Notes under the pieces: generated by a model
Seen by the model: the letters and a program-made list of their open reading frames with translations, nothing else
Database searches by the model: none
Told to the model about the DNA's origin: nothing
Program-made: the position numbers and the translations under genes
Assembly (NCBI GenBank): GCA_028706745.1
Contig: JAQTVM010000010.1
Location: forward strand, 1-55,683
DNA length: 55,683 bases
Direction of reading: 5' to 3'
Origin: Candidatus Nanoarchaeia archaeon
Lineage (GTDB): Archaea; Nanobdellota; Nanobdellia; SCGC-AAA011-G17; GW2011-AR17
Part shown: one piece after another, positions 1 through 55,683 of the stretch
Layout: each line of letters opens with the position of its first letter
Position numbering within the stretch: position 1 is the stretch's first letter

Positions 1-276
1 CTTAAAGGGCTGAATAAACAGAACCTGCGCGATCACATGCCTGACTGGGAGCTTATAATTACAATGGTTGGAGAAAAAGCAACAACAGATATTACAAAGG
101 CAAAAGACTCAACAGGATTTGAAGAGTGCAAGGAATCCGCCCATGAGGGCGGAAAGATAGCCCAAGATACCAGAAAGCAGATTGAGGAAAAAACAGGCAA
201 ATCCATTGTTTCAAAAGATAATTTCATGCACCTTGAAAGCAAGAAGGATAAGCAAAAAAAGATTGCCCAAACATAG
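1..276 (+). CDS. DinD-like protein, C-terminal part (5' truncated by window edge)
   Basis: The reading frame is open from the first base, so the gene starts outside the window. The visible 91 residues (LKGLNKQNLRDHM..., then WELIITMVGE, an EEC-KESA-EGG-IA stretch and GKSIVSKDNF) match the C-terminal half of DNA-damage-inducible protein D and related BRO-type proteins as I remember them. The N-terminal BRO domain is not visible. The C-terminus is lysine-rich. A short repeat with a T-run (290-310) follows the stop and may end the transcript. DinD homologues are typically carried by accessory DNA, which fits the neighbourhood. The biochemical role is unknown. Confidence 0.6.
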   Translation, partial: LKGLNKQNLRDHMPDWELIITMVGEKATTDITKAKDSTGFEECKESAHEGGKIAQDTRKQIEEKTGKSIVSKDNFMHLESKKDKQKKIAQT

Positions 277-289
277 AAAACAAATAAGT

Positions 290-310
290 AATGCCGGAGG
301 CGGGCTTTCT
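290..310 (+). repeat. Dispersed about 20-bp GC-rich repeat, copy 1
   Basis: The sequence TGCCGGAGGCGGGCTTTCT recurs with small changes at 3993-4012, 13345-13364, 15012-15032 and 23015-23035, always in this orientation. It contains GCC...GGC followed by T residues, so a weak intrinsic terminator is possible. Here it lies just after the dinD-like stop codon. Confidence 0.45.
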
Positions 311-326
311 CTGCGTTACAAGAACG

Positions 327-715
327 TTACCAAATCACCTTCAACCCGTACTTCCAAAGCCTCGGCTCACTCTTAATTAATTTAAATATAAACTTACTCG
401 GAAAATCCCTATCCTCTTCCTCAAGCACTTGCTTAGCCTTCCCCTCACTTATAATACTAATAATGTCATTATAATCCTTAACCCCTAACTTATCCATAAT
501 AACCCTCATAAGAAGATTAAGCTTAAGCTCCTTAAGAACAGGAGAGCAATTATCCTCATACTTATCTATGCCCTTAGCCAAAGCCTCAGCAGCAAGTAAT
601 CCCGGTATAATGCCCCCGAACGAAACAGCCTTAACCTGGGTTGCAGCATCACCAACCAATGCAACATTGTTCTTCAAAAGCTTCTGAGAAGTATTGTAAA
701 TGGGAATAAGCCCGC
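327..715 (-). pseudogene. Truncated geranylgeranyl reductase paralogue (C-terminal 129 codons)
   Basis: This stretch aligns without indels to 1881-2268, the 3' end of the intact reductase gene. It encodes the same C-terminus (GLIPIYN..., VALVGDAATQVKAVSFGG, DFPSKFIFKLI, ending KVIW) with about 12 differences in 128 residues. Homology stops at about position 715. Beyond that the frame runs on to 809 without any resemblance to the reductase, so the FAD-binding N-terminus is missing. The flank 716-857 ends in an insertion-sequence-like terminus, so the simplest reading is a former tandem paralogue cut by an IS. The remaining frame is intact, so expression of a fragment cannot be excluded. Confidence 0.75.
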
Positions 716-839
716 TTGCAGGCATTAGGAGGGCTTGAAGGCTAAGTGAACTGGCTACAAAATGTAACCGGTTGAAATAGCAGCCTAAAGGCACAAAGGG
801 TGGGTACAAATTGTACTTATCCTTTTTGTTGGGAGGAAG

Positions 840-857
840 TTATTTCGGGATAATACA
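840..857 (-). mobile_element. Solo insertion-sequence end (IS terminal repeat-like)
   Basis: The 18-mer TTATTTCGGGATAATACA is identical at 29257-29274. On the minus strand it reads TGTATTATCCCGAAATAA, close to TGTGTTATCCCGATATTA (55557-55574) next to an IS transposase C-terminus. Orientation places the former IS interior at lower coordinates, between here and the truncated reductase. Confidence 0.5.
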
Positions 858-879
858 TCTTCATGCCCCTAAACAAACA

Positions 880-888
880 TTTATAAAT
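880..888 (+). promoter_or_regulatory. TATA box for GNAT gene
   Basis: TTTATAAAT is centred 26 nt before the ATG at 910, which predicts a leaderless transcript. It decides the start codon, because the open frame extends upstream to 811. Confidence 0.65.
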
Positions 889-909
889 CTCCATAATAAT
901 AACCCCCTT

Positions 910-1452
910 ATGCCTAAAGAGATAAAGCGGGATGATATAATTATCCTAAAACTTATTGCAGGGCATAAGCCCCTCCTGTCCTCTTTTAAGTCTTATGAAA
1001 AGGAGCTGGCAGACTTCCTGCAGGAAGATGCCCTGGATAATCAGGACAAAAGCATATCAACAACATATTTATGGTTTTACAAGCCAACAGGTGAATTGGT
1101 TGCTTACATGTCTGTTTTGACAGATGCAATCAACCTGCAGGGCAACCTGAAATCATATTTCAGGAAAGCCGGCATTATGTATAAGTCTTTGCCAGCCCTG
1201 AAAATAGGCAGGCTGTGCGTTTCCGATGCCTATTTGCACAAGGGTATAGGTACGCTGATGATAGAATTTGCAATTATAATAGCTGAAAAGATAAGAAAGG
1301 ATGTCGGGCTGAGGTTTATCACCACGGATGCAAAAAGAAATACTGACCCTGACAAAGACTCACTGCACTTTTATAAAAAATTAGGATTTGAAGTGTTAAG
1401 AGAAAGGGAAAAAGGCACGCTGCCCATGTATAAGGACTTAATTAAGAAATGA
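910..1452 (+). CDS. GNAT-family N-acetyltransferase, toxin-like (TacT/AtaT type)
   Basis: The 180-residue protein has the GNAT fold signatures: an acetyl-CoA loop region LHKGIGTLMIEF preceded by the strand LKIGRLCVSD, and the C-terminal FYKKLGFEVL. The layout (ELADFLQEDA near the N-terminus, the SLPALKIGRL strand, then the YLHKGIG turn) resembles GNAT toxins that acetylate aminoacyl-tRNA, though housekeeping acetyltransferases share the fold. The start at 910 is chosen from the TATA box at 880-888; an in-frame start at 811 would add 33 unrelated residues. Its 3' end overlaps by 15 nt the convergent 54-aa gene at 1438-1602, a possible antitoxin partner. Substrate is not determinable from sequence. 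Confidence 0.7.
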   Translation: MPKEIKRDDIIILKLIAGHKPLLSSFKSYEKELADFLQEDALDNQDKSISTTYLWFYKPTGELVAYMSVLTDAINLQGNLKSYFRKAGIMYKSLPALKIGRLCVSDAYLHKGIGTLMIEFAIIIAEKIRKDVGLRFITTDAKRNTDPDKDSLHFYKKLGFEVLREREKGTLPMYKDLIKK

Positions 1453-1602
1453 TTCAAAGAAACGCCTGTTTTTCTCTACATCCGCATACAATTCTTTGTC
1501 AATCCTGGAAATAGCTGAAGTTTCCTTTTTAATCATCTGCTTTACAAACCTTTCCGCGTCCTCGCCCCTTAGCGTGGGCGTTGCCCTTATTGGTTTTGCC
1601 AT
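1438..1602 (-). CDS. Small 54-aa protein, antitoxin-like
   Basis: A short open frame begins MAKPIRATPTLRGEDAERF and is followed by a charged helical tail (KQMIKKE..., ADVEKNRRFFE). The N-terminus resembles a family of short archaeal and bacterial proteins with a KPI-x-ATP-x-LxG-xDA pattern, often found beside toxins; this is recalled, not searched. A TATA box (CCTTTATATA on the minus strand, 1641-1650) precedes it by about 40 nt and GGAATT may act as a weak ribosome site. The gene overlaps the GNAT gene tail to tail, an unusual arrangement for a toxin-antitoxin pair. No catalytic motif is visible. Confidence 0.55.
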   Translation of the reverse strand: MAKPIRATPTLRGEDAERFVKQMIKKETSAISRIDKELYADVEKNRRFFESFLN

Positions 1603-1640
1603 TTTAATCAATTCCTTTAAGTGTTTGGGGGGATTGCTTG

Positions 1641-1650
1641 TATATAAAGG
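1641..1650 (-). promoter_or_regulatory. TATA box for 54-aa gene
   Basis: CCTTTATATA on the minus strand lies about 40 nt ahead of the ATG at 1602 and supports transcription of this small gene. Confidence 0.5.
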
Positions 1651-1800
1651 CTTCTGTTGAATTCCAAACCCCTCAATTCGACGGGTTTAAAGTTATGATA
1701 TAATCCTGCTTTAATCTATTTATTGTTGTTTTATGCAGTTTTTTGGCATTTTTTGCTTTTAAAATCGTGATTTTGAGGTGTTAGGCTCTTATTCGTCACG

Positions 1801-1875
1801 CACGAAAGCCACAGGCTTTCGTGTACCTGCAAAGCCCACGGCTTTGCCACCAGAACATGTGCGCACTGCGCACAT
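1801..1875. repeat. Cluster of three perfect triloop hairpins
   Basis: Three perfect inverted repeats follow at about 27-nt intervals: 1801-1823 (10-bp stem, loop ACA), 1829-1847 (8-bp stem, loop CAC) and 1857-1875 (8-bp stem, loop ACT). Stem sequences are unrelated or only partly alike; the geometry is what is conserved. The cluster ends 5 bp from the reductase stop codon, so it could serve as its terminator. The rest of 1651-1880 holds no gene that I can support. Confidence 0.7.
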
Positions 1876-1879
1876 CCGC

Positions 1880-2947
1880 CTACCAAATCACCTTCAACCC
1901 GTACTTCCAAAGCCTCGGCTCACTCTTTATCAGCTTGAATATAAACTTACTTGGAAAATCCCTGTCCTCTTCCTCTAATACATTCTTAGCCTTCCCCTCT
2001 GCTATAATGCTAATAATATCATTATAATCCTTAATCGAAAGCTTATCCATAGTAACCCTCATAAGAAGATTCAGCTTAAGCTCTTTAAGTACAGAAGAGC
2101 AATTATCAGCATACTTCTCAATACCCTTGGAAAGTGCATTAGCAGCAAGCAACCCGGGTATTATCCCGCCAAACGAAACAGCCTTAACCTGGGTTGCAGC
2201 ATCGCCAACAAGGGCAACATTGTCCTTCAAAAGCTTCTGAGAAGGATTATAAATCGGAATAAGCCCGCCCTGCTTCTCAAGCACCTTGCCGGAAGGAGCC
2301 ACTTTGGACAACAGTTTATGCAATAACGCATTGGGATTCTTATTATCAACCACTCCAATACGCGCAACAGAAGAGCTTTCAGGAACAAGCCAGCTGAAGA
2401 TTCCGTGCCCAAAGTAAGTGTTAAAGCAGTCTGCGTCGCACTTCATCTTAACCCTGGCCTGCGCTCCAATGACAATCTGCCTTGAACCATAAAGCCCGGC
2501 TGCCTTAGCCACAGCAGACATTGGGCCGTCAGCGCCGATAATCCAGTCAGCATCAATCCCTTTTCCGTTAATCACTGCTTTTTTCTTCAAAAGCCCTGAA
2601 ATGCCTGTAAACTTTGAATTCAAATTAATCTTAACGCCGGCAGATGAAGCCATTGAAGCAATCTGCTTGTCAAACAGCTCCCTGTCAACTACAATGTTCG
2701 GCTTTCCTAATTTCAATTCAAGAAACTTGCCTTCAGGCGAATACAGGCGTGCTCTTGTCAATTTATTCAACACGCATTTAGAATCAACCTTCAAAATGTT
2801 GTAAATCTCTGAAGTAAGCAATCCGGTGCACTGCACAGGCTTCCCGACAGAGGAATGCTCTTCATACACCTGAACCTTTTGTCCTGCAGAAGCTAATTTA
2901 AAAGCAGAATAACAGCCAACAGGCCCGCCGCCGATTACTGCAATCAT
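1880..2947 (-). CDS. Geranylgeranyl reductase family FAD-dependent oxidoreductase
   Basis: The 355-aa flavoprotein has an N-terminal Rossmann dinucleotide motif (IGGGPVGCYSAFKLASAG, residues 4-21), a middle GADGPMSAVAKAAGL segment, and the second FAD motif ALVGDAATQVKAVSFGG. In archaea this family saturates the isoprenoid chains of membrane lipids, reducing geranylgeranyl groups at the membrane surface. Exact substrate cannot be read from sequence; a broader FAD monooxygenase-like role is the alternative. A TATA box at 2971-2980 places the transcript start at the ATG (leaderless). The last 388 bp are duplicated at 328-715. Confidence 0.8.
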   Translation of the reverse strand: MIAVIGGGPVGCYSAFKLASAGQKVQVYEEHSSVGKPVQCTGLLTSEIYNILKVDSKCVLNKLTRARLYSPEGKFLELKLGKPNIVVDRELFDKQIASMASSAGVKINLNSKFTGISGLLKKKAVINGKGIDADWIIGADGPMSAVAKAAGLYGSRQIVIGAQARVKMKCDADCFNTYFGHGIFSWLVPESSSVARIGVVDNKNPNALLHKLLSKVAPSGKVLEKQGGLIPIYNPSQKLLKDNVALVGDAATQVKAVSFGGIIPGLLAANALSKGIEKYADNCSSVLKELKLNLLMRVTMDKLSIKDYNDIISIIAEGKAKNVLEEEDRDFPSKFIFKLIKSEPRLWKYGLKVIW

Positions 2948-2970
2948 AAGAAGAATAATGAACTAGAATG

Positions 2971-2980
2971 TATATAAATC
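2971..2980 (-). promoter_or_regulatory. TATA box for geranylgeranyl reductase
   Basis: GATTTATATA on the minus strand is centred 27-28 nt before the ATG at 2947, giving a leaderless transcript. Confidence 0.6.
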
Positions 2981-3031
2981 TGATGAAGAATTGCTAAAAC
3001 GAAATACTTAAATAGTAGCACGGATTAATGA

Positions 3032-3110
3032 TTAACAGCAGGTAAGGCCTAAAAGCCAAGTGTACCTTGAGGTGCACGCACAACAGTGCTTTTAGGTGCT
3101 GCAATTTTTC
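3032..3110 (+). ncRNA. Candidate structured small RNA with own promoter
   Basis: A TATA-like ATACTTAAATAG (3004-3015) is followed about 26 nt later by a compact structure. CAGCA pairs with TGCTG; a 7-nt one-sided bulge GGTAAGG follows; then CCTAAAAGC pairs with GCTTTTAGG (9 bp), enclosing a hairpin GTGTACCT/AGGTGCAC and a GCACAACAGTGC alternative. It closes with a T5 run. No open frame of useful length lies inside. It matches no RNA family I can name. On the other strand the same structure could terminate the DUF3800 transcript, which is the main alternative. Confidence 0.4.
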
Positions 3111-3751
3111 TACCATACAAAGTATATCTCCTTTTCCAGTATTATCAAGTCTATAAAAATAGAGTTTGAATGCTCAAACTTCTGGAAACAGGACCACGCC
3201 AATATGTCTGCAAACTGCAGCCCTGCCCAGCAATGCGAAAGGCTGTGAAATATGGTTACGGATGTGGGTTTCGAGTTTTTATGCAAGTTTCTCAGGAAGC
3301 ATTTGTTAAAATCTTCGCGCAGGATGTGCTTTCCCTTTGAAAGGTCAACCCTTACTTCCACATAGCCGCCTTCCAGAATAATATTCTTTGCAAGCCTGCC
3401 GGCAACATAATCATAAAGCCTGTGTTTATTGGACTTAAAGTATTCGCTGGTCACTTTCTGCTTTTCCAGCACTATAAAAAATAGCTTTGCGCCCTTTACC
3501 TGGTTCAGCCTAAGGATCATCTCTGTTATAAGCTGGGAAGATGACTTGTTTGCTTTTATCTCAATTGCTTTTTTCAACTCTTTCCTGAACTTGTTTCGCC
3601 TGAGGCTTTTTATTATCCTGTCCAGCTCTTTGGGCTCAGTGACCAGCAAAGCGGCAATTGTCATGTAATTTGAGCCGTATAAGCCCAGGTCGCCGCTTTC
3701 ATCAATGTACATATATTTAAATTGCCTCATTTTTATTTCCTCTTTTTTCAT
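3110..3751 (-). CDS. DUF3800 domain protein
   Basis: About 213 aa. The N-terminal YIDESGDLG motif and the C-terminal GLQFADILAWSCFQKFEH block are the two hallmarks of DUF3800, a family with a predicted RNase H-like acidic active site and no settled function. Conserved acids visible are the D and E of the first motif and the D of FADIL. A minus-strand TATA-like GATTATAAGC at 3772-3781 favours the ATG at 3751 as leaderless; a second ATG at 3730 has GAGGAAAT upstream and would also give a complete domain. The gene stands alone between a structured element and a palindrome cluster, consistent with accessory DNA. Confidence 0.7.
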   Translation of the reverse strand: MKKEEIKMRQFKYMYIDESGDLGLYGSNYMTIAALLVTEPKELDRIIKSLRRNKFRKELKKAIEIKANKSSSQLITEMILRLNQVKGAKLFFIVLEKQKVTSEYFKSNKHRLYDYVAGRLAKNIILEGGYVEVRVDLSKGKHILREDFNKCFLRNLHKNSKPTSVTIFHSLSHCWAGLQFADILAWSCFQKFEHSNSIFIDLIILEKEIYFVW

Positions 3752-3897
3752 GCACAAATCAATGCATCATCTGCTTATAATCTTTGCCATCAAAATCCGC
3801 AAATTTTCCGTCGTCAAAAGAAAAATGAGCAGTTGTTTGGAAATAAGTACAAGTTTATGGAAAAATGCGCAGATTTAAGGAAAAATGAAAAACCGGG

Positions 3898-3968
3898 AGA
3901 TTGCAATCTGCCATTTTGTTGGCGCCAACAAAATGGTCATATCGTTTTGCTAACGTCAGCAAAACGAT
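3898..3968. repeat. Cluster of three palindromes
   Basis: Three back-to-back palindromes lie in the 374-nt gap before the helicase gene: 3898-3909 (12-nt perfect), 3911-3936 (26-nt perfect, centred on GGCGCC) and 3941-3968 (11-bp arms, 6-nt loop). The layout resembles the cluster at 1801-1875, but the sequences differ. A copy of the dispersed GC-rich repeat follows at 3993-4012. No gene is credible between 3752 and 4131. Confidence 0.7.
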
Positions 3969-3992
3969 GCTCAAATAAAATAAACAATAATT

Positions 3993-4012
3993 TAACGCCG
4001 GAGGCTCGCCTT
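3993..4012 (+). repeat. Dispersed GC-rich repeat, copy 2
   Basis: AACGCCGGAGGCTCGCCTTT is the most divergent member of the family seen at 290-310. It lies upstream of the helicase promoter. Confidence 0.35.
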
Positions 4013-4057
4013 TGCTTTCCATAGCCTTCTCTACAAAATATACCATTTCATAGTAAC

Positions 4058-4067
4058 CTTTATAAGC
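4058..4067 (+). promoter_or_regulatory. TATA box and structured leader of helicase gene
   Basis: CTTTATAAGC is about 70 nt ahead of the ATG, predicting a leader of about 45 nt. The leader holds a purine tract GAGGAAGAAGGAG and a complementary CTTCTT that can pair with AAGAAG, so ribosome access may depend on folding. Confidence 0.5.
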
Positions 4068-4131
4068 TAATGCCGTTATTCATTAAAATAACGAGGAAGA
4101 AGGAGCCAAAACGACTTCTTAATAACAAAAT

Positions 4132-5517
4132 ATGCAAGCATTTGAACATTTGGGGCTTAGCCCGCACATACTGAAGGTAATTGAAGAGCAGAAGTTTGAG
4201 ATGCCGACTGAGATTCAGGAGAAGGCAATACCTTACGCTCTCAAGGGAAAGGACATAATAGCCAGCTCTGCCACAGGCTCGGGAAAAACCCTGGCTTTCG
4301 GCGCAGGCATAATAGCAAACGCAGAAACAGGAAAAGGAATACAGGCGTTAATCCTGACTCCAACAAGGGAATTGGCTGAGCAGAACGCAATGAACCTGAA
4401 GCTTTTCTCAAAATACAAGCGATTAAACATACTTACTGTGTACGGCGGCGTGGGAATGGAGCCGCAATACAGGGGATTAAAATCAGCTTCCATTGTAGTA
4501 GGCACTCCGGGAAGAATCCTTGACCACATCGGAAGGAACTCAATCAATCTGAGAAACGTCAGGACATTAGTCCTTGATGAGGCAGACAGGATGTTTGACA
4601 TGGGCTTCATAAGGGACGTTGAAAGAATCATAAGCCAGTGCCCGAAGGAAAGGCAGACTTTATTGTTCTCCGCAACAATTTCGTCAGAGGTTGTGCATGT
4701 TTCAAGAAACTACATGAAAGAGCCTGTAAGGATTTCTGTTGACACTTATGTTGACCCTGCAAAGCTGAAGCAGGTTTATTACCAGGTGCCTGACAACATG
4801 AAATTCTCATTATTGGTTCATTTATTGAAGAATGAAAGAGCAGGCATGGCAATGGTTTTCTGCAATACCCAGAAGACAACTGACTTTGTTTCAAACAACC
4901 TTCACAAGCAGGGCATTGAGGCTCTGGCAATCCACGGCGCATTCACCCAGGCAAAAAGAACAAGCACAATGGAGAAATTCCATTCGCAGAAGTTTGATGT
5001 TTTGGTTTGCACTGATGTTGCGTCAAGGGGATTGGATATCAAAGGAGTCACTCACGTATATAACTATGACATTCCAAAGGAAAGCAACCAGTACATTCAC
5101 AGGATTGGAAGAACTGCAAGGGCAGGAGAGGAAGGAAAGGCGATTAATTTGCTTTCAGACAGGGACCATGACAATTTCTCAAGAGTGTTAAGGGACAATG
5201 ACGTGAAAGTAAAGAAGGAAGAGCTGCCTCATTTTGAGAAGGTAATGATAAAGTGGAGAGACGAGGAAAGGGGCGGAAGGTTCGGAGGGCAGAGAAGCTT
5301 CGGGCAGAGAAGCCAGGGTCCAAGAAAGTTTGGAGGCGCAAGAAGGTTCGGGCAGAGAAGCGAAGGGCAGGGAAGCTATGGGCAGAGAAGGGATAATGGC
5401 CCAAGGCAAAGCAATGCGTCGAGGAATTCCGGCAATGGCCCGAGGACTTTCGGGCAGAGCAAGGGGCATTCAAGGGCAAACCCTGCGTTTGAAAAGTCTA
5501 AGGACGCTTATTATTAA
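4132..5517 (+). CDS. DEAD-box RNA helicase
   Basis: The 461-aa protein has all the superfamily 2 motifs: Q motif with FEMPTEIQ, Walker A ATGSGKT (47-53), PTREL (77-81), TPGR (125-128), DEAD (149-152), SAT (180-182), then RGLDIKG and HRIGRTARAG in the second RecA lobe. After about residue 380 comes an RG/GQR-rich tail (repeated FGQRS-type units) of the kind that binds RNA and is found in cold-induced helicases. It unwinds RNA duplexes using ATP in the cytoplasm. It is transcribed alone from the TATA box at 4058-4067 with a rare, foldable leader. Confidence 0.93.
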   Translation: MQAFEHLGLSPHILKVIEEQKFEMPTEIQEKAIPYALKGKDIIASSATGSGKTLAFGAGIIANAETGKGIQALILTPTRELAEQNAMNLKLFSKYKRLNILTVYGGVGMEPQYRGLKSASIVVGTPGRILDHIGRNSINLRNVRTLVLDEADRMFDMGFIRDVERIISQCPKERQTLLFSATISSEVVHVSRNYMKEPVRISVDTYVDPAKLKQVYYQVPDNMKFSLLVHLLKNERAGMAMVFCNTQKTTDFVSNNLHKQGIEALAIHGAFTQAKRTSTMEKFHSQKFDVLVCTDVASRGLDIKGVTHVYNYDIPKESNQYIHRIGRTARAGEEGKAINLLSDRDHDNFSRVLRDNDVKVKKEELPHFEKVMIKWRDEERGGRFGGQRSFGQRSQGPRKFGGARRFGQRSEGQGSYGQRRDNGPRQSNASRNSGNGPRTFGQSKGHSRANPAFEKSKDAYY

Positions 5518-5565
5518 TGCATGAGGAAAGGCTGCTTGGGAGAATACCTTTATTATTGGCTTATT

Positions 5566-5793
5566 TCAGAGCAGGTTTAGCAAATCCTTAAGTTCCAATC
5601 TTGCTTGTTTCATTATGCTTTTTAGGGTTCCTTTTGCAAGCTCTGGATGCAAGGGAACTGGAATTGTTATAGTGCCTTCCGGAATAGTCTTGTTTAATAT
5701 TGCATGGCTTCCGTGCGTTCTCACATGCGCAAAGCCAATCTTGCATAGAACTTTTACAATATCCTTACCTGACAATACCGGCAACTTTGGCAT
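5566..5793 (-). CDS. hicA: HicA-family mRNA interferase toxin
   Basis: The 75-aa protein has the dsRBD-like HicA layout: LSGKDIVKVLCKIGF, then the catalytic-histidine motif RTHGSHAIL (His about 35) and the strand ITIPVPLH followed by LAKGTLKSIMKQA. HicA cleaves mRNA and is neutralised by HicB. It is the second gene of an antitoxin-first operon, starting 29 nt inside hicB, so the pair is translationally coupled. It looks complete, so the system is probably active. Confidence 0.88.
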   Translation of the reverse strand: MPKLPVLSGKDIVKVLCKIGFAHVRTHGSHAILNKTIPEGTITIPVPLHPELAKGTLKSIMKQARLELKDLLNLL

Positions 5794-6031
5794 TCTTGTT
5801 CACCTCTAAAATAGAAAAGAAAGGGACTTCTTCGCTTACAAGCTCTTCGTATTTGCTCGGTTGCTCTTCAAGGTATAAATCTATTGCCTCGCGGATATTT
5901 TTCATAGCTTCATCAACTGTGTTGCCCTGACTTGCAATTCCCAAGCCAAGAGAATGCGCTACAAAAACAGGCTTTCCGCTGCTCAGCTTTTCCTTGTTTA
6001 TAACCACATCAACAAAATATTTTTTTCCCAT
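5765..6031 (-). CDS. hicB: HicB-family antitoxin
   Basis: About 88 aa with the HicB fold: KKYFVDVVINKE, then FVAHSLGLGIASQGNTVDEAMKNIREAIDLYLEE, the typical degenerate RNase H-like core that binds HicA. No obvious DNA-binding helix-turn-helix follows, so repression would need another surface. The start at 6031 is chosen because a TATA-like GCTTAAAAAG at 6053-6062 lies 26 nt upstream. An in-frame ATG at 6070 would lie upstream of that promoter and add a lysine-rich stretch. Confidence 0.85.
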   Translation of the reverse strand: MGKKYFVDVVINKEKLSSGKPVFVAHSLGLGIASQGNTVDEAMKNIREAIDLYLEEQPSKYEELVSEEVPFFSILEVNKNAKVAGIVR

Positions 6032-6121
6032 GCATAAATAAGGCTTATTCTTCTTTTTAAGCTTTTGCAAAAGATTGCCTTAAATGTTATTAACCCTAAT
6101 AAGTGATTACAAAAACAAAAG

Positions 6122-6131
6122 GCTTATAAAT
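6122..6131 (+). promoter_or_regulatory. TATA box for four-gene membrane operon
   Basis: GCTTATAAAT lies about 46 nt ahead of the first ATG. The leader of about 20 nt carries AGGGGGC as a ribosome site. Confidence 0.6.
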
Positions 6132-6172
6132 CTGTATTTTATCCAAAAAGAGATAGTTTAGGGGGCATTATA

Positions 6173-6496
6173 ATGACAGATATCGAACAGATGTTAAAAG
6201 AATCAAAAGACGCGCAAAGGTACGCAGAGATTCAGTCAAGTATTAAAGACACTGCAAAAACAATGGGCTTGTACAAGGTAATATGCGGCTTGAATCTCGC
6301 AGCTGCAGGATGTTTCGGATTTGGTTCGTATGTGAATTACAGCCATAATAATGACAATATAGGGATGTTGAATTTAATTACAACAATATTATTCACAGCT
6401 GCTTCAGGAATTAATTATGGCGTATTTAGAATAAACAAAAACAAGAGAGACAAGCTTCTTGAAGAGGCAAAAGGATTAGAGGCAAGGGTGGATTGA
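6173..6496 (+). CDS. Small two-TM membrane protein, operon gene 1
   Basis: 107 aa, not recognised. A charged N-terminal helix (about 1-35) is followed by two hydrophobic segments (about 37-54 and 64-82) and a basic/acidic C-terminal coil ending LLEEAKGLEARVD. The next two proteins share the same plan (charged helix, two membrane segments, coiled tail ending in a LExKV-like turn), so the three look like diverged tandem paralogues. It is the first gene of a tight operon (4-nt overlap with gene 2). Confidence 0.7.
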   Translation: MTDIEQMLKESKDAQRYAEIQSSIKDTAKTMGLYKVICGLNLAAAGCFGFGSYVNYSHNNDNIGMLNLITTILFTAASGINYGVFRINKNKRDKLLEEAKGLEARVD

Positions 6497-6786
6497 AGAT
6501 GGCAGACTACAAAACATTAAAGCACGAAGAACAAAATCTTGAAATGAACACAGGCAATAGCCTTACCAGCGCAGCAGTCATGTATGTTAATTCATTTGCA
6601 GCAACTGTCGGCGCAATTTGCATAAATGCCTCTGGAGATTCCAGGACAGCAATGTATTCAGCAGGAATTGCCGCATTGAGCCTTCTTGCGTCAGGCTTCT
6701 GCGGAATGAGCCATGACAGGGACAAGAAAAAGCTTGAGGAAGTCAGGAAAGAGCTGAAAGGATTGGAAGGAAAGGTGGAGGAATAA
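6493..6786 (+). CDS. Small two-TM membrane protein, operon gene 2
   Basis: 97 aa with the same architecture as its neighbours: short N-terminal coil (YKTLKHEEQNLEM), hydrophobic segments about 21-43 and 49-67, and a C-terminal coil KKLEEVRKELKGLEGKVEE. It starts inside the last codons of gene 1, implying coupled translation. No catalytic residues stand out. It ends in a GGAGG that forms the ribosome site of gene 3. Confidence 0.7.
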   Translation: MKMADYKTLKHEEQNLEMNTGNSLTSAAVMYVNSFAATVGAICINASGDSRTAMYSAGIAALSLLASGFCGMSHDRDKKKLEEVRKELKGLEGKVEE

Positions 6787-6789
6787 AAA

Positions 6790-7110
6790 ATGAAAGACTA
6801 TGACAAGATGGTTTCAGATGCGCAGAAGATTGCCGTGTATGAAGAAAGAATAGATTCTCTTAAACAGGCTGTTACTGCGGCAAAAGTCGGCTGTGTCGGA
6901 AGCTATATCGGTGTTTTTGGAGGCGCGCTTGGCGCAGTATATGAGACTGCAAACAAGCAAAACAAGCTTGCAGCAATATTTGCAGGGCTTGCCGCCTTAT
7001 GCATAGGCACAGGAGTCTTGAATTCCTGCGCAAAAACAAAGTGCGAGGGAAAGATTGCAGAGCTTGAGGCAAGAAAGAATTCTCTTGAGGCAAAAGTTAA
7101 GGAGGAATAA
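6790..7110 (+). CDS. Small two-TM membrane protein, operon gene 3
   Basis: 106 aa. An N-terminal coil (YDKMVSDAQKIAVYEERIDSLK) leads to two glycine/alanine-rich membrane segments (about 33-52 and 61-79). A pair of cysteines follows at the second membrane exit (SCAKTKC), then a coil (KIAELEARKNSLEAKV). It is preceded by GGAGGAATAAAAA. The same plan as genes 1 and 2 suggests hetero-oligomers in the membrane; this is inference. Confidence 0.7.
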   Translation: MKDYDKMVSDAQKIAVYEERIDSLKQAVTAAKVGCVGSYIGVFGGALGAVYETANKQNKLAAIFAGLAALCIGTGVLNSCAKTKCEGKIAELEARKNSLEAKVKEE

Positions 7111-7113
7111 AAA

Positions 7114-7590
7114 ATGGACACAAAAACAAAAGCAGGATTTATAGCAGGCGGGGTTTTGGCAGCAGCAGGAATAACTTTGATGATAGCACAGCCGAAAAAC
7201 CAGATGACATATGAAGATGATTTATTGAACGGCGCAGCAGCTTATGTTGAGCAGTATGACGACGACAAGCCGGCAGATGCTTTGCAGTACCTTCTGCAGA
7301 CAATAGATGTTGCCCAGGAAAGCAATGTTAATATTCAGGGGCTTTCGCAGCTTGAGAAAAGCGTAAGCGACATAAGGAATGAGGTAGTATTCCTTGGCAC
7401 TTACAGGAATCCTCCGACACTCTATCACGCTGCATTGGAAGAGACAGCAGGGCAGGCAAGGAATGTTGTCTATGAGAACACGCCGAGCAAGGCGCCAAGA
7501 ACCATAGGATATGCAAGCCTTTTAGCCGGAGCCTTGTCACTCTTGTACAGCATTACTGCGCCAATCAGAAAGAAAAGAATGACTCCTTAA
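7114..7590 (+). CDS. Membrane protein with large central loop, operon gene 4
   Basis: 158 aa, not recognised. Unlike genes 1-3, its two membrane segments lie at the ends (about 8-24 and 133-150). Between them is a hydrophilic domain of about 105 residues rich in acidic and helical stretches (YEDDLLNGAAAYVEQYDDDKPADALQ is split around a possible TPR-like helix pair). The C-terminus is basic (IRKKRM). It follows gene 3 after 3 nt with its own GGAGG site, so it probably works with the three smaller proteins. Confidence 0.65.
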   Translation: MDTKTKAGFIAGGVLAAAGITLMIAQPKNQMTYEDDLLNGAAAYVEQYDDDKPADALQYLLQTIDVAQESNVNIQGLSQLEKSVSDIRNEVVFLGTYRNPPTLYHAALEETAGQARNVVYENTPSKAPRTIGYASLLAGALSLLYSITAPIRKKRMTP

Positions 7591-7687
7591 TTTTTATTTT
7601 ATTCTTCTTATTTGCCCCTTTTTTCATTGAATAATTCCCTTTTCTCCAAACATAATATTTATAATGTCCTTTCTTCATTAAATCTAT

Positions 7688-9391
7688 ATGGAATTGGCAG
7701 GAGGCGCAACGCAGGTTCTTTTTGAATTGGCAGTGATGATAATTATCGCGACTGTATTCGCATACATCGCAAGGCTCATAAAACAGCCCCTGATTCCTGC
7801 TTACATAATTGCAGGCATTGTGATTGGCCCTTTGGCTTTGGGGCTGGTAAGTGACACTGACTTCATACAGGTAATGTCGCACATAGGCATAATGTTCTTG
7901 TTATTCATAGTCGGGCTTGAGATGAACCTGCACAAGCTGAAAAAAGTGGGGGCTTTTGCCTTGCTTGCAGGAGTACTGCAGGTTGCGCTGACTTTTGCAG
8001 TGGGCTATGGCATTGCTTCTGCTTTCGGCATAAGCCAGATTAACGCAATATTTCTGGGCATGCTTGCCGCGTTCAGCAGCACGATGATTGTAATAAAGAT
8101 TTTATCAGAAAGGGACGAGCTTGACACCCTGCACGGAAGGCTTCTTGTGGGAATTCTCATAGTGCAGGACATAATAGTGATACTGGCAATGCCTTTCCTG
8201 TCAAGCGCGGCATCATTCTCCTGGTTGATTGTTGCAAAAATGATTCTCGGCACAGTCATACTTTCAGCAATAGCGGCGCTGTTTGACAAGTTCATGCTTG
8301 AAAAACTTTTTTCATTTGCGGCAAGAAGCGACGAACTTTTGTTTCTTCTTTCCTTAAGCGTCGGCTTTGTCTTTGCTCTTGGCGCGCAGCTGTTCGGGTT
8401 TTCAATTGCAATCGGCGCGTTCATTGCAGGCGTGATGCTGGCAAACCTGCCTTACCATTATAATATCATCGGAAAGATAAGCCCTTTAAAAGATTTTTTT
8501 ATCACGATATTCTTTGTATCGCTCGGATTGCAGGTTGCAAGCTTCAGCCTGAAGAGCGTTATATGGCCGTTCATCGCGCTGCTTGCAGTCATACTATTCG
8601 TAAAGCCGCTGATAATAATGCTGATATTGAGCATTTTCGGATACGGTAGAAGGACTTCGTTCCTCACAGGCACCTTGCTGGGGCAGGTCAGCGAGTTTTC
8701 GCTTATACTCATTCCTGCCGTTGCAATGCTCAGCAATTCAGTAATCTCGCTTTCAATGGCGCTGGCAATAATCACAATCACCCTGACAACTTATGTTTTC
8801 AATTATGAGGACAAAATATATACTGTTCTTTCCCCGTTTCTCGCAGTATTTGAAAAATTATCGCTGAAAAAACAGCCGATTGAAACAAAGGAGCTTAATG
8901 TTTCCAGCCCAATCATACTTGTCGGATGCGACAGGATGGGAAGCATAATTCTCAAGACGCTTGAAAAAGACCACAAAAAGCAGATATGCGTGATTGACTC
9001 AAACCCTGAGATTATTGCAAGGCTTAACAGGCAGAAGATAAACTGCATGTACGGCGACATTGTCAACACAGAGCTTCTTGACAGGATTGCATTTGAAGGC
9101 TCTCCGGTTGTAATATCCACCATCCCCCAGTTTGAGGACAATATATCCCTGCTCAGGTATGCGAACAAGAAAAATTCAAGCACTACGCTCATAGTTGTTG
9201 CCAATAATCCGACTGATGCAAATGACTTGTATTCTGCAGGCGCGGATTATGTCATTGTGCCGAAAATCCTGAGCGGCGAGTCGCTTTCGCTTATGCTGAA
9301 AAGGCATTTTCACAACAAGCATTATTTCAGCGAATTAAAGGCAAAGCAGACAGGATTCATGAGCCAGTTCCGCAAAAGCGGACACGCCTAG
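7688..9391 (+). CDS. Kef-type cation/proton antiporter with TrkA-N domain
   Basis: 567 aa. Residues about 8-380 form 12-13 membrane segments of the CPA2 monovalent cation:proton antiporter family (motifs LIPAYIIAGIVIGP, FLLFIVGLEMN, FSIAIGAFIAGVML). A cytoplasmic Rossmann RCK/TrkA-N domain follows (SPIILVGCDRMGSIIL, then VIDSNPE and YGDIVNTELL). The family exchanges K+ or Na+ for protons, with nucleotide control through the RCK domain. A TATA box at 7655-7664 gives an almost leaderless transcript. Its end overlaps the convergent exchanger gene by 4 nt. Confidence 0.9.
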   Translation: MELAGGATQVLFELAVMIIIATVFAYIARLIKQPLIPAYIIAGIVIGPLALGLVSDTDFIQVMSHIGIMFLLFIVGLEMNLHKLKKVGAFALLAGVLQVALTFAVGYGIASAFGISQINAIFLGMLAAFSSTMIVIKILSERDELDTLHGRLLVGILIVQDIIVILAMPFLSSAASFSWLIVAKMILGTVILSAIAALFDKFMLEKLFSFAARSDELLFLLSLSVGFVFALGAQLFGFSIAIGAFIAGVMLANLPYHYNIIGKISPLKDFFITIFFVSLGLQVASFSLKSVIWPFIALLAVILFVKPLIIMLILSIFGYGRRTSFLTGTLLGQVSEFSLILIPAVAMLSNSVISLSMALAIITITLTTYVFNYEDKIYTVLSPFLAVFEKLSLKKQPIETKELNVSSPIILVGCDRMGSIILKTLEKDHKKQICVIDSNPEIIARLNRQKINCMYGDIVNTELLDRIAFEGSPVVISTIPQFEDNISLLRYANKKNSSTTLIVVANNPTDANDLYSAGADYVIVPKILSGESLSLMLKRHFHNKHYFSELKAKQTGFMSQFRKSGHA

Positions 9392-10332
9392 AATCCTTTG
9401 TTTGCAATAAACCCTATAATCAATGATGCTATGTAAAACAGCAGGAGAAGAATTCCCTCTTTTTTCGTAAGAACCTTTCCTGTCCTGATGAATATTGTGA
9501 CAAGAACGCCTGCAATGAACATCATTGTTGCTGTCACATAAATTATCATAGGATTAAAGTTAAAAGGGCGTATCAGCGCGAGTATTCCCACAATGATTGT
9601 TGCGTCTATTATTACATTGCCCAGCACATCGCCGATTGCCAGCTTGTTAAGCCCTGCCCTTACGGCTTTTAATGAGAATATGAGCTCCGGAAGGCAGGAG
9701 CCGATTGCAACTATTGTAATGGCAATCAGGAAAGGGGGCATTTTGACATCATTTGCAAAATTAACGCCGAACCTTACTGCGCCGTATGCGCTTAAAAGCA
9801 GGAATGCCATGCTGATTACAAGGTAAATAAACTGTTTCCCCCACTTTCTGCTTCTTATGCCGTCAAACACTTTCGTGAACATCTTGCTTTGTATCAGCAG
9901 GGTAAGGAAAAATACAGCTCCGCTAAGGACAAGCAAAAGCCCGTCTGTTCTTGAAAAATATCCGTCAAAACCCAATATGATTGGAACTAAAAGAAGGACA
10001 AGGTAAAGCAGGTCGTTTCTCAATATCTCGTTTTTGATTGTTATTCCCTTGACTGAAAATATCGCGACTATTCCCAGCACCAAGGCAAGGTCTGCGACAT
10101 TTGAGCCGAACAGCGCGCCAAGCCCGAATTCAGAGACTCCCTTTATCGCTGAAATAATCGAGACAGTGCCCTCAGGAAACACTGAAATCACTGCGATTAT
10201 GAAAAAGCTTACAATAAACTCAGAGAGATGAAAAACCCGGGCTATGTTTGTTGAGTGTTTTACAGCTTCCCTTGCGCTGATTACAAGAACTGCTATTGAA
10301 AGCAAAAACAGCAGCAGGTCTATGATTAGCAT
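9388..10332 (-). CDS. Sodium/calcium exchanger family (CaCA, YrbG-like) membrane protein
   Basis: 314 aa with about ten membrane segments and the two inverted alpha repeats that form the ion path: FIIAVISVFPEGTVSIISA near residues 44-64, and ITIVAIGSCLPELIFSLKAV near 205-225 followed by GDVLGNVIIDATIIVG. The acidic residue after proline in each repeat (PE) is the cation ligand. The expected role is exchange of Ca2+ or another cation against Na+ or H+. A TATA box (10351-10363) lies inside the 3' end of vsr and predicts a leaderless start. Confidence 0.88.
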   Translation of the reverse strand: MLIIDLLLFLLSIAVLVISAREAVKHSTNIARVFHLSEFIVSFFIIAVISVFPEGTVSIISAIKGVSEFGLGALFGSNVADLALVLGIVAIFSVKGITIKNEILRNDLLYLVLLLVPIILGFDGYFSRTDGLLLVLSGAVFFLTLLIQSKMFTKVFDGIRSRKWGKQFIYLVISMAFLLLSAYGAVRFGVNFANDVKMPPFLIAITIVAIGSCLPELIFSLKAVRAGLNKLAIGDVLGNVIIDATIIVGILALIRPFNFNPMIIYVTATMMFIAGVLVTIFIRTGKVLTKKEGILLLLFYIASLIIGFIANKGF

Positions 10333-10811
10333 AAGATTATAGTGCTGTTGAAGTTATAAAAAGCTTTTGATAAAGGAAAGCCCTTAAGGGGAAACCCCTT
10401 AACAACCCCAGAGTGATACGCTTTTTTTACCTTTTTAATGCATGCTTCTTGTTTTTTGATTATATCGTGCTCCCAAAATCTTAATACTTGCCATCCTTCT
10501 CTTGTTAATATCCTTGTTACATTCTTATCTCGCAAAGCATTTCTTTTTATCTTTTTATCCCAATATTGCTTATTTGAAGAAGGCTTTCTAAAGTGGCTTG
10601 GACAATTATGCCAAAAACAGCTGTCGATAAATATAGCTATTCTTCTTGAAACAAATGCTATATCGGGTTTTCCTTCTATGGCATAGTGTGTCTTATATCT
10701 TAATCCTTCTTTCCATAATCTCCGTCTAAAATCTAGTTCTAAGGATGTATTTTTTGACTTTATCTGTGACATTATCTGGCTTCTTTTGTGTTTAGAGAAA
10801 ATATCCGCCAT
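10326..10811 (-). CDS. vsr: Very short patch repair endonuclease (Vsr)
   Basis: 161 aa with the Vsr signatures: SKHKRSQIMSQIKSKNTSLE, the catalytic Asp in GKPDIAFVSRR (about residue 50), FIDSCFWHNCPSH (61-73) and WQVLRFWEHDI. It nicks beside T:G mismatches left when 5-methylcytosine deaminates, protecting sites modified by the neighbouring methylase. The last 25-30 residues (after KKAYHSG) do not belong to the family: they are translated across a perfect hairpin (10384-10402) and the promoter of the next gene, so the original stop appears lost. Same operon direction as the nuclease and methylase. Confidence 0.9.
   Translation of the reverse strand: MADIFSKHKRSQIMSQIKSKNTSLELDFRRRLWKEGLRYKTHYAIEGKPDIAFVSRRIAIFIDSCFWHNCPSHFRKPSSNKQYWDKKIKRNALRDKNVTRILTREGWQVLRFWEHDIIKKQEACIKKVKKAYHSGVVKGFPLKGFPLSKAFYNFNSTIILC
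10384..10402. repeat. 8-3-8 perfect hairpin
   Basis: TTAAGGGG-AAA-CCCCTTAA is a perfect 8-bp stem with a three-base loop. It lies in the extended 3' end of vsr and shares geometry with 13275-13293 and 20701-20719. Confidence 0.65.
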
Positions 10812-10817
10812 AATCGG

Positions 10818-11564
10818 CTAATCTCCTAATAGTGCTAGCGGATTTATTTTGAATTGAAGCATTTTAGAAGGTTCTCTGCCCTTATCTCCGCCTTTTCGTT
10901 GCATGGTAATTTTGCCTATGTTTAATGACCCTTTTTTGCTAAATTCTACTTTTCCCTTGCTGAATATTTCTATAGCCTCTCTCATCGTTTTCAAACACCA
11001 TTTGGTGTCACTTTTGGTTTTTAACACGACTAACATCCATGATGCCGCATAAGCACCTCTGCCTTTAAGCACATCTGAAATTATCAGTTTTTTATTGGCG
11101 TGAAAAAAATCCAATATTCTTATTTGTTCTTCATGGCTCATTTCATCAAAGAACATCCGTCTTGGATCGCGTAATCCTCTTTGTGCAGACCTAATTTTTC
11201 CGGTAAATAATTTTAACAATTGAACTATCTCTTCAGGAATATCCCACAACTCCTTGTAATTATCCACTTCACGTTTATCCACCTGATTAAAACCATGCGG
11301 ATTGCTTACTAATTTTACAGAAATATTTTCAACAGTTTCAGAATTTTTCAATTGAATTATAATGCGAACCTGAACATCAGTCTTATGCCCATGCAGAACT
11401 TCAGCGTTTATATTGGATATGTCTTTAAGTTCATACCCCATTTCATTCAACCAATCTTGTGCTTCTGCGTCTTTTTTCCATGAATTGAATTTTTGAGCAA
11501 CGTCTTTTTCATTTTTAAAACCTTGTTTTGCAGTTAAAGAACCAATTTCAACTAGTTTTTCCAT
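10818..11564 (-). CDS. HinP1I-like type II restriction endonuclease (predicted GCGC specificity)
   Basis: 248 aa, collinear over its whole length with R.HinP1I as I remember it: LVEIGSLTAKQGFKNEKD, EAQDWLNEMG, VKLVSNPHGFNQVDK, RMFFDEMSHEEQ, and the C-terminal TMQRKGGDKGRE followed by MLQFKINP. Asp63 and Lys84 occupy the catalytic D...xK positions; the Gln that precedes the Lys by two in HinP1I appears as Ser82. HinP1I cuts G^CGC. The gene overlaps the upstream methylase by 17 nt and is followed 6 nt later by vsr, a full restriction-modification-repair operon. Specificity is inferred from similarity. Confidence 0.82.
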   Translation of the reverse strand: MEKLVEIGSLTAKQGFKNEKDVAQKFNSWKKDAEAQDWLNEMGYELKDISNINAEVLHGHKTDVQVRIIIQLKNSETVENISVKLVSNPHGFNQVDKREVDNYKELWDIPEEIVQLLKLFTGKIRSAQRGLRDPRRMFFDEMSHEEQIRILDFFHANKKLIISDVLKGRGAYAASWMLVVLKTKSDTKWCLKTMREAIEIFSKGKVEFSKKGSLNIGKITMQRKGGDKGREPSKMLQFKINPLALLGD

Positions 11565-12525
11565 TTATCTCCTCTCCATAATACGCAGTTAATATTTGTT
11601 CTGTAATCTTTTTTAAAACAGTAACAACAACACTATTTCCAAATTGTTTATACGCTTGGGATTTGCTAACTGGAATCTTAAATGTGTCTGGAAAGCCCAT
11701 TACTCGCGCACACTCTCTTTCAGTAAGTTTTCTTATTTTTCCATTTATCATATATGCTCCTGTTTTTGAAGCAGCCCCGCCGCCATAAGCGGATAGCGTT
11801 ATCGCATGCCCGTTCGTGCTATAAATTCTCTCCCCCTGTCCACCCGCATTTATTGTGCCTATCTGCAAGGGTCTTAATTGTGACTGCTGTTCTGCCGATT
11901 TATATACCTTTATATCGTCCCGTTTTATCTCATAGCTCGTTAAATCTCTATCATTCTCTAATAAATCTTTAAGAAACACTTTTTCATTCTTCGGGGGCGG
12001 AAACTTAAATTGCGTTATCCCTAAATCTTTTCTAAAACAAACGAAATAAACTCTCTCTCTGGCGGTTGGTGCCCCATAATAGCTTGCATTCAACACTTCA
12101 TGGAATACATTATATCCCATCTCCTCTAAAGTTTGAACAATCTTTTTGAAAGTCTCTCCTTTGTTGTGCCTTTTAAGATTTTTTACATTCTCAAGAAATA
12201 AAACTTTTGGCTTCTTTTCTTTTGCAATACGGCAAATATCAAAAAAAAGAGTTCCCCTTGTATCGTCAAAACCCTTCTGTTTTCCTGATATAGAAAAAGC
12301 TTGGCAAGGAAATCCCGCACACAAAACATCATGAGAGGGAATATCCTTTTCATTTATTTTAGTTATATCTCCTGCCGGTTCTTCTCCAAAATTTTCTTTA
12401 TATGTCTTTTGAGAGTATTTATCCCACTCAGAACTAAAGGTGCATTGCAATCCTGCGGATTCCATTGCTATTCGAAAGCCGCCTATGCCTGCAAATAAAT
12501 CAATAAATGCGTTTAGTTTTTCCAT
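11548..12525 (-). CDS. DNA (cytosine-5)-methyltransferase, M.HhaI-like
   Basis: 325 aa with the ordered m5C methylase motifs: FIDLFAGIGGFRIAMESAG (I), GFPCQAFS with catalytic Cys74 (IV), LENVKNL (VI), ARERVYFV (VIII), then a target-recognition region and the C-terminal RKLTERECARVMGFPD and QFGNSVV (IX-X). It transfers a methyl group from SAM to C5 of cytosine. Its size and its pairing with a HinP1I-like nuclease point to GCGC as target. A TATA box (12549-12557) is centred 28 nt from the ATG, so the operon message is leaderless and the methylase is translated first. Confidence 0.92.
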   Translation of the reverse strand: MEKLNAFIDLFAGIGGFRIAMESAGLQCTFSSEWDKYSQKTYKENFGEEPAGDITKINEKDIPSHDVLCAGFPCQAFSISGKQKGFDDTRGTLFFDICRIAKEKKPKVLFLENVKNLKRHNKGETFKKIVQTLEEMGYNVFHEVLNASYYGAPTARERVYFVCFRKDLGITQFKFPPPKNEKVFLKDLLENDRDLTSYEIKRDDIKVYKSAEQQSQLRPLQIGTINAGGQGERIYSTNGHAITLSAYGGGAASKTGAYMINGKIRKLTERECARVMGFPDTFKIPVSKSQAYKQFGNSVVVTVLKKITEQILTAYYGEEINGKTS

Positions 12526-12625
12526 GTTTGCCTCTTTTAATCAATCCAATTATATGTTTGACTTTGCATTAATAAACCTTACTGCTCTCGCGGCTTATTT
12601 TTATACTTATTTCCGGCAAGCGGGC

Positions 12626-13138
12626 TTATTTTTTTATAAGCTCCGCAATATTTTCAGCTTTTTTGAGATCTTTTAATGTTGTTAGAATAGTTCCTTGGAT
12701 AGTTCTTTTATCCTTCTTTTTAATATGCCTGATTTCTTTTATCCATTCTAAAAAATATACTTTTTGCAATTCATCATAAGGGCTATTAAATAATTCTGCT
12801 CCTGGTAAATTACGAAGGGGCTGGTTAATATTTATTTTTTGCACTTTGCCATAGCAAGTTATGGCACTTATGGGGGAAGTAACGTAAAAAGCTAAAAATT
12901 TTCCTCCTTTTCTAGTGTATTTCATAGGGTGGTAATAAACACGATATTTTTGCACTATACTTTCAAAACGTTCTTTTGTAATTGGTATTATCGCCACTTC
13001 ATGCAAACGCAATGTTGATTTTGTAAATTTGGAACATAATTTGCATATAAACTCTCTGTCTTTATTTTTAGAGATTATATTGCATGAATTTCCTTTTAAT
13101 ATTTTTACTCCGCAATTTATGCATTTAGGGCTAATCAT
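12626..13138 (-). CDS. Zinc-ribbon protein with possible PUA-like (EVE/ASCH) fold
   Basis: 170 aa, not firmly recognised. The N-terminus has a four-cysteine ribbon (CINC...CKLC, residues about 6-34). The middle has KYRVYYHPMKYTRKGGKFL then AFYVTSPISAITCYGKVQKI, a spacing reminiscent of PUA-like EVE/ASCH domains that read modified bases; this is a pattern judgement only. Start 13138 is chosen from the TATA box at 13161-13170; the longer open frame upstream would run through tRNA-Met. Next to the methylase operon and on the same strand, it may act with it, but it has its own promoter. Confidence 0.55.
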   Translation of the reverse strand: MISPKCINCGVKILKGNSCNIISKNKDREFICKLCSKFTKSTLRLHEVAIIPITKERFESIVQKYRVYYHPMKYTRKGGKFLAFYVTSPISAITCYGKVQKININQPLRNLPGAELFNSPYDELQKVYFLEWIKEIRHIKKKDKRTIQGTILTTLKDLKKAENIAELIKK

Positions 13139-13160
13139 AATCTTATTTAACATTAGCAAG

Positions 13161-13170
13161 CTTATATAAT
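13161..13170 (-). promoter_or_regulatory. TATA box for zinc-ribbon gene
   Basis: ATTATATAAG on the minus strand is centred 27 nt before the ATG at 13138 and sets the leaderless start just downstream of tRNA-Met. Confidence 0.6.
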
Positions 13171-13200
13171 TAATGCTGCCGAAAAGAAGTATACAGTTGA

Positions 13201-13272
13201 TGGCGCCAGAGGGAATTGAACCCCCGATATCGAGCTCATGAGACTCGCGTTCTACCACTAAACTATGGCGCC
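13201..13272 (-). tRNA. tRNA-Met (anticodon CAT)
   Basis: 72 nt. Acceptor arms GGCGCCA/TGGCGCC plus A73, anticodon loop CTCATGA on a five-pair stem (one T-G wobble), T-loop TTCAATT. The G1:C72 pair argues against the archaeal initiator, so this is elongator Met or a lysidine/agmatidine-type Ile(CAT). The 3' CCA is not encoded. Confidence 0.85.
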
Positions 13273-13274
13273 GC

Positions 13275-13293
13275 AGGAAATCAGAGATTTCCT
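13275..13293. repeat. 8-3-8 perfect hairpin
   Basis: AGGAAATC-AGA-GATTTCCT lies 2 bp upstream of the tRNA-Met 5' end: an 8-bp stem with a three-base loop, like 10384-10402 and 20701-20719. Confidence 0.65.
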
Positions 13294-13344
13294 TATGGCA
13301 GAAAGGAGACATAATTGGTTTAAAAACCTTATCCTCAGGGAATT

Positions 13345-13364
13345 CACGCCGGAGGCTGGCTTTT
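13345..13364 (+). repeat. Dispersed GC-rich repeat, copy 3
   Basis: CACGCCGGAGGCTGGCTTTT matches the family at 290-310. It lies about 50 nt upstream of the enolase start. Confidence 0.45.
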
Positions 13365-13411
13365 CAAGCCCGTGCAAAAGCTTTTTAATCAATAATCACT
13401 TCCTATTTACC

Positions 13412-14551
13412 ATGATTATAAAAGAAGTGAGAGCAAGAAAAATACTGAACTCAAGAAAAGAGCCTGCAATTGAAGTCATAATAAACAACAAGTACTCAGC
13501 ATCCACTCCTTCAGGAGCTTCCACCGGAATACACGAGGTAAAAGCATTCGCAAAAGACGTCAACGACTCCTGCTTCTACATAAACCACAAGGCAGCATTG
13601 AAAGGCTTGAAGTTTAACAGCTTTGATGATTTAGAACAAATAGACAGCTTGCTCCCCAAAATAGGGGGCAATGCAGTATTGGCAATTCAGTATGCAATTC
13701 TTAGAGAGATGTCAAACAATGAAGTATGGAGATTCCTTAACCCGCATTCAAGAAGCATCCCAATGCCTCTCGGAAACGTAATCGGCGGAGGAAAGCACAC
13801 AAGGAGGCACTCGACAAGCATACAGGAATTTTTGCTTATGCCAAGAGCATTGTCCATAAGGGATAACATTTCTGCGATGAGGGCAATCCACGAAAAAGTG
13901 CAGAAGGAATTAAAGCTGAGGGAACTGACTGACGAGGGGGCGTGGGTGCCGAACGGCTCTGACAAGGCGGTATTGGAATACCTTCACAAGTTTTTGTCAA
14001 ATGTTGAGAACACGCACGGAATAAAAGTTAATTTTGGTGTTGACATGGCTGCTTCAAGCTTTTGGGACGGAAAGCATTACAATTACAGGAACCTTGCAAA
14101 CGGAAAATCTGCAAAGCTGACTCCAAAACAGCAGATAGAGCTTGTAAATATGATTGCAAAGGAGCATTTTCTCTGCTTTGTTGAAGACCCTCTGCAGGAA
14201 GAGGATTTTGACGGCTTTTCAAAGATAAGGCAAACCACCTTGGTTTGCGGTGATGATTTGGTTACTACAAATTTGGAAAGATTGAAGGAAGCATTGAAGC
14301 ACAAAGCAATCAACTGCATGATAATAAAGCCGAACCAGATTGGCTCAATAATACAAACAAAGAAGGTTGTTGACTTTGCAAAGGCAAACGAGATTGTGAC
14401 AGTAATATCCCATCGTTCAGGCGAGACAATGGACACAATGATTTCTGACTTGGCAGTTGCCTGGGAAATACCCTACATAAAGACAGGCATTCACGGCAAG
14501 GAAAGGGAATGCAAGCTGCAGAGGCTTGCTGACATAGAGGCAGTTATTTAG
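13412..14551 (+). CDS. eno: Enolase (phosphopyruvate hydratase)
   Basis: 379 aa, shorter than the usual 410-430. Present are the loop PSGASTG (substrate closing), STSIQEFLLMP, the metal ligands in VDMA, VEDPL and GDDLV, the catalytic-lysine segment IKPNQIGSI, and ISHRSGETMDTMISDLAV followed by YIKTGIHGKERECK. It interconverts 2-phosphoglycerate and phosphoenolpyruvate. A TATA box (GCTTTTTAATC, about 13380-13390) predicts a leaderless start at 13412. The deficit lies mainly in the N-terminal domain, where residues 40-100 are compressed. Catalytic residues appear intact. Confidence 0.9.
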   Translation: MIIKEVRARKILNSRKEPAIEVIINNKYSASTPSGASTGIHEVKAFAKDVNDSCFYINHKAALKGLKFNSFDDLEQIDSLLPKIGGNAVLAIQYAILREMSNNEVWRFLNPHSRSIPMPLGNVIGGGKHTRRHSTSIQEFLLMPRALSIRDNISAMRAIHEKVQKELKLRELTDEGAWVPNGSDKAVLEYLHKFLSNVENTHGIKVNFGVDMAASSFWDGKHYNYRNLANGKSAKLTPKQQIELVNMIAKEHFLCFVEDPLQEEDFDGFSKIRQTTLVCGDDLVTTNLERLKEALKHKAINCMIIKPNQIGSIIQTKKVVDFAKANEIVTVISHRSGETMDTMISDLAVAWEIPYIKTGIHGKERECKLQRLADIEAVI

Positions 14552-14656
14552 TTGTAAAAAACTTTACTCACTTCGTTTGTAACCTCTCGCACACGACGAA
14601 AGGTTTAAAAGGCAATAGGGTTTTCTTTCTTTATTAATTACAGGCAAAGACATTAA

Positions 14657-14730
14657 GGGTAGGTAGCTCAGCCTGGGAGAGCACACGGCTGAAGACCGTG
14701 CGGTCGGGGGTTCAAATCCCCCCCTGCCCA
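14657..14730 (+). tRNA. tRNA-Phe (anticodon GAA)
   Basis: 74 nt. Acceptor GGGTAGG/CCTGCCC plus A73; anticodon loop CTGAAGA on CACGG/CCGTG; T-loop TTCAAAT. No encoded CCA. A decayed palindromic copy of its own tail follows at 14733-14778. Taw3 (55001-55546) is expected to act on the G37 of this tRNA. Confidence 0.93.
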
Positions 14731-14732
14731 TC

Positions 14733-14778
14733 AGGGACGGAGGGGCTTGGAACGCAAGTGACAATGTCCCCTGGCCCA
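14733..14778 (+). repeat. Degenerate tRNA-tail palindrome after tRNA-Phe
   Basis: The segment has the plan seen at 22787-22829 and 51665-51722: an inverted T-loop-to-3'-end (revcomp begins GTTCCAAGCCCC), the core GAACGCAAGTGACAAT, then a near copy of the tRNA end (CCCCTGGCCCA against CCCCTGCCCA). Arms pair imperfectly. Confidence 0.45.
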
Positions 14779-14802
14779 GTTATATTTCAAACGAGGTGGA
14801 AA

Positions 14803-14991
14803 ATGGGGCTTGACTCAATAACAGGAATGGCAGTGTCAATAAGCGACAGCAATCTTCAGCTGCCTGCGGCAATAGCTGTCTTTCTTATCGTGGCAATGGG
14901 TGCGCAGCTCCTGCTGAAAAGGACAGCATTTTCAGTAATTGCGGGAATTGTCTGCGCAGCAGCGCTGATGGGAATGCTTTACCTGTTTTAA
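14803..14991 (+). CDS. Small two-TM membrane protein (62 aa)
   Basis: Two hydrophobic segments (about 17-35 and 41-60) separated by LLKR. The start is placed at 14803 because GAGGTGG lies 5 nt upstream; the open frame runs back into the tRNA and is not meaningful there. It lies 72 nt after tRNA-Phe in the same direction and could share its transcript. A dispersed repeat with a T-run follows the stop. Function unknown. Confidence 0.6.
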   Translation: MGLDSITGMAVSISDSNLQLPAAIAVFLIVAMGAQLLLKRTAFSVIAGIVCAAALMGMLYLF

Positions 14992-15011
14992 AAGCAATAT
15001 AATAAAAGAAG

Positions 15012-15032
15012 CAATGCCGAAGGCTGGCTTTC
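15012..15032 (+). repeat. Dispersed GC-rich repeat, copy 4
   Basis: AATGCCGAAGGCTGGCTTTCT lies between two convergent genes, just after the 62-aa gene, where a terminator would be expected. Confidence 0.45.
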
Positions 15033-15553
15033 TATTTTGTCCCGATATGCCCGCCGTTATACACGCCGGCATACTCTTTTGCATTTCCTTCCACCTTGTG
15101 GAATATTATGTTTGCAATCCTTGCGCCCATTTCAATCGTGAAAGGCATTGAGCTGATGTTTATCATTCCAAAAGTCATTTCTCCGTTAAAGCCGGGGTCA
15201 ACAAGCCCGCCAAGCAGAAGTATCCCGCTCCTGTAAAGAGTTGACCTTGAAATAATCGTGGAAGCAAGCTCTTTAGGGCAATTCACTTTCTCAATTGTCT
15301 TGACAATGTAATATTTATTGGGCTCAAGGCTGACTTTTGATAATTCGCCGTTCCCGTGTTTTGCAAGCAATTTAGTATCCGGCGTCTTCCTTTCAGCAAC
15401 TCCGAGAAACCCTTCGCCTGAAAATTCGTGTATTTCCCCTACCCGCAAGTCAAAAGAAACCCCTCCTGCCTTTGCAAGCTCTGATTCAGGAATATTCTCC
15501 AGAAGCTTGTTCTCTTTTACCAATTGCACCAGTTTTTCGTGTGATAACAGCAT
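15032..15553 (-). CDS. dUTPase / dCTP deaminase superfamily protein
   Basis: 173 aa trimeric-type nucleotide hydrolase fold: GGVSFDLRVGE, ISRSTLYRSGILLL (phosphate-binding SRS), GLVDPGFNGEMTFGMIN, ARIANIIFHK and a C-terminal GVYNGGHIG arm. In dCTP deaminases the segment after GF-x-G ends TLE, with a catalytic glutamate. Here it reads TFG, so deamination looks unlikely and dUTP hydrolysis (removal of dUTP from the nucleotide pool) is the better guess. A TATA box near 15589-15599 and GAGGT before the ATG support the start. Confidence 0.75.
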   Translation of the reverse strand: MLLSHEKLVQLVKENKLLENIPESELAKAGGVSFDLRVGEIHEFSGEGFLGVAERKTPDTKLLAKHGNGELSKVSLEPNKYYIVKTIEKVNCPKELASTIISRSTLYRSGILLLGGLVDPGFNGEMTFGMINISSMPFTIEMGARIANIIFHKVEGNAKEYAGVYNGGHIGTK

Positions 15554-15640
15554 TTGATTTTACCTCTTGAAGTACAAAAACGCTGAAGTATATATAAGTT
15601 TTGCCTGAAAAACAGGAATTATCCCACTCCAAAGTTTTTT

Positions 15641-15666
15641 ATACTATTAAGGCATAGTAATAGTAT
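15641..15666. promoter_or_regulatory. Inverted repeat upstream of channel-like gene TATA box
   Basis: ATACTATT and AATAGTAT form a perfect 8-bp inverted repeat with a 10-bp spacer, ending 3 bp before ATTTATAAT (15669-15677). The position suits a regulator site. Confidence 0.4.
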
Positions 15667-15713
15667 CCATTTATAATTTTGGAAATTTAAAAAAACAAAA
15701 AGGAGGTGAAAAA

Positions 15714-16382
15714 ATGGCTGTATTGGAAGATGCCGGCGTGGCAATAGTTACGCCTATAGGAAGCCTGTGGCAGAGTTTTGTCGCTGTATTTCCCGGACTG
15801 GTGGCTGCCCTTATAATAATTGTATTGGGATATTTTATCTCACTGCTCTTGGGGCATGTTGTTAAGTTTGTTCTCGGGAAACTGGGCGCTGACAAGATAA
15901 TGTCAAAGGTAAAGGCGCCTGATGCTTTGCAGAAGTTCAGCGTATCAGGGATAACAGGAAGGCTGACAAAATGGTATGTCTTCATATTATTCCTGGGAGA
16001 ATCCGCCAATGTGATGAACTTGGGTATATTAAGCAATATGTTCACAAGGTTTGTCCTGTGGCTGCCTCAGCTGATAATAGCAATGCTTGCAGTATTTGTC
16101 GGCTTTATAGTCGCCTATTATGTAGGGCATATTATTGAGGCTGATATAAAGATGAAAGGCTCAAGGACAATGGCAAGGGTGTTTGAATATGTGATATTAT
16201 TCATCGCGTTTGTCATAGCGCTGGAGCAGATAGGCATACAGGTTGACCTGCTTAAGAACACGTTCCTTATTTTAATCGGAGCGCTGGGCTTGGGCGTTGC
16301 AATAGCAATAGGCTTGAGCTTCGGGCTTGGGCTGAAGGGAAATACTGCTAAGATGTTTGCAGACCTAAAAAGAAAGTTTTAA
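15714..16382 (+). CDS. Mechanosensitive channel-related membrane protein (conserved TM helix family)
   Basis: 222 aa, about five membrane segments. The repeated motif GYFISLLLGHVVKFVLGKLGADKI, and later YYVGHII followed by FEYVILFIAFVIALEQIGI, is that of the conserved TM-helix family related to small-conductance mechanosensitive channels. The MscS beta domain is absent. The C-terminal GALGLGVAIAIGLSFGLG helix is glycine-rich like a pore helix. AGGAGGTG (15701-15708) is an optimal ribosome site and a TATA box lies at 15669-15677. A role in osmotic release is plausible but unproven. Confidence 0.75.
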   Translation: MAVLEDAGVAIVTPIGSLWQSFVAVFPGLVAALIIIVLGYFISLLLGHVVKFVLGKLGADKIMSKVKAPDALQKFSVSGITGRLTKWYVFILFLGESANVMNLGILSNMFTRFVLWLPQLIIAMLAVFVGFIVAYYVGHIIEADIKMKGSRTMARVFEYVILFIAFVIALEQIGIQVDLLKNTFLILIGALGLGVAIAIGLSFGLGLKGNTAKMFADLKRKF

Positions 16383-16482
16383 ACTATTTTTTCTTTTTCT
16401 TTTTTATCAACTGTCTCGGGAGACTATACTCTTGTTTTAACAATCATAATGTTTAAAAAAGGGCTTTCTTTCAGATTATCTT

Positions 16483-17544
16483 ATGCCAAAGGTATCAGTG
16501 ATTAGGACAAAGCCGGAAACAGTGCTTGAGGATTACAAAAAATTGCTTGACACTTCAGAAGTCAAGAAGCATTTGCCTTGCAATGAAGAGCTTTTATTGA
16601 AATTAAACCTCTCGTGGAGCCTTTACTATCCTGCGTGCTCGACAGAGCCGTGGCAGCTAGAGGGGGTTCTTAAATATCTTAAAGAAAACAGCTATAATAA
16701 TGTGCAGGGTGTTGAAAACAAGACAGTTGTCACAAACGTGATGAAAGGTGTGAAGGGAAACAAGTGGGGTCCTGTGATGGAGAAGTATGGCTGCCCTTTT
16801 ACAAGGCTTGATACTGCTGAATGGATTGATTATAAGCCAAAGCATGACACGCCTGCACTTGACTGTATTTTTCCCGACAGGCACAGAATTCCAAAGATGT
16901 TTATAGGCAAAAATGTCATGCATTTGCCCACATTAAAAACGCACGGGCACACTACAATGACGGGCGCAATGAAAAACGCTTTCGGTGGATTGATTACAGA
17001 AAGAAGGCATCATTCGCACAAGATGATTCATAGCATATTGGTTGATTTGCTGCAGGTGCAGAAGGAAATACACCCTCATTTGTTTGCAGTGATGGACGGC
17101 GCTGTTGCAGGCAACGGGAAAGGGCCGAGGACAATGGAGCCTGTTGAAACTAATTTATTATTGGCTTCAGACGACCAGGTTGCAATTGATGCTGTTTCTG
17201 CGCGCCTGATGGGATTTGACCCGATGCAGATTCCTTTTATTAAAATGGCGCACGACAAGGGGCTTGGCTGCGGCGATGTTGCGCAGATTGACATGGAAGG
17301 CGATGATGTCACGAACGTTAACTTAAATTTTCATACTGGCAAGAGCCCTGTAATCTTCTTTGACCAGCTGTTCAGGAAAAAGATGAAATTTATTGAACCT
17401 TTGTTGTTTCACACAGGATTGTTCCAGCTTTGTGTGTTCGGCTCTGCATTTTATCACGATGTGTTTTGGTATAATGTAGTGGGGAAATCAAGAATAAAGT
17501 CATTCTCAAAGACATCGTGGGGGCAATTGTTTGACAAATACTAA
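16483..17544 (+). CDS. DUF362 domain protein
   Basis: 353 aa. DUF362 features visible are LLLKLNLSW near the N-terminus, VMHLPTLKTHGHTTMTGAMKNAFGG in two adjoining parts (THGHTTMTGAMKN is the conserved core), and the later DGAVAGNGKGP and SDDQVAIDAVSARLMGFDP. The family is uncharacterised and often fused to ferredoxins; no iron-sulfur motif is present here. A TATA box (GTTTAAAAAAG, about 16450-16460) gives a leaderless start. The PHP gene begins one base after the stop, so they form an operon. Confidence 0.85.
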   Translation: MPKVSVIRTKPETVLEDYKKLLDTSEVKKHLPCNEELLLKLNLSWSLYYPACSTEPWQLEGVLKYLKENSYNNVQGVENKTVVTNVMKGVKGNKWGPVMEKYGCPFTRLDTAEWIDYKPKHDTPALDCIFPDRHRIPKMFIGKNVMHLPTLKTHGHTTMTGAMKNAFGGLITERRHHSHKMIHSILVDLLQVQKEIHPHLFAVMDGAVAGNGKGPRTMEPVETNLLLASDDQVAIDAVSARLMGFDPMQIPFIKMAHDKGLGCGDVAQIDMEGDDVTNVNLNFHTGKSPVIFFDQLFRKKMKFIEPLLFHTGLFQLCVFGSAFYHDVFWYNVVGKSRIKSFSKTSWGQLFDKY

Positions 17545-17545
17545 A

Positions 17546-18199
17546 ATGAAATTAGATTTTCACGTGCATACAAAATACTCGAATGACAGCCTGATGACTC
17601 TGGAGACATTCAATAAAGTATGCAAAAAGAAAGGGTTTTTTCCTGTCATTACTGACCACGATACGATAAAAGGCGCATTGGAATACAAGAAGCGATTCGG
17701 GGACTGCATAATTGGGGAAGAAGTGCATACCTCGCACGGCGACTTGGCCGGGCTTTTCCTTAATGAGGAAATACCAAAGAAAACTAATGTTTATGAAGTC
17801 GTTGACAGGATAAAGGCGCAGGGCGGGCTTGTGTATATGCCTCATCCGTTTGACATCGGAAGAAGGTCAACATTAAAAGTCCACGACTTCAAGGCAGACA
17901 TTGTCGAAGTGTTTAATGCAAGGGTTGTCTTGCAGAAATTTAACAAAATGGCAGATGAATATGCTGACAAGCACGGGCTTTTGAAAGCTGTAGGCTCTGA
18001 TTCGCATTTCTCAATGCACGTCGGCATGTGCTATGCTGAGATGGATTCTTTTGATGACATAAAGGGATTCAAGCAAAGCCTCAGGAAAGCAAGATTAGTT
18101 ACAAAATCAGTTAATCCTCTTGCGCTTGGGCTGACTAAGGCTGTTCATTTTTCAAGAAAGAGAATGGAAATGCTTCAGAAGCTTGTAAGGCTCAGATAA
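17546..18199 (+). CDS. PHP-domain phosphoesterase
   Basis: 217 aa. Metal-binding PHP motifs are in order: HVHTKYSND (HxH), TDHDTIKG, GEEVHTSHGD, MPHPFDIGRR and GSDSHFSMHVG. The family hydrolyses phosphoesters using a three-metal centre; small stand-alone members act on nucleotides or histidinol phosphate-like substrates. The ATG at 17546 is chosen over an in-frame TTG at 17531 because it aligns with the family start (MKLDFHVHT) and lies one base after the DUF362 stop. The 3' end overlaps the convergent regulator by 8 nt. Confidence 0.85.
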   Translation: MKLDFHVHTKYSNDSLMTLETFNKVCKKKGFFPVITDHDTIKGALEYKKRFGDCIIGEEVHTSHGDLAGLFLNEEIPKKTNVYEVVDRIKAQGGLVYMPHPFDIGRRSTLKVHDFKADIVEVFNARVVLQKFNKMADEYADKHGLLKAVGSDSHFSMHVGMCYAEMDSFDDIKGFKQSLRKARLVTKSVNPLALGLTKAVHFSRKRMEMLQKLVRLR

Positions 18200-18734
18200 G
18201 GCTCTTAAGAATATCCGCTTTTGTCACTATGCCTGTCAAATCGCCTTTTTTTGTGACTAAAACAACAGGAAAATACTTCAAAAGGTTTGAAACAGCCGAG
18301 ACTTTTGTGTCCTCTGAAACAGTCGGAGGAGCCTCAACCATTGCCTCTTCTGCTGTCAGTTTTGCAAAATCGGGCTCTGTTGCCTTTTCAAGCAATGTTG
18401 ATTCATAAAGTATGCCCGCTATATTGCCTCCTTTCATCACGGGAATTTGTGAAATGCCGTATTTGTTAAAAATTCTTATTGCGTCTTTCAGCAAATCCCT
18501 TGTATTGACTGAAATGACTTTCTTCACCATAATCTCTTTTACAGCAGGCTCATTATCGTGCTTCATCCTTTCAATTGCTTCGGAAATTTTTTTTACGTTT
18601 GAATAGGAGGGGTCTATACTGCCTGACTCAATCTTTGCAATCATTGACTGGGAAACCTTTGCTATTCTCGCGAAATCAGACTGCGTGATGTTTAATAATC
18701 TTCTTATCTGCTTCAGCTGGGATATTTCTATCAT
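18192..18734 (-). CDS. HTH (XRE-type) regulator with paired CBS domains
   Basis: 180 aa. An N-terminal Cro/CI helix-turn-helix (LKQIRRLLNITQSDFARIAKVSQSM, continuing to IAKIESG) is followed by two CBS repeats (VKEIMVKKVISV..., GISQIPVMKGGNIAGIL; AEEAMVEAPPTVSEDT..., GIVTKADILKSLI). CBS pairs bind adenosyl nucleotides, so it probably links transcription to energy or SAM status. This fusion is common in archaea. TATA box GCTTATAAACC (18758-18768) predicts a leaderless message. Confidence 0.88.
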   Translation of the reverse strand: MIEISQLKQIRRLLNITQSDFARIAKVSQSMIAKIESGSIDPSYSNVKKISEAIERMKHDNEPAVKEIMVKKVISVNTRDLLKDAIRIFNKYGISQIPVMKGGNIAGILYESTLLEKATEPDFAKLTAEEAMVEAPPTVSEDTKVSAVSNLLKYFPVVLVTKKGDLTGIVTKADILKSLI

Positions 18735-18820
18735 TTATTTATTCTTTTTGGAATAAAGGTTTATAAGCATTGCGTAGAAATAATACCTGGGATATTTTAC
18801 AGGAATTCTGAACGGAGTTA

Positions 18821-19039
18821 TCACAAAGAATAAGTCTTGTAAGTATTGCCTAGCAAAAAACCTTCCCTGTCCTTGCCCTTATATTCCCTTATTGAAACAA
18901 TATTGCAGGTTTTTGTTTCAAGAGCTTTCAGGCATATCTGCTCCAGCTTTGCAGGGTCTTTTTCAAGATAAGGCTTTTCATTCTCGCCTGCAATTACATC
19001 GCCCAGCCCGGGCATTTTCATGACAACGCAGTATTTCAT
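18821..19039 (-). CDS. Hypothetical 72-aa protein at end of ribosomal operon
   Basis: Not recognised. A compact soluble protein: MKYCVVMKMPGLG, then acidic-basic helices and a C-terminal REGFLLGNTYKTYSL. It starts 11 nt after L31e, so it is co-transcribed with the S19e-PDCD5-L39e-L31e genes. In other archaea eIF6 and LX/L18a often occupy this place; the sequence resembles neither. Confidence 0.6.
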   Translation of the reverse strand: MKYCVVMKMPGLGDVIAGENEKPYLEKDPAKLEQICLKALETKTCNIVSIREYKGKDREGFLLGNTYKTYSL

Positions 19040-19050
19040 TTTTTGTATCC

Positions 19051-19608
19051 TTACTTTTCTAATTTCGGCGTTTCTCTCTTTTCTTTCATTGGAGTCTTGT
19101 CAATATTAACATTATGCTCTTTCATCGGCTTCATTGATTTCTTCTTGTCAGTGTCTTTTTGTTCAGGCAAAGGCGCCTTTGCAGTTTCCATCTTTTTTGC
19201 CTCTGCTTTTTCCATTATTTTTTCTTCTGCCTTTATTTCTGCTGCTTTTGCCTCTGATTTTTCGTCCTTGCCTGTAACCTTGTCCTTAAGCTTTGCTGCA
19301 AGCCCTTTCTTTTCTTCCACTTTCTTGACTTCTTTTGGAGCTCCGACAAGCTCCACTCTTGCGAACTTTATCTCCTTATTGCCCTTTTTCTCAGAAACAA
19401 CTTCGATTATTACCTGCACTTTTGACGGAGGATGCCTGCTTCCCCTTTCCCAGATTTTCAGGTTCAGGTGTTTTCCAATCTTTACATCCTCTACCTTCAT
19501 GTGCCTTATTGTGAAATTCTTGACTGCCTTTATGCATTTTCTTGCCCTGAGGAATATCGGAACCTTCAGGCATTCGCTTCTCAACGGGATTGTGTATGTT
19601 CGTTCCAT
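19051..19608 (-). CDS. rpl31e: Large-subunit ribosomal protein L31e with long charged tail
   Basis: The first 85 or so residues are L31e (ERTYTIPLR, RARKCIKAVKNF, RHMKVEDVKIG, LNLKIWERG, PPSKVQV). L31e sits at the peptide exit tunnel. The following 95 or so residues form an Ala/Lys/Glu-rich extension (KDKVTGKDEKSEAKAAE, ...KAEEKIMEKAEAKKM) absent from typical L31e of 80-95 residues. The tail is of low complexity, probably disordered, and close to the exit site. Confidence 0.9.
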   Translation of the reverse strand: MERTYTIPLRSECLKVPIFLRARKCIKAVKNFTIRHMKVEDVKIGKHLNLKIWERGSRHPPSKVQVIIEVVSEKKGNKEIKFARVELVGAPKEVKKVEEKKGLAAKLKDKVTGKDEKSEAKAAEIKAEEKIMEKAEAKKMETAKAPLPEQKDTDKKKSMKPMKEHNVNIDKTPMKEKRETPKLEK

Positions 19609-19618
19609 TTTTAATCAC

Positions 19619-19792
19619 TTAAGCTTTTGTCCTCTGCCTTCTCCAGCTTCTCTTCTTTGCAGTGTGCCTTCCGGGATGTACTTTTCTTCCCTTGCCGTAT
19701 ATCTTGGGCACTGTCCAGAAAGGCGCCCACCTGGTCTGCCTTCCGCATTTTGCCAGCCTTCTTTTCTTTGCTGTCGGCTTGTATCTTGTCAT
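19619..19792 (-). CDS. rpl39e: Large-subunit ribosomal protein L39e
   Basis: 57 aa, strongly basic: MTRYKPTAKKRRLAKCGRQ, RWAPFWTVPK and a C-terminal KKRSWRRQRTKA match the L39e pattern (LAKAxKQNRxxPxWVxxKT...RRxWRRxxL). It lines the peptide exit tunnel. It lies between PDCD5 and L31e, its conserved archaeal position. Confidence 0.92.
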   Translation of the reverse strand: MTRYKPTAKKRRLAKCGRQTRWAPFWTVPKIYGKGRKVHPGRHTAKKRSWRRQRTKA

Positions 19793-19794
19793 TT

Positions 19795-20118
19795 TTATTT
19801 CCTCTGAATATTTATCTTCGTTTCCTGTTTCTTTTCATCCAGATAAATAAGCAGCTCTTTCAGCTGCTCGTCTGTGATGACCTTTGTAATCTTGCCTGAC
19901 TGCACAAACTGTGCAATCAATATAGCTGTCTGCAGCGCTTTCTCGGGATGCGCGGCTTTCAGCGTGCCGTACCTCGACACTGCCTCTGCATCCATCCAAA
20001 GTTTCGCAGCGCCTTCGATTTGCGCCACCTGCTGCTGAAGCTGGATCCTTTCCTGAAGCTGCGGATTTTGCTGCATTTCCTGCAGTTTCTTCTGCCTTAT
20101 TGCCTCAAGCTCATCCAT
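19795..20118 (-). CDS. PDCD5/TFAR19-family DNA-binding protein
   Basis: 107 aa. The start MDELEAIRQKKLQEMQ and the helical core (EKALQTAILIAQFVQSG, ITDEQLKELLIYL) are diagnostic of the archaeal PDCD5 homologues, small three-helix proteins that bind nucleic acid. The N-terminal Gln-rich helix (QQNPQLQERIQLQQQ) is slightly extended. Its place between S19e and L39e is conserved in archaea. Confidence 0.9.
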   Translation of the reverse strand: MDELEAIRQKKLQEMQQNPQLQERIQLQQQVAQIEGAAKLWMDAEAVSRYGTLKAAHPEKALQTAILIAQFVQSGKITKVITDEQLKELLIYLDEKKQETKINIQRK

Positions 20119-20123
20119 TGTTT

Positions 20124-20543
20124 TTATTTCTTCCTTACTGCTTTGTCCAGCAAGGATTTGCCCTTGGGAGTTACGATTCTTCCCTTGTGGCCTGATTTCT
20201 CAACCTGCTTGATAAGACCTTCCTTCTCAAGCTGCTGAAGCATGACTCTTATGATTTTTCCAGATGCTCTTGCAAACCTCTCGGGAGCAGCGCCCCTGTT
20301 TTTCCTGCCGCCGTACTTTGTCCTTAATTTTGCAACGCCTATCGGACCGAGCATGTAAGTCCTTCTTAAGATTGCCGCTGCCCTTACAAGCCACCAGTCC
20401 TTGTCAGCAGGAACCCTGTCCTTGCCGTGCCCTGTCTTTACAAAGTTTGCCCACTCAGGCATCTTGATATTCTGTGATTTTTTCAGCTCCTCAACAACCT
20501 TCTTGTTGAGCTCCCCTGCCTTAACATCATATACTGTCGCCAT
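20124..20543 (-). CDS. rps19e: Small-subunit ribosomal protein S19e
   Basis: 139 aa: MATVYDVKAGELNKKV, EWANFVKTGHGKDR, DKDWWLVRAAAILRR and YGGRKNRGAAPERFARASG are S19e signatures. It belongs to the 30S head and acts in pre-rRNA maturation. The start at 20543 is set by the TATA box (20567-20580); the open frame upstream is not homologous. First gene of the five-gene operon. Confidence 0.95.
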   Translation of the reverse strand: MATVYDVKAGELNKKVVEELKKSQNIKMPEWANFVKTGHGKDRVPADKDWWLVRAAAILRRTYMLGPIGVAKLRTKYGGRKNRGAAPERFARASGKIIRVMLQQLEKEGLIKQVEKSGHKGRIVTPKGKSLLDKAVRKK

Positions 20544-20566
20544 TGTTATCGATAGAGATAAACGAG

Positions 20567-20580
20567 GGTTATTTATAAGT
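20567..20580 (-). promoter_or_regulatory. TATA box for S19e operon
   Basis: ACTTATAAATAACC on the minus strand is about 31 nt ahead of the S19e ATG and drives S19e-PDCD5-L39e-L31e and the 72-aa gene. Confidence 0.6.
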
Positions 20581-20700
20581 CTTTCTATGGCTGATGAGAA
20601 TAAAAGCATAGGGAAAAACAAAGGAAAAAGGCGGGCTTCCAGCGTGATTTTCATTATTATTTTTAATGAGCTTTTTATTTATTCTTTTTCTTGCGGGTTG

Positions 20701-20719
20701 TTAAGGGCAGAGCCCTTAA
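20701..20719. repeat. 8-3-8 perfect hairpin
   Basis: TTAAGGGC-AGA-GCCCTTAA lies between divergent operons, about 80 bp before the PINA gene. Its centre GGGCAGAGCCC recurs at 48111-48123 on the other strand. The rest of 20581-20799 shows only AT-rich promoter DNA. Confidence 0.6.
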
Positions 20720-20799
20720 TGGCTTTCTCTTTATTCTCATTATCCCATTATTTCCGCCAACCACTAAACTAATAAACAACCTATCCTTATATTTCTAAT

Positions 20800-22614
20800 A
20801 TGAAAGCGGTGAACATAGATAAACTAGTCCCTGACTCGTCTGTCCTTATTGAGGGAATCCTGTCAAAGAAAATAAAGACAGGCGAATTCAAGGCAGATGC
20901 AATCATAATATCAGAATCAATGCTGCAATTGCTTGAGCAGGAAGCTGCAAAGGAAAAGGCGGCAGGCTATCTAGGGCTTGACGAGCTTGCGGCAATGAAG
21001 AAAGTCGCTGCTGAAAAAATGAGAGTATCAGGCAAGAGAATTACAACAGGGGAGCTTAACAGATTAAACTTTGACGAGACAGATGCGCTGGCAAGGCAGC
21101 TGGCATTTGACGAGGGAGCTGTATTTGTCACAACAAGCAAGTCAAAGCACACTGCGGCCGAGGCAATGGGAATAAGGACAATTCTTGTCCAGCTTGAGGA
21201 ATCAGGAAGAAAACTGAAAATCGAGACATTCTTTGACGCAACCACAATGTCAGTCCACCTGAAAGAGGGCGTAAAGCCGTATGCAAAGAAAGGATTCCCG
21301 GGGCACTGGGAATTTGTTGAATTGATGAACAAGGAAATAGGGCAGGAAGAGATTAAGGCAATATCCAGGGAAATAATCGAGAGCCCGAAAGAAAAACTGG
21401 ATTCATTTGTTGAAATTGAAAGGCCCGGAAGCACCATTGTGCAGATGGGGCTGCACAGGATTGTAATCACACGCCCTCCGTTTTCAGACGGATGGGAAAT
21501 AACTGCCGTGAAGCCGATTAAGCAATTGAATATTAATGAATACAACATGAGCCCTGAGCTTACAAAGAGAATCAATGAGGAAGCCTCGGGAATTTTGATT
21601 GCAGGAGCTCCCGGAAACGGGAAGACAACATTCGCAAGCTCTTTGGCTGAATATTATTCATCGCAAAGAAAAACAGTGAAAACAATAGAGGCGCCAAGGG
21701 ACATGGTTCTCAGCCCTGCGATAACCCAATACTCAATAAGCCACGGCGATGCGCAGGAAGTGCACGATATTTTGCTTTTGTCAAGACCTGACTATTGTGT
21801 TTTTGACGAGATGAGAAACACAAAGGATTTTGCATTGTATATTGACTTGAGGCTGGCAGGCATTGGATTGGCAGGCGTTGTTCACGCAACAAATCCCATT
21901 GACGCAATTCAGAGGTTCATTGGAAGGGCAGAGCTGGGGACAATACCGCAGATACTTGACACTGTTATTTTCATAAAAGAGGGAAAAATAGGAAAAGTGC
22001 TTTCTGTCAAAATGACTGTCAAGATGCCGACTGGAATGACAGAAGCTGATTTGGCAAGGCCTGTTGTTGAAGTCCGTGATTTTGAGACAAAGAAATTGGA
22101 ATATGAGATTTACAGCTATGGCGAGGAGACAGTAATGGTGCCTGTTGCTGCAGGCGGTGAAAAAGCATCAGCCGCCCATTCATTGGCTGCAAAGCAGATT
22201 GAGAATGCAATGATGGAATACACTGCATCTGCGCAGGCTGAGATGGTCTCGGGAAACAAGGCAAAAGTCTATGTGCCTGAGAGGGACATGGCAAGGATAA
22301 TCGGCAAGGAAGGAAGGACAATCACTGAAATTGAAAGAAGATTGGGAGTGGGCATACAGCTTGAGCCAATGAAGTCAACAAGGGACGAAGGAAAGCCGCT
22401 GAATTATACCATCAAGGAAAGAGGAAACTCAATACTATTATATACAACAACGCCGGGCGAGTCTGTCGAGGCGTTTATTGACGGCACGTTTTTATTCACC
22501 TCAACCACGAGCAAGAGGGGAGAGATAAAGATAAACAAGAAAGGGCCGATTGGAAAAGAGCTTCTGAAAGCGCTGGACTTGGGCAAGAAGGTAGAGCTGA
22601 AGATTACTGCATAG
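20800..22614 (+). CDS. PINA-type ATPase (PIN domain - PilT/T2SS ATPase - KH domain)
   Basis: 604 aa. PIN nuclease fold at 1-140 (VPDSSVLIEG, FDETDALARQLAFDEG with conserved acids), a hexameric secretion-type ATPase core with Walker A GAPGNGKTT (269-277) and FDEMRNTKDF, and a C-terminal KH domain (RDMARIIGKEGRTITEIERRLG). In Sulfolobus the homologue PINA helps migrate Holliday junctions. Length and order match the family. It is monocistronic, with AATAAAC about 26 nt upstream as likely TATA element. Confidence 0.9.
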   Translation: MKAVNIDKLVPDSSVLIEGILSKKIKTGEFKADAIIISESMLQLLEQEAAKEKAAGYLGLDELAAMKKVAAEKMRVSGKRITTGELNRLNFDETDALARQLAFDEGAVFVTTSKSKHTAAEAMGIRTILVQLEESGRKLKIETFFDATTMSVHLKEGVKPYAKKGFPGHWEFVELMNKEIGQEEIKAISREIIESPKEKLDSFVEIERPGSTIVQMGLHRIVITRPPFSDGWEITAVKPIKQLNINEYNMSPELTKRINEEASGILIAGAPGNGKTTFASSLAEYYSSQRKTVKTIEAPRDMVLSPAITQYSISHGDAQEVHDILLLSRPDYCVFDEMRNTKDFALYIDLRLAGIGLAGVVHATNPIDAIQRFIGRAELGTIPQILDTVIFIKEGKIGKVLSVKMTVKMPTGMTEADLARPVVEVRDFETKKLEYEIYSYGEETVMVPVAAGGEKASAAHSLAAKQIENAMMEYTASAQAEMVSGNKAKVYVPERDMARIIGKEGRTITEIERRLGVGIQLEPMKSTRDEGKPLNYTIKERGNSILLYTTTPGESVEAFIDGTFLFTSTTSKRGEIKINKKGPIGKELLKALDLGKKVELKITA

Positions 22615-22624
22615 GCAGAATAAC

Positions 22625-22634
22625 CTTTAAATAG
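22625..22634 (+). promoter_or_regulatory. TATA box for tRNA-Arg(CCT)
   Basis: CTTTAAATAG lies about 31 nt upstream of the mature tRNA 5' end. Confidence 0.5.
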
Positions 22635-22660
22635 TATTTCTTTACTTCAAATACCAATAT

Positions 22661-22735
22661 GAGCCCGTAGCGCAGCCTGGATAGCGCGACTGCCTCCTAA
22701 GCAGTAGGTCGTGAGTTCAAATCTCATCGGGCTCG
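22661..22735 (+). tRNA. tRNA-Arg (anticodon CCT)
   Basis: 75 nt. Acceptor GAGCCCG/CGGGCTC plus G73; anticodon loop CTCCTAA on ACTGC/GCAGT; T-loop TTCAAAT. No encoded CCA. Two identical 94-nt units with palindromic copies of its 3' end follow directly. Confidence 0.93.
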
Positions 22736-22923
22736 TTTAAAACCTTGTATTGCTTTGCATTCTGATTATTAATGGAAGTGATTATCGCCCGATGAGCCTC
22801 GAACAAAGTGAGAATGCTCATCGGGCTCGTTTAAAACCTTGTATTGCTTTGCATTCTGATTATTAATGGAAGTGATTATCGCCCGATGAGCCTCGAACAA
22901 AGTGAGAATGCTCATCGGGCTCG
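22736..22923 (+). repeat. Two identical 94-nt tandem units carrying tRNA-tail palindromes
   Basis: Units 22736-22829 and 22830-22923 are identical. Each has a 51-nt AT-rich spacer, then arm GCCCGATGAGC (22787-22797; 22881-22891), core CTCGAACAAAGTGAGAAT, and arm GCTCATCGGGC (22816-22826; 22910-22920) plus TCG. The second arm repeats the tRNA-Arg 3' end. The first arm with CTCGAAC is an inverted T-loop-to-3'-end: its reverse complement GTTCGAGGCTCATCGGGC matches the tRNA at 15 of 18 positions. 22924-23047 holds one dispersed repeat and no gene. Confidence 0.85.
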
Positions 22924-23014
22924 TTCTTAATCCTTCTTCATTTAATCCAAATTCTTAGTAAGAAAGCATAATGCCTGAGGAGTTTATTGCCAATACAAAA
23001 CAATAACTAAAATT

Positions 23015-23035
23015 AATGCCGGCAGGCGGGCTTTT
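23015..23035 (+). repeat. Dispersed GC-rich repeat, copy 5
   Basis: AATGCCGGCAGGCGGGCTTTT lies just upstream of the thioredoxin operon promoter and could end read-through from the tRNA-Arg region. Confidence 0.45.
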
Positions 23036-23047
23036 TATCCAAAAGGG

Positions 23048-23056
23048 TTATATACC
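23048..23056 (+). promoter_or_regulatory. TATA box for thioredoxin operon
   Basis: TTATATACC is centred 25 nt before the first ATG, giving a leaderless first gene. Confidence 0.6.
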
Positions 23057-23076
23057 TCCCATACATCACACCTAGT

Positions 23077-23532
23077 ATGAAAAAAGGAGGGCTTTTGCTT
23101 GCATTAAGCATTATTGCGCTTTCGGCAATATCTGTATCATGCGCAAATAAAGCAAGCGTTGCTGAGCCCTTGCCTGTGTTTTTGCCAGTGAAAGAGCTTG
23201 CTCCTGATACTTTTGATAATGCAATAAACAGCAGCCGGTTTCCTGTTATTGTTAATTTTTACAATGAGCACTGCAGTGATTGCCTGTTGATAAAAGAGGG
23301 CTATGACAAGCTATGCAGGGAAATGCAAGATAAAACTGTTTGCTTTGCGTACAATACAAGCCAGAACAGGGGCGCAAAAGAAGCAATATCTGCAAGATAT
23401 GAAGTAATGTATGTGCCTTCTTTCAGGTTTTTTTGCAACGGCGTTGAGAACCCTGAAAAAAGGGATTATGTGATAAAAAATGAGAGAGAGCTTAAGAGCG
23501 TGATAAATGAATTTTTGGAGGAATGCAAATGA
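23077..23532 (+). CDS. Thioredoxin-fold lipoprotein 1 (CSDC active site)
   Basis: 151 aa. Signal peptide with lipobox SVSC (Cys22), then a thioredoxin domain (PVIVNFYNEHCSDCLLIKEGY) with active-site C66-S-D-C69. The tryptophan before the first Cys is replaced by His, and the cis-Pro loop reads YVPSFRFF. It should be anchored outside the membrane and act in disulfide exchange. First gene of a four-gene operon of related proteins. The unusual CSDC motif suggests a different redox potential from the neighbours. Confidence 0.85.
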   Translation: MKKGGLLLALSIIALSAISVSCANKASVAEPLPVFLPVKELAPDTFDNAINSSRFPVIVNFYNEHCSDCLLIKEGYDKLCREMQDKTVCFAYNTSQNRGAKEAISARYEVMYVPSFRFFCNGVENPEKRDYVIKNERELKSVINEFLEECK

Positions 23533-23981
23533 AAAAAACAATTATATCAATGGGACTCGCTGCAATCGCGGCAACCGCCACATTAACCTGCGCAAGGCAA
23601 ATGCCTGCTGAAGCGCCTGTTTACGAAGGGCCTGCAGTGACAGAGCTTACGCCTGAAAACTTTGACGAAGCGCTCCAAACAACACAAGGGCCTGTTGTTG
23701 TTGACTTTTACGCAAACTGGTGCGGACCTTGCAACCAGATGAAGCCGATATATGAAAAGGTATGCGAAGACTTAAGAGGCGAAGTAAGGTGCTTTGCATT
23801 CAATGTTGACCAGGACAGGGGGCAGGAAAACAGGATATCATCAAGATATGAGGCAAGATACATCCCGAGCTACAGGTATTTTCACAATAATGTTGAAGAC
23901 GCAGAAAGGAGAGTTTCAGGCGCTAGAAGCGAAGGCAACCTGAAAAATGAGATAGAGGATTTCATAAGGAGCTGCCAATGA
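23529..23981 (+). CDS. Thioredoxin-fold lipoprotein 2 (CGPC active site)
   Basis: 150 aa. Lipobox TLTC (Cys19 from this start), a canonical thioredoxin active site NWCGPC and a cis-Pro loop YIPSYRYF. The ATG at 23529 is preferred over 23523 because GGAGG lies 7 nt before it and it forms an ATGA overlap with gene 1. It is the most conventional thioredoxin of the four and likely the general reductant or oxidant of surface proteins. Confidence 0.87.
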   Translation: MKKTIISMGLAAIAATATLTCARQMPAEAPVYEGPAVTELTPENFDEALQTTQGPVVVDFYANWCGPCNQMKPIYEKVCEDLRGEVRCFAFNVDQDRGQENRISSRYEARYIPSYRYFHNNVEDAERRVSGARSEGNLKNEIEDFIRSCQ

Positions 23982-24499
23982 AAAAGGCAATTGCAATCGC
24001 AGGGCTGGCTGCTTTGATAGCAGGAGCGTCATGTTTTTCAGAAACAAAAGGCAAGCCGATAATCAATGAAAATGCAAGCACGAATAATGCCTGCAGCGTT
24101 AATGGAATAGGCTACTGCTCCCCAAGCCAATATATGTTTGCTGGCAGTGAATCCGTTGAAGAGCTTGCTCCTGAAAATTTTGACAGCACTGTTCTTGAAA
24201 ACAAGCTTCCTGTGGTTGTAAAATTCTACGCAGAATGGTGCCCGCCGTGCAGGAACTTCAAGCCAATATTCGAGAAAGTATGCGCTGAATACGAGGGAAG
24301 GTTGGTTTGCGCAGCTTACAATACAGACCAGGAAAATGGAGAAGGGGGAATTATGGGCAGGTACGGCGTCAATAGAATACCGACAACCGGATTTTTCAAT
24401 GGAGGCAATGCTGAAACAGAAAGATGGTTTGTCGGCGGCAAGCCTGAGAATGTTTTGAGAACTTTGTTTGACGAGTTTCTCAAGGGGTGCAGGGAGTAA
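23978..24499 (+). CDS. Thioredoxin-fold lipoprotein 3 (CPPC active site)
   Basis: 173 aa. Lipobox AGASC (Cys19), a 40-residue linker with two extra cysteines (Cys39, Cys47) and then the thioredoxin core FYAEWCPPC (Cys88/Cys91) with RIPTTGFF. It begins in an ATGA overlap with gene 2. CPPC sites are seen in membrane-bound redox relays; the extra cysteine pair may be a second redox couple (inference). Confidence 0.85.
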   Translation: MKKAIAIAGLAALIAGASCFSETKGKPIINENASTNNACSVNGIGYCSPSQYMFAGSESVEELAPENFDSTVLENKLPVVVKFYAEWCPPCRNFKPIFEKVCAEYEGRLVCAAYNTDQENGEGGIMGRYGVNRIPTTGFFNGGNAETERWFVGGKPENVLRTLFDEFLKGCRE

Positions 24500-24500
24500 G

Positions 24501-24884
24501 ATGATAAAGGCAGGACTGCTGGCTGTTCTTGCCTCTTTTTCTTTATCTGATTCTGTGCACAATGTTACGCCTGACAACTTCAATGATTCTGTGTTAAATA
24601 ATCCAAAGCCCGTTGTTGTTGATTTTTATGCAGGATGGTGCGGCTCCTGCCCTGAAATGAAATATTATTTCAATGAAATATGCGAAGAAAACAGCAGATT
24701 GTACTGCGCAGGATACGACTTTGACAGCGGCGAGGAAATACCTGCAACGTACGGAGTTGACCCGCTTCCTGCATTCAGGTTTTTTTGCAACGGCAAAGAA
24801 GATGAAAGCAGGAGAATAGACGGCGCAATCCCTAAAGAGCAGTTGGAAAGCAAGATTCTGGATTTTCTGGATAACTGCAATTAA
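24501..24884 (+). CDS. Secreted thioredoxin-fold protein 4 (CGSC active site)
   Basis: 127 aa. A short signal peptide (MIKAGLLAVLASFSLSDS) lacks a lipobox cysteine, so this member is probably released or anchored by its signal. Active site GWCGSC (Cys47/Cys50), cis-Pro loop PLPAFRFF. The ATG at 24501 is one base after the gene 3 stop. The end overlaps the convergent small membrane gene by 4 nt. Confidence 0.82.
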   Translation: MIKAGLLAVLASFSLSDSVHNVTPDNFNDSVLNNPKPVVVDFYAGWCGSCPEMKYYFNEICEENSRLYCAGYDFDSGEEIPATYGVDPLPAFRFFCNGKEDESRRIDGAIPKEQLESKILDFLDNCN

Positions 24885-25129
24885 GAGGCAATCCATTTCA
24901 TTATTGCATTAAGAAACTCGCACAGGAAAGATATTCCTATAAAATCAAGAACCATTGCAATAACAAAAGCAATTGCGAGCCCGACAAGAATCTTCATAAC
25001 AAGCTTTCCCTGCTTCAGCAGGGTTAAAAGCAGTATTCCTGCAAGAACATAAAACCAAAAATCCCACGCCACTTTAAGTGTTGTAAAAAATGTCCTCAGC
25101 AAAGATTCAAAGCATATTGGCAGAGCCAT
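24881..25129 (-). CDS. Small membrane protein (82 aa)
   Basis: Not recognised. Two clear hydrophobic segments (about 24-41 and 46-65) plus an amphipathic start (FESLLRTFFTTLKVAWDFWF) and a C-terminal FLNAIMKWIAS. AT-rich DNA with TTATTAATTATTAAG lies just upstream and may hold the promoter, shared in part with the divergent 25194 gene. Confidence 0.6.
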   Translation of the reverse strand: MALPICFESLLRTFFTTLKVAWDFWFYVLAGILLLTLLKQGKLVMKILVGLAIAFVIAMVLDFIGISFLCEFLNAIMKWIAS

Positions 25130-25193
25130 TCTTAAACGAAAGGCTTAATAATTAATAAACCTATCTTTTCTGCTGTAAAAGAGGATTAATATA

Positions 25194-26471
25194 ATGGCAA
25201 GCCACGCAGCTACAGCAGATGAAATGGGGATGGGCGGATATTCAAGCCCGCAGCCCAGAAAGAAGGGTTTCTTGGGATGGGCTAACAAATGGACAAATGC
25301 CGACAGTTATGCGCCTTCTGAAAAAGGGAAGAAAACAACAAAGAACAAGGCGCTTTGGGTGTTCATGGTTCTTGCATTGTTTCTTGTAGGCACATATGCT
25401 TATTACTGGGCAGCTTCTCCGGGAGGGCAAAGAAGCCTTGTGCAGGCAAAGAATCTTTTCATGGAATATAATCCTGCAACGTGGTACCAAAAGCAGATTG
25501 GAAAAGCGCAGGACATTGGGAACATCTGGAGTTCAGAGCCGGTTACTGCCGAGAAAAAAGGAATACTCTTTGAAAGCTTCAAGCCGACAGGCTCTGAAGA
25601 GATTCCGCAGGGCAGCATTGCATTATTTACATATGGATTAAAATTGTCAAATGCAGATGTTGCAAGGACACCGCTTACTTTGACTTGTGAAATAAAAGAG
25701 AATAACCTGCAGGGGCAGATACTTCCTTCCAATCCAATGTATGTTACAGGAACAAGAATTACGGACAATGCAAGGTGCAGGCTTCCGAAAGAGATGACAA
25801 GCGCATTGTCAGGAACAGTTGAAGTAATGGGCGGGGTTTCTTTTCCTTTTAAGACAGAGGATGTAAGGCTTAAGGTTTACTTCACTTCAAGGGCAATGGA
25901 AGATTCGCTCCCGTCAGGAGAAGACCTGTTCAGCTACATGCATATTGGCGAGAGCCAGCCGATAAGGGCTGAATACAAGGGAGAGCCTATTGAAATAGGA
26001 TTGGGGGTAAGCACTGAAAATATTCAGCCGGTTGTATTGGATGAAACTTCAAATCCCCTTGTCGGAATTACAATCAATAACAGATGGGACGGCAACATGA
26101 CAAAATTGACTTCATTGAAGCTTGTGCTGCCGAGGGAGCTTACAATCAATCAGGAGCTTTCGGCAAACCCTAACGAGATTTGTCCTTTCACGCTTTCAAG
26201 GCAGGGAAGGGAAACGAATGAATATAAGGCAAGCGAGGAATTCATAAGCGCATTCACGCTTGCGTCAGAAAGATTAAGGTCATTTGAATGCTGGCTTGAT
26301 GCTTCTCCGGACATGCTTGGCAATGCGCCTTATATGGTAAAGGAATACAAGGTTGATGCAGAGTATGAGTATGAACTGCCGAAGAAGACATCCACAATCA
26401 CAGTGAGAAAAATTGCTTCTGCAGAAGAAGGAACAGATGAGACAGGAGAGGTTGTAAATCCGCTGATATAA
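25194..26471 (+). CDS. Single-TM anchored extracellular protein (425 aa)
   Basis: Not recognised. A cytoplasmic basic N-terminus (about 50 residues, RKKGFLGWANKW, KGKKTTKNK) precedes one membrane segment (about 53-71, ALWVFMVLALFLVGTYAYY) and a large exterior beta-rich domain with cysteines (LTCEIKE, NARCRLP, NEICPF, FECWLD). The lipoprotein genes at 26473 and 27493 encode exteriors with a similar style (paired cysteines, ARTP/PVTC-like strands), suggesting a surface complex. The 26473 gene follows after one base, so they share an mRNA. Confidence 0.65.
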   Translation: MASHAATADEMGMGGYSSPQPRKKGFLGWANKWTNADSYAPSEKGKKTTKNKALWVFMVLALFLVGTYAYYWAASPGGQRSLVQAKNLFMEYNPATWYQKQIGKAQDIGNIWSSEPVTAEKKGILFESFKPTGSEEIPQGSIALFTYGLKLSNADVARTPLTLTCEIKENNLQGQILPSNPMYVTGTRITDNARCRLPKEMTSALSGTVEVMGGVSFPFKTEDVRLKVYFTSRAMEDSLPSGEDLFSYMHIGESQPIRAEYKGEPIEIGLGVSTENIQPVVLDETSNPLVGITINNRWDGNMTKLTSLKLVLPRELTINQELSANPNEICPFTLSRQGRETNEYKASEEFISAFTLASERLRSFECWLDASPDMLGNAPYMVKEYKVDAEYEYELPKKTSTITVRKIASAEEGTDETGEVVNPLI

Positions 26472-26472
26472 A

Positions 26473-27384
26473 ATGAAAAAAATCATTATCTTATTATTGG
26501 CAGTTTCGCTCCTGCTTGCAGGATGCCAGGCATTAAGCAATATCAAGCTTCCAAAAAGCCTTCCGGGCTTAAGTTCAGGTGAAGATACAGGAGGTTCAGG
26601 CTCTATATCTGCTTATTTTGTCAATCCGAAACAAGGAGGCAGTGCGCTTAAGGATTATCCTTTCAGCCCTGTTGTAAGAATAAAAAGCCTTGGAGGGTAT
26701 GAATCAGACGGGCAGGTTTGCATATCAGGGCTTGACAGGGAAATATTTTCGGGATTCTCCGGATGCGAATGCATGAGTTTCAAGCAGGAGAAGGACGAAT
26801 CGGGAAAGTTTGAGCATGATGATGTTTCTTTCGGCCCTTATACACTCAGAATTAAGCAGGATGACAGGAAAGAGCACGTTGTGTCATCAGTGACAAGGTT
26901 TGAGTATGGCAATGAAATAAAGGCAAATATCAGCATAAGCAGGGATGCCTATGAGAATACAGGCTGCACTGCTTCAATCAATTCAGCAACTTCGGGTCCG
27001 TTGGTTGTCGGCATTGTTGAGCAGGAGACAATCCCGATTACAGAAGACATTGTCACTTTAATATTCAAGATACACGCATCAAAGGCAGAAGAAGGCAGGT
27101 TTATACTTGAGGAAAACCTGAATGACCAGTGCACGCCGCTTTCTTCTGAAAAGCTGCCGGTTATAAGGGCAAGGGCAAAGGGCTTTCCTACAAGGGCGCC
27201 TGTAACCTGCAGGGATGTTGAAATAACAGGAAATGACGTGACTGTTGTCTGCGAGGCAAAAGACATAAGCTTGATTGATTCAAGCGGAAGCGCGCTGTTC
27301 GGAGACAATTACAGCCCGGAAGTTATATTTGAGCTCAGGTATTTCTTTGAGACAACAAGTTCGGCAAGGTTCACTGTTTCATAA
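26473..27384 (+). CDS. Lipoprotein (303 aa), partner of 25194 gene
   Basis: Signal peptide MKKIIILLLAVSLLLAGC with a perfect LAGC lipobox, a Gly/Ser linker (LSSGEDTGGSGS) and an exterior domain with several cysteines (GQVCISG, SGCECMSF, CTASIN, DQCTPL, PVTCRD, TVVCEAKD). It is adjacent to the gene at 25194 by one base. No enzymatic motif is visible; a structural or binding role on the cell surface is inferred. Confidence 0.7.
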   Translation: MKKIIILLLAVSLLLAGCQALSNIKLPKSLPGLSSGEDTGGSGSISAYFVNPKQGGSALKDYPFSPVVRIKSLGGYESDGQVCISGLDREIFSGFSGCECMSFKQEKDESGKFEHDDVSFGPYTLRIKQDDRKEHVVSSVTRFEYGNEIKANISISRDAYENTGCTASINSATSGPLVVGIVEQETIPITEDIVTLIFKIHASKAEEGRFILEENLNDQCTPLSSEKLPVIRARAKGFPTRAPVTCRDVEITGNDVTVVCEAKDISLIDSSGSALFGDNYSPEVIFELRYFFETTSSARFTVS

Positions 27385-27396
27385 ATTTTGAGAAAC

Positions 27397-27429
27397 CTTT
27401 ATATATAGATAAATCCCTAATTTATATAG
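27397..27429 (+). promoter_or_regulatory. Two TATA boxes ahead of structured leader
   Basis: CTTTATATATAG (27397-27408) and ATTTATATAG (27420-27429) predict starts near 27428 and 27450. The longer transcript includes the decoy SD at 27437-27442; the shorter would lack it. Confidence 0.45.
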
Positions 27430-27436
27430 AAATAAC

Positions 27437-27484
27437 GGAGGTATTGAAACTTTGTTTCAGACCTCCCTCGCAAAAATCGGGAGG
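27437..27484 (+). promoter_or_regulatory. Putative bistable leader controlling lipoprotein translation
   Basis: GGAGGT (27437-27442) pairs with ACCTCC (27461-27466) around an inner GAAAC/GTTTC stem. The same CCTCCC (27462-27467) can pair instead with GGGAGG (27479-27484), the SD 8 nt before the ATG. The two folds exclude each other. Seen directly: the complementarity. Inferred: an on/off switch. Confidence 0.5.
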
Positions 27485-27492
27485 ATTATACT

Positions 27493-28395
27493 ATGAAAAA
27501 CTCAATAATGTTTATGGCGATTCTGGGCGTTTTGGCTATGCTTGCTGCCGGCTGTACTGGTCCTGCAGGAAGCACGGGATATTACAAATATACCGGCGAC
27601 AAGATGGTTACTGCTTCTTTTGTAAGGGATGCGCCTGTTTCGCTTGAAACAGCGCCTTATGAAAAAGGCGATGATATTGATGTTGCAGTGGAGCTTACAA
27701 ACAAGCTGCCTGAAGATGTTCCTGCCGGCAAGGTAAAGGTAAGGCTTACAGGCGATGCAACAATGCCTAACTTTTTCACAGGAGCAAAGGAAATGCTCAG
27801 TCCTCTCTTGAAAAAGATGGATGAGAATGGCATTGCAAACCCTGATGAAATTGAGCTCGGACCAATAAAATTTGTTGGAGATGTCTCGGGAAAAATAACA
27901 AAGACAATAACAGGGCAGTACTGCTATTCATACCCTGTGAAAGTCAAGGCAAACCTGTTTTACACTGCAAAGGCAGAGGAGATTGGAAGCAACCTTGATT
28001 CAGGCTCAAACCCGCCGTCATCAGTGCAGGTTATCGCAATAACACAGAGGCCTGTTGATGTCACAAACAATGTCGGCGAATTGGACTTTAAGGTAACAAT
28101 TAAGAACAAGGGCACAGGCACTGTTGTTGCCTCCTTGGGAGACTGCTTTAAGTTCAGGGACAGAAGAGAAAAGCAGGAGCTTAAACTGGAAGCAAAAGGC
28201 GCATACAACATTGAATGCGAAAAAGGCGGGATTGTAACCTTGCAGGAAGACACGCAGGAAAAAATAGTTGACTGCACTGTAAAGGGAATTGACCCTGCAA
28301 ACCTGGGCAAGGTTCCGAGCGAATTGACCCTGACTTTGACAAACTTTGCTTATGAAGATGAGATAGCGCCTGTAACAATCTGGCTTGAAGCATAA
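27493..28395 (+). CDS. Lipoprotein (300 aa) with beta-sandwich-like exterior
   Basis: Signal peptide MKNSIMFMAILGVLAMLAAGC with lipobox, then an exterior domain of extended strands (DIDVAVELTNKLPEDVPAGKV, continuing to VRLTGDA; GELDFKVTIKNKGTGTVV) like CARDB/immunoglobulin-type adhesion or scaffold domains. Cysteines in YCYSYP, GDCFKF, NIECEK and VDCTVKG may form disulfides, a possible client of the thioredoxin cluster. It has its own promoter pair and a structured leader. No enzymatic motif seen. Confidence 0.7.
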   Translation: MKNSIMFMAILGVLAMLAAGCTGPAGSTGYYKYTGDKMVTASFVRDAPVSLETAPYEKGDDIDVAVELTNKLPEDVPAGKVKVRLTGDATMPNFFTGAKEMLSPLLKKMDENGIANPDEIELGPIKFVGDVSGKITKTITGQYCYSYPVKVKANLFYTAKAEEIGSNLDSGSNPPSSVQVIAITQRPVDVTNNVGELDFKVTIKNKGTGTVVASLGDCFKFRDRREKQELKLEAKGAYNIECEKGGIVTLQEDTQEKIVDCTVKGIDPANLGKVPSELTLTLTNFAYEDEIAPVTIWLEA

Positions 28396-28464
28396 GCATT
28401 TATTTTTTCTTTTTATTTTATTCTATTTTTATTATTCTTATCTAATGGCAACAAATACAAAAGT

Positions 28465-28484
28465 TTTATAAACTATATATTTAT
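28465..28484 (+). promoter_or_regulatory. TATA region of 200-aa lipoprotein gene
   Basis: TTTATAAAC (28465-28473) and CTATATATTTAT (28474-28485) overlap and predict starts near 28496-28505, leaving a leader of about 75 nt. Confidence 0.5.
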
Positions 28485-28520
28485 CCCCTCTCTTGCATAT
28501 TCATGGATTAAATGCCATGC

Positions 28521-28569
28521 GGGGGCAGACGGAACACTGGTTCCGGGCTCCCTTTTATAGTTGCGGGGG
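28521..28569 (+). promoter_or_regulatory. Putative bistable leader, second case
   Basis: GGGGGC (28521-28526) pairs with GCTCCC (28547-28552) around CGGAAC/GTTCCG. The CTCCC of the same strand can instead pair with GGGGG (28565-28569), the SD 7 nt before the ATG. The order decoy-antiSD-SD repeats that at 27437-27484 with different sequence. Confidence 0.45.
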
Positions 28570-28576
28570 TAAAACA

Positions 28577-29179
28577 ATGAAAGCAATAAAAACACTTTTA
28601 GGCGCGGGCTGCCTTGCTGCAGCCTTGGGATGCGGAAACGGCTATGGGATAGACAACTCAGAGCCTGTTGAAGACAATATCCTTAATTACCAGCTGGACT
28701 TAAGCAGGGAAATTCCGGATTACAGGATAAGAATCCCTGTTGAGCAGGACAATGAATGGAGACCGGAGCCACAGACAGGCATTCCTGGCCCTAGAGTTCC
28801 GAGATTACCTTTTAATCCGGGCAATGCGGATGACCCTACTCAGGCATACGGCTGGGGAGTGTACTGCATAAGAAAGCAGACACCCGGCTCAACACATTTC
28901 GGCGTTCTTGCAAACTACGATGTTTCTGACAAAGATGGAATAAACGAGATGGGACTTGTTGCTTATGGCGAGAGAACAATGGAAAGGTTCAGGCAGCAGT
29001 ACCCAGACGGCGTTACAGAAGCTGAATACAACTTTGCAAAGAGAAACTATGGCGTAAACGGCGATGAGGATGTTCTTGCTTTGTATGTAATAGACAATGA
29101 AGGCAATCAGACTGAGTTTGCATTAAAGCCAATGAGCTGCGAAGCGCTGGACAAGCTGCTGGAGCCTTACAGGCTTTAA
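28577..29179 (+). CDS. Lipoprotein (200 aa), Pro-rich N-terminal linker
   Basis: Signal peptide MKAIKTLLGAGCLAAALGC with lipobox LGC, then a Pro/Arg-rich linker (IPGPRVPRLPFNPGN) and a globular domain (YGWGVYCIRKQ, FGVLANYDVSDKDG, ALYVIDNEGNQTEF). The start at 28577 is fixed by the signal peptide and GCGGGGG upstream; an in-frame ATG at 28493 would lie inside the leader. Not recognised. Confidence 0.7.
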   Translation: MKAIKTLLGAGCLAAALGCGNGYGIDNSEPVEDNILNYQLDLSREIPDYRIRIPVEQDNEWRPEPQTGIPGPRVPRLPFNPGNADDPTQAYGWGVYCIRKQTPGSTHFGVLANYDVSDKDGINEMGLVAYGERTMERFRQQYPDGVTEAEYNFAKRNYGVNGDEDVLALYVIDNEGNQTEFALKPMSCEALDKLLEPYRL

Positions 29180-29256
29180 GTTTATTTAATTATTGAGGGC
29201 AGTTTTTATTTTCTTTTATTCTTTTTTTCCTTAATTTTTAATTAATTTCAGGCTTA

Positions 29257-29274
29257 TTATTTCGGGATAATACA
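29257..29274 (-). mobile_element. Solo insertion-sequence end
   Basis: The 18-mer TTATTTCGGGATAATACA is identical to 840-857 and resembles the IS end at 55557-55574. The flanking DNA (29180-29256) is AT-rich with no gene. Confidence 0.45.
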
Positions 29275-29296
29275 CCCCTTTTTCTCAACCAAAAGG

Positions 29297-29329
29297 CTTA
29301 TATATTAGTTATTACGCTTATGTAGTAAC
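29297..29329 (+). promoter_or_regulatory. TATA box with adjoining inverted repeat
   Basis: CTTATATATTA (29297-29307) is followed at once by GTTATTAC-GCTTAT-GTAGTAAC (29308-29329), an 8-bp inverted repeat with one G-T position covering the start region. The place is typical of archaeal repressor sites. Confidence 0.45.
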
Positions 29330-29343
29330 AATTAGGGGGTAAA

Positions 29344-30036
29344 ATGAACATCATAAACAAAACTCTTGAAGAAATGAAGGCTGACGGAGAGATTATTGAT
29401 TTTGGCGAGGTAGTGATTGAAGAGGAAAATCAGGAAATGCCTGTTCTTGTGCTTTACATTCCCCCAAAAGTCATTAAAAAGCAAGCTCCTTTGGAAGACA
29501 TGGTTGAGCCTTTATCATTTCATAATGTAAGGGCTGAAGATGCTCAGAGAAGGCTGAGGACGCTTCCTGATTACCTGTTCGGAAAGGCAGGATTAGGATA
29601 TAAGGCGGCAAGGCTTTTTGGAATAACAACCGAGAGGGACAGGCTGGATGCATTTGGCAAGTATTTTGCTGATTCTCTTGACGGCAGGAGATATTTGAAT
29701 CCTGCGCAGTTTTTGGTAAAGGCGGAAATAGCGATTATTAATGTAAAATCAGGAAAAGAAGGCGAAAGGCCGATACGAAAATCAATAAGAAAGGCGCTTT
29801 CTGGAAAGGATGAAAAAGTTTATGACAGCATAAGGGAAAAACTGCCTCAAATAGCAAGGGCGGTTGCAACAACAGGATTTGCAGTTGAGGTTGCTGACAT
29901 TTACAGGGATGCTGACAAAACAGGGAAAACCCCCTTTGAATATGCAAAGGACATAAGGAGAGAGCGCCAGCTTGATGATTTGGCAAAAAGAATAATCTAT
30001 GGAAGTAATAACAATGGAATGCAAAATAAGCCTTGA
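29344..30036 (+). CDS. Hypothetical helical protein (230 aa)
   Basis: Not recognised. The first 50 residues form a beta-rich piece (EIIDFGEVVIEEENQEMPVL in part, VLYIPPKVI); the rest is helical, with AEDAQRRLRTLPDYLFGKAG, IAIINVKSGK and a basic C-terminus. No signal peptide or membrane segment, so it is cytoplasmic. AGGGGG lies 4 nt before the ATG. The next gene begins before this one ends, a coupled pair. Confidence 0.6.
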   Translation: MNIINKTLEEMKADGEIIDFGEVVIEEENQEMPVLVLYIPPKVIKKQAPLEDMVEPLSFHNVRAEDAQRRLRTLPDYLFGKAGLGYKAARLFGITTERDRLDAFGKYFADSLDGRRYLNPAQFLVKAEIAIINVKSGKEGERPIRKSIRKALSGKDEKVYDSIREKLPQIARAVATTGFAVEVADIYRDADKTGKTPFEYAKDIRRERQLDDLAKRIIYGSNNNGMQNKP

Positions 30037-30760
30037 ACAGCAGGTAATAAACGCGCTGATAAGAAGAAAAACACATTACCTATGCGCTGCAATGGATTCT
30101 CCTGAATATAAAAAAGCAGCAGGCAAGGCAAAGGCAGAAACGGCAAGCTATTCTCTGCTTGCAAAAAACCATGAAGTTGCTGAATCTGCAAAAGAGCTTT
30201 GCGAAATAATCGATTCTGTTAATTCTGATGAATTATACAGGGAAGAGTTTGCAGCAATGCTTGCTTACCATACCTATAATAATGTGCAGGAGACAAGAAG
30301 GAAAGCGGCAGAATTGGCAGGATATTCGGAAACTTTTGAGAATGCACTTAAGGACAGCGTAAGGCAAAAAACAGATGCATGGAAAAGAAATATGGAAAGG
30401 CAGTACGGGCTTGTGATGAATATTGCTGAAAATTGTCTTGAATTAGGGGATAAAACAGCATTGTCAAAAGAAGGCATTGAATCAGCATTGAGGACAAGAT
30501 ACCATTCTGCAAAAGAATATCTTGAATTTGAGGCAGAGCTTCAGGATTCTATTGAGGCATTTTCCCAGCTTAATGCCGAGCTTGCGACGCTGCACAGGAT
30601 TGAAATAAACATGGAAACGGCTGAGATTTACGGAGACAAAATGGAATCTCCCGAGCCTTTGTTTTATATTTCCCTTATATCTGAAAAAGCGGTTTTGCTT
30701 GCAAAATTGCTTTCAATGAAAGCAGCTGAAATAGAGGCAAATGAAGTATTCCGCAAATAA
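30014..30760 (+). CDS. Hypothetical all-helical protein (248 aa)
   Basis: Not recognised. Almost wholly alpha-helical, with long amphipathic stretches (AAELAGYSETFENALKDSV, EYLEFEAELQDSIEAFSQL) suggesting a helical bundle or coiled coil, partner of the preceding gene. Start 30014 follows GGAAG by 8 nt; an in-frame ATG at 29999 is the alternative. The stop abuts a long inverted repeat. Confidence 0.6.
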   Translation: MECKISLEQQVINALIRRKTHYLCAAMDSPEYKKAAGKAKAETASYSLLAKNHEVAESAKELCEIIDSVNSDELYREEFAAMLAYHTYNNVQETRRKAAELAGYSETFENALKDSVRQKTDAWKRNMERQYGLVMNIAENCLELGDKTALSKEGIESALRTRYHSAKEYLEFEAELQDSIEAFSQLNAELATLHRIEINMETAEIYGDKMESPEPLFYISLISEKAVLLAKLLSMKAAEIEANEVFRK

Positions 30761-30803
30761 AGACAATTGCACTGTTCAGGTTGTAAAATTGGTGCAATTG
30801 TCT
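30761..30803. repeat. Inverted repeat A (12-bp perfect arms)
   Basis: AGACAATTGCAC and GTGCAATTGTCT flank a 19-nt spacer just after a stop codon. It could be a terminator, although no T-run follows, or a protein site, with inverted repeat B beside it. Confidence 0.6.
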
Positions 30804-30804
30804 G

Positions 30805-30852
30805 ATAGATAATTGCGCGTATATCTAAAGCATAATTAGCGCAATTATCTAT
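30805..30852. promoter_or_regulatory. Inverted repeat B (14-bp perfect arms) next to MEMO promoter
   Basis: ATAGATAATTGCGC and GCGCAATTATCTAT flank a 20-nt spacer and end 6 bp before the TATA box ATATTTAAG (30859-30867) of the MEMO gene. The core AATTGC is shared with inverted repeat A. Confidence 0.55.
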
Positions 30853-30890
30853 AAAAACATATTTAAGCATTCTTTTCTTTTAATATCTTA

Positions 30891-31709
30891 ATGATAAAGC
30901 CGATTGTTGCAGGACAGTTTTACCCTGCGGGAAAGGAGGCATTGATTAAACTACTTGACAAATGCTTTTCTTCAGCTAAAGATGCCAAGAAGGCAGGCTC
31001 AAAGGCATTTGGCATTATTGCGCCGCACGCCGGGTATGCGTATTCAGGCAATGCGGCTGCAGTGTCGTATAATGCAATAAGAGGGGCAAAAACATTTGTC
31101 ATTCTTGCCCCTGACCATAACGGCTTGTGCTTTTCGCCAACAACAACAAAGGAGGATTTTGAGACACCTCTAGGAATTGTCAGGACAGACACTGAATTGG
31201 TTGAAAAGCTAAAAGCCAAATGCAGTTTTCTGAAAACCGGCAGAATACAGGAGCATGCTGTTGAAGTGCAGCTGCCTTTTCTGCAGTATTTGTTCAAGGA
31301 ATTCAGGATAGTTCCCATTGTAATCCCTTCTTCTGAATATTATAAGGAATTGGGAAAGGCAATTGCTTCATTAGGCAAGGATTCAATAATTATCTGCTCT
31401 TCTGATTTCACGCATTACGGCGCTTCTTACGGCTTTATGCCTTTTGATGAAAAGAATGCAAAAGCAGGTATGAATAAGCTTGATTCAGGAGCGATTAAAT
31501 TCATTGAAAGACTTGATGCAGGCGGGTTCTTGAAATATGTGCAGGAGACAGGCGCAACAATCTGCGGGGAATATGCAATAGCAACGGCAATTGAAGCAGT
31601 AAAAGCAATGGAAGCAAAGAAAGGAGTTTTATTAAATTATTACACTTCAGGAGACATTTCAGAAGATTATTCCTTGGCAGTGGGGTATGCTTCAGTTGCT
31701 TTTGTGTAA
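30891..31709 (+). CDS. MEMO1 family protein (AmmeMemoRadiSam system protein B)
   Basis: 272 aa. MEMO signatures: IVAGQFYPAG, IIAPHAGYAYSGNAAA, VILAPDHNG, EHAVEVQLPFLQY, SSDFTHYG and the C-terminal TSGDIS. The fold is that of LigB-type dioxygenases; His residues in PHAGY, DHNG and EHAVE can hold a metal. In many archaea it is linked to an AMMECR1 protein and a radical-SAM enzyme, neither of which is visible here. Leaderless start 26-28 nt from the TATA box. Confidence 0.9.
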   Translation: MIKPIVAGQFYPAGKEALIKLLDKCFSSAKDAKKAGSKAFGIIAPHAGYAYSGNAAAVSYNAIRGAKTFVILAPDHNGLCFSPTTTKEDFETPLGIVRTDTELVEKLKAKCSFLKTGRIQEHAVEVQLPFLQYLFKEFRIVPIVIPSSEYYKELGKAIASLGKDSIIICSSDFTHYGASYGFMPFDEKNAKAGMNKLDSGAIKFIERLDAGGFLKYVQETGATICGEYAIATAIEAVKAMEAKKGVLLNYYTSGDISEDYSLAVGYASVAFV

Positions 31710-31710
31710 A

Positions 31711-32475
31711 TTAGTCTTTAAGCCATTCCGAAACAGCACCATAAAATTTTCTTGGTTCTAGCAGAAGCCAGCTGTGCCCGCCGTCAGCCAGGATAACTTT
31801 TGAATTATTAATGCTCTTTTTAAAATAATCAGCCGAATCCCTGCGGAATATCTCGTCTTTGTTTGAAAGAAGAATGAGGGTTTTTGCAGTTATTTTTTTC
31901 AGCTCATCCCCATAATCTGCCTGCAATGACTTCTTTACTGTTTTTATTACAATCCCTATTTTCGGGAGGTGCGCTGCAATGCTATTCCTGTATTCTCTGG
32001 CAATTGTCCTTATTAATCCCTGCTTTTTTTCCTTAACCATCTCTTTTGTCTCTTTTGCAAGCGAGGAAAGGAACGCAAGCTCCAGTTTTGCATATTTTTC
32101 AGGCGCGCCTGCAGAATTAACAAGTACCAGCTTTTCGATAGTCTTATTCTCTGCAGCCATGCAGAATGCAATCCCTCCGCCGAAGGAATGCCCCATCACA
32201 ATCAGGTTCTTTATTTTTAAAGATGAAATAAATTTGTTCAGGAAAGCGGCAAAATCCCTGAAATCCCAAGCTGCCTTTGGAGTGCCTGATTTTCCAAAAC
32301 AAGGCAGGTCAACTGCAATTACCTTATATTTATCTGCGAACAGCTTAAGTATGCCTTTGTATGCATTTGCGTCTGCAAGAACTCCGTGAATGAACAAGAA
32401 AGGCTTTCCATTGCCCGCAGTAATATACTTCATCTTAATGCCTGCATCAGAATAGGTTTTATTCTCAAATTTCAT
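31711..32475 (-). CDS. Alpha/beta hydrolase
   Basis: 254 aa. Typical fold: FLFIHGVLAD (oxyanion loop), nucleophile elbow MGHSFGGG (Ser about 98), TLILLSNKDEIF for the acid and GGHSWLL for the catalytic His. Substrate unknown; serine esterase or lipase activity is expected. Its ATG overlaps the stop of the upstream membrane protein gene (4 nt), so they are co-translated. Confidence 0.85.
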   Translation of the reverse strand: MKFENKTYSDAGIKMKYITAGNGKPFLFIHGVLADANAYKGILKLFADKYKVIAVDLPCFGKSGTPKAAWDFRDFAAFLNKFISSLKIKNLIVMGHSFGGGIAFCMAAENKTIEKLVLVNSAGAPEKYAKLELAFLSSLAKETKEMVKEKKQGLIRTIAREYRNSIAAHLPKIGIVIKTVKKSLQADYGDELKKITAKTLILLSNKDEIFRRDSADYFKKSINNSKVILADGGHSWLLLEPRKFYGAVSEWLKD

Positions 32476-32975
32476 ATGAAATCCTTAATCATGTGTTTTA
32501 CGTATTCGTGGATAAGCCAGCCTCCGAGGAGAATGCCGTCGAATACTGCAAACAGCATTTGCGGCTGCATTCCTGTAAATAATGCAAGATTCAGCCCAAA
32601 GCTTAATTCGCTGAAAGGATAAAACGGCATTATGCTTCCTGAGAATATTGCGTCAAGCACGAGATGCGTGAATATGCCAAATGAAGCCATTCCAAATAAC
32701 AGCTTCGCTTTCCTGTTTTTTCTCATCAATAATGCCGCCATAAGAAACAAGAGAGGTATGAAAATAGTATGCGTGAACTGCCTGTGCACTGATGAAACAG
32801 AAACTTCCCTGAAAAAGCCGATAATCCGCCAGATTGCAATGTCAATATCCGGCAAAAGTCCTGCAATGCCTGCGACAAGCACGTAAAAGAGGGGGAACTT
32901 CTTTTTTGCAATATAATCCCTGTACAGGTCAGCCAGTATCAAAGGCACAAGTATGTGGGTTGCAGGGTTAGGCAT
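32472..32975 (-). CDS. YdjM/DUF457-like membrane-bound metal-dependent hydrolase
   Basis: 167 aa with four or five membrane segments. MPNPATHILVPL and the metal motifs GLLPDIDIA, VHRQFTHTIFIP and THLVLDAIFSG match the YdjM/DUF457 family, predicted zinc hydrolases of the membrane. Start 32975 is chosen because GATATAAAAAC (about 33000-33010) is a TATA box about 28 nt upstream. First gene of a pair with the hydrolase. Confidence 0.8.
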   Translation of the reverse strand: MPNPATHILVPLILADLYRDYIAKKKFPLFYVLVAGIAGLLPDIDIAIWRIIGFFREVSVSSVHRQFTHTIFIPLLFLMAALLMRKNRKAKLLFGMASFGIFTHLVLDAIFSGSIMPFYPFSELSFGLNLALFTGMQPQMLFAVFDGILLGGWLIHEYVKHMIKDFI

Positions 32976-33063
32976 GCAAATATAATGGCTTTTTGTGTTT
33001 TTATATCTATCCAACACCTTTTCCTACAAAAAGCTTTAAAATACAGGCTGTTTTCAGGGGCTT

Positions 33064-33801
33064 ATGGCATGGATTAAGGCAAAACACGAAGGGGACTTGG
33101 CAGGAGTTGCTGCAAGGCTTTACCATTCGAATATTATACTTTCTGACCTTGATGACACTTTGGCAAAATCGCCTATGAAGAAAGTGGCTTACGGCTTTCT
33201 AAAGCGCCCGGACATGCTTGCAAATCCTAAGTTTATTGCCTGGTGCGCAAAAGCCGCGTGGAAAAAGGCAGTTAAGGGCAAAAAAGCAGAGTCAGAGCTT
33301 GGCAGGGAGTTTGTTGAGAAATTTCTTGACGGCAGAGAAAGGAAAAAACTGGAAGAAAAGATGTCTTTTGATTATATGGATGAATTAAGGGAGTCTGCTT
33401 TTCCCGGAGTATTCTCCTTTTATTCAATGCTCCCGAATGCAATGAAAATTATAGTCACAAGAAGCATACACGAGATTGCGTGGGCTTATCGCTGCGCGCT
33501 TGATTTTGATTTTTCAATGGAAGAGCAGTATGACAAGAAAAAATCTGTTGATTTTATAATGCGCGTTTTTCCTAAACTCAAGAGATATGCAATATTTGGA
33601 GATTCTGCGGAAGATGAGGAGATGGTTGATTACCTGAGATTTCAGCTTGTGAAAGGCAGTATAGATACGCTTGTTTCAGTGCATATTGCGAAATCCGAGA
33701 AAAAGGCAAACCCTGATTTTGACTGCTCGATAGGAAGGAATTATTCATCTCTTGCAGAATTGATAAGCAAATACTTCAGACTATCTTCATCTTCTCAATG
33801 A
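33064..33801 (+). CDS. HAD-superfamily hydrolase
   Basis: 245 aa. HAD motifs: LSDLDDTLAKS (motif I, nucleophile Asp), IIVTRS (motif II) and IFGDSAEDEEMVDYL (motif IV), with an alpha-helical cap between I and II rich in lysine (CAKAAWKKAVKGKKAE). Likely a small-molecule phosphatase. CTTTAAAATA (33034-33043) makes it leaderless. The 3' end overlaps the convergent NUDIX gene by 26 nt. Confidence 0.8.
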   Translation: MAWIKAKHEGDLAGVAARLYHSNIILSDLDDTLAKSPMKKVAYGFLKRPDMLANPKFIAWCAKAAWKKAVKGKKAESELGREFVEKFLDGRERKKLEEKMSFDYMDELRESAFPGVFSFYSMLPNAMKIIVTRSIHEIAWAYRCALDFDFSMEEQYDKKKSVDFIMRVFPKLKRYAIFGDSAEDEEMVDYLRFQLVKGSIDTLVSVHIAKSEKKANPDFDCSIGRNYSSLAELISKYFRLSSSSQ

Positions 33802-34204
33802 AGTCATGCGCTTTTTTCAGCACTTTCCTGTCGCTTGGAAATGAAAGCCTTGCATATGCCTGCTCAAAAGAAAGCCATTCATAACCATCATGCTCTTTTG
33901 AGATTATAACATTTTCTGTGCTTGTTTCTGCAAATATGTATACTGCTGTCTTATGTATAAGCTGTCCTTCTTTCCTGTAAAACCACGTTACAGTCTCTTT
34001 AAATCCCTTGACAAAGAACAAGTCGTTTATGCCTGTTTCTTCAAAAATTTCCCTTCTTGCAGTCGCTTCTATGTCTTCTCCTTCTTCTATTTTTCCCCTT
34101 GCAAAAAACCAGCCTTCTCTGTAATGGTCGTGTGCTTTCCTGTATAGAATCAAATACAACCCTTTATTGTAGATTATTGCTCCTGCAGAACGTTCATTGG
34201 GCAT
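33776..34204 (-). CDS. NUDIX hydrolase (Ap4A hydrolase-like)
   Basis: 142 aa. A complete Nudix box GKIEEGEDIEATARREIFEE continuing TGI (pattern GX5EX7REUXEEXGU). The flanks (SAGAIIYNKGLYLILYRKA, WFFARGKIE, TVTWFYRKEG) resemble asymmetric Ap4A hydrolases. It would clear dinucleoside polyphosphates. No TATA box is evident in the short gap to tRNA-Gly, so it is probably transcribed from the tRNA promoter through the intervening palindrome. Confidence 0.88.
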   Translation of the reverse strand: MPNERSAGAIIYNKGLYLILYRKAHDHYREGWFFARGKIEEGEDIEATARREIFEETGINDLFFVKGFKETVTWFYRKEGQLIHKTAVYIFAETSTENVIISKEHDGYEWLSFEQAYARLSFPSDRKVLKKAHDFIEKMKIV

Positions 34205-34222
34205 GTATTACTCCGTGTTTAC

Positions 34223-34269
34223 TGCGCCGGCCGGTATTCTCACTCTCGTTCGAGACCGTCCGCCGCTGA
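34223..34269 (-). repeat. tRNA-tail palindrome after tRNA-Gly
   Basis: Read in the tRNA direction: CGGACGGT, core CTCGAACGAGAGTGAGAAT, ACCGGCCGGCGCA. The end repeats the tRNA-Gly 3' end (17-nt direct repeat with one mismatch, 34223-34239 against 34270-34286), and the beginning is its inverted copy. The palindrome starts within 10 nt of the tRNA, giving a 47-nt repeat spacing. Confidence 0.75.
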
Positions 34270-34341
34270 TGCGCCGGCCGGGATTCGAACCCGGGTTATC
34301 GGCTTGGAAGGCCGAGATTCTAACCACTAAACCACCGGCGC
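34270..34341 (-). tRNA. tRNA-Gly (anticodon TCC)
   Basis: 72 nt. Acceptor GCGCCGG/CCGGCGC plus A73; anticodon loop CTTCCAA on TCGGC/GCCGA; T-loop TTCGAAT. No encoded CCA. Probable co-transcript with the NUDIX gene. Confidence 0.94.
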
Positions 34342-34404
34342 GCAAGGGCAGTTTAACTGTTTGCTTTAATACCAAAGAAATCAGGTTTTTATAAACTTAA
34401 CGCT

Positions 34405-35994
34405 TTATTTCTTAACAGGCTGCGCAGCTTGCTGGGAAGTCGTTTGGGCTGGTTTTTGAGCTGCCTGCTTTGCACCCTGCGCATTTGCCTGCTGGGGATT
34501 GTTAATCTTGTTAAAGGCATACTTAATCTGGTCGTCTTTCCAGCCTGCTTTTTTGAGCGCGTCTGTAATCTGGGCATCATTGTATCCTTTTCCTTTAGCA
34601 GCCCTAATATACGCAAGAATCGCATCAAGGTCTTTTTGCGCTGCAAAAGGCATGACCTCTTTTTTTTCTTCAGGTTTTTTTGCCGCGCCTGCTGCTTCTT
34701 TTTTCTTCTTATTATACATAATTATTATTCCTGTTGTAATCACTCCTATTATGATTATTGCGATCAGAATCCACCACCACCAGCACCAAAATCCAACACA
34801 TTCTCCTGGTTCTCCGCAATCCTCAGGGCAGTCTTCTCCTTCATCGCATATACCATCTCCGCATTCTGCTTCACCGAATCCAAGATTTTTTCTTGAGGGG
34901 TTTGCAGAAGTGCTGCACAGCCTTTCAGAAGGAGCCAAAGCAATAGCCTGCTGCTGGCATTCTACTGTGCCTGTGCCTGCAAGTGTGCAAAGCGAAGTAT
35001 CTCTTGTCATCTTGCCTGTTGAAGTGTCGCATTCGCTCCATGCAACTCCTGAACAGTCGGCAGTAACCTGGCAGGGCGGAGTAATTCCTGAGCCGCTTCC
35101 GTTGCCCATGCCCAGCATTCCTGCAATATCTAATGTACATTCAAGCAAGCATTCGTCGCAAGGCAATACAGTAAGCAATGTATCTTCTGTCTTGCCGCTT
35201 TCTGCTGATAAGAAAGCGCCGCTTGTTTCCCTTAATTCTGTTTTAAAGTAATATTCCGGGTCTGTGCCATCATCATCTTCAATATATGCCGCAACCCACG
35301 GCGCAATCCATGCGTGAACATTTGTAGGGATTCCGTCTTCATCAGGAATATTTGTGAATACCTGCTGGGCTGTTATTGTATCTTCAAGGCTGCCTGTTCC
35401 ATCGCTGTATTCATATACCTTAAAAGTCACGTCTGCTTCATCGTCGCATCCTTCGCCCATGGCAATCATATAGACAGTATCGCCCTCGTTTGCAGAGTTA
35501 ATCAGTTCAACATCGCAGCTTATCCATGCAATGCTTTCAAGATCCATTTCGCAGCTGCTTGAAACAGAAGCTTCTGCGCAGTCAGAGTCCTCCTCATCTA
35601 TATTGCCGTCACAGTCATTGTCAATGCCGTCTCCGCAGATTTCAGCCATTCCTGGATTTACAAACATGTTTGCATCATCGCAGTCCACATTTGCTTCCCC
35701 GCCGCAGTCAACGCCGCCGACAGACGCTTCCGCATTATACCCGTCCCTGTCGCTGTCAGTGCAGGCGTCATCTATAATTCCGTTGCAGTCATTGTCAATG
35801 CCGTCTCCCGGGGTTTCTGTTGCACCCGGGTTTATTTCAGGATTGTTATCATTGCAGTCAAGCTGTTCAGGGCAGTCAATCCCAATATAAGGGCAATAGC
35901 CATCGCCGTCCTCGTCAGGGTCCGGAACTGCAAGGACAAGAATTGCAAACAATGATAAGGCAACTAATAAAGATAAAATACCTCTCTTTTTCAT
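34405..35994 (-). CDS. Surface protein with MopE-like Ca-binding repeats and C-terminal TM plus KGW-type tail
   Basis: 529 aa. Signal peptide (1-22), then three Asp/Asn-rich repeats (DCNDNNPEINPGA, GDGIDNDCNG; DCDDANMFVNPGM, GDGIDNDCDG) like MopE/thrombospondin type 3 calcium sites. A cysteine-bearing exterior follows, then a CGDGICDEGEDCPEDCG box, a Trp-rich membrane segment (about 412-435), a lysine-rich stretch, and a cytoplasmic piece AILAYIRAAKGKGYNDAQIT, LKKAGWKDDQIKYAF. The last two modules recur in the 36046 gene. A TATA box (about 36017-36029) makes it leaderless. Confidence 0.75.
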   Translation of the reverse strand: MKKRGILSLLVALSLFAILVLAVPDPDEDGDGYCPYIGIDCPEQLDCNDNNPEINPGATETPGDGIDNDCNGIIDDACTDSDRDGYNAEASVGGVDCGGEANVDCDDANMFVNPGMAEICGDGIDNDCDGNIDEEDSDCAEASVSSSCEMDLESIAWISCDVELINSANEGDTVYMIAMGEGCDDEADVTFKVYEYSDGTGSLEDTITAQQVFTNIPDEDGIPTNVHAWIAPWVAAYIEDDDGTDPEYYFKTELRETSGAFLSAESGKTEDTLLTVLPCDECLLECTLDIAGMLGMGNGSGSGITPPCQVTADCSGVAWSECDTSTGKMTRDTSLCTLAGTGTVECQQQAIALAPSERLCSTSANPSRKNLGFGEAECGDGICDEGEDCPEDCGEPGECVGFWCWWWWILIAIIIIGVITTGIIIMYNKKKKEAAGAAKKPEEKKEVMPFAAQKDLDAILAYIRAAKGKGYNDAQITDALKKAGWKDDQIKYAFNKINNPQQANAQGAKQAAQKPAQTTSQQAAQPVKK

Positions 35995-36045
35995 TATTCT
36001 TTTAAGGGTTTAAGGGTATTTAAAGATTTCTAACATGATTTTTAA

Positions 36046-38709
36046 TTAAATCTTAAGCTCTTTCTTCACGTCTTCCTCTGTCCATCCCTTTGAAACGAGA
36101 TTTTTGAGAATTTTTTCTTTCGGCATATTTCTTGACAATGCTGTCTTGATGTATTCCTGCACAGGGCTGAGATTTTCAGAAGGCTTTTCAACGTTTTTTT
36201 CCTTTTTCTCCCATTCCATTTCTGCAAATGCAAACTTTATCTGCTCCTCTTTCCATCCTTTTTCGTGCAGGCGGCTTTTTGTCACTGAATCATCCATGTC
36301 TTTTTCCCTTGATGTCCTTATGAATGACTTGACTGATTCCAACTCTGCAGGCGTTGAAAACGGCTTTTTCTTCTTTGTAAGGTGCCAGAGGCTGTATTTT
36401 CCCCTGTAAAACAGGAGGTATCCTGCCAATGCAAGGCAGATTATTATAATGATAATTATCAATGCCCAAGGTGTTTTTGAGCCGCAGTCTTCAGGGCAGA
36501 TTGTTTCATCTTCATAATAATCAGTGCATATTCCGTCCCCGCATACTGCTTCCTCTGCGCCGCAGTCTTCTCCTTCGCATTCTGATTCTTCATCTTCTCC
36601 TGAAGGGACTATTATGGTGCTTACTTTTTCCATTGGAACATCAAACTCAGTTCTTACCGCATACCTTTGCTCTTTTTTCGAGCCTGCTCCGAGCCCTTCT
36701 CCAACAAACCATTTCACTACAGGGTCTGCATTCACAATTGAAGTAGGGGCTGTTTCAAACATTATGTCTGATGCTGAATCTGCCACGCTCTTGTCTATGA
36801 CTTCAAAAATGTCAAACTTTCCCAACTTTTCGCGGGCGGTTATTTCTTTTTTGACAAGCGCATACTTTTTTATCGCTCCTGAAAATTCCTTTATTGAAAC
36901 AGTGGTTACAGAAGCCATTATCTGCACCTTTTCCTGCGCGAAATATACTTCCTGCTGTTTGTCAGCAGGCGCAACATCAGAGGTAATATCATTGAGTTCA
37001 ATCAACTGAAAGTCCTTAATAGAGCTTCCCAAAATAACTTCTTTAGGCAGGCTTGCCCTGAAGCTTTCTATCTCCGCCCTCAATGCAGGCGTGTCCGCAG
37101 AAGCTCTTGATGAGATGTTTCCTATCTCTGACAATGCAGCCTCAATATCCTTGTCAATGCCAAGTATTTTTAATGCAGTCTGCGCATCCCCTGCCAGGGC
37201 AGATATTGCATTAAGCGCTGTCCTTGTTTCTTCAACCATTCCCTGCGCTGATGAAGGGCTTGCTGTTCCTCCTGCGCCTATTGTAATTGTTGCATTTGCG
37301 AATAGCCCTGAAAATCTTGCCTCAATAACACCTGTATTGGCAGTTGAAACAACCGGCGCAGGCGCTTTTATGCCGAATGCCTCAAGAGGTATTTCAATTG
37401 TTGCAGAAGCAGGCAGTGTTATATTTTCGCCGGCTTTTGAAATCCTGCCGATTGATGCTTCGGAAGTGTCAATGTCATAGAATTCGGTTGACCTTGAAGA
37501 CACGTCTCCTGTTTTGTATTTAAAGTCAAGATTGCTTAAGTCAATAGTTCCTGAATTGTTTGCAATGAACTTAAGCTCAATTGTGCAGGTTATGTCATTG
37601 CATATTCCTGAGGGGGATAATTCAGTTATGCCCTCTATTGCATATTTCACAGCGTCTGCTTCATAGTCCCATGCAGTAAATTCAGCATTGCCGTTAAGAA
37701 CCTTTGAATATGTTCCCTGCTTAATCTTTATCTGCGGATTCCTTGAGGGATATTCTGTGCAAGTGCTTCCTGTTTCACCGGGCAGAGGGCAGTTGTGCGC
37801 TGTTGAAGACGGACCTTCTGCCGCCTTAACTTCGTACATTTCAATATCAGTGCCGTTTGTTGAATAAATGCAAACAGCATATTTGCCATGAAGCCCGTAG
37901 TCAGTGCTGTCTATTGTGCAAGAACCCCATGCAAAATCTGCATGTTCAGGCAAATCGCATTCAAGGACAGACGATGCAAGATATATTGGCGCTTCATCTG
38001 AATCCATTGTGACAATTGCGGCAGTTATATTGCCTGCTGTGTTCAGCCTTTTGTACCATGCGGCTATCTGAAAGTCCTTTGCAAAAGGCAAATCAATAAC
38101 CTGGCAAATCATTGTTGTGTTGCCTGTAATGAGCATAGACTGTCCGCCGCTGTCTCCGAGTCCTTCCGGCTTTGTGTATTCAGAATCCAAACCGGTTTTT
38201 GCGCCAAGGTAATACCATTCAATTATCCCGTCATTGCCGACATCTATTCTTACGTCGCTTAATGTGTTCGAGCCGGACCCTAACATGTCCATGTCAAGCG
38301 ACACAAAATTTGAATAAACATCTGCCTTTATTGCAATGCTTGTTTCCCCTCCATTGCTGAAGCTGAGGGTTTTTGAAGCAGAAGGATTTGTTACATTCTT
38401 CATCGGAGGCGCCTGCGTGAAAGTGAAAGACGCATTTGTAAGGGCAGAGGCGAGTGTTTTGTCAAAATTAACCCTTTTCATAGGCAGTTGAATCCTTAAC
38501 TCAATCTCGTCTTCTGCGTCAAGAGCAATGTCCAACGGGATTGTCAGCGTGCCTGTTAATGTTTCATTTGCTGCAAACGAGGATTTTGAAAGTTCTATCG
38601 CAAATGTTGCATTTGTCACGTTCGTGTTGATTGGAAGGGCTGTTGCATTAGCAAATAATAAAGCTGTTAAAACAACCGCGACTGCCGCCAATATATAATG
38701 GATTTTCAT
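36046..38709 (-). CDS. Large surface protein with C-terminal TM and two KGW-type cytoplasmic repeats
   Basis: 887 aa. Signal peptide MKIHYILAAVAVVLTALLFA, a very long exterior with cohesin/dockerin-adhesin-like beta segments, then CGDGICTDYYEDETICPEDC, one membrane helix (PWALIIIIIIICLALAGYLL), a basic stretch and two repeats: FIRTSREKDMDDSV, LHEKGWKEEQIKFAF and YIKTALSRNMPKEK, LVSKGWTEEDVKKEL. The start at 38709 fits AATATAATAC (38727-38737) as TATA box and the signal peptide; an in-frame start at 38766 lies upstream of that promoter. Exterior function unknown. Confidence 0.75.
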   Translation of the reverse strand: MKIHYILAAVAVVLTALLFANATALPINTNVTNATFAIELSKSSFAANETLTGTLTIPLDIALDAEDEIELRIQLPMKRVNFDKTLASALTNASFTFTQAPPMKNVTNPSASKTLSFSNGGETSIAIKADVYSNFVSLDMDMLGSGSNTLSDVRIDVGNDGIIEWYYLGAKTGLDSEYTKPEGLGDSGGQSMLITGNTTMICQVIDLPFAKDFQIAAWYKRLNTAGNITAAIVTMDSDEAPIYLASSVLECDLPEHADFAWGSCTIDSTDYGLHGKYAVCIYSTNGTDIEMYEVKAAEGPSSTAHNCPLPGETGSTCTEYPSRNPQIKIKQGTYSKVLNGNAEFTAWDYEADAVKYAIEGITELSPSGICNDITCTIELKFIANNSGTIDLSNLDFKYKTGDVSSRSTEFYDIDTSEASIGRISKAGENITLPASATIEIPLEAFGIKAPAPVVSTANTGVIEARFSGLFANATITIGAGGTASPSSAQGMVEETRTALNAISALAGDAQTALKILGIDKDIEAALSEIGNISSRASADTPALRAEIESFRASLPKEVILGSSIKDFQLIELNDITSDVAPADKQQEVYFAQEKVQIMASVTTVSIKEFSGAIKKYALVKKEITAREKLGKFDIFEVIDKSVADSASDIMFETAPTSIVNADPVVKWFVGEGLGAGSKKEQRYAVRTEFDVPMEKVSTIIVPSGEDEESECEGEDCGAEEAVCGDGICTDYYEDETICPEDCGSKTPWALIIIIIIICLALAGYLLFYRGKYSLWHLTKKKKPFSTPAELESVKSFIRTSREKDMDDSVTKSRLHEKGWKEEQIKFAFAEMEWEKKEKNVEKPSENLSPVQEYIKTALSRNMPKEKILKNLVSKGWTEEDVKKELKI

Positions 38710-38820
38710 AAAGGTACCTCTTTTATGTATTATATTGGGGGTTAGGGGATATTTAAAATTAACCATAATGCCTATTTTCTATTCACAAGCTATTTAAAGC
38801 GTATTTTAAGCTTCTTTAGC

Positions 38821-39792
38821 ATGAAGCTATTGGTTACAGGCGGAGCAGGATACATCGGGAGCCATATTGTTCATCTGCTTTACAACAAGCACGAGATAAT
38901 TGTTCTTGACTCTTTGGTTCACGGGCACGAAAAAAGCATTCCTAAGGAAGTAAATCTTGTGAGGGGGTGCCTTTCAGACACTGCCTTGCTTGACAAGCTG
39001 TTTTCAGAAAACGGGTTTGATGCGGTTGTGCACCTTGCGGGGTTTATAGAGGCAGGCGAGTCAATGCAGAAGCCTGAGAAGTATTTCCAGAACAATACAG
39101 TAAACGGCTTTAATCTTCTGAATGCAATGATTAAGCATAATGTAAAGAAGATTGTTTATGCTTCAACAGCAGCTGTTTACGGGCAGCCAAAAGAGATTCC
39201 AATTGCAGAAGATGCTGAAAAAATCCCCGCCAATTATTACGGCTTAAGCAAATTAATGTTTGAAAACATGCTTGACGCATGCAAGGTTCACGGGATTAAA
39301 AATATTTCATTGAGATTCTTCAATGCTTCGGGCGCAGGCTTTGGAATTGGGGAGCATCATGAGCCTGAAACTCATTTGATTCCATTAATCCTGCAGGTGC
39401 CTTTGGGCAAAAGAGACTGCATAAAACTGTTCGGAACTGATTACCCGACAGAAGACGGGACATGCGTAAGGGATTACATTCACGTTCTTGACATTGCAAA
39501 AGCGCACGAACTGGCTTTGAATGCCTTGGAAAAAGGGAAGGAAGGGAAATTTAATCTTGGCTCTGGCAGGGGATATTCTGTAAAAGAAGTCATTGACGCT
39601 GCAAGGGTAATTACCAACCATCCAATACCTGTAAAAGAAGAGCAGAGAAGGGCAGGAGACCCTGCGGTGCTTGTTGCTTCAAACAGGAAAGCTTTTGAAG
39701 AACTGGGCTGGAATCCGGAATATGGTTTGAAAGAGATAGTTTTGAGTGCGTGGGAGTGGCATAGAAATAATCCTGAAGGATTTAAAAATTAA
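38821..39792 (+). CDS. galE: UDP-glucose 4-epimerase (GalE-like)
   Basis: 323 aa extended short-chain dehydrogenase. NAD motif VTGGAGYIGSH (5-15), catalytic serine region YASTAAVYG and YxxxK as YYGLSK, then RFFNASGA and DGTCVRDYIHVLDIA, all diagnostic for GalE. It interconverts UDP-glucose and UDP-galactose for surface glycans. TATTTAAAGC (38791-38800) gives a leaderless start. The following methyltransferase and membrane genes may belong to the same envelope pathway. Confidence 0.92.
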   Translation: MKLLVTGGAGYIGSHIVHLLYNKHEIIVLDSLVHGHEKSIPKEVNLVRGCLSDTALLDKLFSENGFDAVVHLAGFIEAGESMQKPEKYFQNNTVNGFNLLNAMIKHNVKKIVYASTAAVYGQPKEIPIAEDAEKIPANYYGLSKLMFENMLDACKVHGIKNISLRFFNASGAGFGIGEHHEPETHLIPLILQVPLGKRDCIKLFGTDYPTEDGTCVRDYIHVLDIAKAHELALNALEKGKEGKFNLGSGRGYSVKEVIDAARVITNHPIPVKEEQRRAGDPAVLVASNRKAFEELGWNPEYGLKEIVLSAWEWHRNNPEGFKN

Positions 39793-39851
39793 ATTCTTTT
39801 AAATAATCCCTCATCAATAAACTTATTAAGCACATTGCTAATTAAATTATT

Positions 39852-40451
39852 ATGCGATGCAAATCAATAGAAGACGAAAAGAAACACCTTTCAAAAAATC
39901 CGATCATGAAATGTGTTCTCAGGAAATTCAAAAAAGACATTGTTCATGCCGTTTATTTAGCTTCCCCTAAAAAAATCCTTGATATCGGCTGCGGGAACGG
40001 ATTCATAACAAAAGAGATTGCAAAAGCATTCCCAAAAGCCAAGATTACTGCAGTTGATATTGAAAGAGAAAAAATAGATTATGCGGATAGATACAATAGC
40101 TCTGGAAATATAAAATATATCACGGGAAATATATTTAATCTTCCATTCAAGAAAAGTTCTTTTGATTTGGTTATATGCAACGAAGTGCTTGAGCATATTA
40201 GTGATTACAAGAAAGCAATTGAGATTTTAGCAATGCTGTCATCAAAATGCCTGCTTGTTTCCGTTCCTAATGAGCCCCTGTTCAGGATTGCGACATTCAT
40301 GAGGGGCAGGCATTTGCGCAGATTTGGAAATATGCCCGGGCACATTAATAACTGGAGCAAAAAACAGTTTGTGAATCTTCTTAAGCCCTATGGGGGGGTA
40401 ATACAAGCAAAAACTTCCACTGTATGGAATATAATCCTTCTGGAGAAATGA
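39852..40451 (+). CDS. Class I SAM-dependent methyltransferase
   Basis: 199 aa. Motif I ILDIGCGNGFITKEIA, motif II acidic VDIE, post-I and motif III as NIFNLPF, SSFDLVICNEVLEHI. The substrate is unknown; UbiE/type-11 fold members near glycan genes often methylate sugars or lipid carriers. CTTATTAAGC (39822-39831) suits a leaderless start. It overlaps the next gene by ATGA. Confidence 0.85.
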   Translation: MRCKSIEDEKKHLSKNPIMKCVLRKFKKDIVHAVYLASPKKILDIGCGNGFITKEIAKAFPKAKITAVDIEREKIDYADRYNSSGNIKYITGNIFNLPFKKSSFDLVICNEVLEHISDYKKAIEILAMLSSKCLLVSVPNEPLFRIATFMRGRHLRRFGNMPGHINNWSKKQFVNLLKPYGGVIQAKTSTVWNIILLEK

Positions 40452-41350
40452 TGAAATATAAAAAATATCTTTTGCCGGCACTTATGCTTGTTATATCTCT
40501 GGCTGCAATTTTCTTTTTCGGAAAAGCAGGGTATTCTTCTTGGAAAGAGATATCCGGCAGTGCAATGCAGTTTGATTATTCTATGCTTATTTTGTCAATG
40601 GGGTTTGGCATATCCAGTTTTTTTGCATTGTCTTTGGGGTATTATTTTGTCAACAGGCGCATGAACATTGAAATACCCTTCTGGAAGCTCGCAAAAGCAA
40701 GGGCTTTTTCAGACATAGCCAGCTATGTTCCCGGCAAGATTTGGACACTGCTTGCAAGAATGAAATACATGAAGCAATGGGCAAGCAGGACAAATGTGGT
40801 TGTAAGCTCTTATTTGGAGCTTGTTTCTTTAATACTTTCTGCTCTTCTTGCATTTATAGCGCTTAGTTTGGCATATCCCGAAATTTTTGAGAAATATGCT
40901 CTCCCTGCTTATATCCTGCTTCCATTTTGCATAATCTCAATGCACCCGAAAGTAATTTCTTCTGTAATTAATCTCGGATTAAAATTATTCAAAAAAGAAA
41001 AAATTTCCTTTCCATTAAGCTATGGCAGCATTATCTTTGCAAATGTGATTTATTCTTCATACTGGCTGCTTACCGGGCTGGCTGTTTTCTTTTTAGCGCT
41101 TTCAATTTATCCTGCGCCATGGTCTTATTTCCCTTATATTGTGTTGAGCTATGCGGTTGCATGGACAATTAGTTTCCTCAGCGTGATATTCCCGGGCGGG
41201 CTGGGCATAAGGGAAGGCATATTAGCATATGCTCTTGGAATATTCTTGCCTCTTCCGGTTGCCCTTATTGTTTCGGTGGCATCAAGGGGAATAATAATTC
41301 TTAGCCAGCTTGTATTTGCATTAATTTCATGGATTTTTGCGAGGTTATAG
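40448..41350 (+). CDS. Lysylphosphatidylglycerol synthase TM-like / UPF0104 membrane protein
   Basis: 300 aa, about eight membrane segments. ASYVPGKIWTLLARMKYM, LELVSLILSALLAFIALSL and FPGGLGIREGILAYAL are the conserved blocks of the UPF0104/AglD-flippase-like family. Such proteins act in lipid or lipid-linked sugar transfer. The ATG at 40448 overlaps the methyltransferase stop and is preceded by GGAGA. Confidence 0.8.
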   Translation: MMKYKKYLLPALMLVISLAAIFFFGKAGYSSWKEISGSAMQFDYSMLILSMGFGISSFFALSLGYYFVNRRMNIEIPFWKLAKARAFSDIASYVPGKIWTLLARMKYMKQWASRTNVVVSSYLELVSLILSALLAFIALSLAYPEIFEKYALPAYILLPFCIISMHPKVISSVINLGLKLFKKEKISFPLSYGSIIFANVIYSSYWLLTGLAVFFLALSIYPAPWSYFPYIVLSYAVAWTISFLSVIFPGGLGIREGILAYALGIFLPLPVALIVSVASRGIIILSQLVFALISWIFARL

Positions 41351-41354
41351 CGCC

Positions 41355-42977
41355 TTACTGATATGCTGACTGATTTATTTCAAAGATAATGTATATTGGC
41401 TGCGTTTTTGCTTCATCCATAAAGAAAGCCATCACTGGAGTCATCTTTTCCTGGTTTATCATCGGATATTGCTCATTTGCGCAGCCCGCATAATCGAGCC
41501 CGTCAAGCACATAAAATCTTGGCTTGTATGTGCGTATGTTTTCTTCAGCCAATGTAATATTCCCGCTTGATGCAGATTTAAAATCTCTTTCAGAGTAGTA
41601 TACAATGGGCACTGAAAGCCCGCACCCTACAATTACATCGCCCGGATTTGTATGCTCTTTCAGCCACAAACCCCCCTCTCTTTCTTGAGAGAAAGAATCT
41701 TTCTTGTAATTGATAAGATTGTCTGCGTAAGATAATTGTGCATATATGCCAAATATCATCAGCAAAGCAACGACTGCCACTGCCATTTCCTTGTTATATT
41801 TGCTGATAAACCAGAATATTTTCCTTATTCCAAGAGCGCATATGATGAATAATATTGGCATTGCAGGGAATACAAATCGCGGCTCAAAAATAAACGCAGA
41901 GAATGCATTTACTATGCCAAATATTAATAAAACACTGAATCCCCACAAAAGGAGATAAAAATCTCCTATTAATCGCTTGTTCTCTTTTTTCCATACCTTG
42001 TCAAAGCCGATAAACATATTTATGAATGCCGCGAGCCCTGCTATGAATGCAATTATTAGAGCCCATTTTGCAATAGAGCCCAACCCGATTGCAGGCAAGC
42101 CGGAGCCAAGGTAATATCCTGTTGATGTGATATAAGAAAACATGTTTGGAAGGGAAGATATTATTTTTCCGACTGCCCCCTGCTGCGACGCAGCCAGCCC
42201 TTCATCAGGGCTTGACAATATCATATTAATTCTGGGGTAAGGGCTTCCAAACTCAGCCTGGTGGTATATTGCAAAAGGCAGCGCCGCCAATAATGCACAG
42301 CCAACAATTATCCATATTTTTTTGTTTTTCAGAAATTTTAATCGTTCTGTAACCAGCAAAAATAAGAACAGGAATATTGCCAAAAATCCAATGCCATCAT
42401 ATGCATAGATTCCTGCGCCGTAAATTGCCCCTGTTGCATAAAGATAGTTTTTCCCTTCATTTTTCACATATCCCCTGTAGAAAAACAAAGCCGCAAGCCC
42501 GAAAAGGACTAAGCTGTATATATCTGCAGACAATCTTGCTGACCAGAACAAATGCTCAAAATAAACAGCCATGAATAATGCTGCAAGCAATCCGATTTTT
42601 TTGCTGAAAAACTCTTTTCCTATTAAGTAGGTAACTAGTACTGACCCTACTGCAACGAATTGATTGAAGAAGCGTATGAACCACTCATTCGCTCCAAGCC
42701 AATAAAATATCCCCCAAAGCATGGGAATTGCCCTCGCCCTCCAAGGAGCCGCCTGTTCAGGCAAACCAAGCCCGTAATGCTTTGCCAATGTAAGGTAATC
42801 TGCCTCATCCCACCATACAGCCGCGTTTACTGTCATGTACTTTAGCCTGATGATGAATGCGAATGCAAGTATTGCAATGAGAATCAGGCGATGTTTCTGA
42901 ACTATGAAGTCATTTAATTTATTGACAAAAGCGCTTTCCTTCGGCTTGCTTCCATCTTCTGCAGAACCCTCTTCCAT
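41355..42977 (-). CDS. GT39/ArnT-like membrane glycosyltransferase
   Basis: 540 aa, about 12 membrane segments. The first outer loop holds AAVWWDEADYLTLAKHYGLG, with the DE pair that is the catalytic signature of the GT-C fold. RARAIPMLWGIFYWLGA follows. The C-terminal 90 residues form a soluble exterior domain (YSERDFKSASSGNITL). It should move a sugar from a lipid-phosphate donor to a lipid or protein. It shares a TATA box (43000-43009) with the divergent PIN gene. Confidence 0.82.
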   Translation of the reverse strand: MEEGSAEDGSKPKESAFVNKLNDFIVQKHRLILIAILAFAFIIRLKYMTVNAAVWWDEADYLTLAKHYGLGLPEQAAPWRARAIPMLWGIFYWLGANEWFIRFFNQFVAVGSVLVTYLIGKEFFSKKIGLLAALFMAVYFEHLFWSARLSADIYSLVLFGLAALFFYRGYVKNEGKNYLYATGAIYGAGIYAYDGIGFLAIFLFLFLLVTERLKFLKNKKIWIIVGCALLAALPFAIYHQAEFGSPYPRINMILSSPDEGLAASQQGAVGKIISSLPNMFSYITSTGYYLGSGLPAIGLGSIAKWALIIAFIAGLAAFINMFIGFDKVWKKENKRLIGDFYLLLWGFSVLLIFGIVNAFSAFIFEPRFVFPAMPILFIICALGIRKIFWFISKYNKEMAVAVVALLMIFGIYAQLSYADNLINYKKDSFSQEREGGLWLKEHTNPGDVIVGCGLSVPIVYYSERDFKSASSGNITLAEENIRTYKPRFYVLDGLDYAGCANEQYPMINQEKMTPVMAFFMDEAKTQPIYIIFEINQSAYQ

Positions 42978-42999
42978 TTGGTTATTCTTTTGCAGAATA

Positions 43000-43009
43000 C
43001 TTTAAATAG
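43000..43009. promoter_or_regulatory. Symmetric TATA box serving two divergent leaderless genes
   Basis: CTTTAAATAG has its centre at 43004.5. The two start codons begin at 42977 (minus) and 43032 (plus), each 27.5 nt away. No second TATA box is needed for either gene. Confidence 0.65.
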
Positions 43010-43031
43010 TTTTGCATACAACAACAATATT

Positions 43032-43409
43032 ATGAAAACAATAGTCCTGGACACAAACTTCATCATGTCCTGCCTTGGCTTCAAGATAGACATATTCAGG
43101 GAACTGGAGAGGGTTTGCGACTTCAATTACAGGACAGCAGTCCTCAGGGCTACGTTGTCAGAATTAGAAAAGCTTATAAAGGAAGGCGAATATTTTGAGA
43201 GGAAGCGGGCATCATTGGCCCTGCAGATAATTAACAAATCCGGCATGGACATACTGCGCAAGGACGGCTATGCAGACGATATTTTGGCTGCACTTGAACC
43301 AGAAGAGCACGTCATAGCAACGCAGGATGCGGGATTGCTCAAAAGGCTGAAGCAGAAAGGATTCAGGACAATACAGATAAGGCAGAAAAAGCGCTTTATT
43401 GTTCAATAA
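43032..43409 (+). CDS. Fcf1/Utp23-like PIN-domain nuclease
   Basis: 125 aa. MKTIVLDTNFIM with the first catalytic Asp, AVLRATLSELEKLIKEG, then YADDILAAL and VIATQDAGLLKRLKQKGFR, the acidic quartet of the PIN fold and the Fcf1-like C-terminus. In this conserved place before rpo7 it is taken to act in rRNA or tRNA processing. The TAA overlaps an ATG at 43409, so the operon is tightly coupled. Confidence 0.85.
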   Translation: MKTIVLDTNFIMSCLGFKIDIFRELERVCDFNYRTAVLRATLSELEKLIKEGEYFERKRASLALQIINKSGMDILRKDGYADDILAALEPEEHVIATQDAGLLKRLKQKGFRTIQIRQKKRFIVQ

Positions 43410-43426
43410 TGCGCAGGAGCAAAAAA

Positions 43427-44044
43427 ATGTTTTATGAAGTTGAAGCAAAAGGTCACGTAAGGGTATTGCCAAAATATTTTGGCGATGACAACAAAGAGGC
43501 AATAATGAAAAGCCTCAGCAAGCAGTATGACGGATTTATTTCAAAGGATTTCGGCGTTGTAATCGGAGTTACTGACATAAAGGAAGTCAATGAGGGAATC
43601 ATAATCCCCGGAGACGGCGCTGCGTATTACAACACTGTTTTTTCAATGCTGACATACAAGCCTGAATTGCAGGAAGTTGTTCTTGGAAAAATCGCAGACA
43701 TAACAGATTTCGGCGCATTCATAACAATCGGGCCCATAGACGGCATGATACATGTTTCGCAGACAATGGACGACTTTGTAAGCTTTGGAAAGTCCAATGT
43801 TTTGACAGGCAAGGAGTCCAAGCACAATTTGAAGGTAGGGGACTTGTGCAGGGCGAGAATAATCGCAGTAAGCTACAAGGACCTTTCAAACCCAAGGATT
43901 GGGCTTACAATGAGGCAGCATCGCCTCGGGGCATTGGCCTGGATTGATGAAGACTTAAAGAAAGAAAAGAAGGGTTCAGTCTCTGAAAAAGCGGAAAAAA
44001 CAGAGAAGACTGAAAAGAAAGAAAAGAAAAAGGAGAAGAAGTAA
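43427..44044 (+). CDS. rpo7: RNA polymerase subunit Rpo7 (E')
   Basis: 205 aa. The N-terminal tip domain (MFYEVEAKGHVRVLPKYFG) and a C-terminal S1 RNA-binding domain (VVLGKIADITDFGAFITIG, PIDGMIHVSQ) are typical. With Rpo4 it forms the polymerase stalk that binds nascent RNA. ATG 43427 has AGGAGC 8 nt upstream and fits the family start; an in-frame ATG at 43409 adds six residues. The C-terminal 30 residues are a Lys/Glu repeat (EKTEKTEKKEKKK) not usual for Rpo7. Confidence 0.92.
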   Translation: MFYEVEAKGHVRVLPKYFGDDNKEAIMKSLSKQYDGFISKDFGVVIGVTDIKEVNEGIIIPGDGAAYYNTVFSMLTYKPELQEVVLGKIADITDFGAFITIGPIDGMIHVSQTMDDFVSFGKSNVLTGKESKHNLKVGDLCRARIIAVSYKDLSNPRIGLTMRQHRLGALAWIDEDLKKEKKGSVSEKAEKTEKTEKKEKKKEKK

Positions 44045-44045
44045 G

Positions 44046-44231
44046 ATGGCAAGAAAAGTATGCAGGAAATGCCGCCTTTTTGTTGAAGGCTCTGAATGCC
44101 CAATATGCAAGGGCTCAAGCTTTACAGACACCTGGAACGGCAGGTTGTACATAACAAATTTTGACAAGTCTAAGATTGCAAAAACGTGCAGCATAAAAGC
44201 CAACGGCGAATACGCAATAAAGGCGAGGTAA
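44046..44231 (+). CDS. spt4: Transcription elongation factor Spt4 (RpoE'')
   Basis: 61 aa. Four zinc cysteines in VCRKCRLF and CPICKG, then SFTDTWNGRLYI, are the Spt4 core. It pairs with Spt5 to clamp the polymerase. It lies one base after rpo7, as in most archaea. Confidence 0.93.
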   Translation: MARKVCRKCRLFVEGSECPICKGSSFTDTWNGRLYITNFDKSKIAKTCSIKANGEYAIKAR

Positions 44232-44235
44232 AACC

Positions 44236-44541
44236 ATGAAATTGACTATATTGAGCGAGAAAGAAGAGCCTTTGCTTAAGAGAAAAGCAGTTAAGGCAGA
44301 GATAAGCGAATACGGCGCGACGCCTTCAAAGGCGGCAGTAAAGGAAGATATTGCCAAAAAATTGAAGACAGATGCTGCGCTGGTTGACATTGCAAGCTTA
44401 AAGCACGGATTTGGCGGCGGAAAAGTCACATTGACATGCTATGTTTACAAGGATGCCAAGATGGCTGACCTTTTGGGCAAGGAAGGGCATAAGAAAAGAA
44501 TAGCGGCAAAAAAAGCAAAGGCAGCTCCGGCTGCACAGTGA
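44236..44541 (+). CDS. rps24e: Small-subunit ribosomal protein S24e
   Basis: 101 aa. EEPLLKRKAVKAEISEYGAT, PSKAAVKEDIAKKLKTD, VDIASLKHGFGGGKV and TCYVYKD follow the S24e pattern. The C-terminus is Ala/Lys-rich. It is in the conserved spt4-S24e-S27ae order. Confidence 0.94.
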   Translation: MKLTILSEKEEPLLKRKAVKAEISEYGATPSKAAVKEDIAKKLKTDAALVDIASLKHGFGGGKVTLTCYVYKDAKMADLLGKEGHKKRIAAKKAKAAPAAQ

Positions 44542-44552
44542 GGTAAATGAGA

Positions 44553-44726
44553 ATGGCTGATAAAAAACCGAAAAACAAGAAGGCAAGCGTTAAATACAAG
44601 AAATATTCTGCTGACGGAAAGAGAAAGCCGAACTGCCCCAAGTGCGGGCCCGGTGTGTTCTTGGCAGAGCACAAGGACAGGCAGACGTGCGGCACTTGCG
44701 GATATACTGTGTTTAAGACTAAGTAA
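44553..44726 (+). CDS. rps27ae: Small-subunit ribosomal protein S27ae
   Basis: 57 aa. Basic N-terminus ([19 protein letters not shown]), then a zinc ribbon [28 protein letters not shown]. The start at 44553 is favoured by GAGGT 8 nt upstream; an in-frame ATG at 44547 is too close to it. Last gene of the operon; AT-rich DNA with T6 follows. Confidence 0.93.
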
Positions 44727-44758
44727 TTTCTTTTTTATAATTTATTTTTAATTCCATA

Positions 44759-44807
44759 TATACGTGCACAAATAAAGACATTTTTACTTTTTGTTGTGCC
44801 CGTATAC
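44759..44807. promoter_or_regulatory. Operator-like half-site pair at fic 3' end
   Basis: TATACGTGCACA (44759-44770) and TGTGCCCGTATAC (44795-44807) are separated by 24 nt. The second half-site lies in the last codons of fic. The same pair with the same spacing occurs at 45727-45775, but the 24-nt spacers are unrelated. Confidence 0.6.
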
Positions 44808-45719
44808 CCTTACTTGCTCTATAACCAACTGCAGCATCTTGGCAATATATGCCTTATAATTTCCTTTATCTGCAAATTCAAGGGCTTTGTAATATTCTTC
44901 CCTTTTTTCTATAGGAATAAAAAACATCGGAAACCCTTTTTTCATCAATATCAGGTTCATGACCACCCTTGCGGTCCTGCCATTCCCGTCTTCAAATGGA
45001 TGTATCCATGCAATCTTTGCATGCATTAGGGCTGCCAGCTCAAAAGGGTGAAGCTTGCCTTTATTTAGGCTGTACCATTTAAGAAGATTAAGGATATGCT
45101 TTTTTACTTCCGTGTGCTTTGGCGGAATGTGGCTTGAGCCAAATATCTGAACATCAAAAAATCTTATTCTCCCGCCGTAGACAACTCCCGTATTTTTGGT
45201 AAGTATTCCATTCACATTTTCCAGCATCTTTGCATTTATATCTCCTTTATAAGACTTTATGAAATCCAGGCATTCCCTGCCGTTTATTGCCTCATTATAA
45301 TCCTGCGCAGTGATCCCGGAAGGAATAACCTTGTCTTTAAGGATAAGGGCAGTTTGCCTCAGCGTAAGCCTGTTGCCTTCTATAGCATTGCTGTGGTATG
45401 TAAATCTTATCACAAAATCTTCATTCAGCTTATCTTTTATACTTTTAGCCGTGTACTTTAGCCATTCTGCATATCCTGCTTTCAGGTCCTGCAGTGTTTC
45501 AGCGTCATGACCTGAAAGATAGGCGTAGTTTGATTCTTTTGCATAAACTCCTGCTTTCTTTTCTATTTTTCCAGCAAGCACGCTCAATTCTTTATTTGAA
45601 GGCTTCTTATCGCCGAGAAACAGCCTTATTTTTTTCCATTTGACAGGGGAGATTCTTATATTTTTTGTAAGGTAAAAATATTTCTTATTTCCCTGCCTGG
45701 TTGTCTCAATGTAGCTCAT
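44784..45719 (-). CDS. Fic-domain protein
   Basis: 311 aa. The Fic core HPFEDGNGRTAR (240-251) is complete, with catalytic His240, so AMP transfer to a target hydroxyl is expected. An inhibitory helix TYHSNAIEGN (107-116) of the (S/T)xxxE(G/N) type sits N-terminal, making it a self-inhibited class II enzyme. The first 60 residues resemble the Fic N-terminal extension with no clear helix-turn-helix. TATA box ATTTAAATAG (45741-45750) is centred 27 nt from the ATG (leaderless) and is bracketed by operator-like half-sites. Confidence 0.9.
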   Translation of the reverse strand: MSYIETTRQGNKKYFYLTKNIRISPVKWKKIRLFLGDKKPSNKELSVLAGKIEKKAGVYAKESNYAYLSGHDAETLQDLKAGYAEWLKYTAKSIKDKLNEDFVIRFTYHSNAIEGNRLTLRQTALILKDKVIPSGITAQDYNEAINGRECLDFIKSYKGDINAKMLENVNGILTKNTGVVYGGRIRFFDVQIFGSSHIPPKHTEVKKHILNLLKWYSLNKGKLHPFELAALMHAKIAWIHPFEDGNGRTARVVMNLILMKKGFPMFFIPIEKREEYYKALEFADKGNYKAYIAKMLQLVIEQVRVYGHNKK

Positions 45720-45726
45720 ATCAGAT

Positions 45727-45775
45727 TATACGTGCACATACTATTTAAATCTTTCGCATATTTGTGCCCGTATAC
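45727..45775. promoter_or_regulatory. Operator-like half-site pair around fic promoter
   Basis: TATACGTGCACA (45727-45738) and TGTGCCCGTATAC (45763-45775), 24 nt apart, bracket the fic TATA box. The half-sites are near inverted copies of each other, as expected for a dimeric regulator. Confidence 0.65.
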
Positions 45776-45839
45776 TTTAAGCTTTCCCCTTGACTTATAA
45801 TTTATGTAAATAAGAGGATTATTTATGCACAATGACCAT

Positions 45840-46706
45840 TTAGGCTCTGTGTCTTAACCCCAGAATCTCTCTAGCCTCATCACAAGACGCAACTCCTCTT
45901 CCCCACTCTCTAGAGAGCCTTGCTATCCTCTCTACAAGCATCTCATTTGAAGCCAAAACTCCCTTGTCAAAATAAATATTGTCTTCCAGCCCCACTCTCA
46001 CGTGCCCTCCATTATACATTGCCAATAAGTTCATCTCCAGCTGGCTCTTCCCAATGCCTGAGACAGCCCACTGGCAATTCACAGGCTTGTCTGCATAATA
46101 TCTCTGGAAGTATTTCATCTCCATCAAGACTTCGTCTTGGGGTGCCGAAAATCTCGGATTTTCATGCACAGCAGGAGTTGCGCCTTTCATCCCGAATATG
46201 AAATTCAAATACAAAGGCTCTTTCAGCAATCCTCTTTTTACCAAATCCAGTGCATTAGGAAGCATGCTTGCATCAAATATCTCTATTTCAGGCTTGATAT
46301 CATATTCAAGCATCTGCTTTGCAAGCATGTCAATTATCTGCGGTGGGTTAACATAAGCAGAGTTTGAGAAATTTACAGAGCCGGTAGTAAGAGACGCCAA
46401 CTCTGGTTTCAAATACAATGCGCTTCCCCTTTCCCCCTGCTTTCTGCCGCGCCCCCCTGTGGAGATATTTATTATTAATTCAGGGCATTTTGCCCTTATT
46501 CTTGTTACAATGTCTTCAAACACTTTTGGGTTAGAAGTGGGCTTTCCTTTTTTGTTTCTTGCGTGCAGATGAACAACAGAAGCTCCTGCGTTATAGCAGG
46601 CATAAGCTGATTCTGCAATTTCTTTTGGAGTAATTGGCACGTAAGGTGTCATTTCCTTAGTTGGAACTCCTCCTGTCAAAGCGCAAGTGATTATTAGTTT
46701 TTGCAT
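45840..46706 (-). CDS. BKACE-family beta-keto acid cleavage enzyme (DUF849)
   Basis: 288 aa TIM barrel. LIITCALTGG, the zinc ligands in VVHLHARN and the later GGHVRVGLEDN, and the acid EIEIFDASML are those of 3-keto-5-aminohexanoate cleavage enzymes. The family condenses beta-keto acids with acetyl-CoA to yield acetoacetate and a CoA ester. It follows a class III aminotransferase with no gap, suggesting a two-step catabolism of an amino acid through its keto form. The exact substrate is not readable. Confidence 0.87.
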   Translation of the reverse strand: MQKLIITCALTGGVPTKEMTPYVPITPKEIAESAYACYNAGASVVHLHARNKKGKPTSNPKVFEDIVTRIRAKCPELIINISTGGRGRKQGERGSALYLKPELASLTTGSVNFSNSAYVNPPQIIDMLAKQMLEYDIKPEIEIFDASMLPNALDLVKRGLLKEPLYLNFIFGMKGATPAVHENPRFSAPQDEVLMEMKYFQRYYADKPVNCQWAVSGIGKSQLEMNLLAMYNGGHVRVGLEDNIYFDKGVLASNEMLVERIARLSREWGRGVASCDEAREILGLRHRA

Positions 46707-48047
46707 CTAAATCTTCTCCATTACATCTTTTACAGATGTTTCAAAAATATCTAATATTGTTTCCAATTCGCTTTGAGTTGTCGTGAAGTGCGGCGCAAGC
46801 ATCACGTGGTCGCCCTGCTCCACTTCATTGCCTTCAATATTAACTTTCATTCTCGTGCCTGCAAAGATTAGCATTCCGTTTTTCCAGCATTCTGCTTTTA
46901 TTTTTGCTGTTAGGCTTAATTCATCAGGAAACGGCTCTTTTGTTTTCTTGTCTTTTACAAACTCAATTCCAGCCATATATCCCAATCCCCTTACATCTCC
47001 GATGAATGGATACTTCTCTTTCATCTCTTCAAGCCTCTTGAAAAGATAAGCGCCGCCATATCCCACTTTCTCAAGCAGATTTTTCTTTTCAATGTAATCA
47101 AAAACTGCATTCCCGGCTTCTGCAGCAAGAGCGTGCCCTGAAAACGTGAATCCGTGTACAAAAGCCCCTTTTGAAATTCCTGCTGCTATCTTGTCTTTGC
47201 AAATCATGGCTGCCAATGGCATATAGCTTGAGCTTATTCCCTTGCCTAACGTGAAAATGTCAGGAACAATATCATAGTGCTCTGCAGCAAACCATCTTCC
47301 TGTCCTCCCCATGCCGGACATTACTTCGTCAAGGATTAGTAATACCTCATTTTCATCGCAAATCTGCCTTATTCTCTTGAAATACTCCTTGCTTCCTTCT
47401 GCGCCGCAGCAAGAGGCGCCAACAACAGGTTCTGCGATAAAGGCCGCTATCTTCTCCTTGCCTTCTTTTTGTATAATCTTCTCTAAGCTGTTTGCGCATT
47501 CCAATGAGCATTTGCCTTCTGATTTTCCGTAAGGGCAGCGATAACAATAGTGAGGAGATGCCTTTGGCTGATGCTTAAGCATAGGGGCGTACAATTTCTG
47601 CCTTGCAGGGTTTCCTGATATTGCAAGAACGCCCAAAGAATTGCCGTGATAGCTCATTAATCTTGATACTATTTTTGACTTCTTCTTATGCCCTGTGTCG
47701 TGCCAGTACTGCCTTGCCAGCTTTATTGCAGTCTCGTTTGCTTCAGAACCTCCTGACACAAAATATGCTTTCCCGAATTCAGAATTAAGATAGGACATTA
47801 TCCTGTCAGACAATTCAATTATCGGCTTGTTGATGAAAGCGCCTGTGTGCGCAAAGCAAAGCCTGTCTATCTGGTCTTTCAGCCTTTCTTCTATAAAGCG
47901 GTTATTGTAGCCCAAAGAAACAGCAACAACCCCGCCGCAGGCGTCAAGAATCTGCCTTCTTTTATCATCCACTATGTATATTCCTTCGCCGTGGGAAGCT
48001 ATTGGATAATCCTTGGTTAAGTCCCTCGTGAACACGTGATGCCCCAT
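46707..48047 (-). CDS. Class III PLP-dependent aminotransferase
   Basis: 446 aa. SGGSEANETAIKLARQYW, MSYHGNSLG, EPVVGASCC, LILDEVMSGMGRTG and the PLP lysine in FTLGKGISSSYMP define class III. A cysteine-rich insertion (YCYRCPYGKSEGKCSLEC) is present near residue 170. It probably transfers an omega or beta amino group and supplies the keto acid for the BKACE. TTTTAAATACCC (about 48069-48080) gives a leaderless start. Confidence 0.9.
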   Translation of the reverse strand: MGHHVFTRDLTKDYPIASHGEGIYIVDDKRRQILDACGGVVAVSLGYNNRFIEERLKDQIDRLCFAHTGAFINKPIIELSDRIMSYLNSEFGKAYFVSGGSEANETAIKLARQYWHDTGHKKKSKIVSRLMSYHGNSLGVLAISGNPARQKLYAPMLKHQPKASPHYCYRCPYGKSEGKCSLECANSLEKIIQKEGKEKIAAFIAEPVVGASCCGAEGSKEYFKRIRQICDENEVLLILDEVMSGMGRTGRWFAAEHYDIVPDIFTLGKGISSSYMPLAAMICKDKIAAGISKGAFVHGFTFSGHALAAEAGNAVFDYIEKKNLLEKVGYGGAYLFKRLEEMKEKYPFIGDVRGLGYMAGIEFVKDKKTKEPFPDELSLTAKIKAECWKNGMLIFAGTRMKVNIEGNEVEQGDHVMLAPHFTTTQSELETILDIFETSVKDVMEKI

Positions 48048-48110
48048 AAATGGTAGTAAAGAACAGGGTATTTAAAAGCTTAACCCGATAATGGTGTAAA
48101 AAAGAGATAA

Positions 48111-48123
48111 GGGGCTCTGCCCC
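48111..48123 (-). terminator. Hairpin terminator candidate
   Basis: GGGGC-TCT-GCCCC sits 10 nt past the stop of the SPFH gene. Read on the minus strand it is followed by TTATCTC and T6, like an intrinsic terminator. Its core GGGCAGAGCCC is shared with 20701-20719. Confidence 0.45.
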
Positions 48124-48132
48124 CAATAAAAA

Positions 48133-48990
48133 TTACTGCTTCTTCTTTTCGTCAAAGATATCGCCTATGAACAGCGAAGGCGATATTCCTTTGTCAGTTA
48201 CAACTATCTTTGCATTCGTTGCAAGGCTTTTCTCAACCATCTCAATCTGCTTGAGCTTCTGGGCATTGCCCTTGAAATACTTGTCAGCAGCCTCGTTCAC
48301 GACTTTTATGGCTTCTGCTTCTGCCTTTGCCCTTATCCTTACCGACTCTCCTGCGCCTTCTGCTTCCTTGATTTTTGCCCTTCTCATTCCGTCTGCTTCT
48401 GTCTCTTTTGCAGTGGCATAATCAATGGCAGCTGTCTTTACGTTTTCTGCCTTTACAACATCATTCATTGTTTTCTGCACATCTTCAGGCGGGCTGATTT
48501 CCTTAAGCTCTGTCCTGACAACCTCAATGCCCCAGTTCTTTGTTTCCTTTGATAAAGCAGACATGAGCTCGCTGTTTATGGAGTCTCTTTTGCTGTTTGC
48601 ATCATTCAGGTTCATTGTGCCGATAATGTTCCTTAATGTTGTCCTTGCAAGGCTGATTATCTGCTCCTCGCAGTTGTTTACATTGTATTGCGTATTCTTT
48701 ACATTTGCCTCATCAGCCTTGACCCTGAAGTATATCTGCGCATCAACAGTTGCGTTAAGCTTGTCCTTTGTGATTATTTCCTGCGGCTCTGCGTCAACCA
48801 TGTTCTCAGTCACGTTAACCTTTACCATGCGCTCTATAATGGGTATTATCCAGTTGAATCCCGGCTGCGCAAACCTTGCGTATTTTCCAAGCCTTTCAAT
48901 CAAAGCCCTTTGCGTCGGTCTTACAACCCTTATTCCTGCAAAGAAGATTACTGCCGCTCCGCCTGCTATGTACCATATCAGATTTACCAT
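48133..48990 (-). CDS. SPFH/Band 7 (stomatin-like) membrane protein
   Basis: 285 aa. One N-terminal membrane helix (about 4-20), then the SPFH domain (IRVVRPTQRALIERLGKYAR, PGFNWIIPIIERM, EPQEIITKDKLNATVDA) and a long coiled coil (KETEADGMRRAKIKEAEGAG, RAKAEAEAIKV). Stomatins oligomerise on the membrane and steady other membrane proteins. No NfeD partner lies beside it. GGAGGT precedes the ATG. Confidence 0.92.
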   Translation of the reverse strand: MVNLIWYIAGGAAVIFFAGIRVVRPTQRALIERLGKYARFAQPGFNWIIPIIERMVKVNVTENMVDAEPQEIITKDKLNATVDAQIYFRVKADEANVKNTQYNVNNCEEQIISLARTTLRNIIGTMNLNDANSKRDSINSELMSALSKETKNWGIEVVRTELKEISPPEDVQKTMNDVVKAENVKTAAIDYATAKETEADGMRRAKIKEAEGAGESVRIRAKAEAEAIKVVNEAADKYFKGNAQKLKQIEMVEKSLATNAKIVVTDKGISPSLFIGDIFDEKKKQ

Positions 48991-49033
48991 TTTAAACCTC
49001 CATATCTTAAGAGTAATAAGAAGAAGGGGTTTA

Positions 49034-49945
49034 TTAGCGTTTCCTCTTAAAATGGCGCCTTATGCCCCAGATTGCAAACACTACGATGCCGTAAGGCAGG
49101 AGGTATGAAATAATCTTCAATAACGTGCTTGCGCCGTTAATCACATTCTCAACAAGCTCATAAAACTTTACAAACTGCAGATTAAAATAACCCGGCTGCT
49201 CTTCAGTCATCCAGACATTAATATTAACATAATCAACCCTCTTGTCAGCTTCCTTAATAGCCTTTTCCAGGTATTCTATTGTCTTTTCCTGCGTAAAGAT
49301 TCTGTCAATCAATTGTATCTTAAACTCGCTTTCCTTTGTTTCTTCAAGTATTACCTTGTATCTGGCAAGCCTTTCCTTTTCAGCATTTAATTCAACTTCT
49401 AAGTCTGTATAGCTTTCTGTTATGTCATCAGAATTCTCGCTGAACCTTTCAAGCTTTGCAATGCCTTTTAATTCACCGACAAGCTCTTCATATTTTGATG
49501 ATTCAACTTTTATCCTGTACTGTCCTGTATAATATTCTATGCTGCCGCTCTTGTGCAGCTGGACATCCTCGTTAAGTATTAATGCATCAACTGAAGTGAT
49601 TGCTGTTTTCATCTCAGACTCAGCTTCCCTGAACTTTCCTGTTTCAGCCTCTGTTTCAAGGCTGGATGTTTTTGTTATCTTCCGCCCTGCAATGGCTGCT
49701 TTATCAGTGGAGGCTGCTATCCCATATACTGCAGCCTCTTCACTAATTGCATTATAGCCTGCTCCGCCATAATCATAAGAAGGAGCAATGGAAGGCATAA
49801 TGCTTCTCTGCGCTGTCACGCCAGAAAAAGAAGAGCCCAAGTTAGATATTGAAGACATTGAAAATACTATAATGCCCAAGACAATAATCCCGGCGACAAT
49901 CAGCCAGTTGTCCTTGACTTTCTTAAGCTGTTCTTTGACTGTCAT
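49034..49945 (-). CDS. DUF4349 membrane protein
   Basis: 303 aa. An N-terminal membrane helix (about 14-31), a Ser/Tyr-rich linker, then the DUF4349 region (KITKTSSLETEAE, YRIKVESSKYEELVGEL, FSENSDDITESYTDLEVELN, coiled coil, VDYVNINVWMTEE) and a C-terminal membrane helix (about 272-294) with a basic end. Bacterial relatives are lipoproteins of unknown role; here it spans the membrane at both ends with an exterior coiled coil. Confidence 0.82.
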   Translation of the reverse strand: MTVKEQLKKVKDNWLIVAGIIVLGIIVFSMSSISNLGSSFSGVTAQRSIMPSIAPSYDYGGAGYNAISEEAAVYGIAASTDKAAIAGRKITKTSSLETEAETGKFREAESEMKTAITSVDALILNEDVQLHKSGSIEYYTGQYRIKVESSKYEELVGELKGIAKLERFSENSDDITESYTDLEVELNAEKERLARYKVILEETKESEFKIQLIDRIFTQEKTIEYLEKAIKEADKRVDYVNINVWMTEEQPGYFNLQFVKFYELVENVINGASTLLKIISYLLPYGIVVFAIWGIRRHFKRKR

Positions 49946-50013
49946 GCATATTGGATATGCTGCCAGATATATAAATTGTTCTAAGTAGTTAGGTATGTGC
50001 CGAAAGAATAATC

Positions 50014-50286
50014 TTACCCAATCGTCCTTCTGAAATCAGTGCACTGAGCGTTGCCCACGCCTTCTATTTCTCCGAGCTTGTCCTCGAATGAATCAGAGCC
50101 GAGCTTCTCATTGCAGGTAAAGACTATGCTTAATGCCTTCAGCCCAAATGCAACTTCCTCAACCTCTGCCTTGTAGAAATCTCCGCCGTTTGCCTTCAGG
50201 ACTTCTTTTGCCTTTTCCTCAACAGTTTTTATGTCTGTCTCAGGAGAATCCATCATAAGCTTTATTGTTATTATTGCAGTTGCCAT
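50014..50286 (-). CDS. ef1b: Translation elongation factor aEF-1beta
   Basis: 90 aa. TAIITIKLMMDSPETDIKTV, EVEEVAFGLKALSIVF and LGEIEGVGNAQCTDFRRTIG are the guanine-exchange domain of EF-1B. It recharges aEF-1alpha with GTP. It follows a zinc-ribbon gene by 10 nt, a conserved archaeal pair. Confidence 0.93.
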   Translation of the reverse strand: MATAIITIKLMMDSPETDIKTVEEKAKEVLKANGGDFYKAEVEEVAFGLKALSIVFTCNEKLGSDSFEDKLGEIEGVGNAQCTDFRRTIG

Positions 50287-50296
50287 TTTATATCTC

Positions 50297-50473
50297 CTAG
50301 TTCGGACCTGAAAATCCGCAGGAAGGGCACACGTATCTTGCGCCTATTTCCCTGCAGTGCCTGCATCTCTTTATCTCATACTTGAGGCATTGCGGACATT
50401 TGAACACTGCTGAGCCTTTATCATTGGTAAGCTCTTTCTTGCACGACTGGCATAAGTTTGTTTCCATAGCCAT
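50297..50473 (-). CDS. Zinc-ribbon RNA-binding protein (HVO_2753-like)
   Basis: 58 aa with four CxxC knuckles (CQSC, CPQC, CRHC, CPSC), the arrangement of the small archaeal two-zinc proteins encoded beside aEF-1beta. The start may be 50473 or 50467; both are near 27 nt from the TATA box 50491-50499, and 50467 fits slightly better. Expected to bind RNA or the ribosome. Confidence 0.85.
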   Translation of the reverse strand: MAMETNLCQSCKKELTNDKGSAVFKCPQCLKYEIKRCRHCREIGARYVCPSCGFSGPN

Positions 50474-50490
50474 TTAGGAATTAGAAAACC

Positions 50491-50499
50491 TTTATAAAT
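50491..50499. promoter_or_regulatory. Shared TATA box: zinc-ribbon gene and tRNA-Arg(GCG)
   Basis: TTTATAAAT is self-complementary. It is about 27 nt from the minus-strand start and 29 nt from the tRNA 5' end on the plus strand. Confidence 0.55.
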
Positions 50500-50523
50500 G
50501 TAACGGTAGACAAAAGGATGGGC

Positions 50524-50597
50524 GCCCCTATGGTATAGCCTGGATAGCATGCGGCCTTGCGGAGGCTGAGACCAGGGTTCGAATCCCTGTAGGGGCA
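50524..50597 (+). tRNA. tRNA-Arg (anticodon GCG)
   Basis: 74 nt. Acceptor GCCCCTA/TAGGGGC plus A73; anticodon loop TTGCGGA on CGGCC/GGCTG; T-loop TTCGAAT. The start codon of the next gene lies 3 nt past its 3' end. Confidence 0.9.
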
Positions 50598-50600
50598 TTT

Positions 50601-51275
50601 ATGAATTCATCGCACTCGTTATGCAGGGTAATCTCCAAGAAGGGGATTATGTCCAGAAAGGAGGTTGCGAAGCAGATTATTGCCGGAAATGTCTGCGTTG
50701 ACGGGAAACTGATAAAAAAACCAGGGGCAGTTGTCCCGCTTTCTGCAAAAATCACAATACAGGGCGAAAAGCAGGAAACCAAGAACAAGATTTACCTCCT
50801 TCTCAACAAGCCGCCAAGGTGCCTTACAACAAGGGACGACCCGTTAAAAAGAAGGACTGTTTATGACATTGTGAAAGAAAAAGAATGGGTTTTTCCGGTG
50901 GGAAGACTGGACTACGACACCACTGGATTATTGATAATGACAAACGATTCTGAGTTCAGCGAAAAGCTTGCAAGCCCCGAGAATAAAATCCGGAAAACAT
51001 ACATTGCAAAAATAAAAGGGGCAATCTCAGAAGAAGAGCTTAAGAAAATCAATGCGAAATTGGTTTCAACGACAGGCTTGTCATCGAGGATTGAAATCAA
51101 AATATCCGAGGGAAAAAACAGGCAGGTAAGGAACTTGCTTGAAGGAATCGGGAAAAAGGTAATTTCATTGTCAAGAATAGCAATCGGAGAATTAAGGGAC
51201 AATAATTTAAAGCCAGGCGCCTTCAGAAAGCTCACTTCAGGCGAGTTAAAGCTTGCGTTGAAAAACGAGAGATAA
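50601..51275 (+). CDS. RsuA/RluB-family pseudouridine synthase
   Basis: 224 aa. N-terminal S4 domain (KKGIMSRKEVAKQIIAGNV, VDGKLIKKPG), then the catalytic motif GRLDYDTTGLLIMTND with Asp in RLD, and EGKNRQVRNLL. It converts uridine to pseudouridine in rRNA; the family is mainly bacterial, so transfer is likely. The S4 domain begins within ten residues of ATG 50601, so this start is real even though it lies 3 nt from the tRNA end. No promoter of its own is possible there. Confidence 0.88.
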   Translation: MNSSHSLCRVISKKGIMSRKEVAKQIIAGNVCVDGKLIKKPGAVVPLSAKITIQGEKQETKNKIYLLLNKPPRCLTTRDDPLKRRTVYDIVKEKEWVFPVGRLDYDTTGLLIMTNDSEFSEKLASPENKIRKTYIAKIKGAISEEELKKINAKLVSTTGLSSRIEIKISEGKNRQVRNLLEGIGKKVISLSRIAIGELRDNNLKPGAFRKLTSGELKLALKNER

Positions 51276-51345
51276 GCTTATTAATAACTTTTTGCTTTGA
51301 ATTTAAGCAATAATAATTTAAAAGAGATGAACCGGAGGAATTAAA

Positions 51346-51498
51346 ATGGAAGACACGCATTCAGTGAAAATGGCGATGATTGCATCTGCTGCAAAAGCTC
51401 TTGAATACAGGAGAAAGAACCCTGGCAAGAGCGATGATGATGCCTTAAGGCACGTAATGAGCGTGGCAGACGACCTTTTGAGCGAGATGCACTGCTAG
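51346..51498 (+). CDS. Small hypothetical protein (50 aa)
   Basis: Helical, begins MEDTHSVKMAMIASAAKALE and ends DDLLSEMHC; middle YRRKNPGKSDDDALRHVMS. A strong GGAGGAA lies 6 nt before the ATG and TAATTTAAAAG (51314-51324) is a TATA candidate, so the gene is probably real. Not recognised. Confidence 0.6.
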   Translation: MEDTHSVKMAMIASAAKALEYRRKNPGKSDDDALRHVMSVADDLLSEMHC

Positions 51499-51539
51499 AA
51501 AAGGTTTATTAAGCATTTCTTTCTCTATTTTTTATGGGC

Positions 51540-51614
51540 GGACCTGTAGCCTAGCCTGGATAGGGCGACAGCCTTCTAAGCTGTAGATCGCAAGTTCAAA
51601 TCTTGCCAGGTCCA
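51540..51614 (+). tRNA. tRNA-Arg (anticodon TCT)
   Basis: 75 nt. Acceptor GGACCTG/CAGGTCC plus A73; anticodon loop CTTCTAA on ACAGC/GCTGT; T-loop TTCAAAT. GGTTTATTAAGC (51506-51517 region) is the likely TATA box. A tail palindrome follows. Confidence 0.93.
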
Positions 51615-51722
51615 TACTTTTCTTTTTTAATTAGCATTCAAATCAACAAGATTATTAATCTTCACTGGCAAGCCCCGAACGAGCGCAGCGAAGTGAGACT
51701 GCTTGCCAGGTCCATACTTTTC
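51615..51722 (+). repeat. tRNA-tail palindrome element after tRNA-Arg(TCT)
   Basis: A 50-nt AT-rich spacer is followed by arm CTGGCAAGC (51665-51673), core CCCGAACGAGCG...GAAGTGAGACT, and arm GCTTGCCAG (51701-51709). The last 21 nt (51702-51722) repeat exactly 51602-51622, which spans the tRNA 3' end and 8 nt beyond. The two copies are exactly 100 nt apart. Confidence 0.85.
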
Positions 51723-51791
51723 CTTTTCGTTCTTCAAAAGCTTAATAAATGCGCTAAACTAAATAATAAAGAGCAATAATGAGGTGATATA

Positions 51792-52493
51792 ATGAAAAAG
51801 ACACTAATAATTTTATTGGCGATTGCGCTTCTGGTAACAGCGTGCGCGCAGCAAAAGGCGGCTGAAACATATTCGGCAGGGATTCCTGCTGAGGCGCCTG
51901 TTGTAGAAACTCCAGAAGCTCCTGCTGAAGAATTGCCGGCAGAAGAAGTGAAAGAAGAATCTGCTGAGGCGCAGGAAGAAGAGCCTTCAGCAGAAACTGC
52001 TGAAGAGCCGGAAACAGATGAAAGGATATTTGAAGTAAAAAAAGGAGATGAGCTTAATTACAAAGGCACTGAATTTACTGTGGAGGAGCTTACAAATTAC
52101 GGAAATTATATGACAATTGACTTTAACCCTTATAGGTTTCATCTTTACGAAGTCAATGGGCCTGAGATTCTTAACGGGATAGAGTATACAATAGTCGAAA
52201 ATAACTTTTACAAGCTGGGCTCTGTAAAGCTGAGAGTAAGACCTGTGCCTCTTGGCGCAAGTGAATACCTGATTGAAAAAGGCGATTCAATCACCATTGC
52301 AGGAACCAAGCTTACGCTTGGCACTGTGCAAAGAAAAGACAGGGGAGACATATCTGCCTATTTCTCATCAGGCGGAAATGAATATCTTGTAATGCTTGGA
52401 AAAACAGTTAATGCAGGGGATATTGCAGTAACTCTTAAAAGCGCATTCTTCAGGCAGCGCCAGTATGCAATCTTAAAAATAGTGCCTGCTTAA
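51792..52493 (+). CDS. Lipoprotein (233 aa) with acidic linker
   Basis: Signal peptide MKKTLIILLAIALLVTAC with lipobox, then a 55-residue Ala/Glu/Pro linker (PEAPAEELPAEEVKEESAEA) that would hold the C-terminal domain off the membrane. The domain (res about 85-233) is beta-rich with repeated KGDxLxxxGTxxTV units (EVKKGDELNYKGTEFTVEEL; EKGDSITIAGTKLTLGTV). Ribosome site GAGGTG. Not recognised beyond that. Confidence 0.7.
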   Translation: MKKTLIILLAIALLVTACAQQKAAETYSAGIPAEAPVVETPEAPAEELPAEEVKEESAEAQEEEPSAETAEEPETDERIFEVKKGDELNYKGTEFTVEELTNYGNYMTIDFNPYRFHLYEVNGPEILNGIEYTIVENNFYKLGSVKLRVRPVPLGASEYLIEKGDSITIAGTKLTLGTVQRKDRGDISAYFSSGGNEYLVMLGKTVNAGDIAVTLKSAFFRQRQYAILKIVPA

Positions 52494-52533
52494 GGCACTT
52501 ATTTTTTCTTTTTAATTTAATGCAAATCAGAGA

Positions 52534-53064
52534 CTAATCTCCTTCAAACTCGCATAATTTGAAGAACTTATAGCCTTTCTCTTCCAGCTTCTTCCTTCCG
52601 CCGACTTCAGGCAAATCAATTACAAAAGCCATTTCGACTATTTCGCCGCCTAATTTCTCAATCAAGGCCGCGGCTGCCAACGCAGTGCCGCCTGTTGCAA
52701 GCAAATCGTCCACTATCAGCACTTTATCGCCTTTTTTTATTGCATCCTTGTGAATCTCTATTATGTCTTTTCCATACTCTAATTCATACTCGTGCCTTTC
52801 AACATCCGCAGGCAGTTTTCCTTTCTTTCTGATTGGAACAAATCCCTTGCCTAACTGGTGCGCCAATGCGCCGCCAAGAATGAATCCTCTTGCTTCCAAT
52901 CCAACAACAACATCTATCGGAACGCCTGTATACCTTTGGACAAACTCGTCAATAATTTTCCTGAAGCCCTGTGCGTCTTTCAGTAAAGTCGTTATGTCCC
53001 TGAACATTATTCCCTGCTTTGGGAAATGCGGTATTGTCCTTATTTTTGACTTGATTGATTCCAT
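52534..53064 (-). CDS. apt: Adenine phosphoribosyltransferase
   Basis: 176 aa. [41 protein letters not shown] and the PRPP motif [17 protein letters not shown] are those of bacterial-type Apt. It makes AMP from adenine and PRPP. It lies 15 nt after mtnP, whose product is adenine, so the two form a salvage operon. Confidence 0.95.
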
Positions 53065-53079
53065 TCTAACCTCCTTTAA

Positions 53080-53826
53080 TTATTTAATCTTTGGAATTGC
53101 TTCTAATAATAATTTAGTTACTTTCTCCACATTCTGCCCGAATATTTTTAAAATATCTTCCCAAGTAACCGGCTTTTCGTCTTCCTTCCAGCAGTCATAA
53201 TCAGTGCTCATAGCAACAGCCGCATACGGAACTCCAGCTTCGTTAGCCAAAGTCGCTTCAGGCGCTATTGACATGTTGATTATATCAGCTCCCCACAGCC
53301 TAAACATCTTGCTTTCTGCTTTTGTAGAGAACCTCGGGCCCTCTATTGTAACTACAGTGCCTTTCTCGTGGTGCTTTATGTGCAGTTCCTTGCAAGCTTG
53401 TATTAATATGCCCCTTACTTCCTTTGAAAAAGGCTCTGCCATTGGGGTGTGCACTGCGCCGTTTTCAAAAGTCTCGTGGAATGTGATGATTCTATGCCTT
53501 GTGAAGTCAATGAACTGGTCAGGAATAACCAAGTCGCCCCTTTCTATTTCTTCCCTTAAGCTTCCTACTGCCGTTGTCGCGATTATATGCGTGCATCCTG
53601 CTTTCTTCAATGCCCAGATGTTTGCTCGGTAGTTGACGTTTGTTGGCGGATATTGGTGCTTCTTGCCGTGCCTTGCGATTAATACGACATCTATCCCTTC
53701 TATTTTCCCCTCTGTTAATCGTGATGAAGGCATTCCGTAAGGTGTTTCAATTTCTGTTTCCTTTGCATTTTCTAGAATTTTTGGGTCGTCCAGCCCTGAG
53801 CCGCCTATGATTCCGATTTTTACCAC
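53080..53826 (-). CDS. mtnP: S-methyl-5'-thioadenosine phosphorylase
   Basis: 248 aa. GIIGGSGLDD, RHGKKHQYPPTNVNYRAN, ATTAVGSLRE, TIEGPRFSTKAES and NMSIAPEATLANEAG define the MTAP branch of purine phosphorylases. It splits methylthioadenosine to adenine and methylthioribose-1-phosphate. The start GTG at 53826 is preferred: GAGGTG lies 6 nt upstream of it, whereas that site overlaps the alternative GTG at 53835. AATATATATAAATAA (about 53858-53872) is the likely TATA region. Confidence 0.93.
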   Translation of the reverse strand: MVKIGIIGGSGLDDPKILENAKETEIETPYGMPSSRLTEGKIEGIDVVLIARHGKKHQYPPTNVNYRANIWALKKAGCTHIIATTAVGSLREEIERGDLVIPDQFIDFTRHRIITFHETFENGAVHTPMAEPFSKEVRGILIQACKELHIKHHEKGTVVTIEGPRFSTKAESKMFRLWGADIINMSIAPEATLANEAGVPYAAVAMSTDYDCWKEDEKPVTWEDILKIFGQNVEKVTKLLLEAIPKIK

Positions 53827-53946
53827 TTGTATCACCTCGTAGAATAAAGAAATATGTTATTTATATATATTACCACAAAAGGCGGTGAGGGAACAATGGC
53901 TTTGCCTTTTAGTTTGCTCACAGCCCTCAAACCCCTAAAGGATAAC

Positions 53947-53956
53947 GCTTATAAAT
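53947..53956 (+). promoter_or_regulatory. TATA box for tRNA-Cys
   Basis: GCTTATAAAT lies about 35 nt upstream of the mature tRNA. The stretch 53876-53945 shows only short self-complementary segments (AAAAGGC/GCCTTTT, TGAGGG/CCCTCA). Confidence 0.5.
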
Positions 53957-53986
53957 ATTGAGTGAATTGTTAAAGAATACATCTAT

Positions 53987-54059
53987 GCAGGTGTAGCCAA
54001 GCGGCTAAGGCGAACGGCTGCAACCCGTTTAATCACAGGTTCGAGTCCTGTCACCTGCT
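53987..54059 (+). tRNA. tRNA-Cys (anticodon GCA)
   Basis: 73 nt. Acceptor GCAGGTG/CACCTGC with discriminator T73, the Cys identity base; anticodon loop CTGCAAC on AACGG/CCGTT; T-loop TTCGAGT. No tail palindrome follows. Confidence 0.94.
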
Positions 54060-54082
54060 TATATCTAGTTAAGTGGTAAGAA

Positions 54083-54601
54083 ATGGGAATAATAAACAAA
54101 GAAACAGGATATAGGCTTAAAAGAGGGGATAAAGTTAAAGCAGTAGGGGTATATATTAAGCTCCCTCGACAAATAACAGTAGGGAAAAATGAAAAAGTAA
54201 TATATTTGAAAGAGGGATTTGGTTTTTATCCTAAAGCAGGAATACATTTTTTTAATTGGACTGGACCAATACTAGATTATATCGGTGAGTGTATTCAAGA
54301 ACGTAAATCTAACTTTTCTTCAAATGAGGTAAGAGATTTTTTAATCAAAACAGGAAGATATAACGATATTTGTCATCCATTAGATTCTAATTTTTTAGTC
54401 AAATTGGACTCAAATGAATTTAATGCCAGAATTAATTCAACATTATCCTCTTTTAAAGGGGCAGGGCTTAGACGTTCTTTAAATAATCGGACTGGTAAAA
54501 ATTATAACCAACATGAACTTCCGTTAAGTATAAAGCAAACAGCAAAGAATAATTGGGAAATTATACAGCTTGAAGAATATAAACCTGAGTTAAAGTCGTA
54601 G
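54083..54601 (+). CDS. Hypothetical protein (172 aa), AT-rich, next to tRNA-Cys
   Basis: Not recognised. Mixed alpha/beta protein (RLKRGDKVKAVGVYIKLP, FGFYPKAGIHFFNWTG, NSTLSSFKGAGLRRSLNNR). The gene is clearly more AT-rich than its neighbours and begins 24 nt after tRNA-Cys, features of an integrated element. It is followed after 15 nt by a second AT-rich gene. Confidence 0.6.
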   Translation: MGIINKETGYRLKRGDKVKAVGVYIKLPRQITVGKNEKVIYLKEGFGFYPKAGIHFFNWTGPILDYIGECIQERKSNFSSNEVRDFLIKTGRYNDICHPLDSNFLVKLDSNEFNARINSTLSSFKGAGLRRSLNNRTGKNYNQHELPLSIKQTAKNNWEIIQLEEYKPELKS

Positions 54602-54616
54602 CTTAAAGGTGAGAAA

Positions 54617-54946
54617 TTGGGAATAATAGAACAAGTAGATGCCAGTTTAATTAAAAAACAAGGAAAAGAATTAGATACTAATGCTTTAAATAAAGAGCTA
54701 TTTAAAACCCGCAAAAAAATAAAAAGAGAAGTAGAAAGAGTATTGCTTGTTATAAATCAAGAAAATAGAAGATTATATACTTTAATCAAAAAACATCCTT
54801 TAAATAACTTTAATCAGGCTATTTTTAATGACAAAACTTCTCAAATTGTTAAATTTAATGAAGGACTTATTGCAACTTGGCGTGATACTCTCAGATTAGA
54901 CAAAGAAAAAGATAGTGAAGATTCCCTGTTAGAATATAAATATTAA
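54617..54946 (+). CDS. Hypothetical helical protein (109 aa), TTG start
   Basis: Not recognised. Basic helical middle (LFKTRKKIKREVERVLLVIN, RRLYTLIKKHP). It starts at TTG 54617 with AGGTGA 5 nt upstream; the next ATG would lose most of the helix. Same AT-rich composition and orientation as the previous gene, so a two-gene unit. Confidence 0.5.
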   Translation: MGIIEQVDASLIKKQGKELDTNALNKELFKTRKKIKREVERVLLVINQENRRLYTLIKKHPLNNFNQAIFNDKTSQIVKFNEGLIATWRDTLRLDKEKDSEDSLLEYKY

Positions 54947-55000
54947 CTGGATTATTCTTCTGCTTAGGATGGCTTTATTTGAATTAATGAAAAAAGCAAT

Positions 55001-55546
55001 ATGCTTAAATACAAGTCAGGCAACACCAAAAGCGTGAAGAAAGACAAGTCCCCGCAGGGGTTCATTGACGAGGATATTAAGCATCTGCTGGATTTGATAA
55101 ATTCTGCTGATGGCTATGAAACTACCAGCTCCTGCTCCGGAAGAATCACTTTGATGAACAGGCAGGACAAGAAGGAGTCTGAATGGCTGTTTAAGTCGCA
55201 TTCTGCTGTAAAAGCCGATGAATTATGGAATGCTTTGCAGAACACTTCAGGCAGGGTTTGGTTTATGCAGGAGCCTGTGATTATCCATGTGAAATGCTTT
55301 TCTCTGGAGTCTGCTGAAAAGCTTTTGAACATTGCAAGGGAAATCGGGATGAAGCATTCAGGCATTGTGGCTTTGGGCAAAGAGCCAATATTGGAAATAA
55401 GGGGAAGTGAGAGAATGGAAGCTATCCTTGATAAATCTCTTGCAAGCAGGGAATACATTGAGATTCTTATTGAGGAAGCAAACAAGAAGCTTCTGAAGGC
55501 AAAGGAAAAAATAAATAAGTTAGAGAAAGCCGTAAGCTGCCTTTGA
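55001..55546 (+). CDS. taw3: tRNA wybutosine-synthesis methyltransferase TYW3/Taw3
   Basis: 181 aa. DKSPQGFIDEDIKHLLDLIN, TTSSCSGRITLM and the C-terminal IEEANKKLLKAKEKINKLEK match TYW3. It N4-methylates the wyosine intermediate at G37 of tRNA-Phe. GGCTTTATTT (about 54971-54980) is a TATA candidate for a leaderless start. Confidence 0.93.
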   Translation: MLKYKSGNTKSVKKDKSPQGFIDEDIKHLLDLINSADGYETTSSCSGRITLMNRQDKKESEWLFKSHSAVKADELWNALQNTSGRVWFMQEPVIIHVKCFSLESAEKLLNIAREIGMKHSGIVALGKEPILEIRGSERMEAILDKSLASREYIEILIEEANKKLLKAKEKINKLEKAVSCL

Positions 55547-55556
55547 GGATATCAGC

Positions 55557-55574
55557 TGTGTTATCCCGATATTA
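55557..55574 (+). mobile_element. Terminal repeat of an insertion sequence
   Basis: TGTGTTATCCCGATATTA lies 10 bp after taw3 and 33 bp from the transposase stop. It matches the reverse complement of the solo ends at 840-857 and 29257-29274 except for a few bases. Confidence 0.55.
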
Positions 55575-55607
55575 TTTCCTAAGGGAACAATAATTCGTTT
55601 CATCTTA

Positions 55608-55683
55608 TTAATCTTCCTCCTTCATTTTTCTAATAAATGCCTGTTCTGGTGTCTCTAGTTCATTCAGGCTGCTGTGCGGCCTG
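55608..55683 (-). CDS. IS transposase, C-terminal end (cut by window edge)
   Basis: The last 24 codons read RPHSSLNELETPEQAFIRKM and EED. RPHSSLN-x-LTPxE is the hallmark end of DDE integrase-core transposases of the IS3/IS481 type. The rest lies beyond the window. The terminal repeat at 55557-55574 marks the element boundary. Confidence 0.75.
   Translation of the reverse strand, partial: RPHSSLNELETPEQAFIRKMKEED

Follow-up and report, generated by a model that had tools for sequence, protein, structure and literature searches.

Short insertions with target-matched hairpin arms behind tRNA genes and in protein genes of one archaeal genus

Short hairpin-shaped insertions, each containing its landing sequence in an inverted and a direct copy, were found in one genus of tiny archaea, behind many tRNA genes, at the starts of some protein genes and inside genes, and they point to an undescribed route of DNA insertion. 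We regard target-copying double-hairpin insertions as the best explanation of these units, and give this explanation an even chance of being correct. In such an insertion, an existing target X would be followed by an inserted tip1-X'-tip2-X, in which X' would be an inverted copy of the target and the final X a direct copy, and the locus would then read X-tip1-X'-tip2-X. The tips would form one class, being either of the type GA-RY-N3/4-RY-GA or of a fully paired GGAAC...GTTCC form, and at tRNAs the target would be the T-stem/acceptor 3' strand.

The window, i.e. the whole 55,683-nt stretch of DNA that was analyzed, contains two such units behind tRNA-Arg(CCT) (22660..22736, forward strand, by ARAGORN; Rfam RF00005 at 22661-22735). 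The first unit (94 nt, 22736..22829, forward) starts directly past the discriminator base of the tRNA and consists of an AT-rich spacer (22736-22786), an inverted arm X' GCCCGATGAGC (22787..22797) that pairs at 11/11 positions with 22816-22826, a stereotyped tip CTCGAACAAAGTGAGAAT (22798..22815) with the core GA-AC-N3-GT-GA, and a direct copy GCTCATCGGGCTCG (22816..22829) of the tRNA 3' end, all on the forward strand. The copied target X corresponds to the 3' 13 nt of the tRNA, CTCATCGGGCTCG (22723-22735, forward). The second unit (22830..22923, forward; X' at 22881-22891, tip at 22892-22909 and X at 22910-22923) is exactly identical to the first, as the initial annotation had stated, and the pair is most readily explained by a recent tandem duplication of a single unit. 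The same annotation had let the inverted arm reach the T-loop; the arm does copy the tRNA 3' end, but the T-loop likeness, GTTCGAG, sits in the common tip, outside the copied arm. As DNA, the hairpin folds with a z-score of -5.0, and 0 of 200 shuffles were as stable; as RNA, the unit has a fold z-score of -3.2 relative to shuffles. Identical units also make up the Met and Ala arrays of a congener (G002), and could be taken as a sign that the units are products of tandem duplication. However, tandem duplication yields no inverted arm by itself, and chance palindromes or an assembly artefact are at odds with the presence of units in four separately assembled genomes, with permuted controls near zero. 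We therefore consider it hardly credible that any of these accounts for the units.

The plan was said to recur at three further tRNAs of the window, and it does. Behind tRNA-Gly(TCC) (34270-34341, reverse strand) lies a 47-nt unit (34223..34269, reverse) composed of TCA, X' GCGGCGGACGGT, the tip CTCGAACGAGAGTGAGAAT and X ACCGGCCGGCGCA. The unit behind tRNA-Phe (14657-14730, forward) has a size of 48 nt (14731..14778, forward) and the tip CTTGGAACGCAAGTGACAATG, and its X (CCCCTGGCCCA) is nearer to the tRNA end of the sister species (GGCCCA) than to that of the present host tRNA (TGCCCA). In the case of tRNA-Arg(TCT) (51540-51614, forward), the 100-nt unit (51615..51714, forward) comprises a spacer, X' CTGGCAAG, a tip in which a second tip is nested (GAAC[GAGCGCAGCGA]AGTGAG) and X CTTGCCAGGTCCA, and the direct repeat extends to 21 nt. 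The joint was thought to be common to all four tRNAs, but only Arg(CCT) and Gly have the same one, AGTGAGAAT, while it is AGTGAGACT at Arg(TCT) and AAGTGACAAT at Phe. Above the gathering score, Rfam found seven tRNAs in the whole window and nothing else. Two other features of the window may be mentioned: a possible decayed tip (AAACGAAGTGAG; 14568-14577, reverse) immediately upstream of tRNA-Phe and close to where an enolase-like gene ends, and a DNA cytosine methyltransferase-like gene (11548-12525, reverse) adjoining an ORF that overlaps tRNA-Met, which is possibly a restriction locus.

Several lines of evidence show that the arms follow the target. Firstly, for 147 tRNAs of the genome itself (G000) and of three congeners (G001-G003) we analyzed the 3' flank, scoring a match when the 3' 12-mer of a tRNA recurred with at most two mismatches within 250 nt downstream of that tRNA. 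In these four species of one genus, this was so for 18/40, 10/37, 16/36 and 13/34 tRNAs (57/147 in total), against a mean of 0.2-0.4 per genome when flanks were swapped among tRNAs. Secondly, the copying is restricted to the 3' end: for 31 tRNAs of the genome itself, the 3' 12-mer recurred in the 3' flank of 13, whereas the 5'-end, anticodon-arm and 5'-flank controls gave one each. Thirdly, X', which played no part in the selection, matched the complement of its own tRNA at 8.5/12 positions, versus 6.7/12 for other tRNAs. The units at tRNAs lie in the sense orientation. The proposal of an element class that copies or targets tRNA 3' ends is borne out by these data, since the core was found near other tRNAs and the arms fit the host tRNA in four species. 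No copy of the own 3' 12-mer was found in the flanks of 33 tRNAs (the best-scoring ones, not the full set) in four genomes that represent other genera of this family, and the target-matched form is restricted to one genus among the genomes sampled.

That the units are insertions is shown by orthologous sites that are empty. Downstream of tRNA-Gly(gcc), 47 nt are present in one species and missing in another, after which the flank resumes; the same holds for 151 nt (two units) at tRNA-Ala(ggc), 114 nt at tRNA-Glu(ctc) and 113 nt at tRNA-Thr(tgt). It should be noted that, of 55 orthologous pairs of occupied and empty tRNA sites, six scored above background, many flanks being too diverged to score, and that two of the six are His sites occupied in both species and hence not counted. 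Empty sites also exist for protein genes. In G000, lspA (L064) encodes 15 extra amino acids, in frame, that are absent from the orthologs of the three congeners and of one other genus, and at the start codon of an RNase J-like gene there are about 44 nt that the congeners lack.

In arrays, the X copy closest to the tRNA tends towards the better match, and new units are probably added on the tRNA-proximal side, an order that rests on few arrays. Decayed older units are present. The distal unit (unit 2) of tRNA-Pro(cgg) in G000 retains a sequence still present in the tRNA of the sister species; thus, X copies do not follow later changes of the tRNA.

Elements of this class are also found away from tRNAs. 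The gene content of the window, which is contig C4 of a 1.24-Mb genome in 32 contigs, is archaeal and probably that of a DPANN member. In this genome, the pattern CGAAC-N(0-20)-AGTGAGA has 30 matches (the genome-wide counts rest on pattern searches and retrieved stretches only), against one for the reversed control pattern, and the majority of these matches lie off tRNAs. Here, the layout is X-tip1-X'-tip2-X with X taken from the local sequence, at start codons, at gene ends and in frame within genes. At start codons (L004, L056, L057 and L059), for example, it takes the form ATGGTAC-tip-GTGCCAT-tip-ATGGTA. Among 39 non-tRNA copies in the genus, target-matched stems were found in 54%, versus 16% with permuted flanks, and an upstream direct copy in 44%, versus 12%; about half of the non-tRNA copies are now without clear arms. 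The view that the class belongs to tRNA 3' ends, although right about its existence, was therefore too narrow, as start codons, gene ends and gene interiors are targeted too. One insertion is common to the same gene of G000 and G001 (L006 and L248), and hence at least one copy is older than the split of the two. Three other copies (L044, L070 and L236), in two genes of G000 and in G003, share the same insertion point in the C-terminal codons (DALRYE) of ABC-permease-like genes, and L070 is a tandem array of units of about 44 nt.

The anatomy of the units is stereotyped. The tRNA units fall into size groups of about 47, 51-62 and 92-96 nt; the copies of X are 33-80 nt apart, and X itself measures 13-21 nt at tRNAs and about 7 nt at start codons. 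X' is separated from X by a tip of 19-20 nt, or of 29-31 nt when its loop contains a nested second tip (of the GAGCGNAGCGA type). The pairing of X' with X extends over about 12 positions in compact units, where purine-purine or wobble mismatches recur opposite tRNA nt 65 and 69. In long units, a spacer of 46-48 nt takes the place of tip1, and the X' that follows it is paired with X over the initial 9-10 positions of the latter; no consensus structure emerged when one was sought for these spacers. Among the 26 tips fitting the search pattern, variants stay paired (C-GA-AC..GT-GA-G, G-GA-AC..GT-GA-C and GGAAC..GTTCC). The X-tip1-X'-tip2-X layout can fold as either of two hairpins that have X' in common. 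Two known motifs were considered for these structures and dropped: a k-turn, because the tandem GA of the tip has TTC/GAA pairs to either side, which leave no 3-nt bulge, and the archaeal BHB intron, upon inspection.

These properties raise the question of whether the units act as folded RNA, in the form of minihelix-like hairpins that are cotranscribed with the tRNA or mRNA and mimic the acceptor/T-arm or cover the start codon; such hairpins would steer processing, stability or regulation, and selection would keep their arms complementary. The conserved tips, stereotyped sizes and fixed mismatch positions are a hint of selection on folded RNA. The fixed length of the tips, the sense orientation at tRNAs and the covariation within tips fit this explanation as well, as do the strong RNA fold, the conservation of folds and the orientation of copies relative to overlapping genes (about 27 sense and 10 antisense, an ORF-based call that may include some spurious ORFs). 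On the other hand, orthologous tRNAs and genes without a unit are common, decayed older units exist, and the same design is found in frame within lspA and in protein genes. Moreover, tips can be exchanged as a whole: at tRNA-Pro(ggg), two species share the spacer and the stem (L035 and L111), and the 20-nt tip is entirely different. We therefore consider a role as an RNA device unlikely. A processing device of this sort, whose inverted arm would compete for the acceptor strand, was the alternative offered by the initial annotation; it has no direct support, although the sense orientation and the conserved folds would permit it.

Returning to target copying, we tentatively propose, at somewhat less than an even chance, that insertion of a small hairpin-tip module involves two rounds of copying of its target, one giving an inverted and the other a direct copy, so that the target is regenerated, with a preference for tRNA 3' ends and with new units placed on the tRNA side; this would be an undescribed kind of insertion. 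In the most likely mechanism of target copying, a DNA 3' end at X would first acquire a tip, fold back and copy X into X'. Then, a second tip would be acquired, a second fold-back would copy X' into X, and synthesis would return to the template. Formally, this would be equivalent to one lap round a dumbbell in which two tips close the target duplex. As the target would be regenerated at the far end, the tRNA, the start codon or the reading frame would survive. Fold-back DNA synthesis with two strand switches is probably involved, and we infer a source of the tips and the existence of an enzyme. Altogether, this mechanism is moderately supported. Speaking against it, fold-back errors alone do not account for the conserved tips, the stereotyped lengths and the mismatches that recur opposite tRNA nt 65 and 69 in compact units, which leaves room for an RNA role; this and transposition followed by arm correction are its main rivals. 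A further point against the target-copying model is that neither the enzyme nor a donor copy was found, and the spacer that replaces tip1 in long units also speaks against it. Among the four genus members, none of Y1 transposase, Cas1 and reverse transcriptase is co-distributed with the elements: Y1 (TnpA_REP) transposases (PF01797) number zero in G000 and one or two in each of G001-G003, Cas1 is present in three of the four members with no match in G003, which carries units, and reverse transcriptases are present in all four and also in other genera.

The second of these rivals holds that the units are mini mobile elements inserted by an integrase that targets tRNA ends and generates a target-site duplication, the inner arm being made complementary later by quasi-palindrome template switching. 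The X...X arrangement does resemble a target duplication of 7-21 bp, and template switching is reported to homogenize the arms of inverted repeats (PMC8604942). Casposases integrate at tRNA 3' ends, where they recognize an upstream TCAAATC (T-loop) motif and generate duplications of 14-15 bp (PMC6614799), and the units described here likewise have the tRNA 3' end as a target, with an X of 13-21 nt at tRNAs but of about 7 nt at start codons. However, casposons, as transposons, carry genes and have terminal inverted repeats, unlike the units, in which the X copies are only 33-80 nt apart and enclose an inverted copy of the target; nor is there, as in a tRNA-targeting integrative element, an integrase island between them. 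In addition, every independent site would need correction to its own target, and no re-correction is seen where the host tRNA has since changed (Pro(cgg) unit 2 and Phe). A common integrase is also lacking, as Y1 transposase is missing from G000 and a dedicated Cas1-type integrase from G003, and the Cas1 of G000 belongs to a Cas1-Cas2-Cas4 operon. We consider this explanation improbable too. A CRISPR operon with Cas1, Cas2 and Cas4 (L372) has a downstream ORF resembling a TnpB/Cas12-type protein.

A related possibility is CRISPR-like acquisition, in which Cas1-type integration would place short fragments at the tRNA end, each duplicating the tRNA end as a 'repeat'. The apparent tRNA-proximal addition with duplication of X and the presence of Cas1 in three of the four genus members would agree with it. 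Yet the inserts are not arbitrary, as each contains an arm complementary to X, elements also lie at start codons and inside genes, and G003 combines units with the lack of a Cas1 match. Unlike in a CRISPR array, which has identical repeats and differing spacers, the two inter-X segments behind tRNA-Arg(CCT) are identical and each contains X'. We consider acquisition of this kind very improbable.

Target-copying insertions would also differ from other known hairpin elements. Rickettsia palindromic elements are short hairpin-forming insertions that lie in frame in protein genes throughout the genome and are recognized by a conserved element sequence. The units insert in frame inside protein genes as well, as in lspA, but their arms appear to be copied from each target, and only the tips are conserved. 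REP/BIME sequences, which are associated with RAYT (Y1) transposases, resemble the units as many dispersed small hairpins in a paired arrangement; REP arms are, however, constant and mostly extragenic, and G000 has no Y1 transposase. Snap-back templated insertions of end joining arise by fold-back synthesis and contain inverted and direct copies of the flank. Such copies of the flank also result from fold-back synthesis in template-switch/quasi-palindrome mutagenesis (PMC8604942). Unlike the units, template-switch and snap-back insertions are not known to have conserved tips or stereotyped lengths, or to favour tRNA 3' ends. Mitochondrial hairpin elements (RHE of sponges and DHE of Allomyces) form tandem or double hairpins, are optional between relatives and are sometimes intragenic, and for the Allomyces DHE an RNA route has been suggested and flanking duplications are not reported (PMC2800124). 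In contrast to the units, they are defined by recurring motif sequences, and the text consulted does not describe target-derived arms at tRNA 3' ends for them (PMC2800124).

The tip core is identical in a dispersed bacterial hairpin, TGTCATTTCGAACGNAGTGAGAAATCT, whose flanks, unlike those of the units, are mostly constant and neither match nor duplicate the target. In an exact scan of 84,980 genomes for TTCGAACGNAGTGAGAA (16 fixed bases), about 120 matches are expected by chance, so that the evidence lies in clustering and flanks rather than in the count. Among the matches listed (L254-L370), this core is found in Bacteroidota, Armatimonadota, Chloroflexota, Patescibacteria and others, mostly with constant TGTCAT...ATCT flanks, and Phocaeicola plebeius SUG230 and Berkelbacteria UBA1384 have many copies each. 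For 129 copies with the same core in other phyla, target-matched stems (7%) and upstream direct copies (9%) were close to the permuted values (5% and 9.5%). The terminal inverted repeats of the Methanosarcina virus MetSV contain GGGG-TGAGCGAAGCGAAT-CCCC, a stem-closed tip of the tip1 class (PMC10342651). In the open-access literature, we found no description of tRNA-associated palindromes in archaea or of the tip sequences, nor one under the names of related elements. We know of no system in which stereotyped tips at tRNA 3' ends occur together with inverted and direct arms copied from the target.

Known mobile hairpins bring their own arms. Arms made from each target would constitute a different way of inserting DNA, one that leaves genes unbroken. 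If true, this would make it understandable that a reduced archaeal genome can bear insertions at so many tRNA ends, start codons and reading frames, and it would imply a dedicated enzyme or repair pathway that is able to attach hairpin tips and to switch strands. The arrays at tRNA ends, with their fossil copies of older tRNA sequences, would then provide a natural record.
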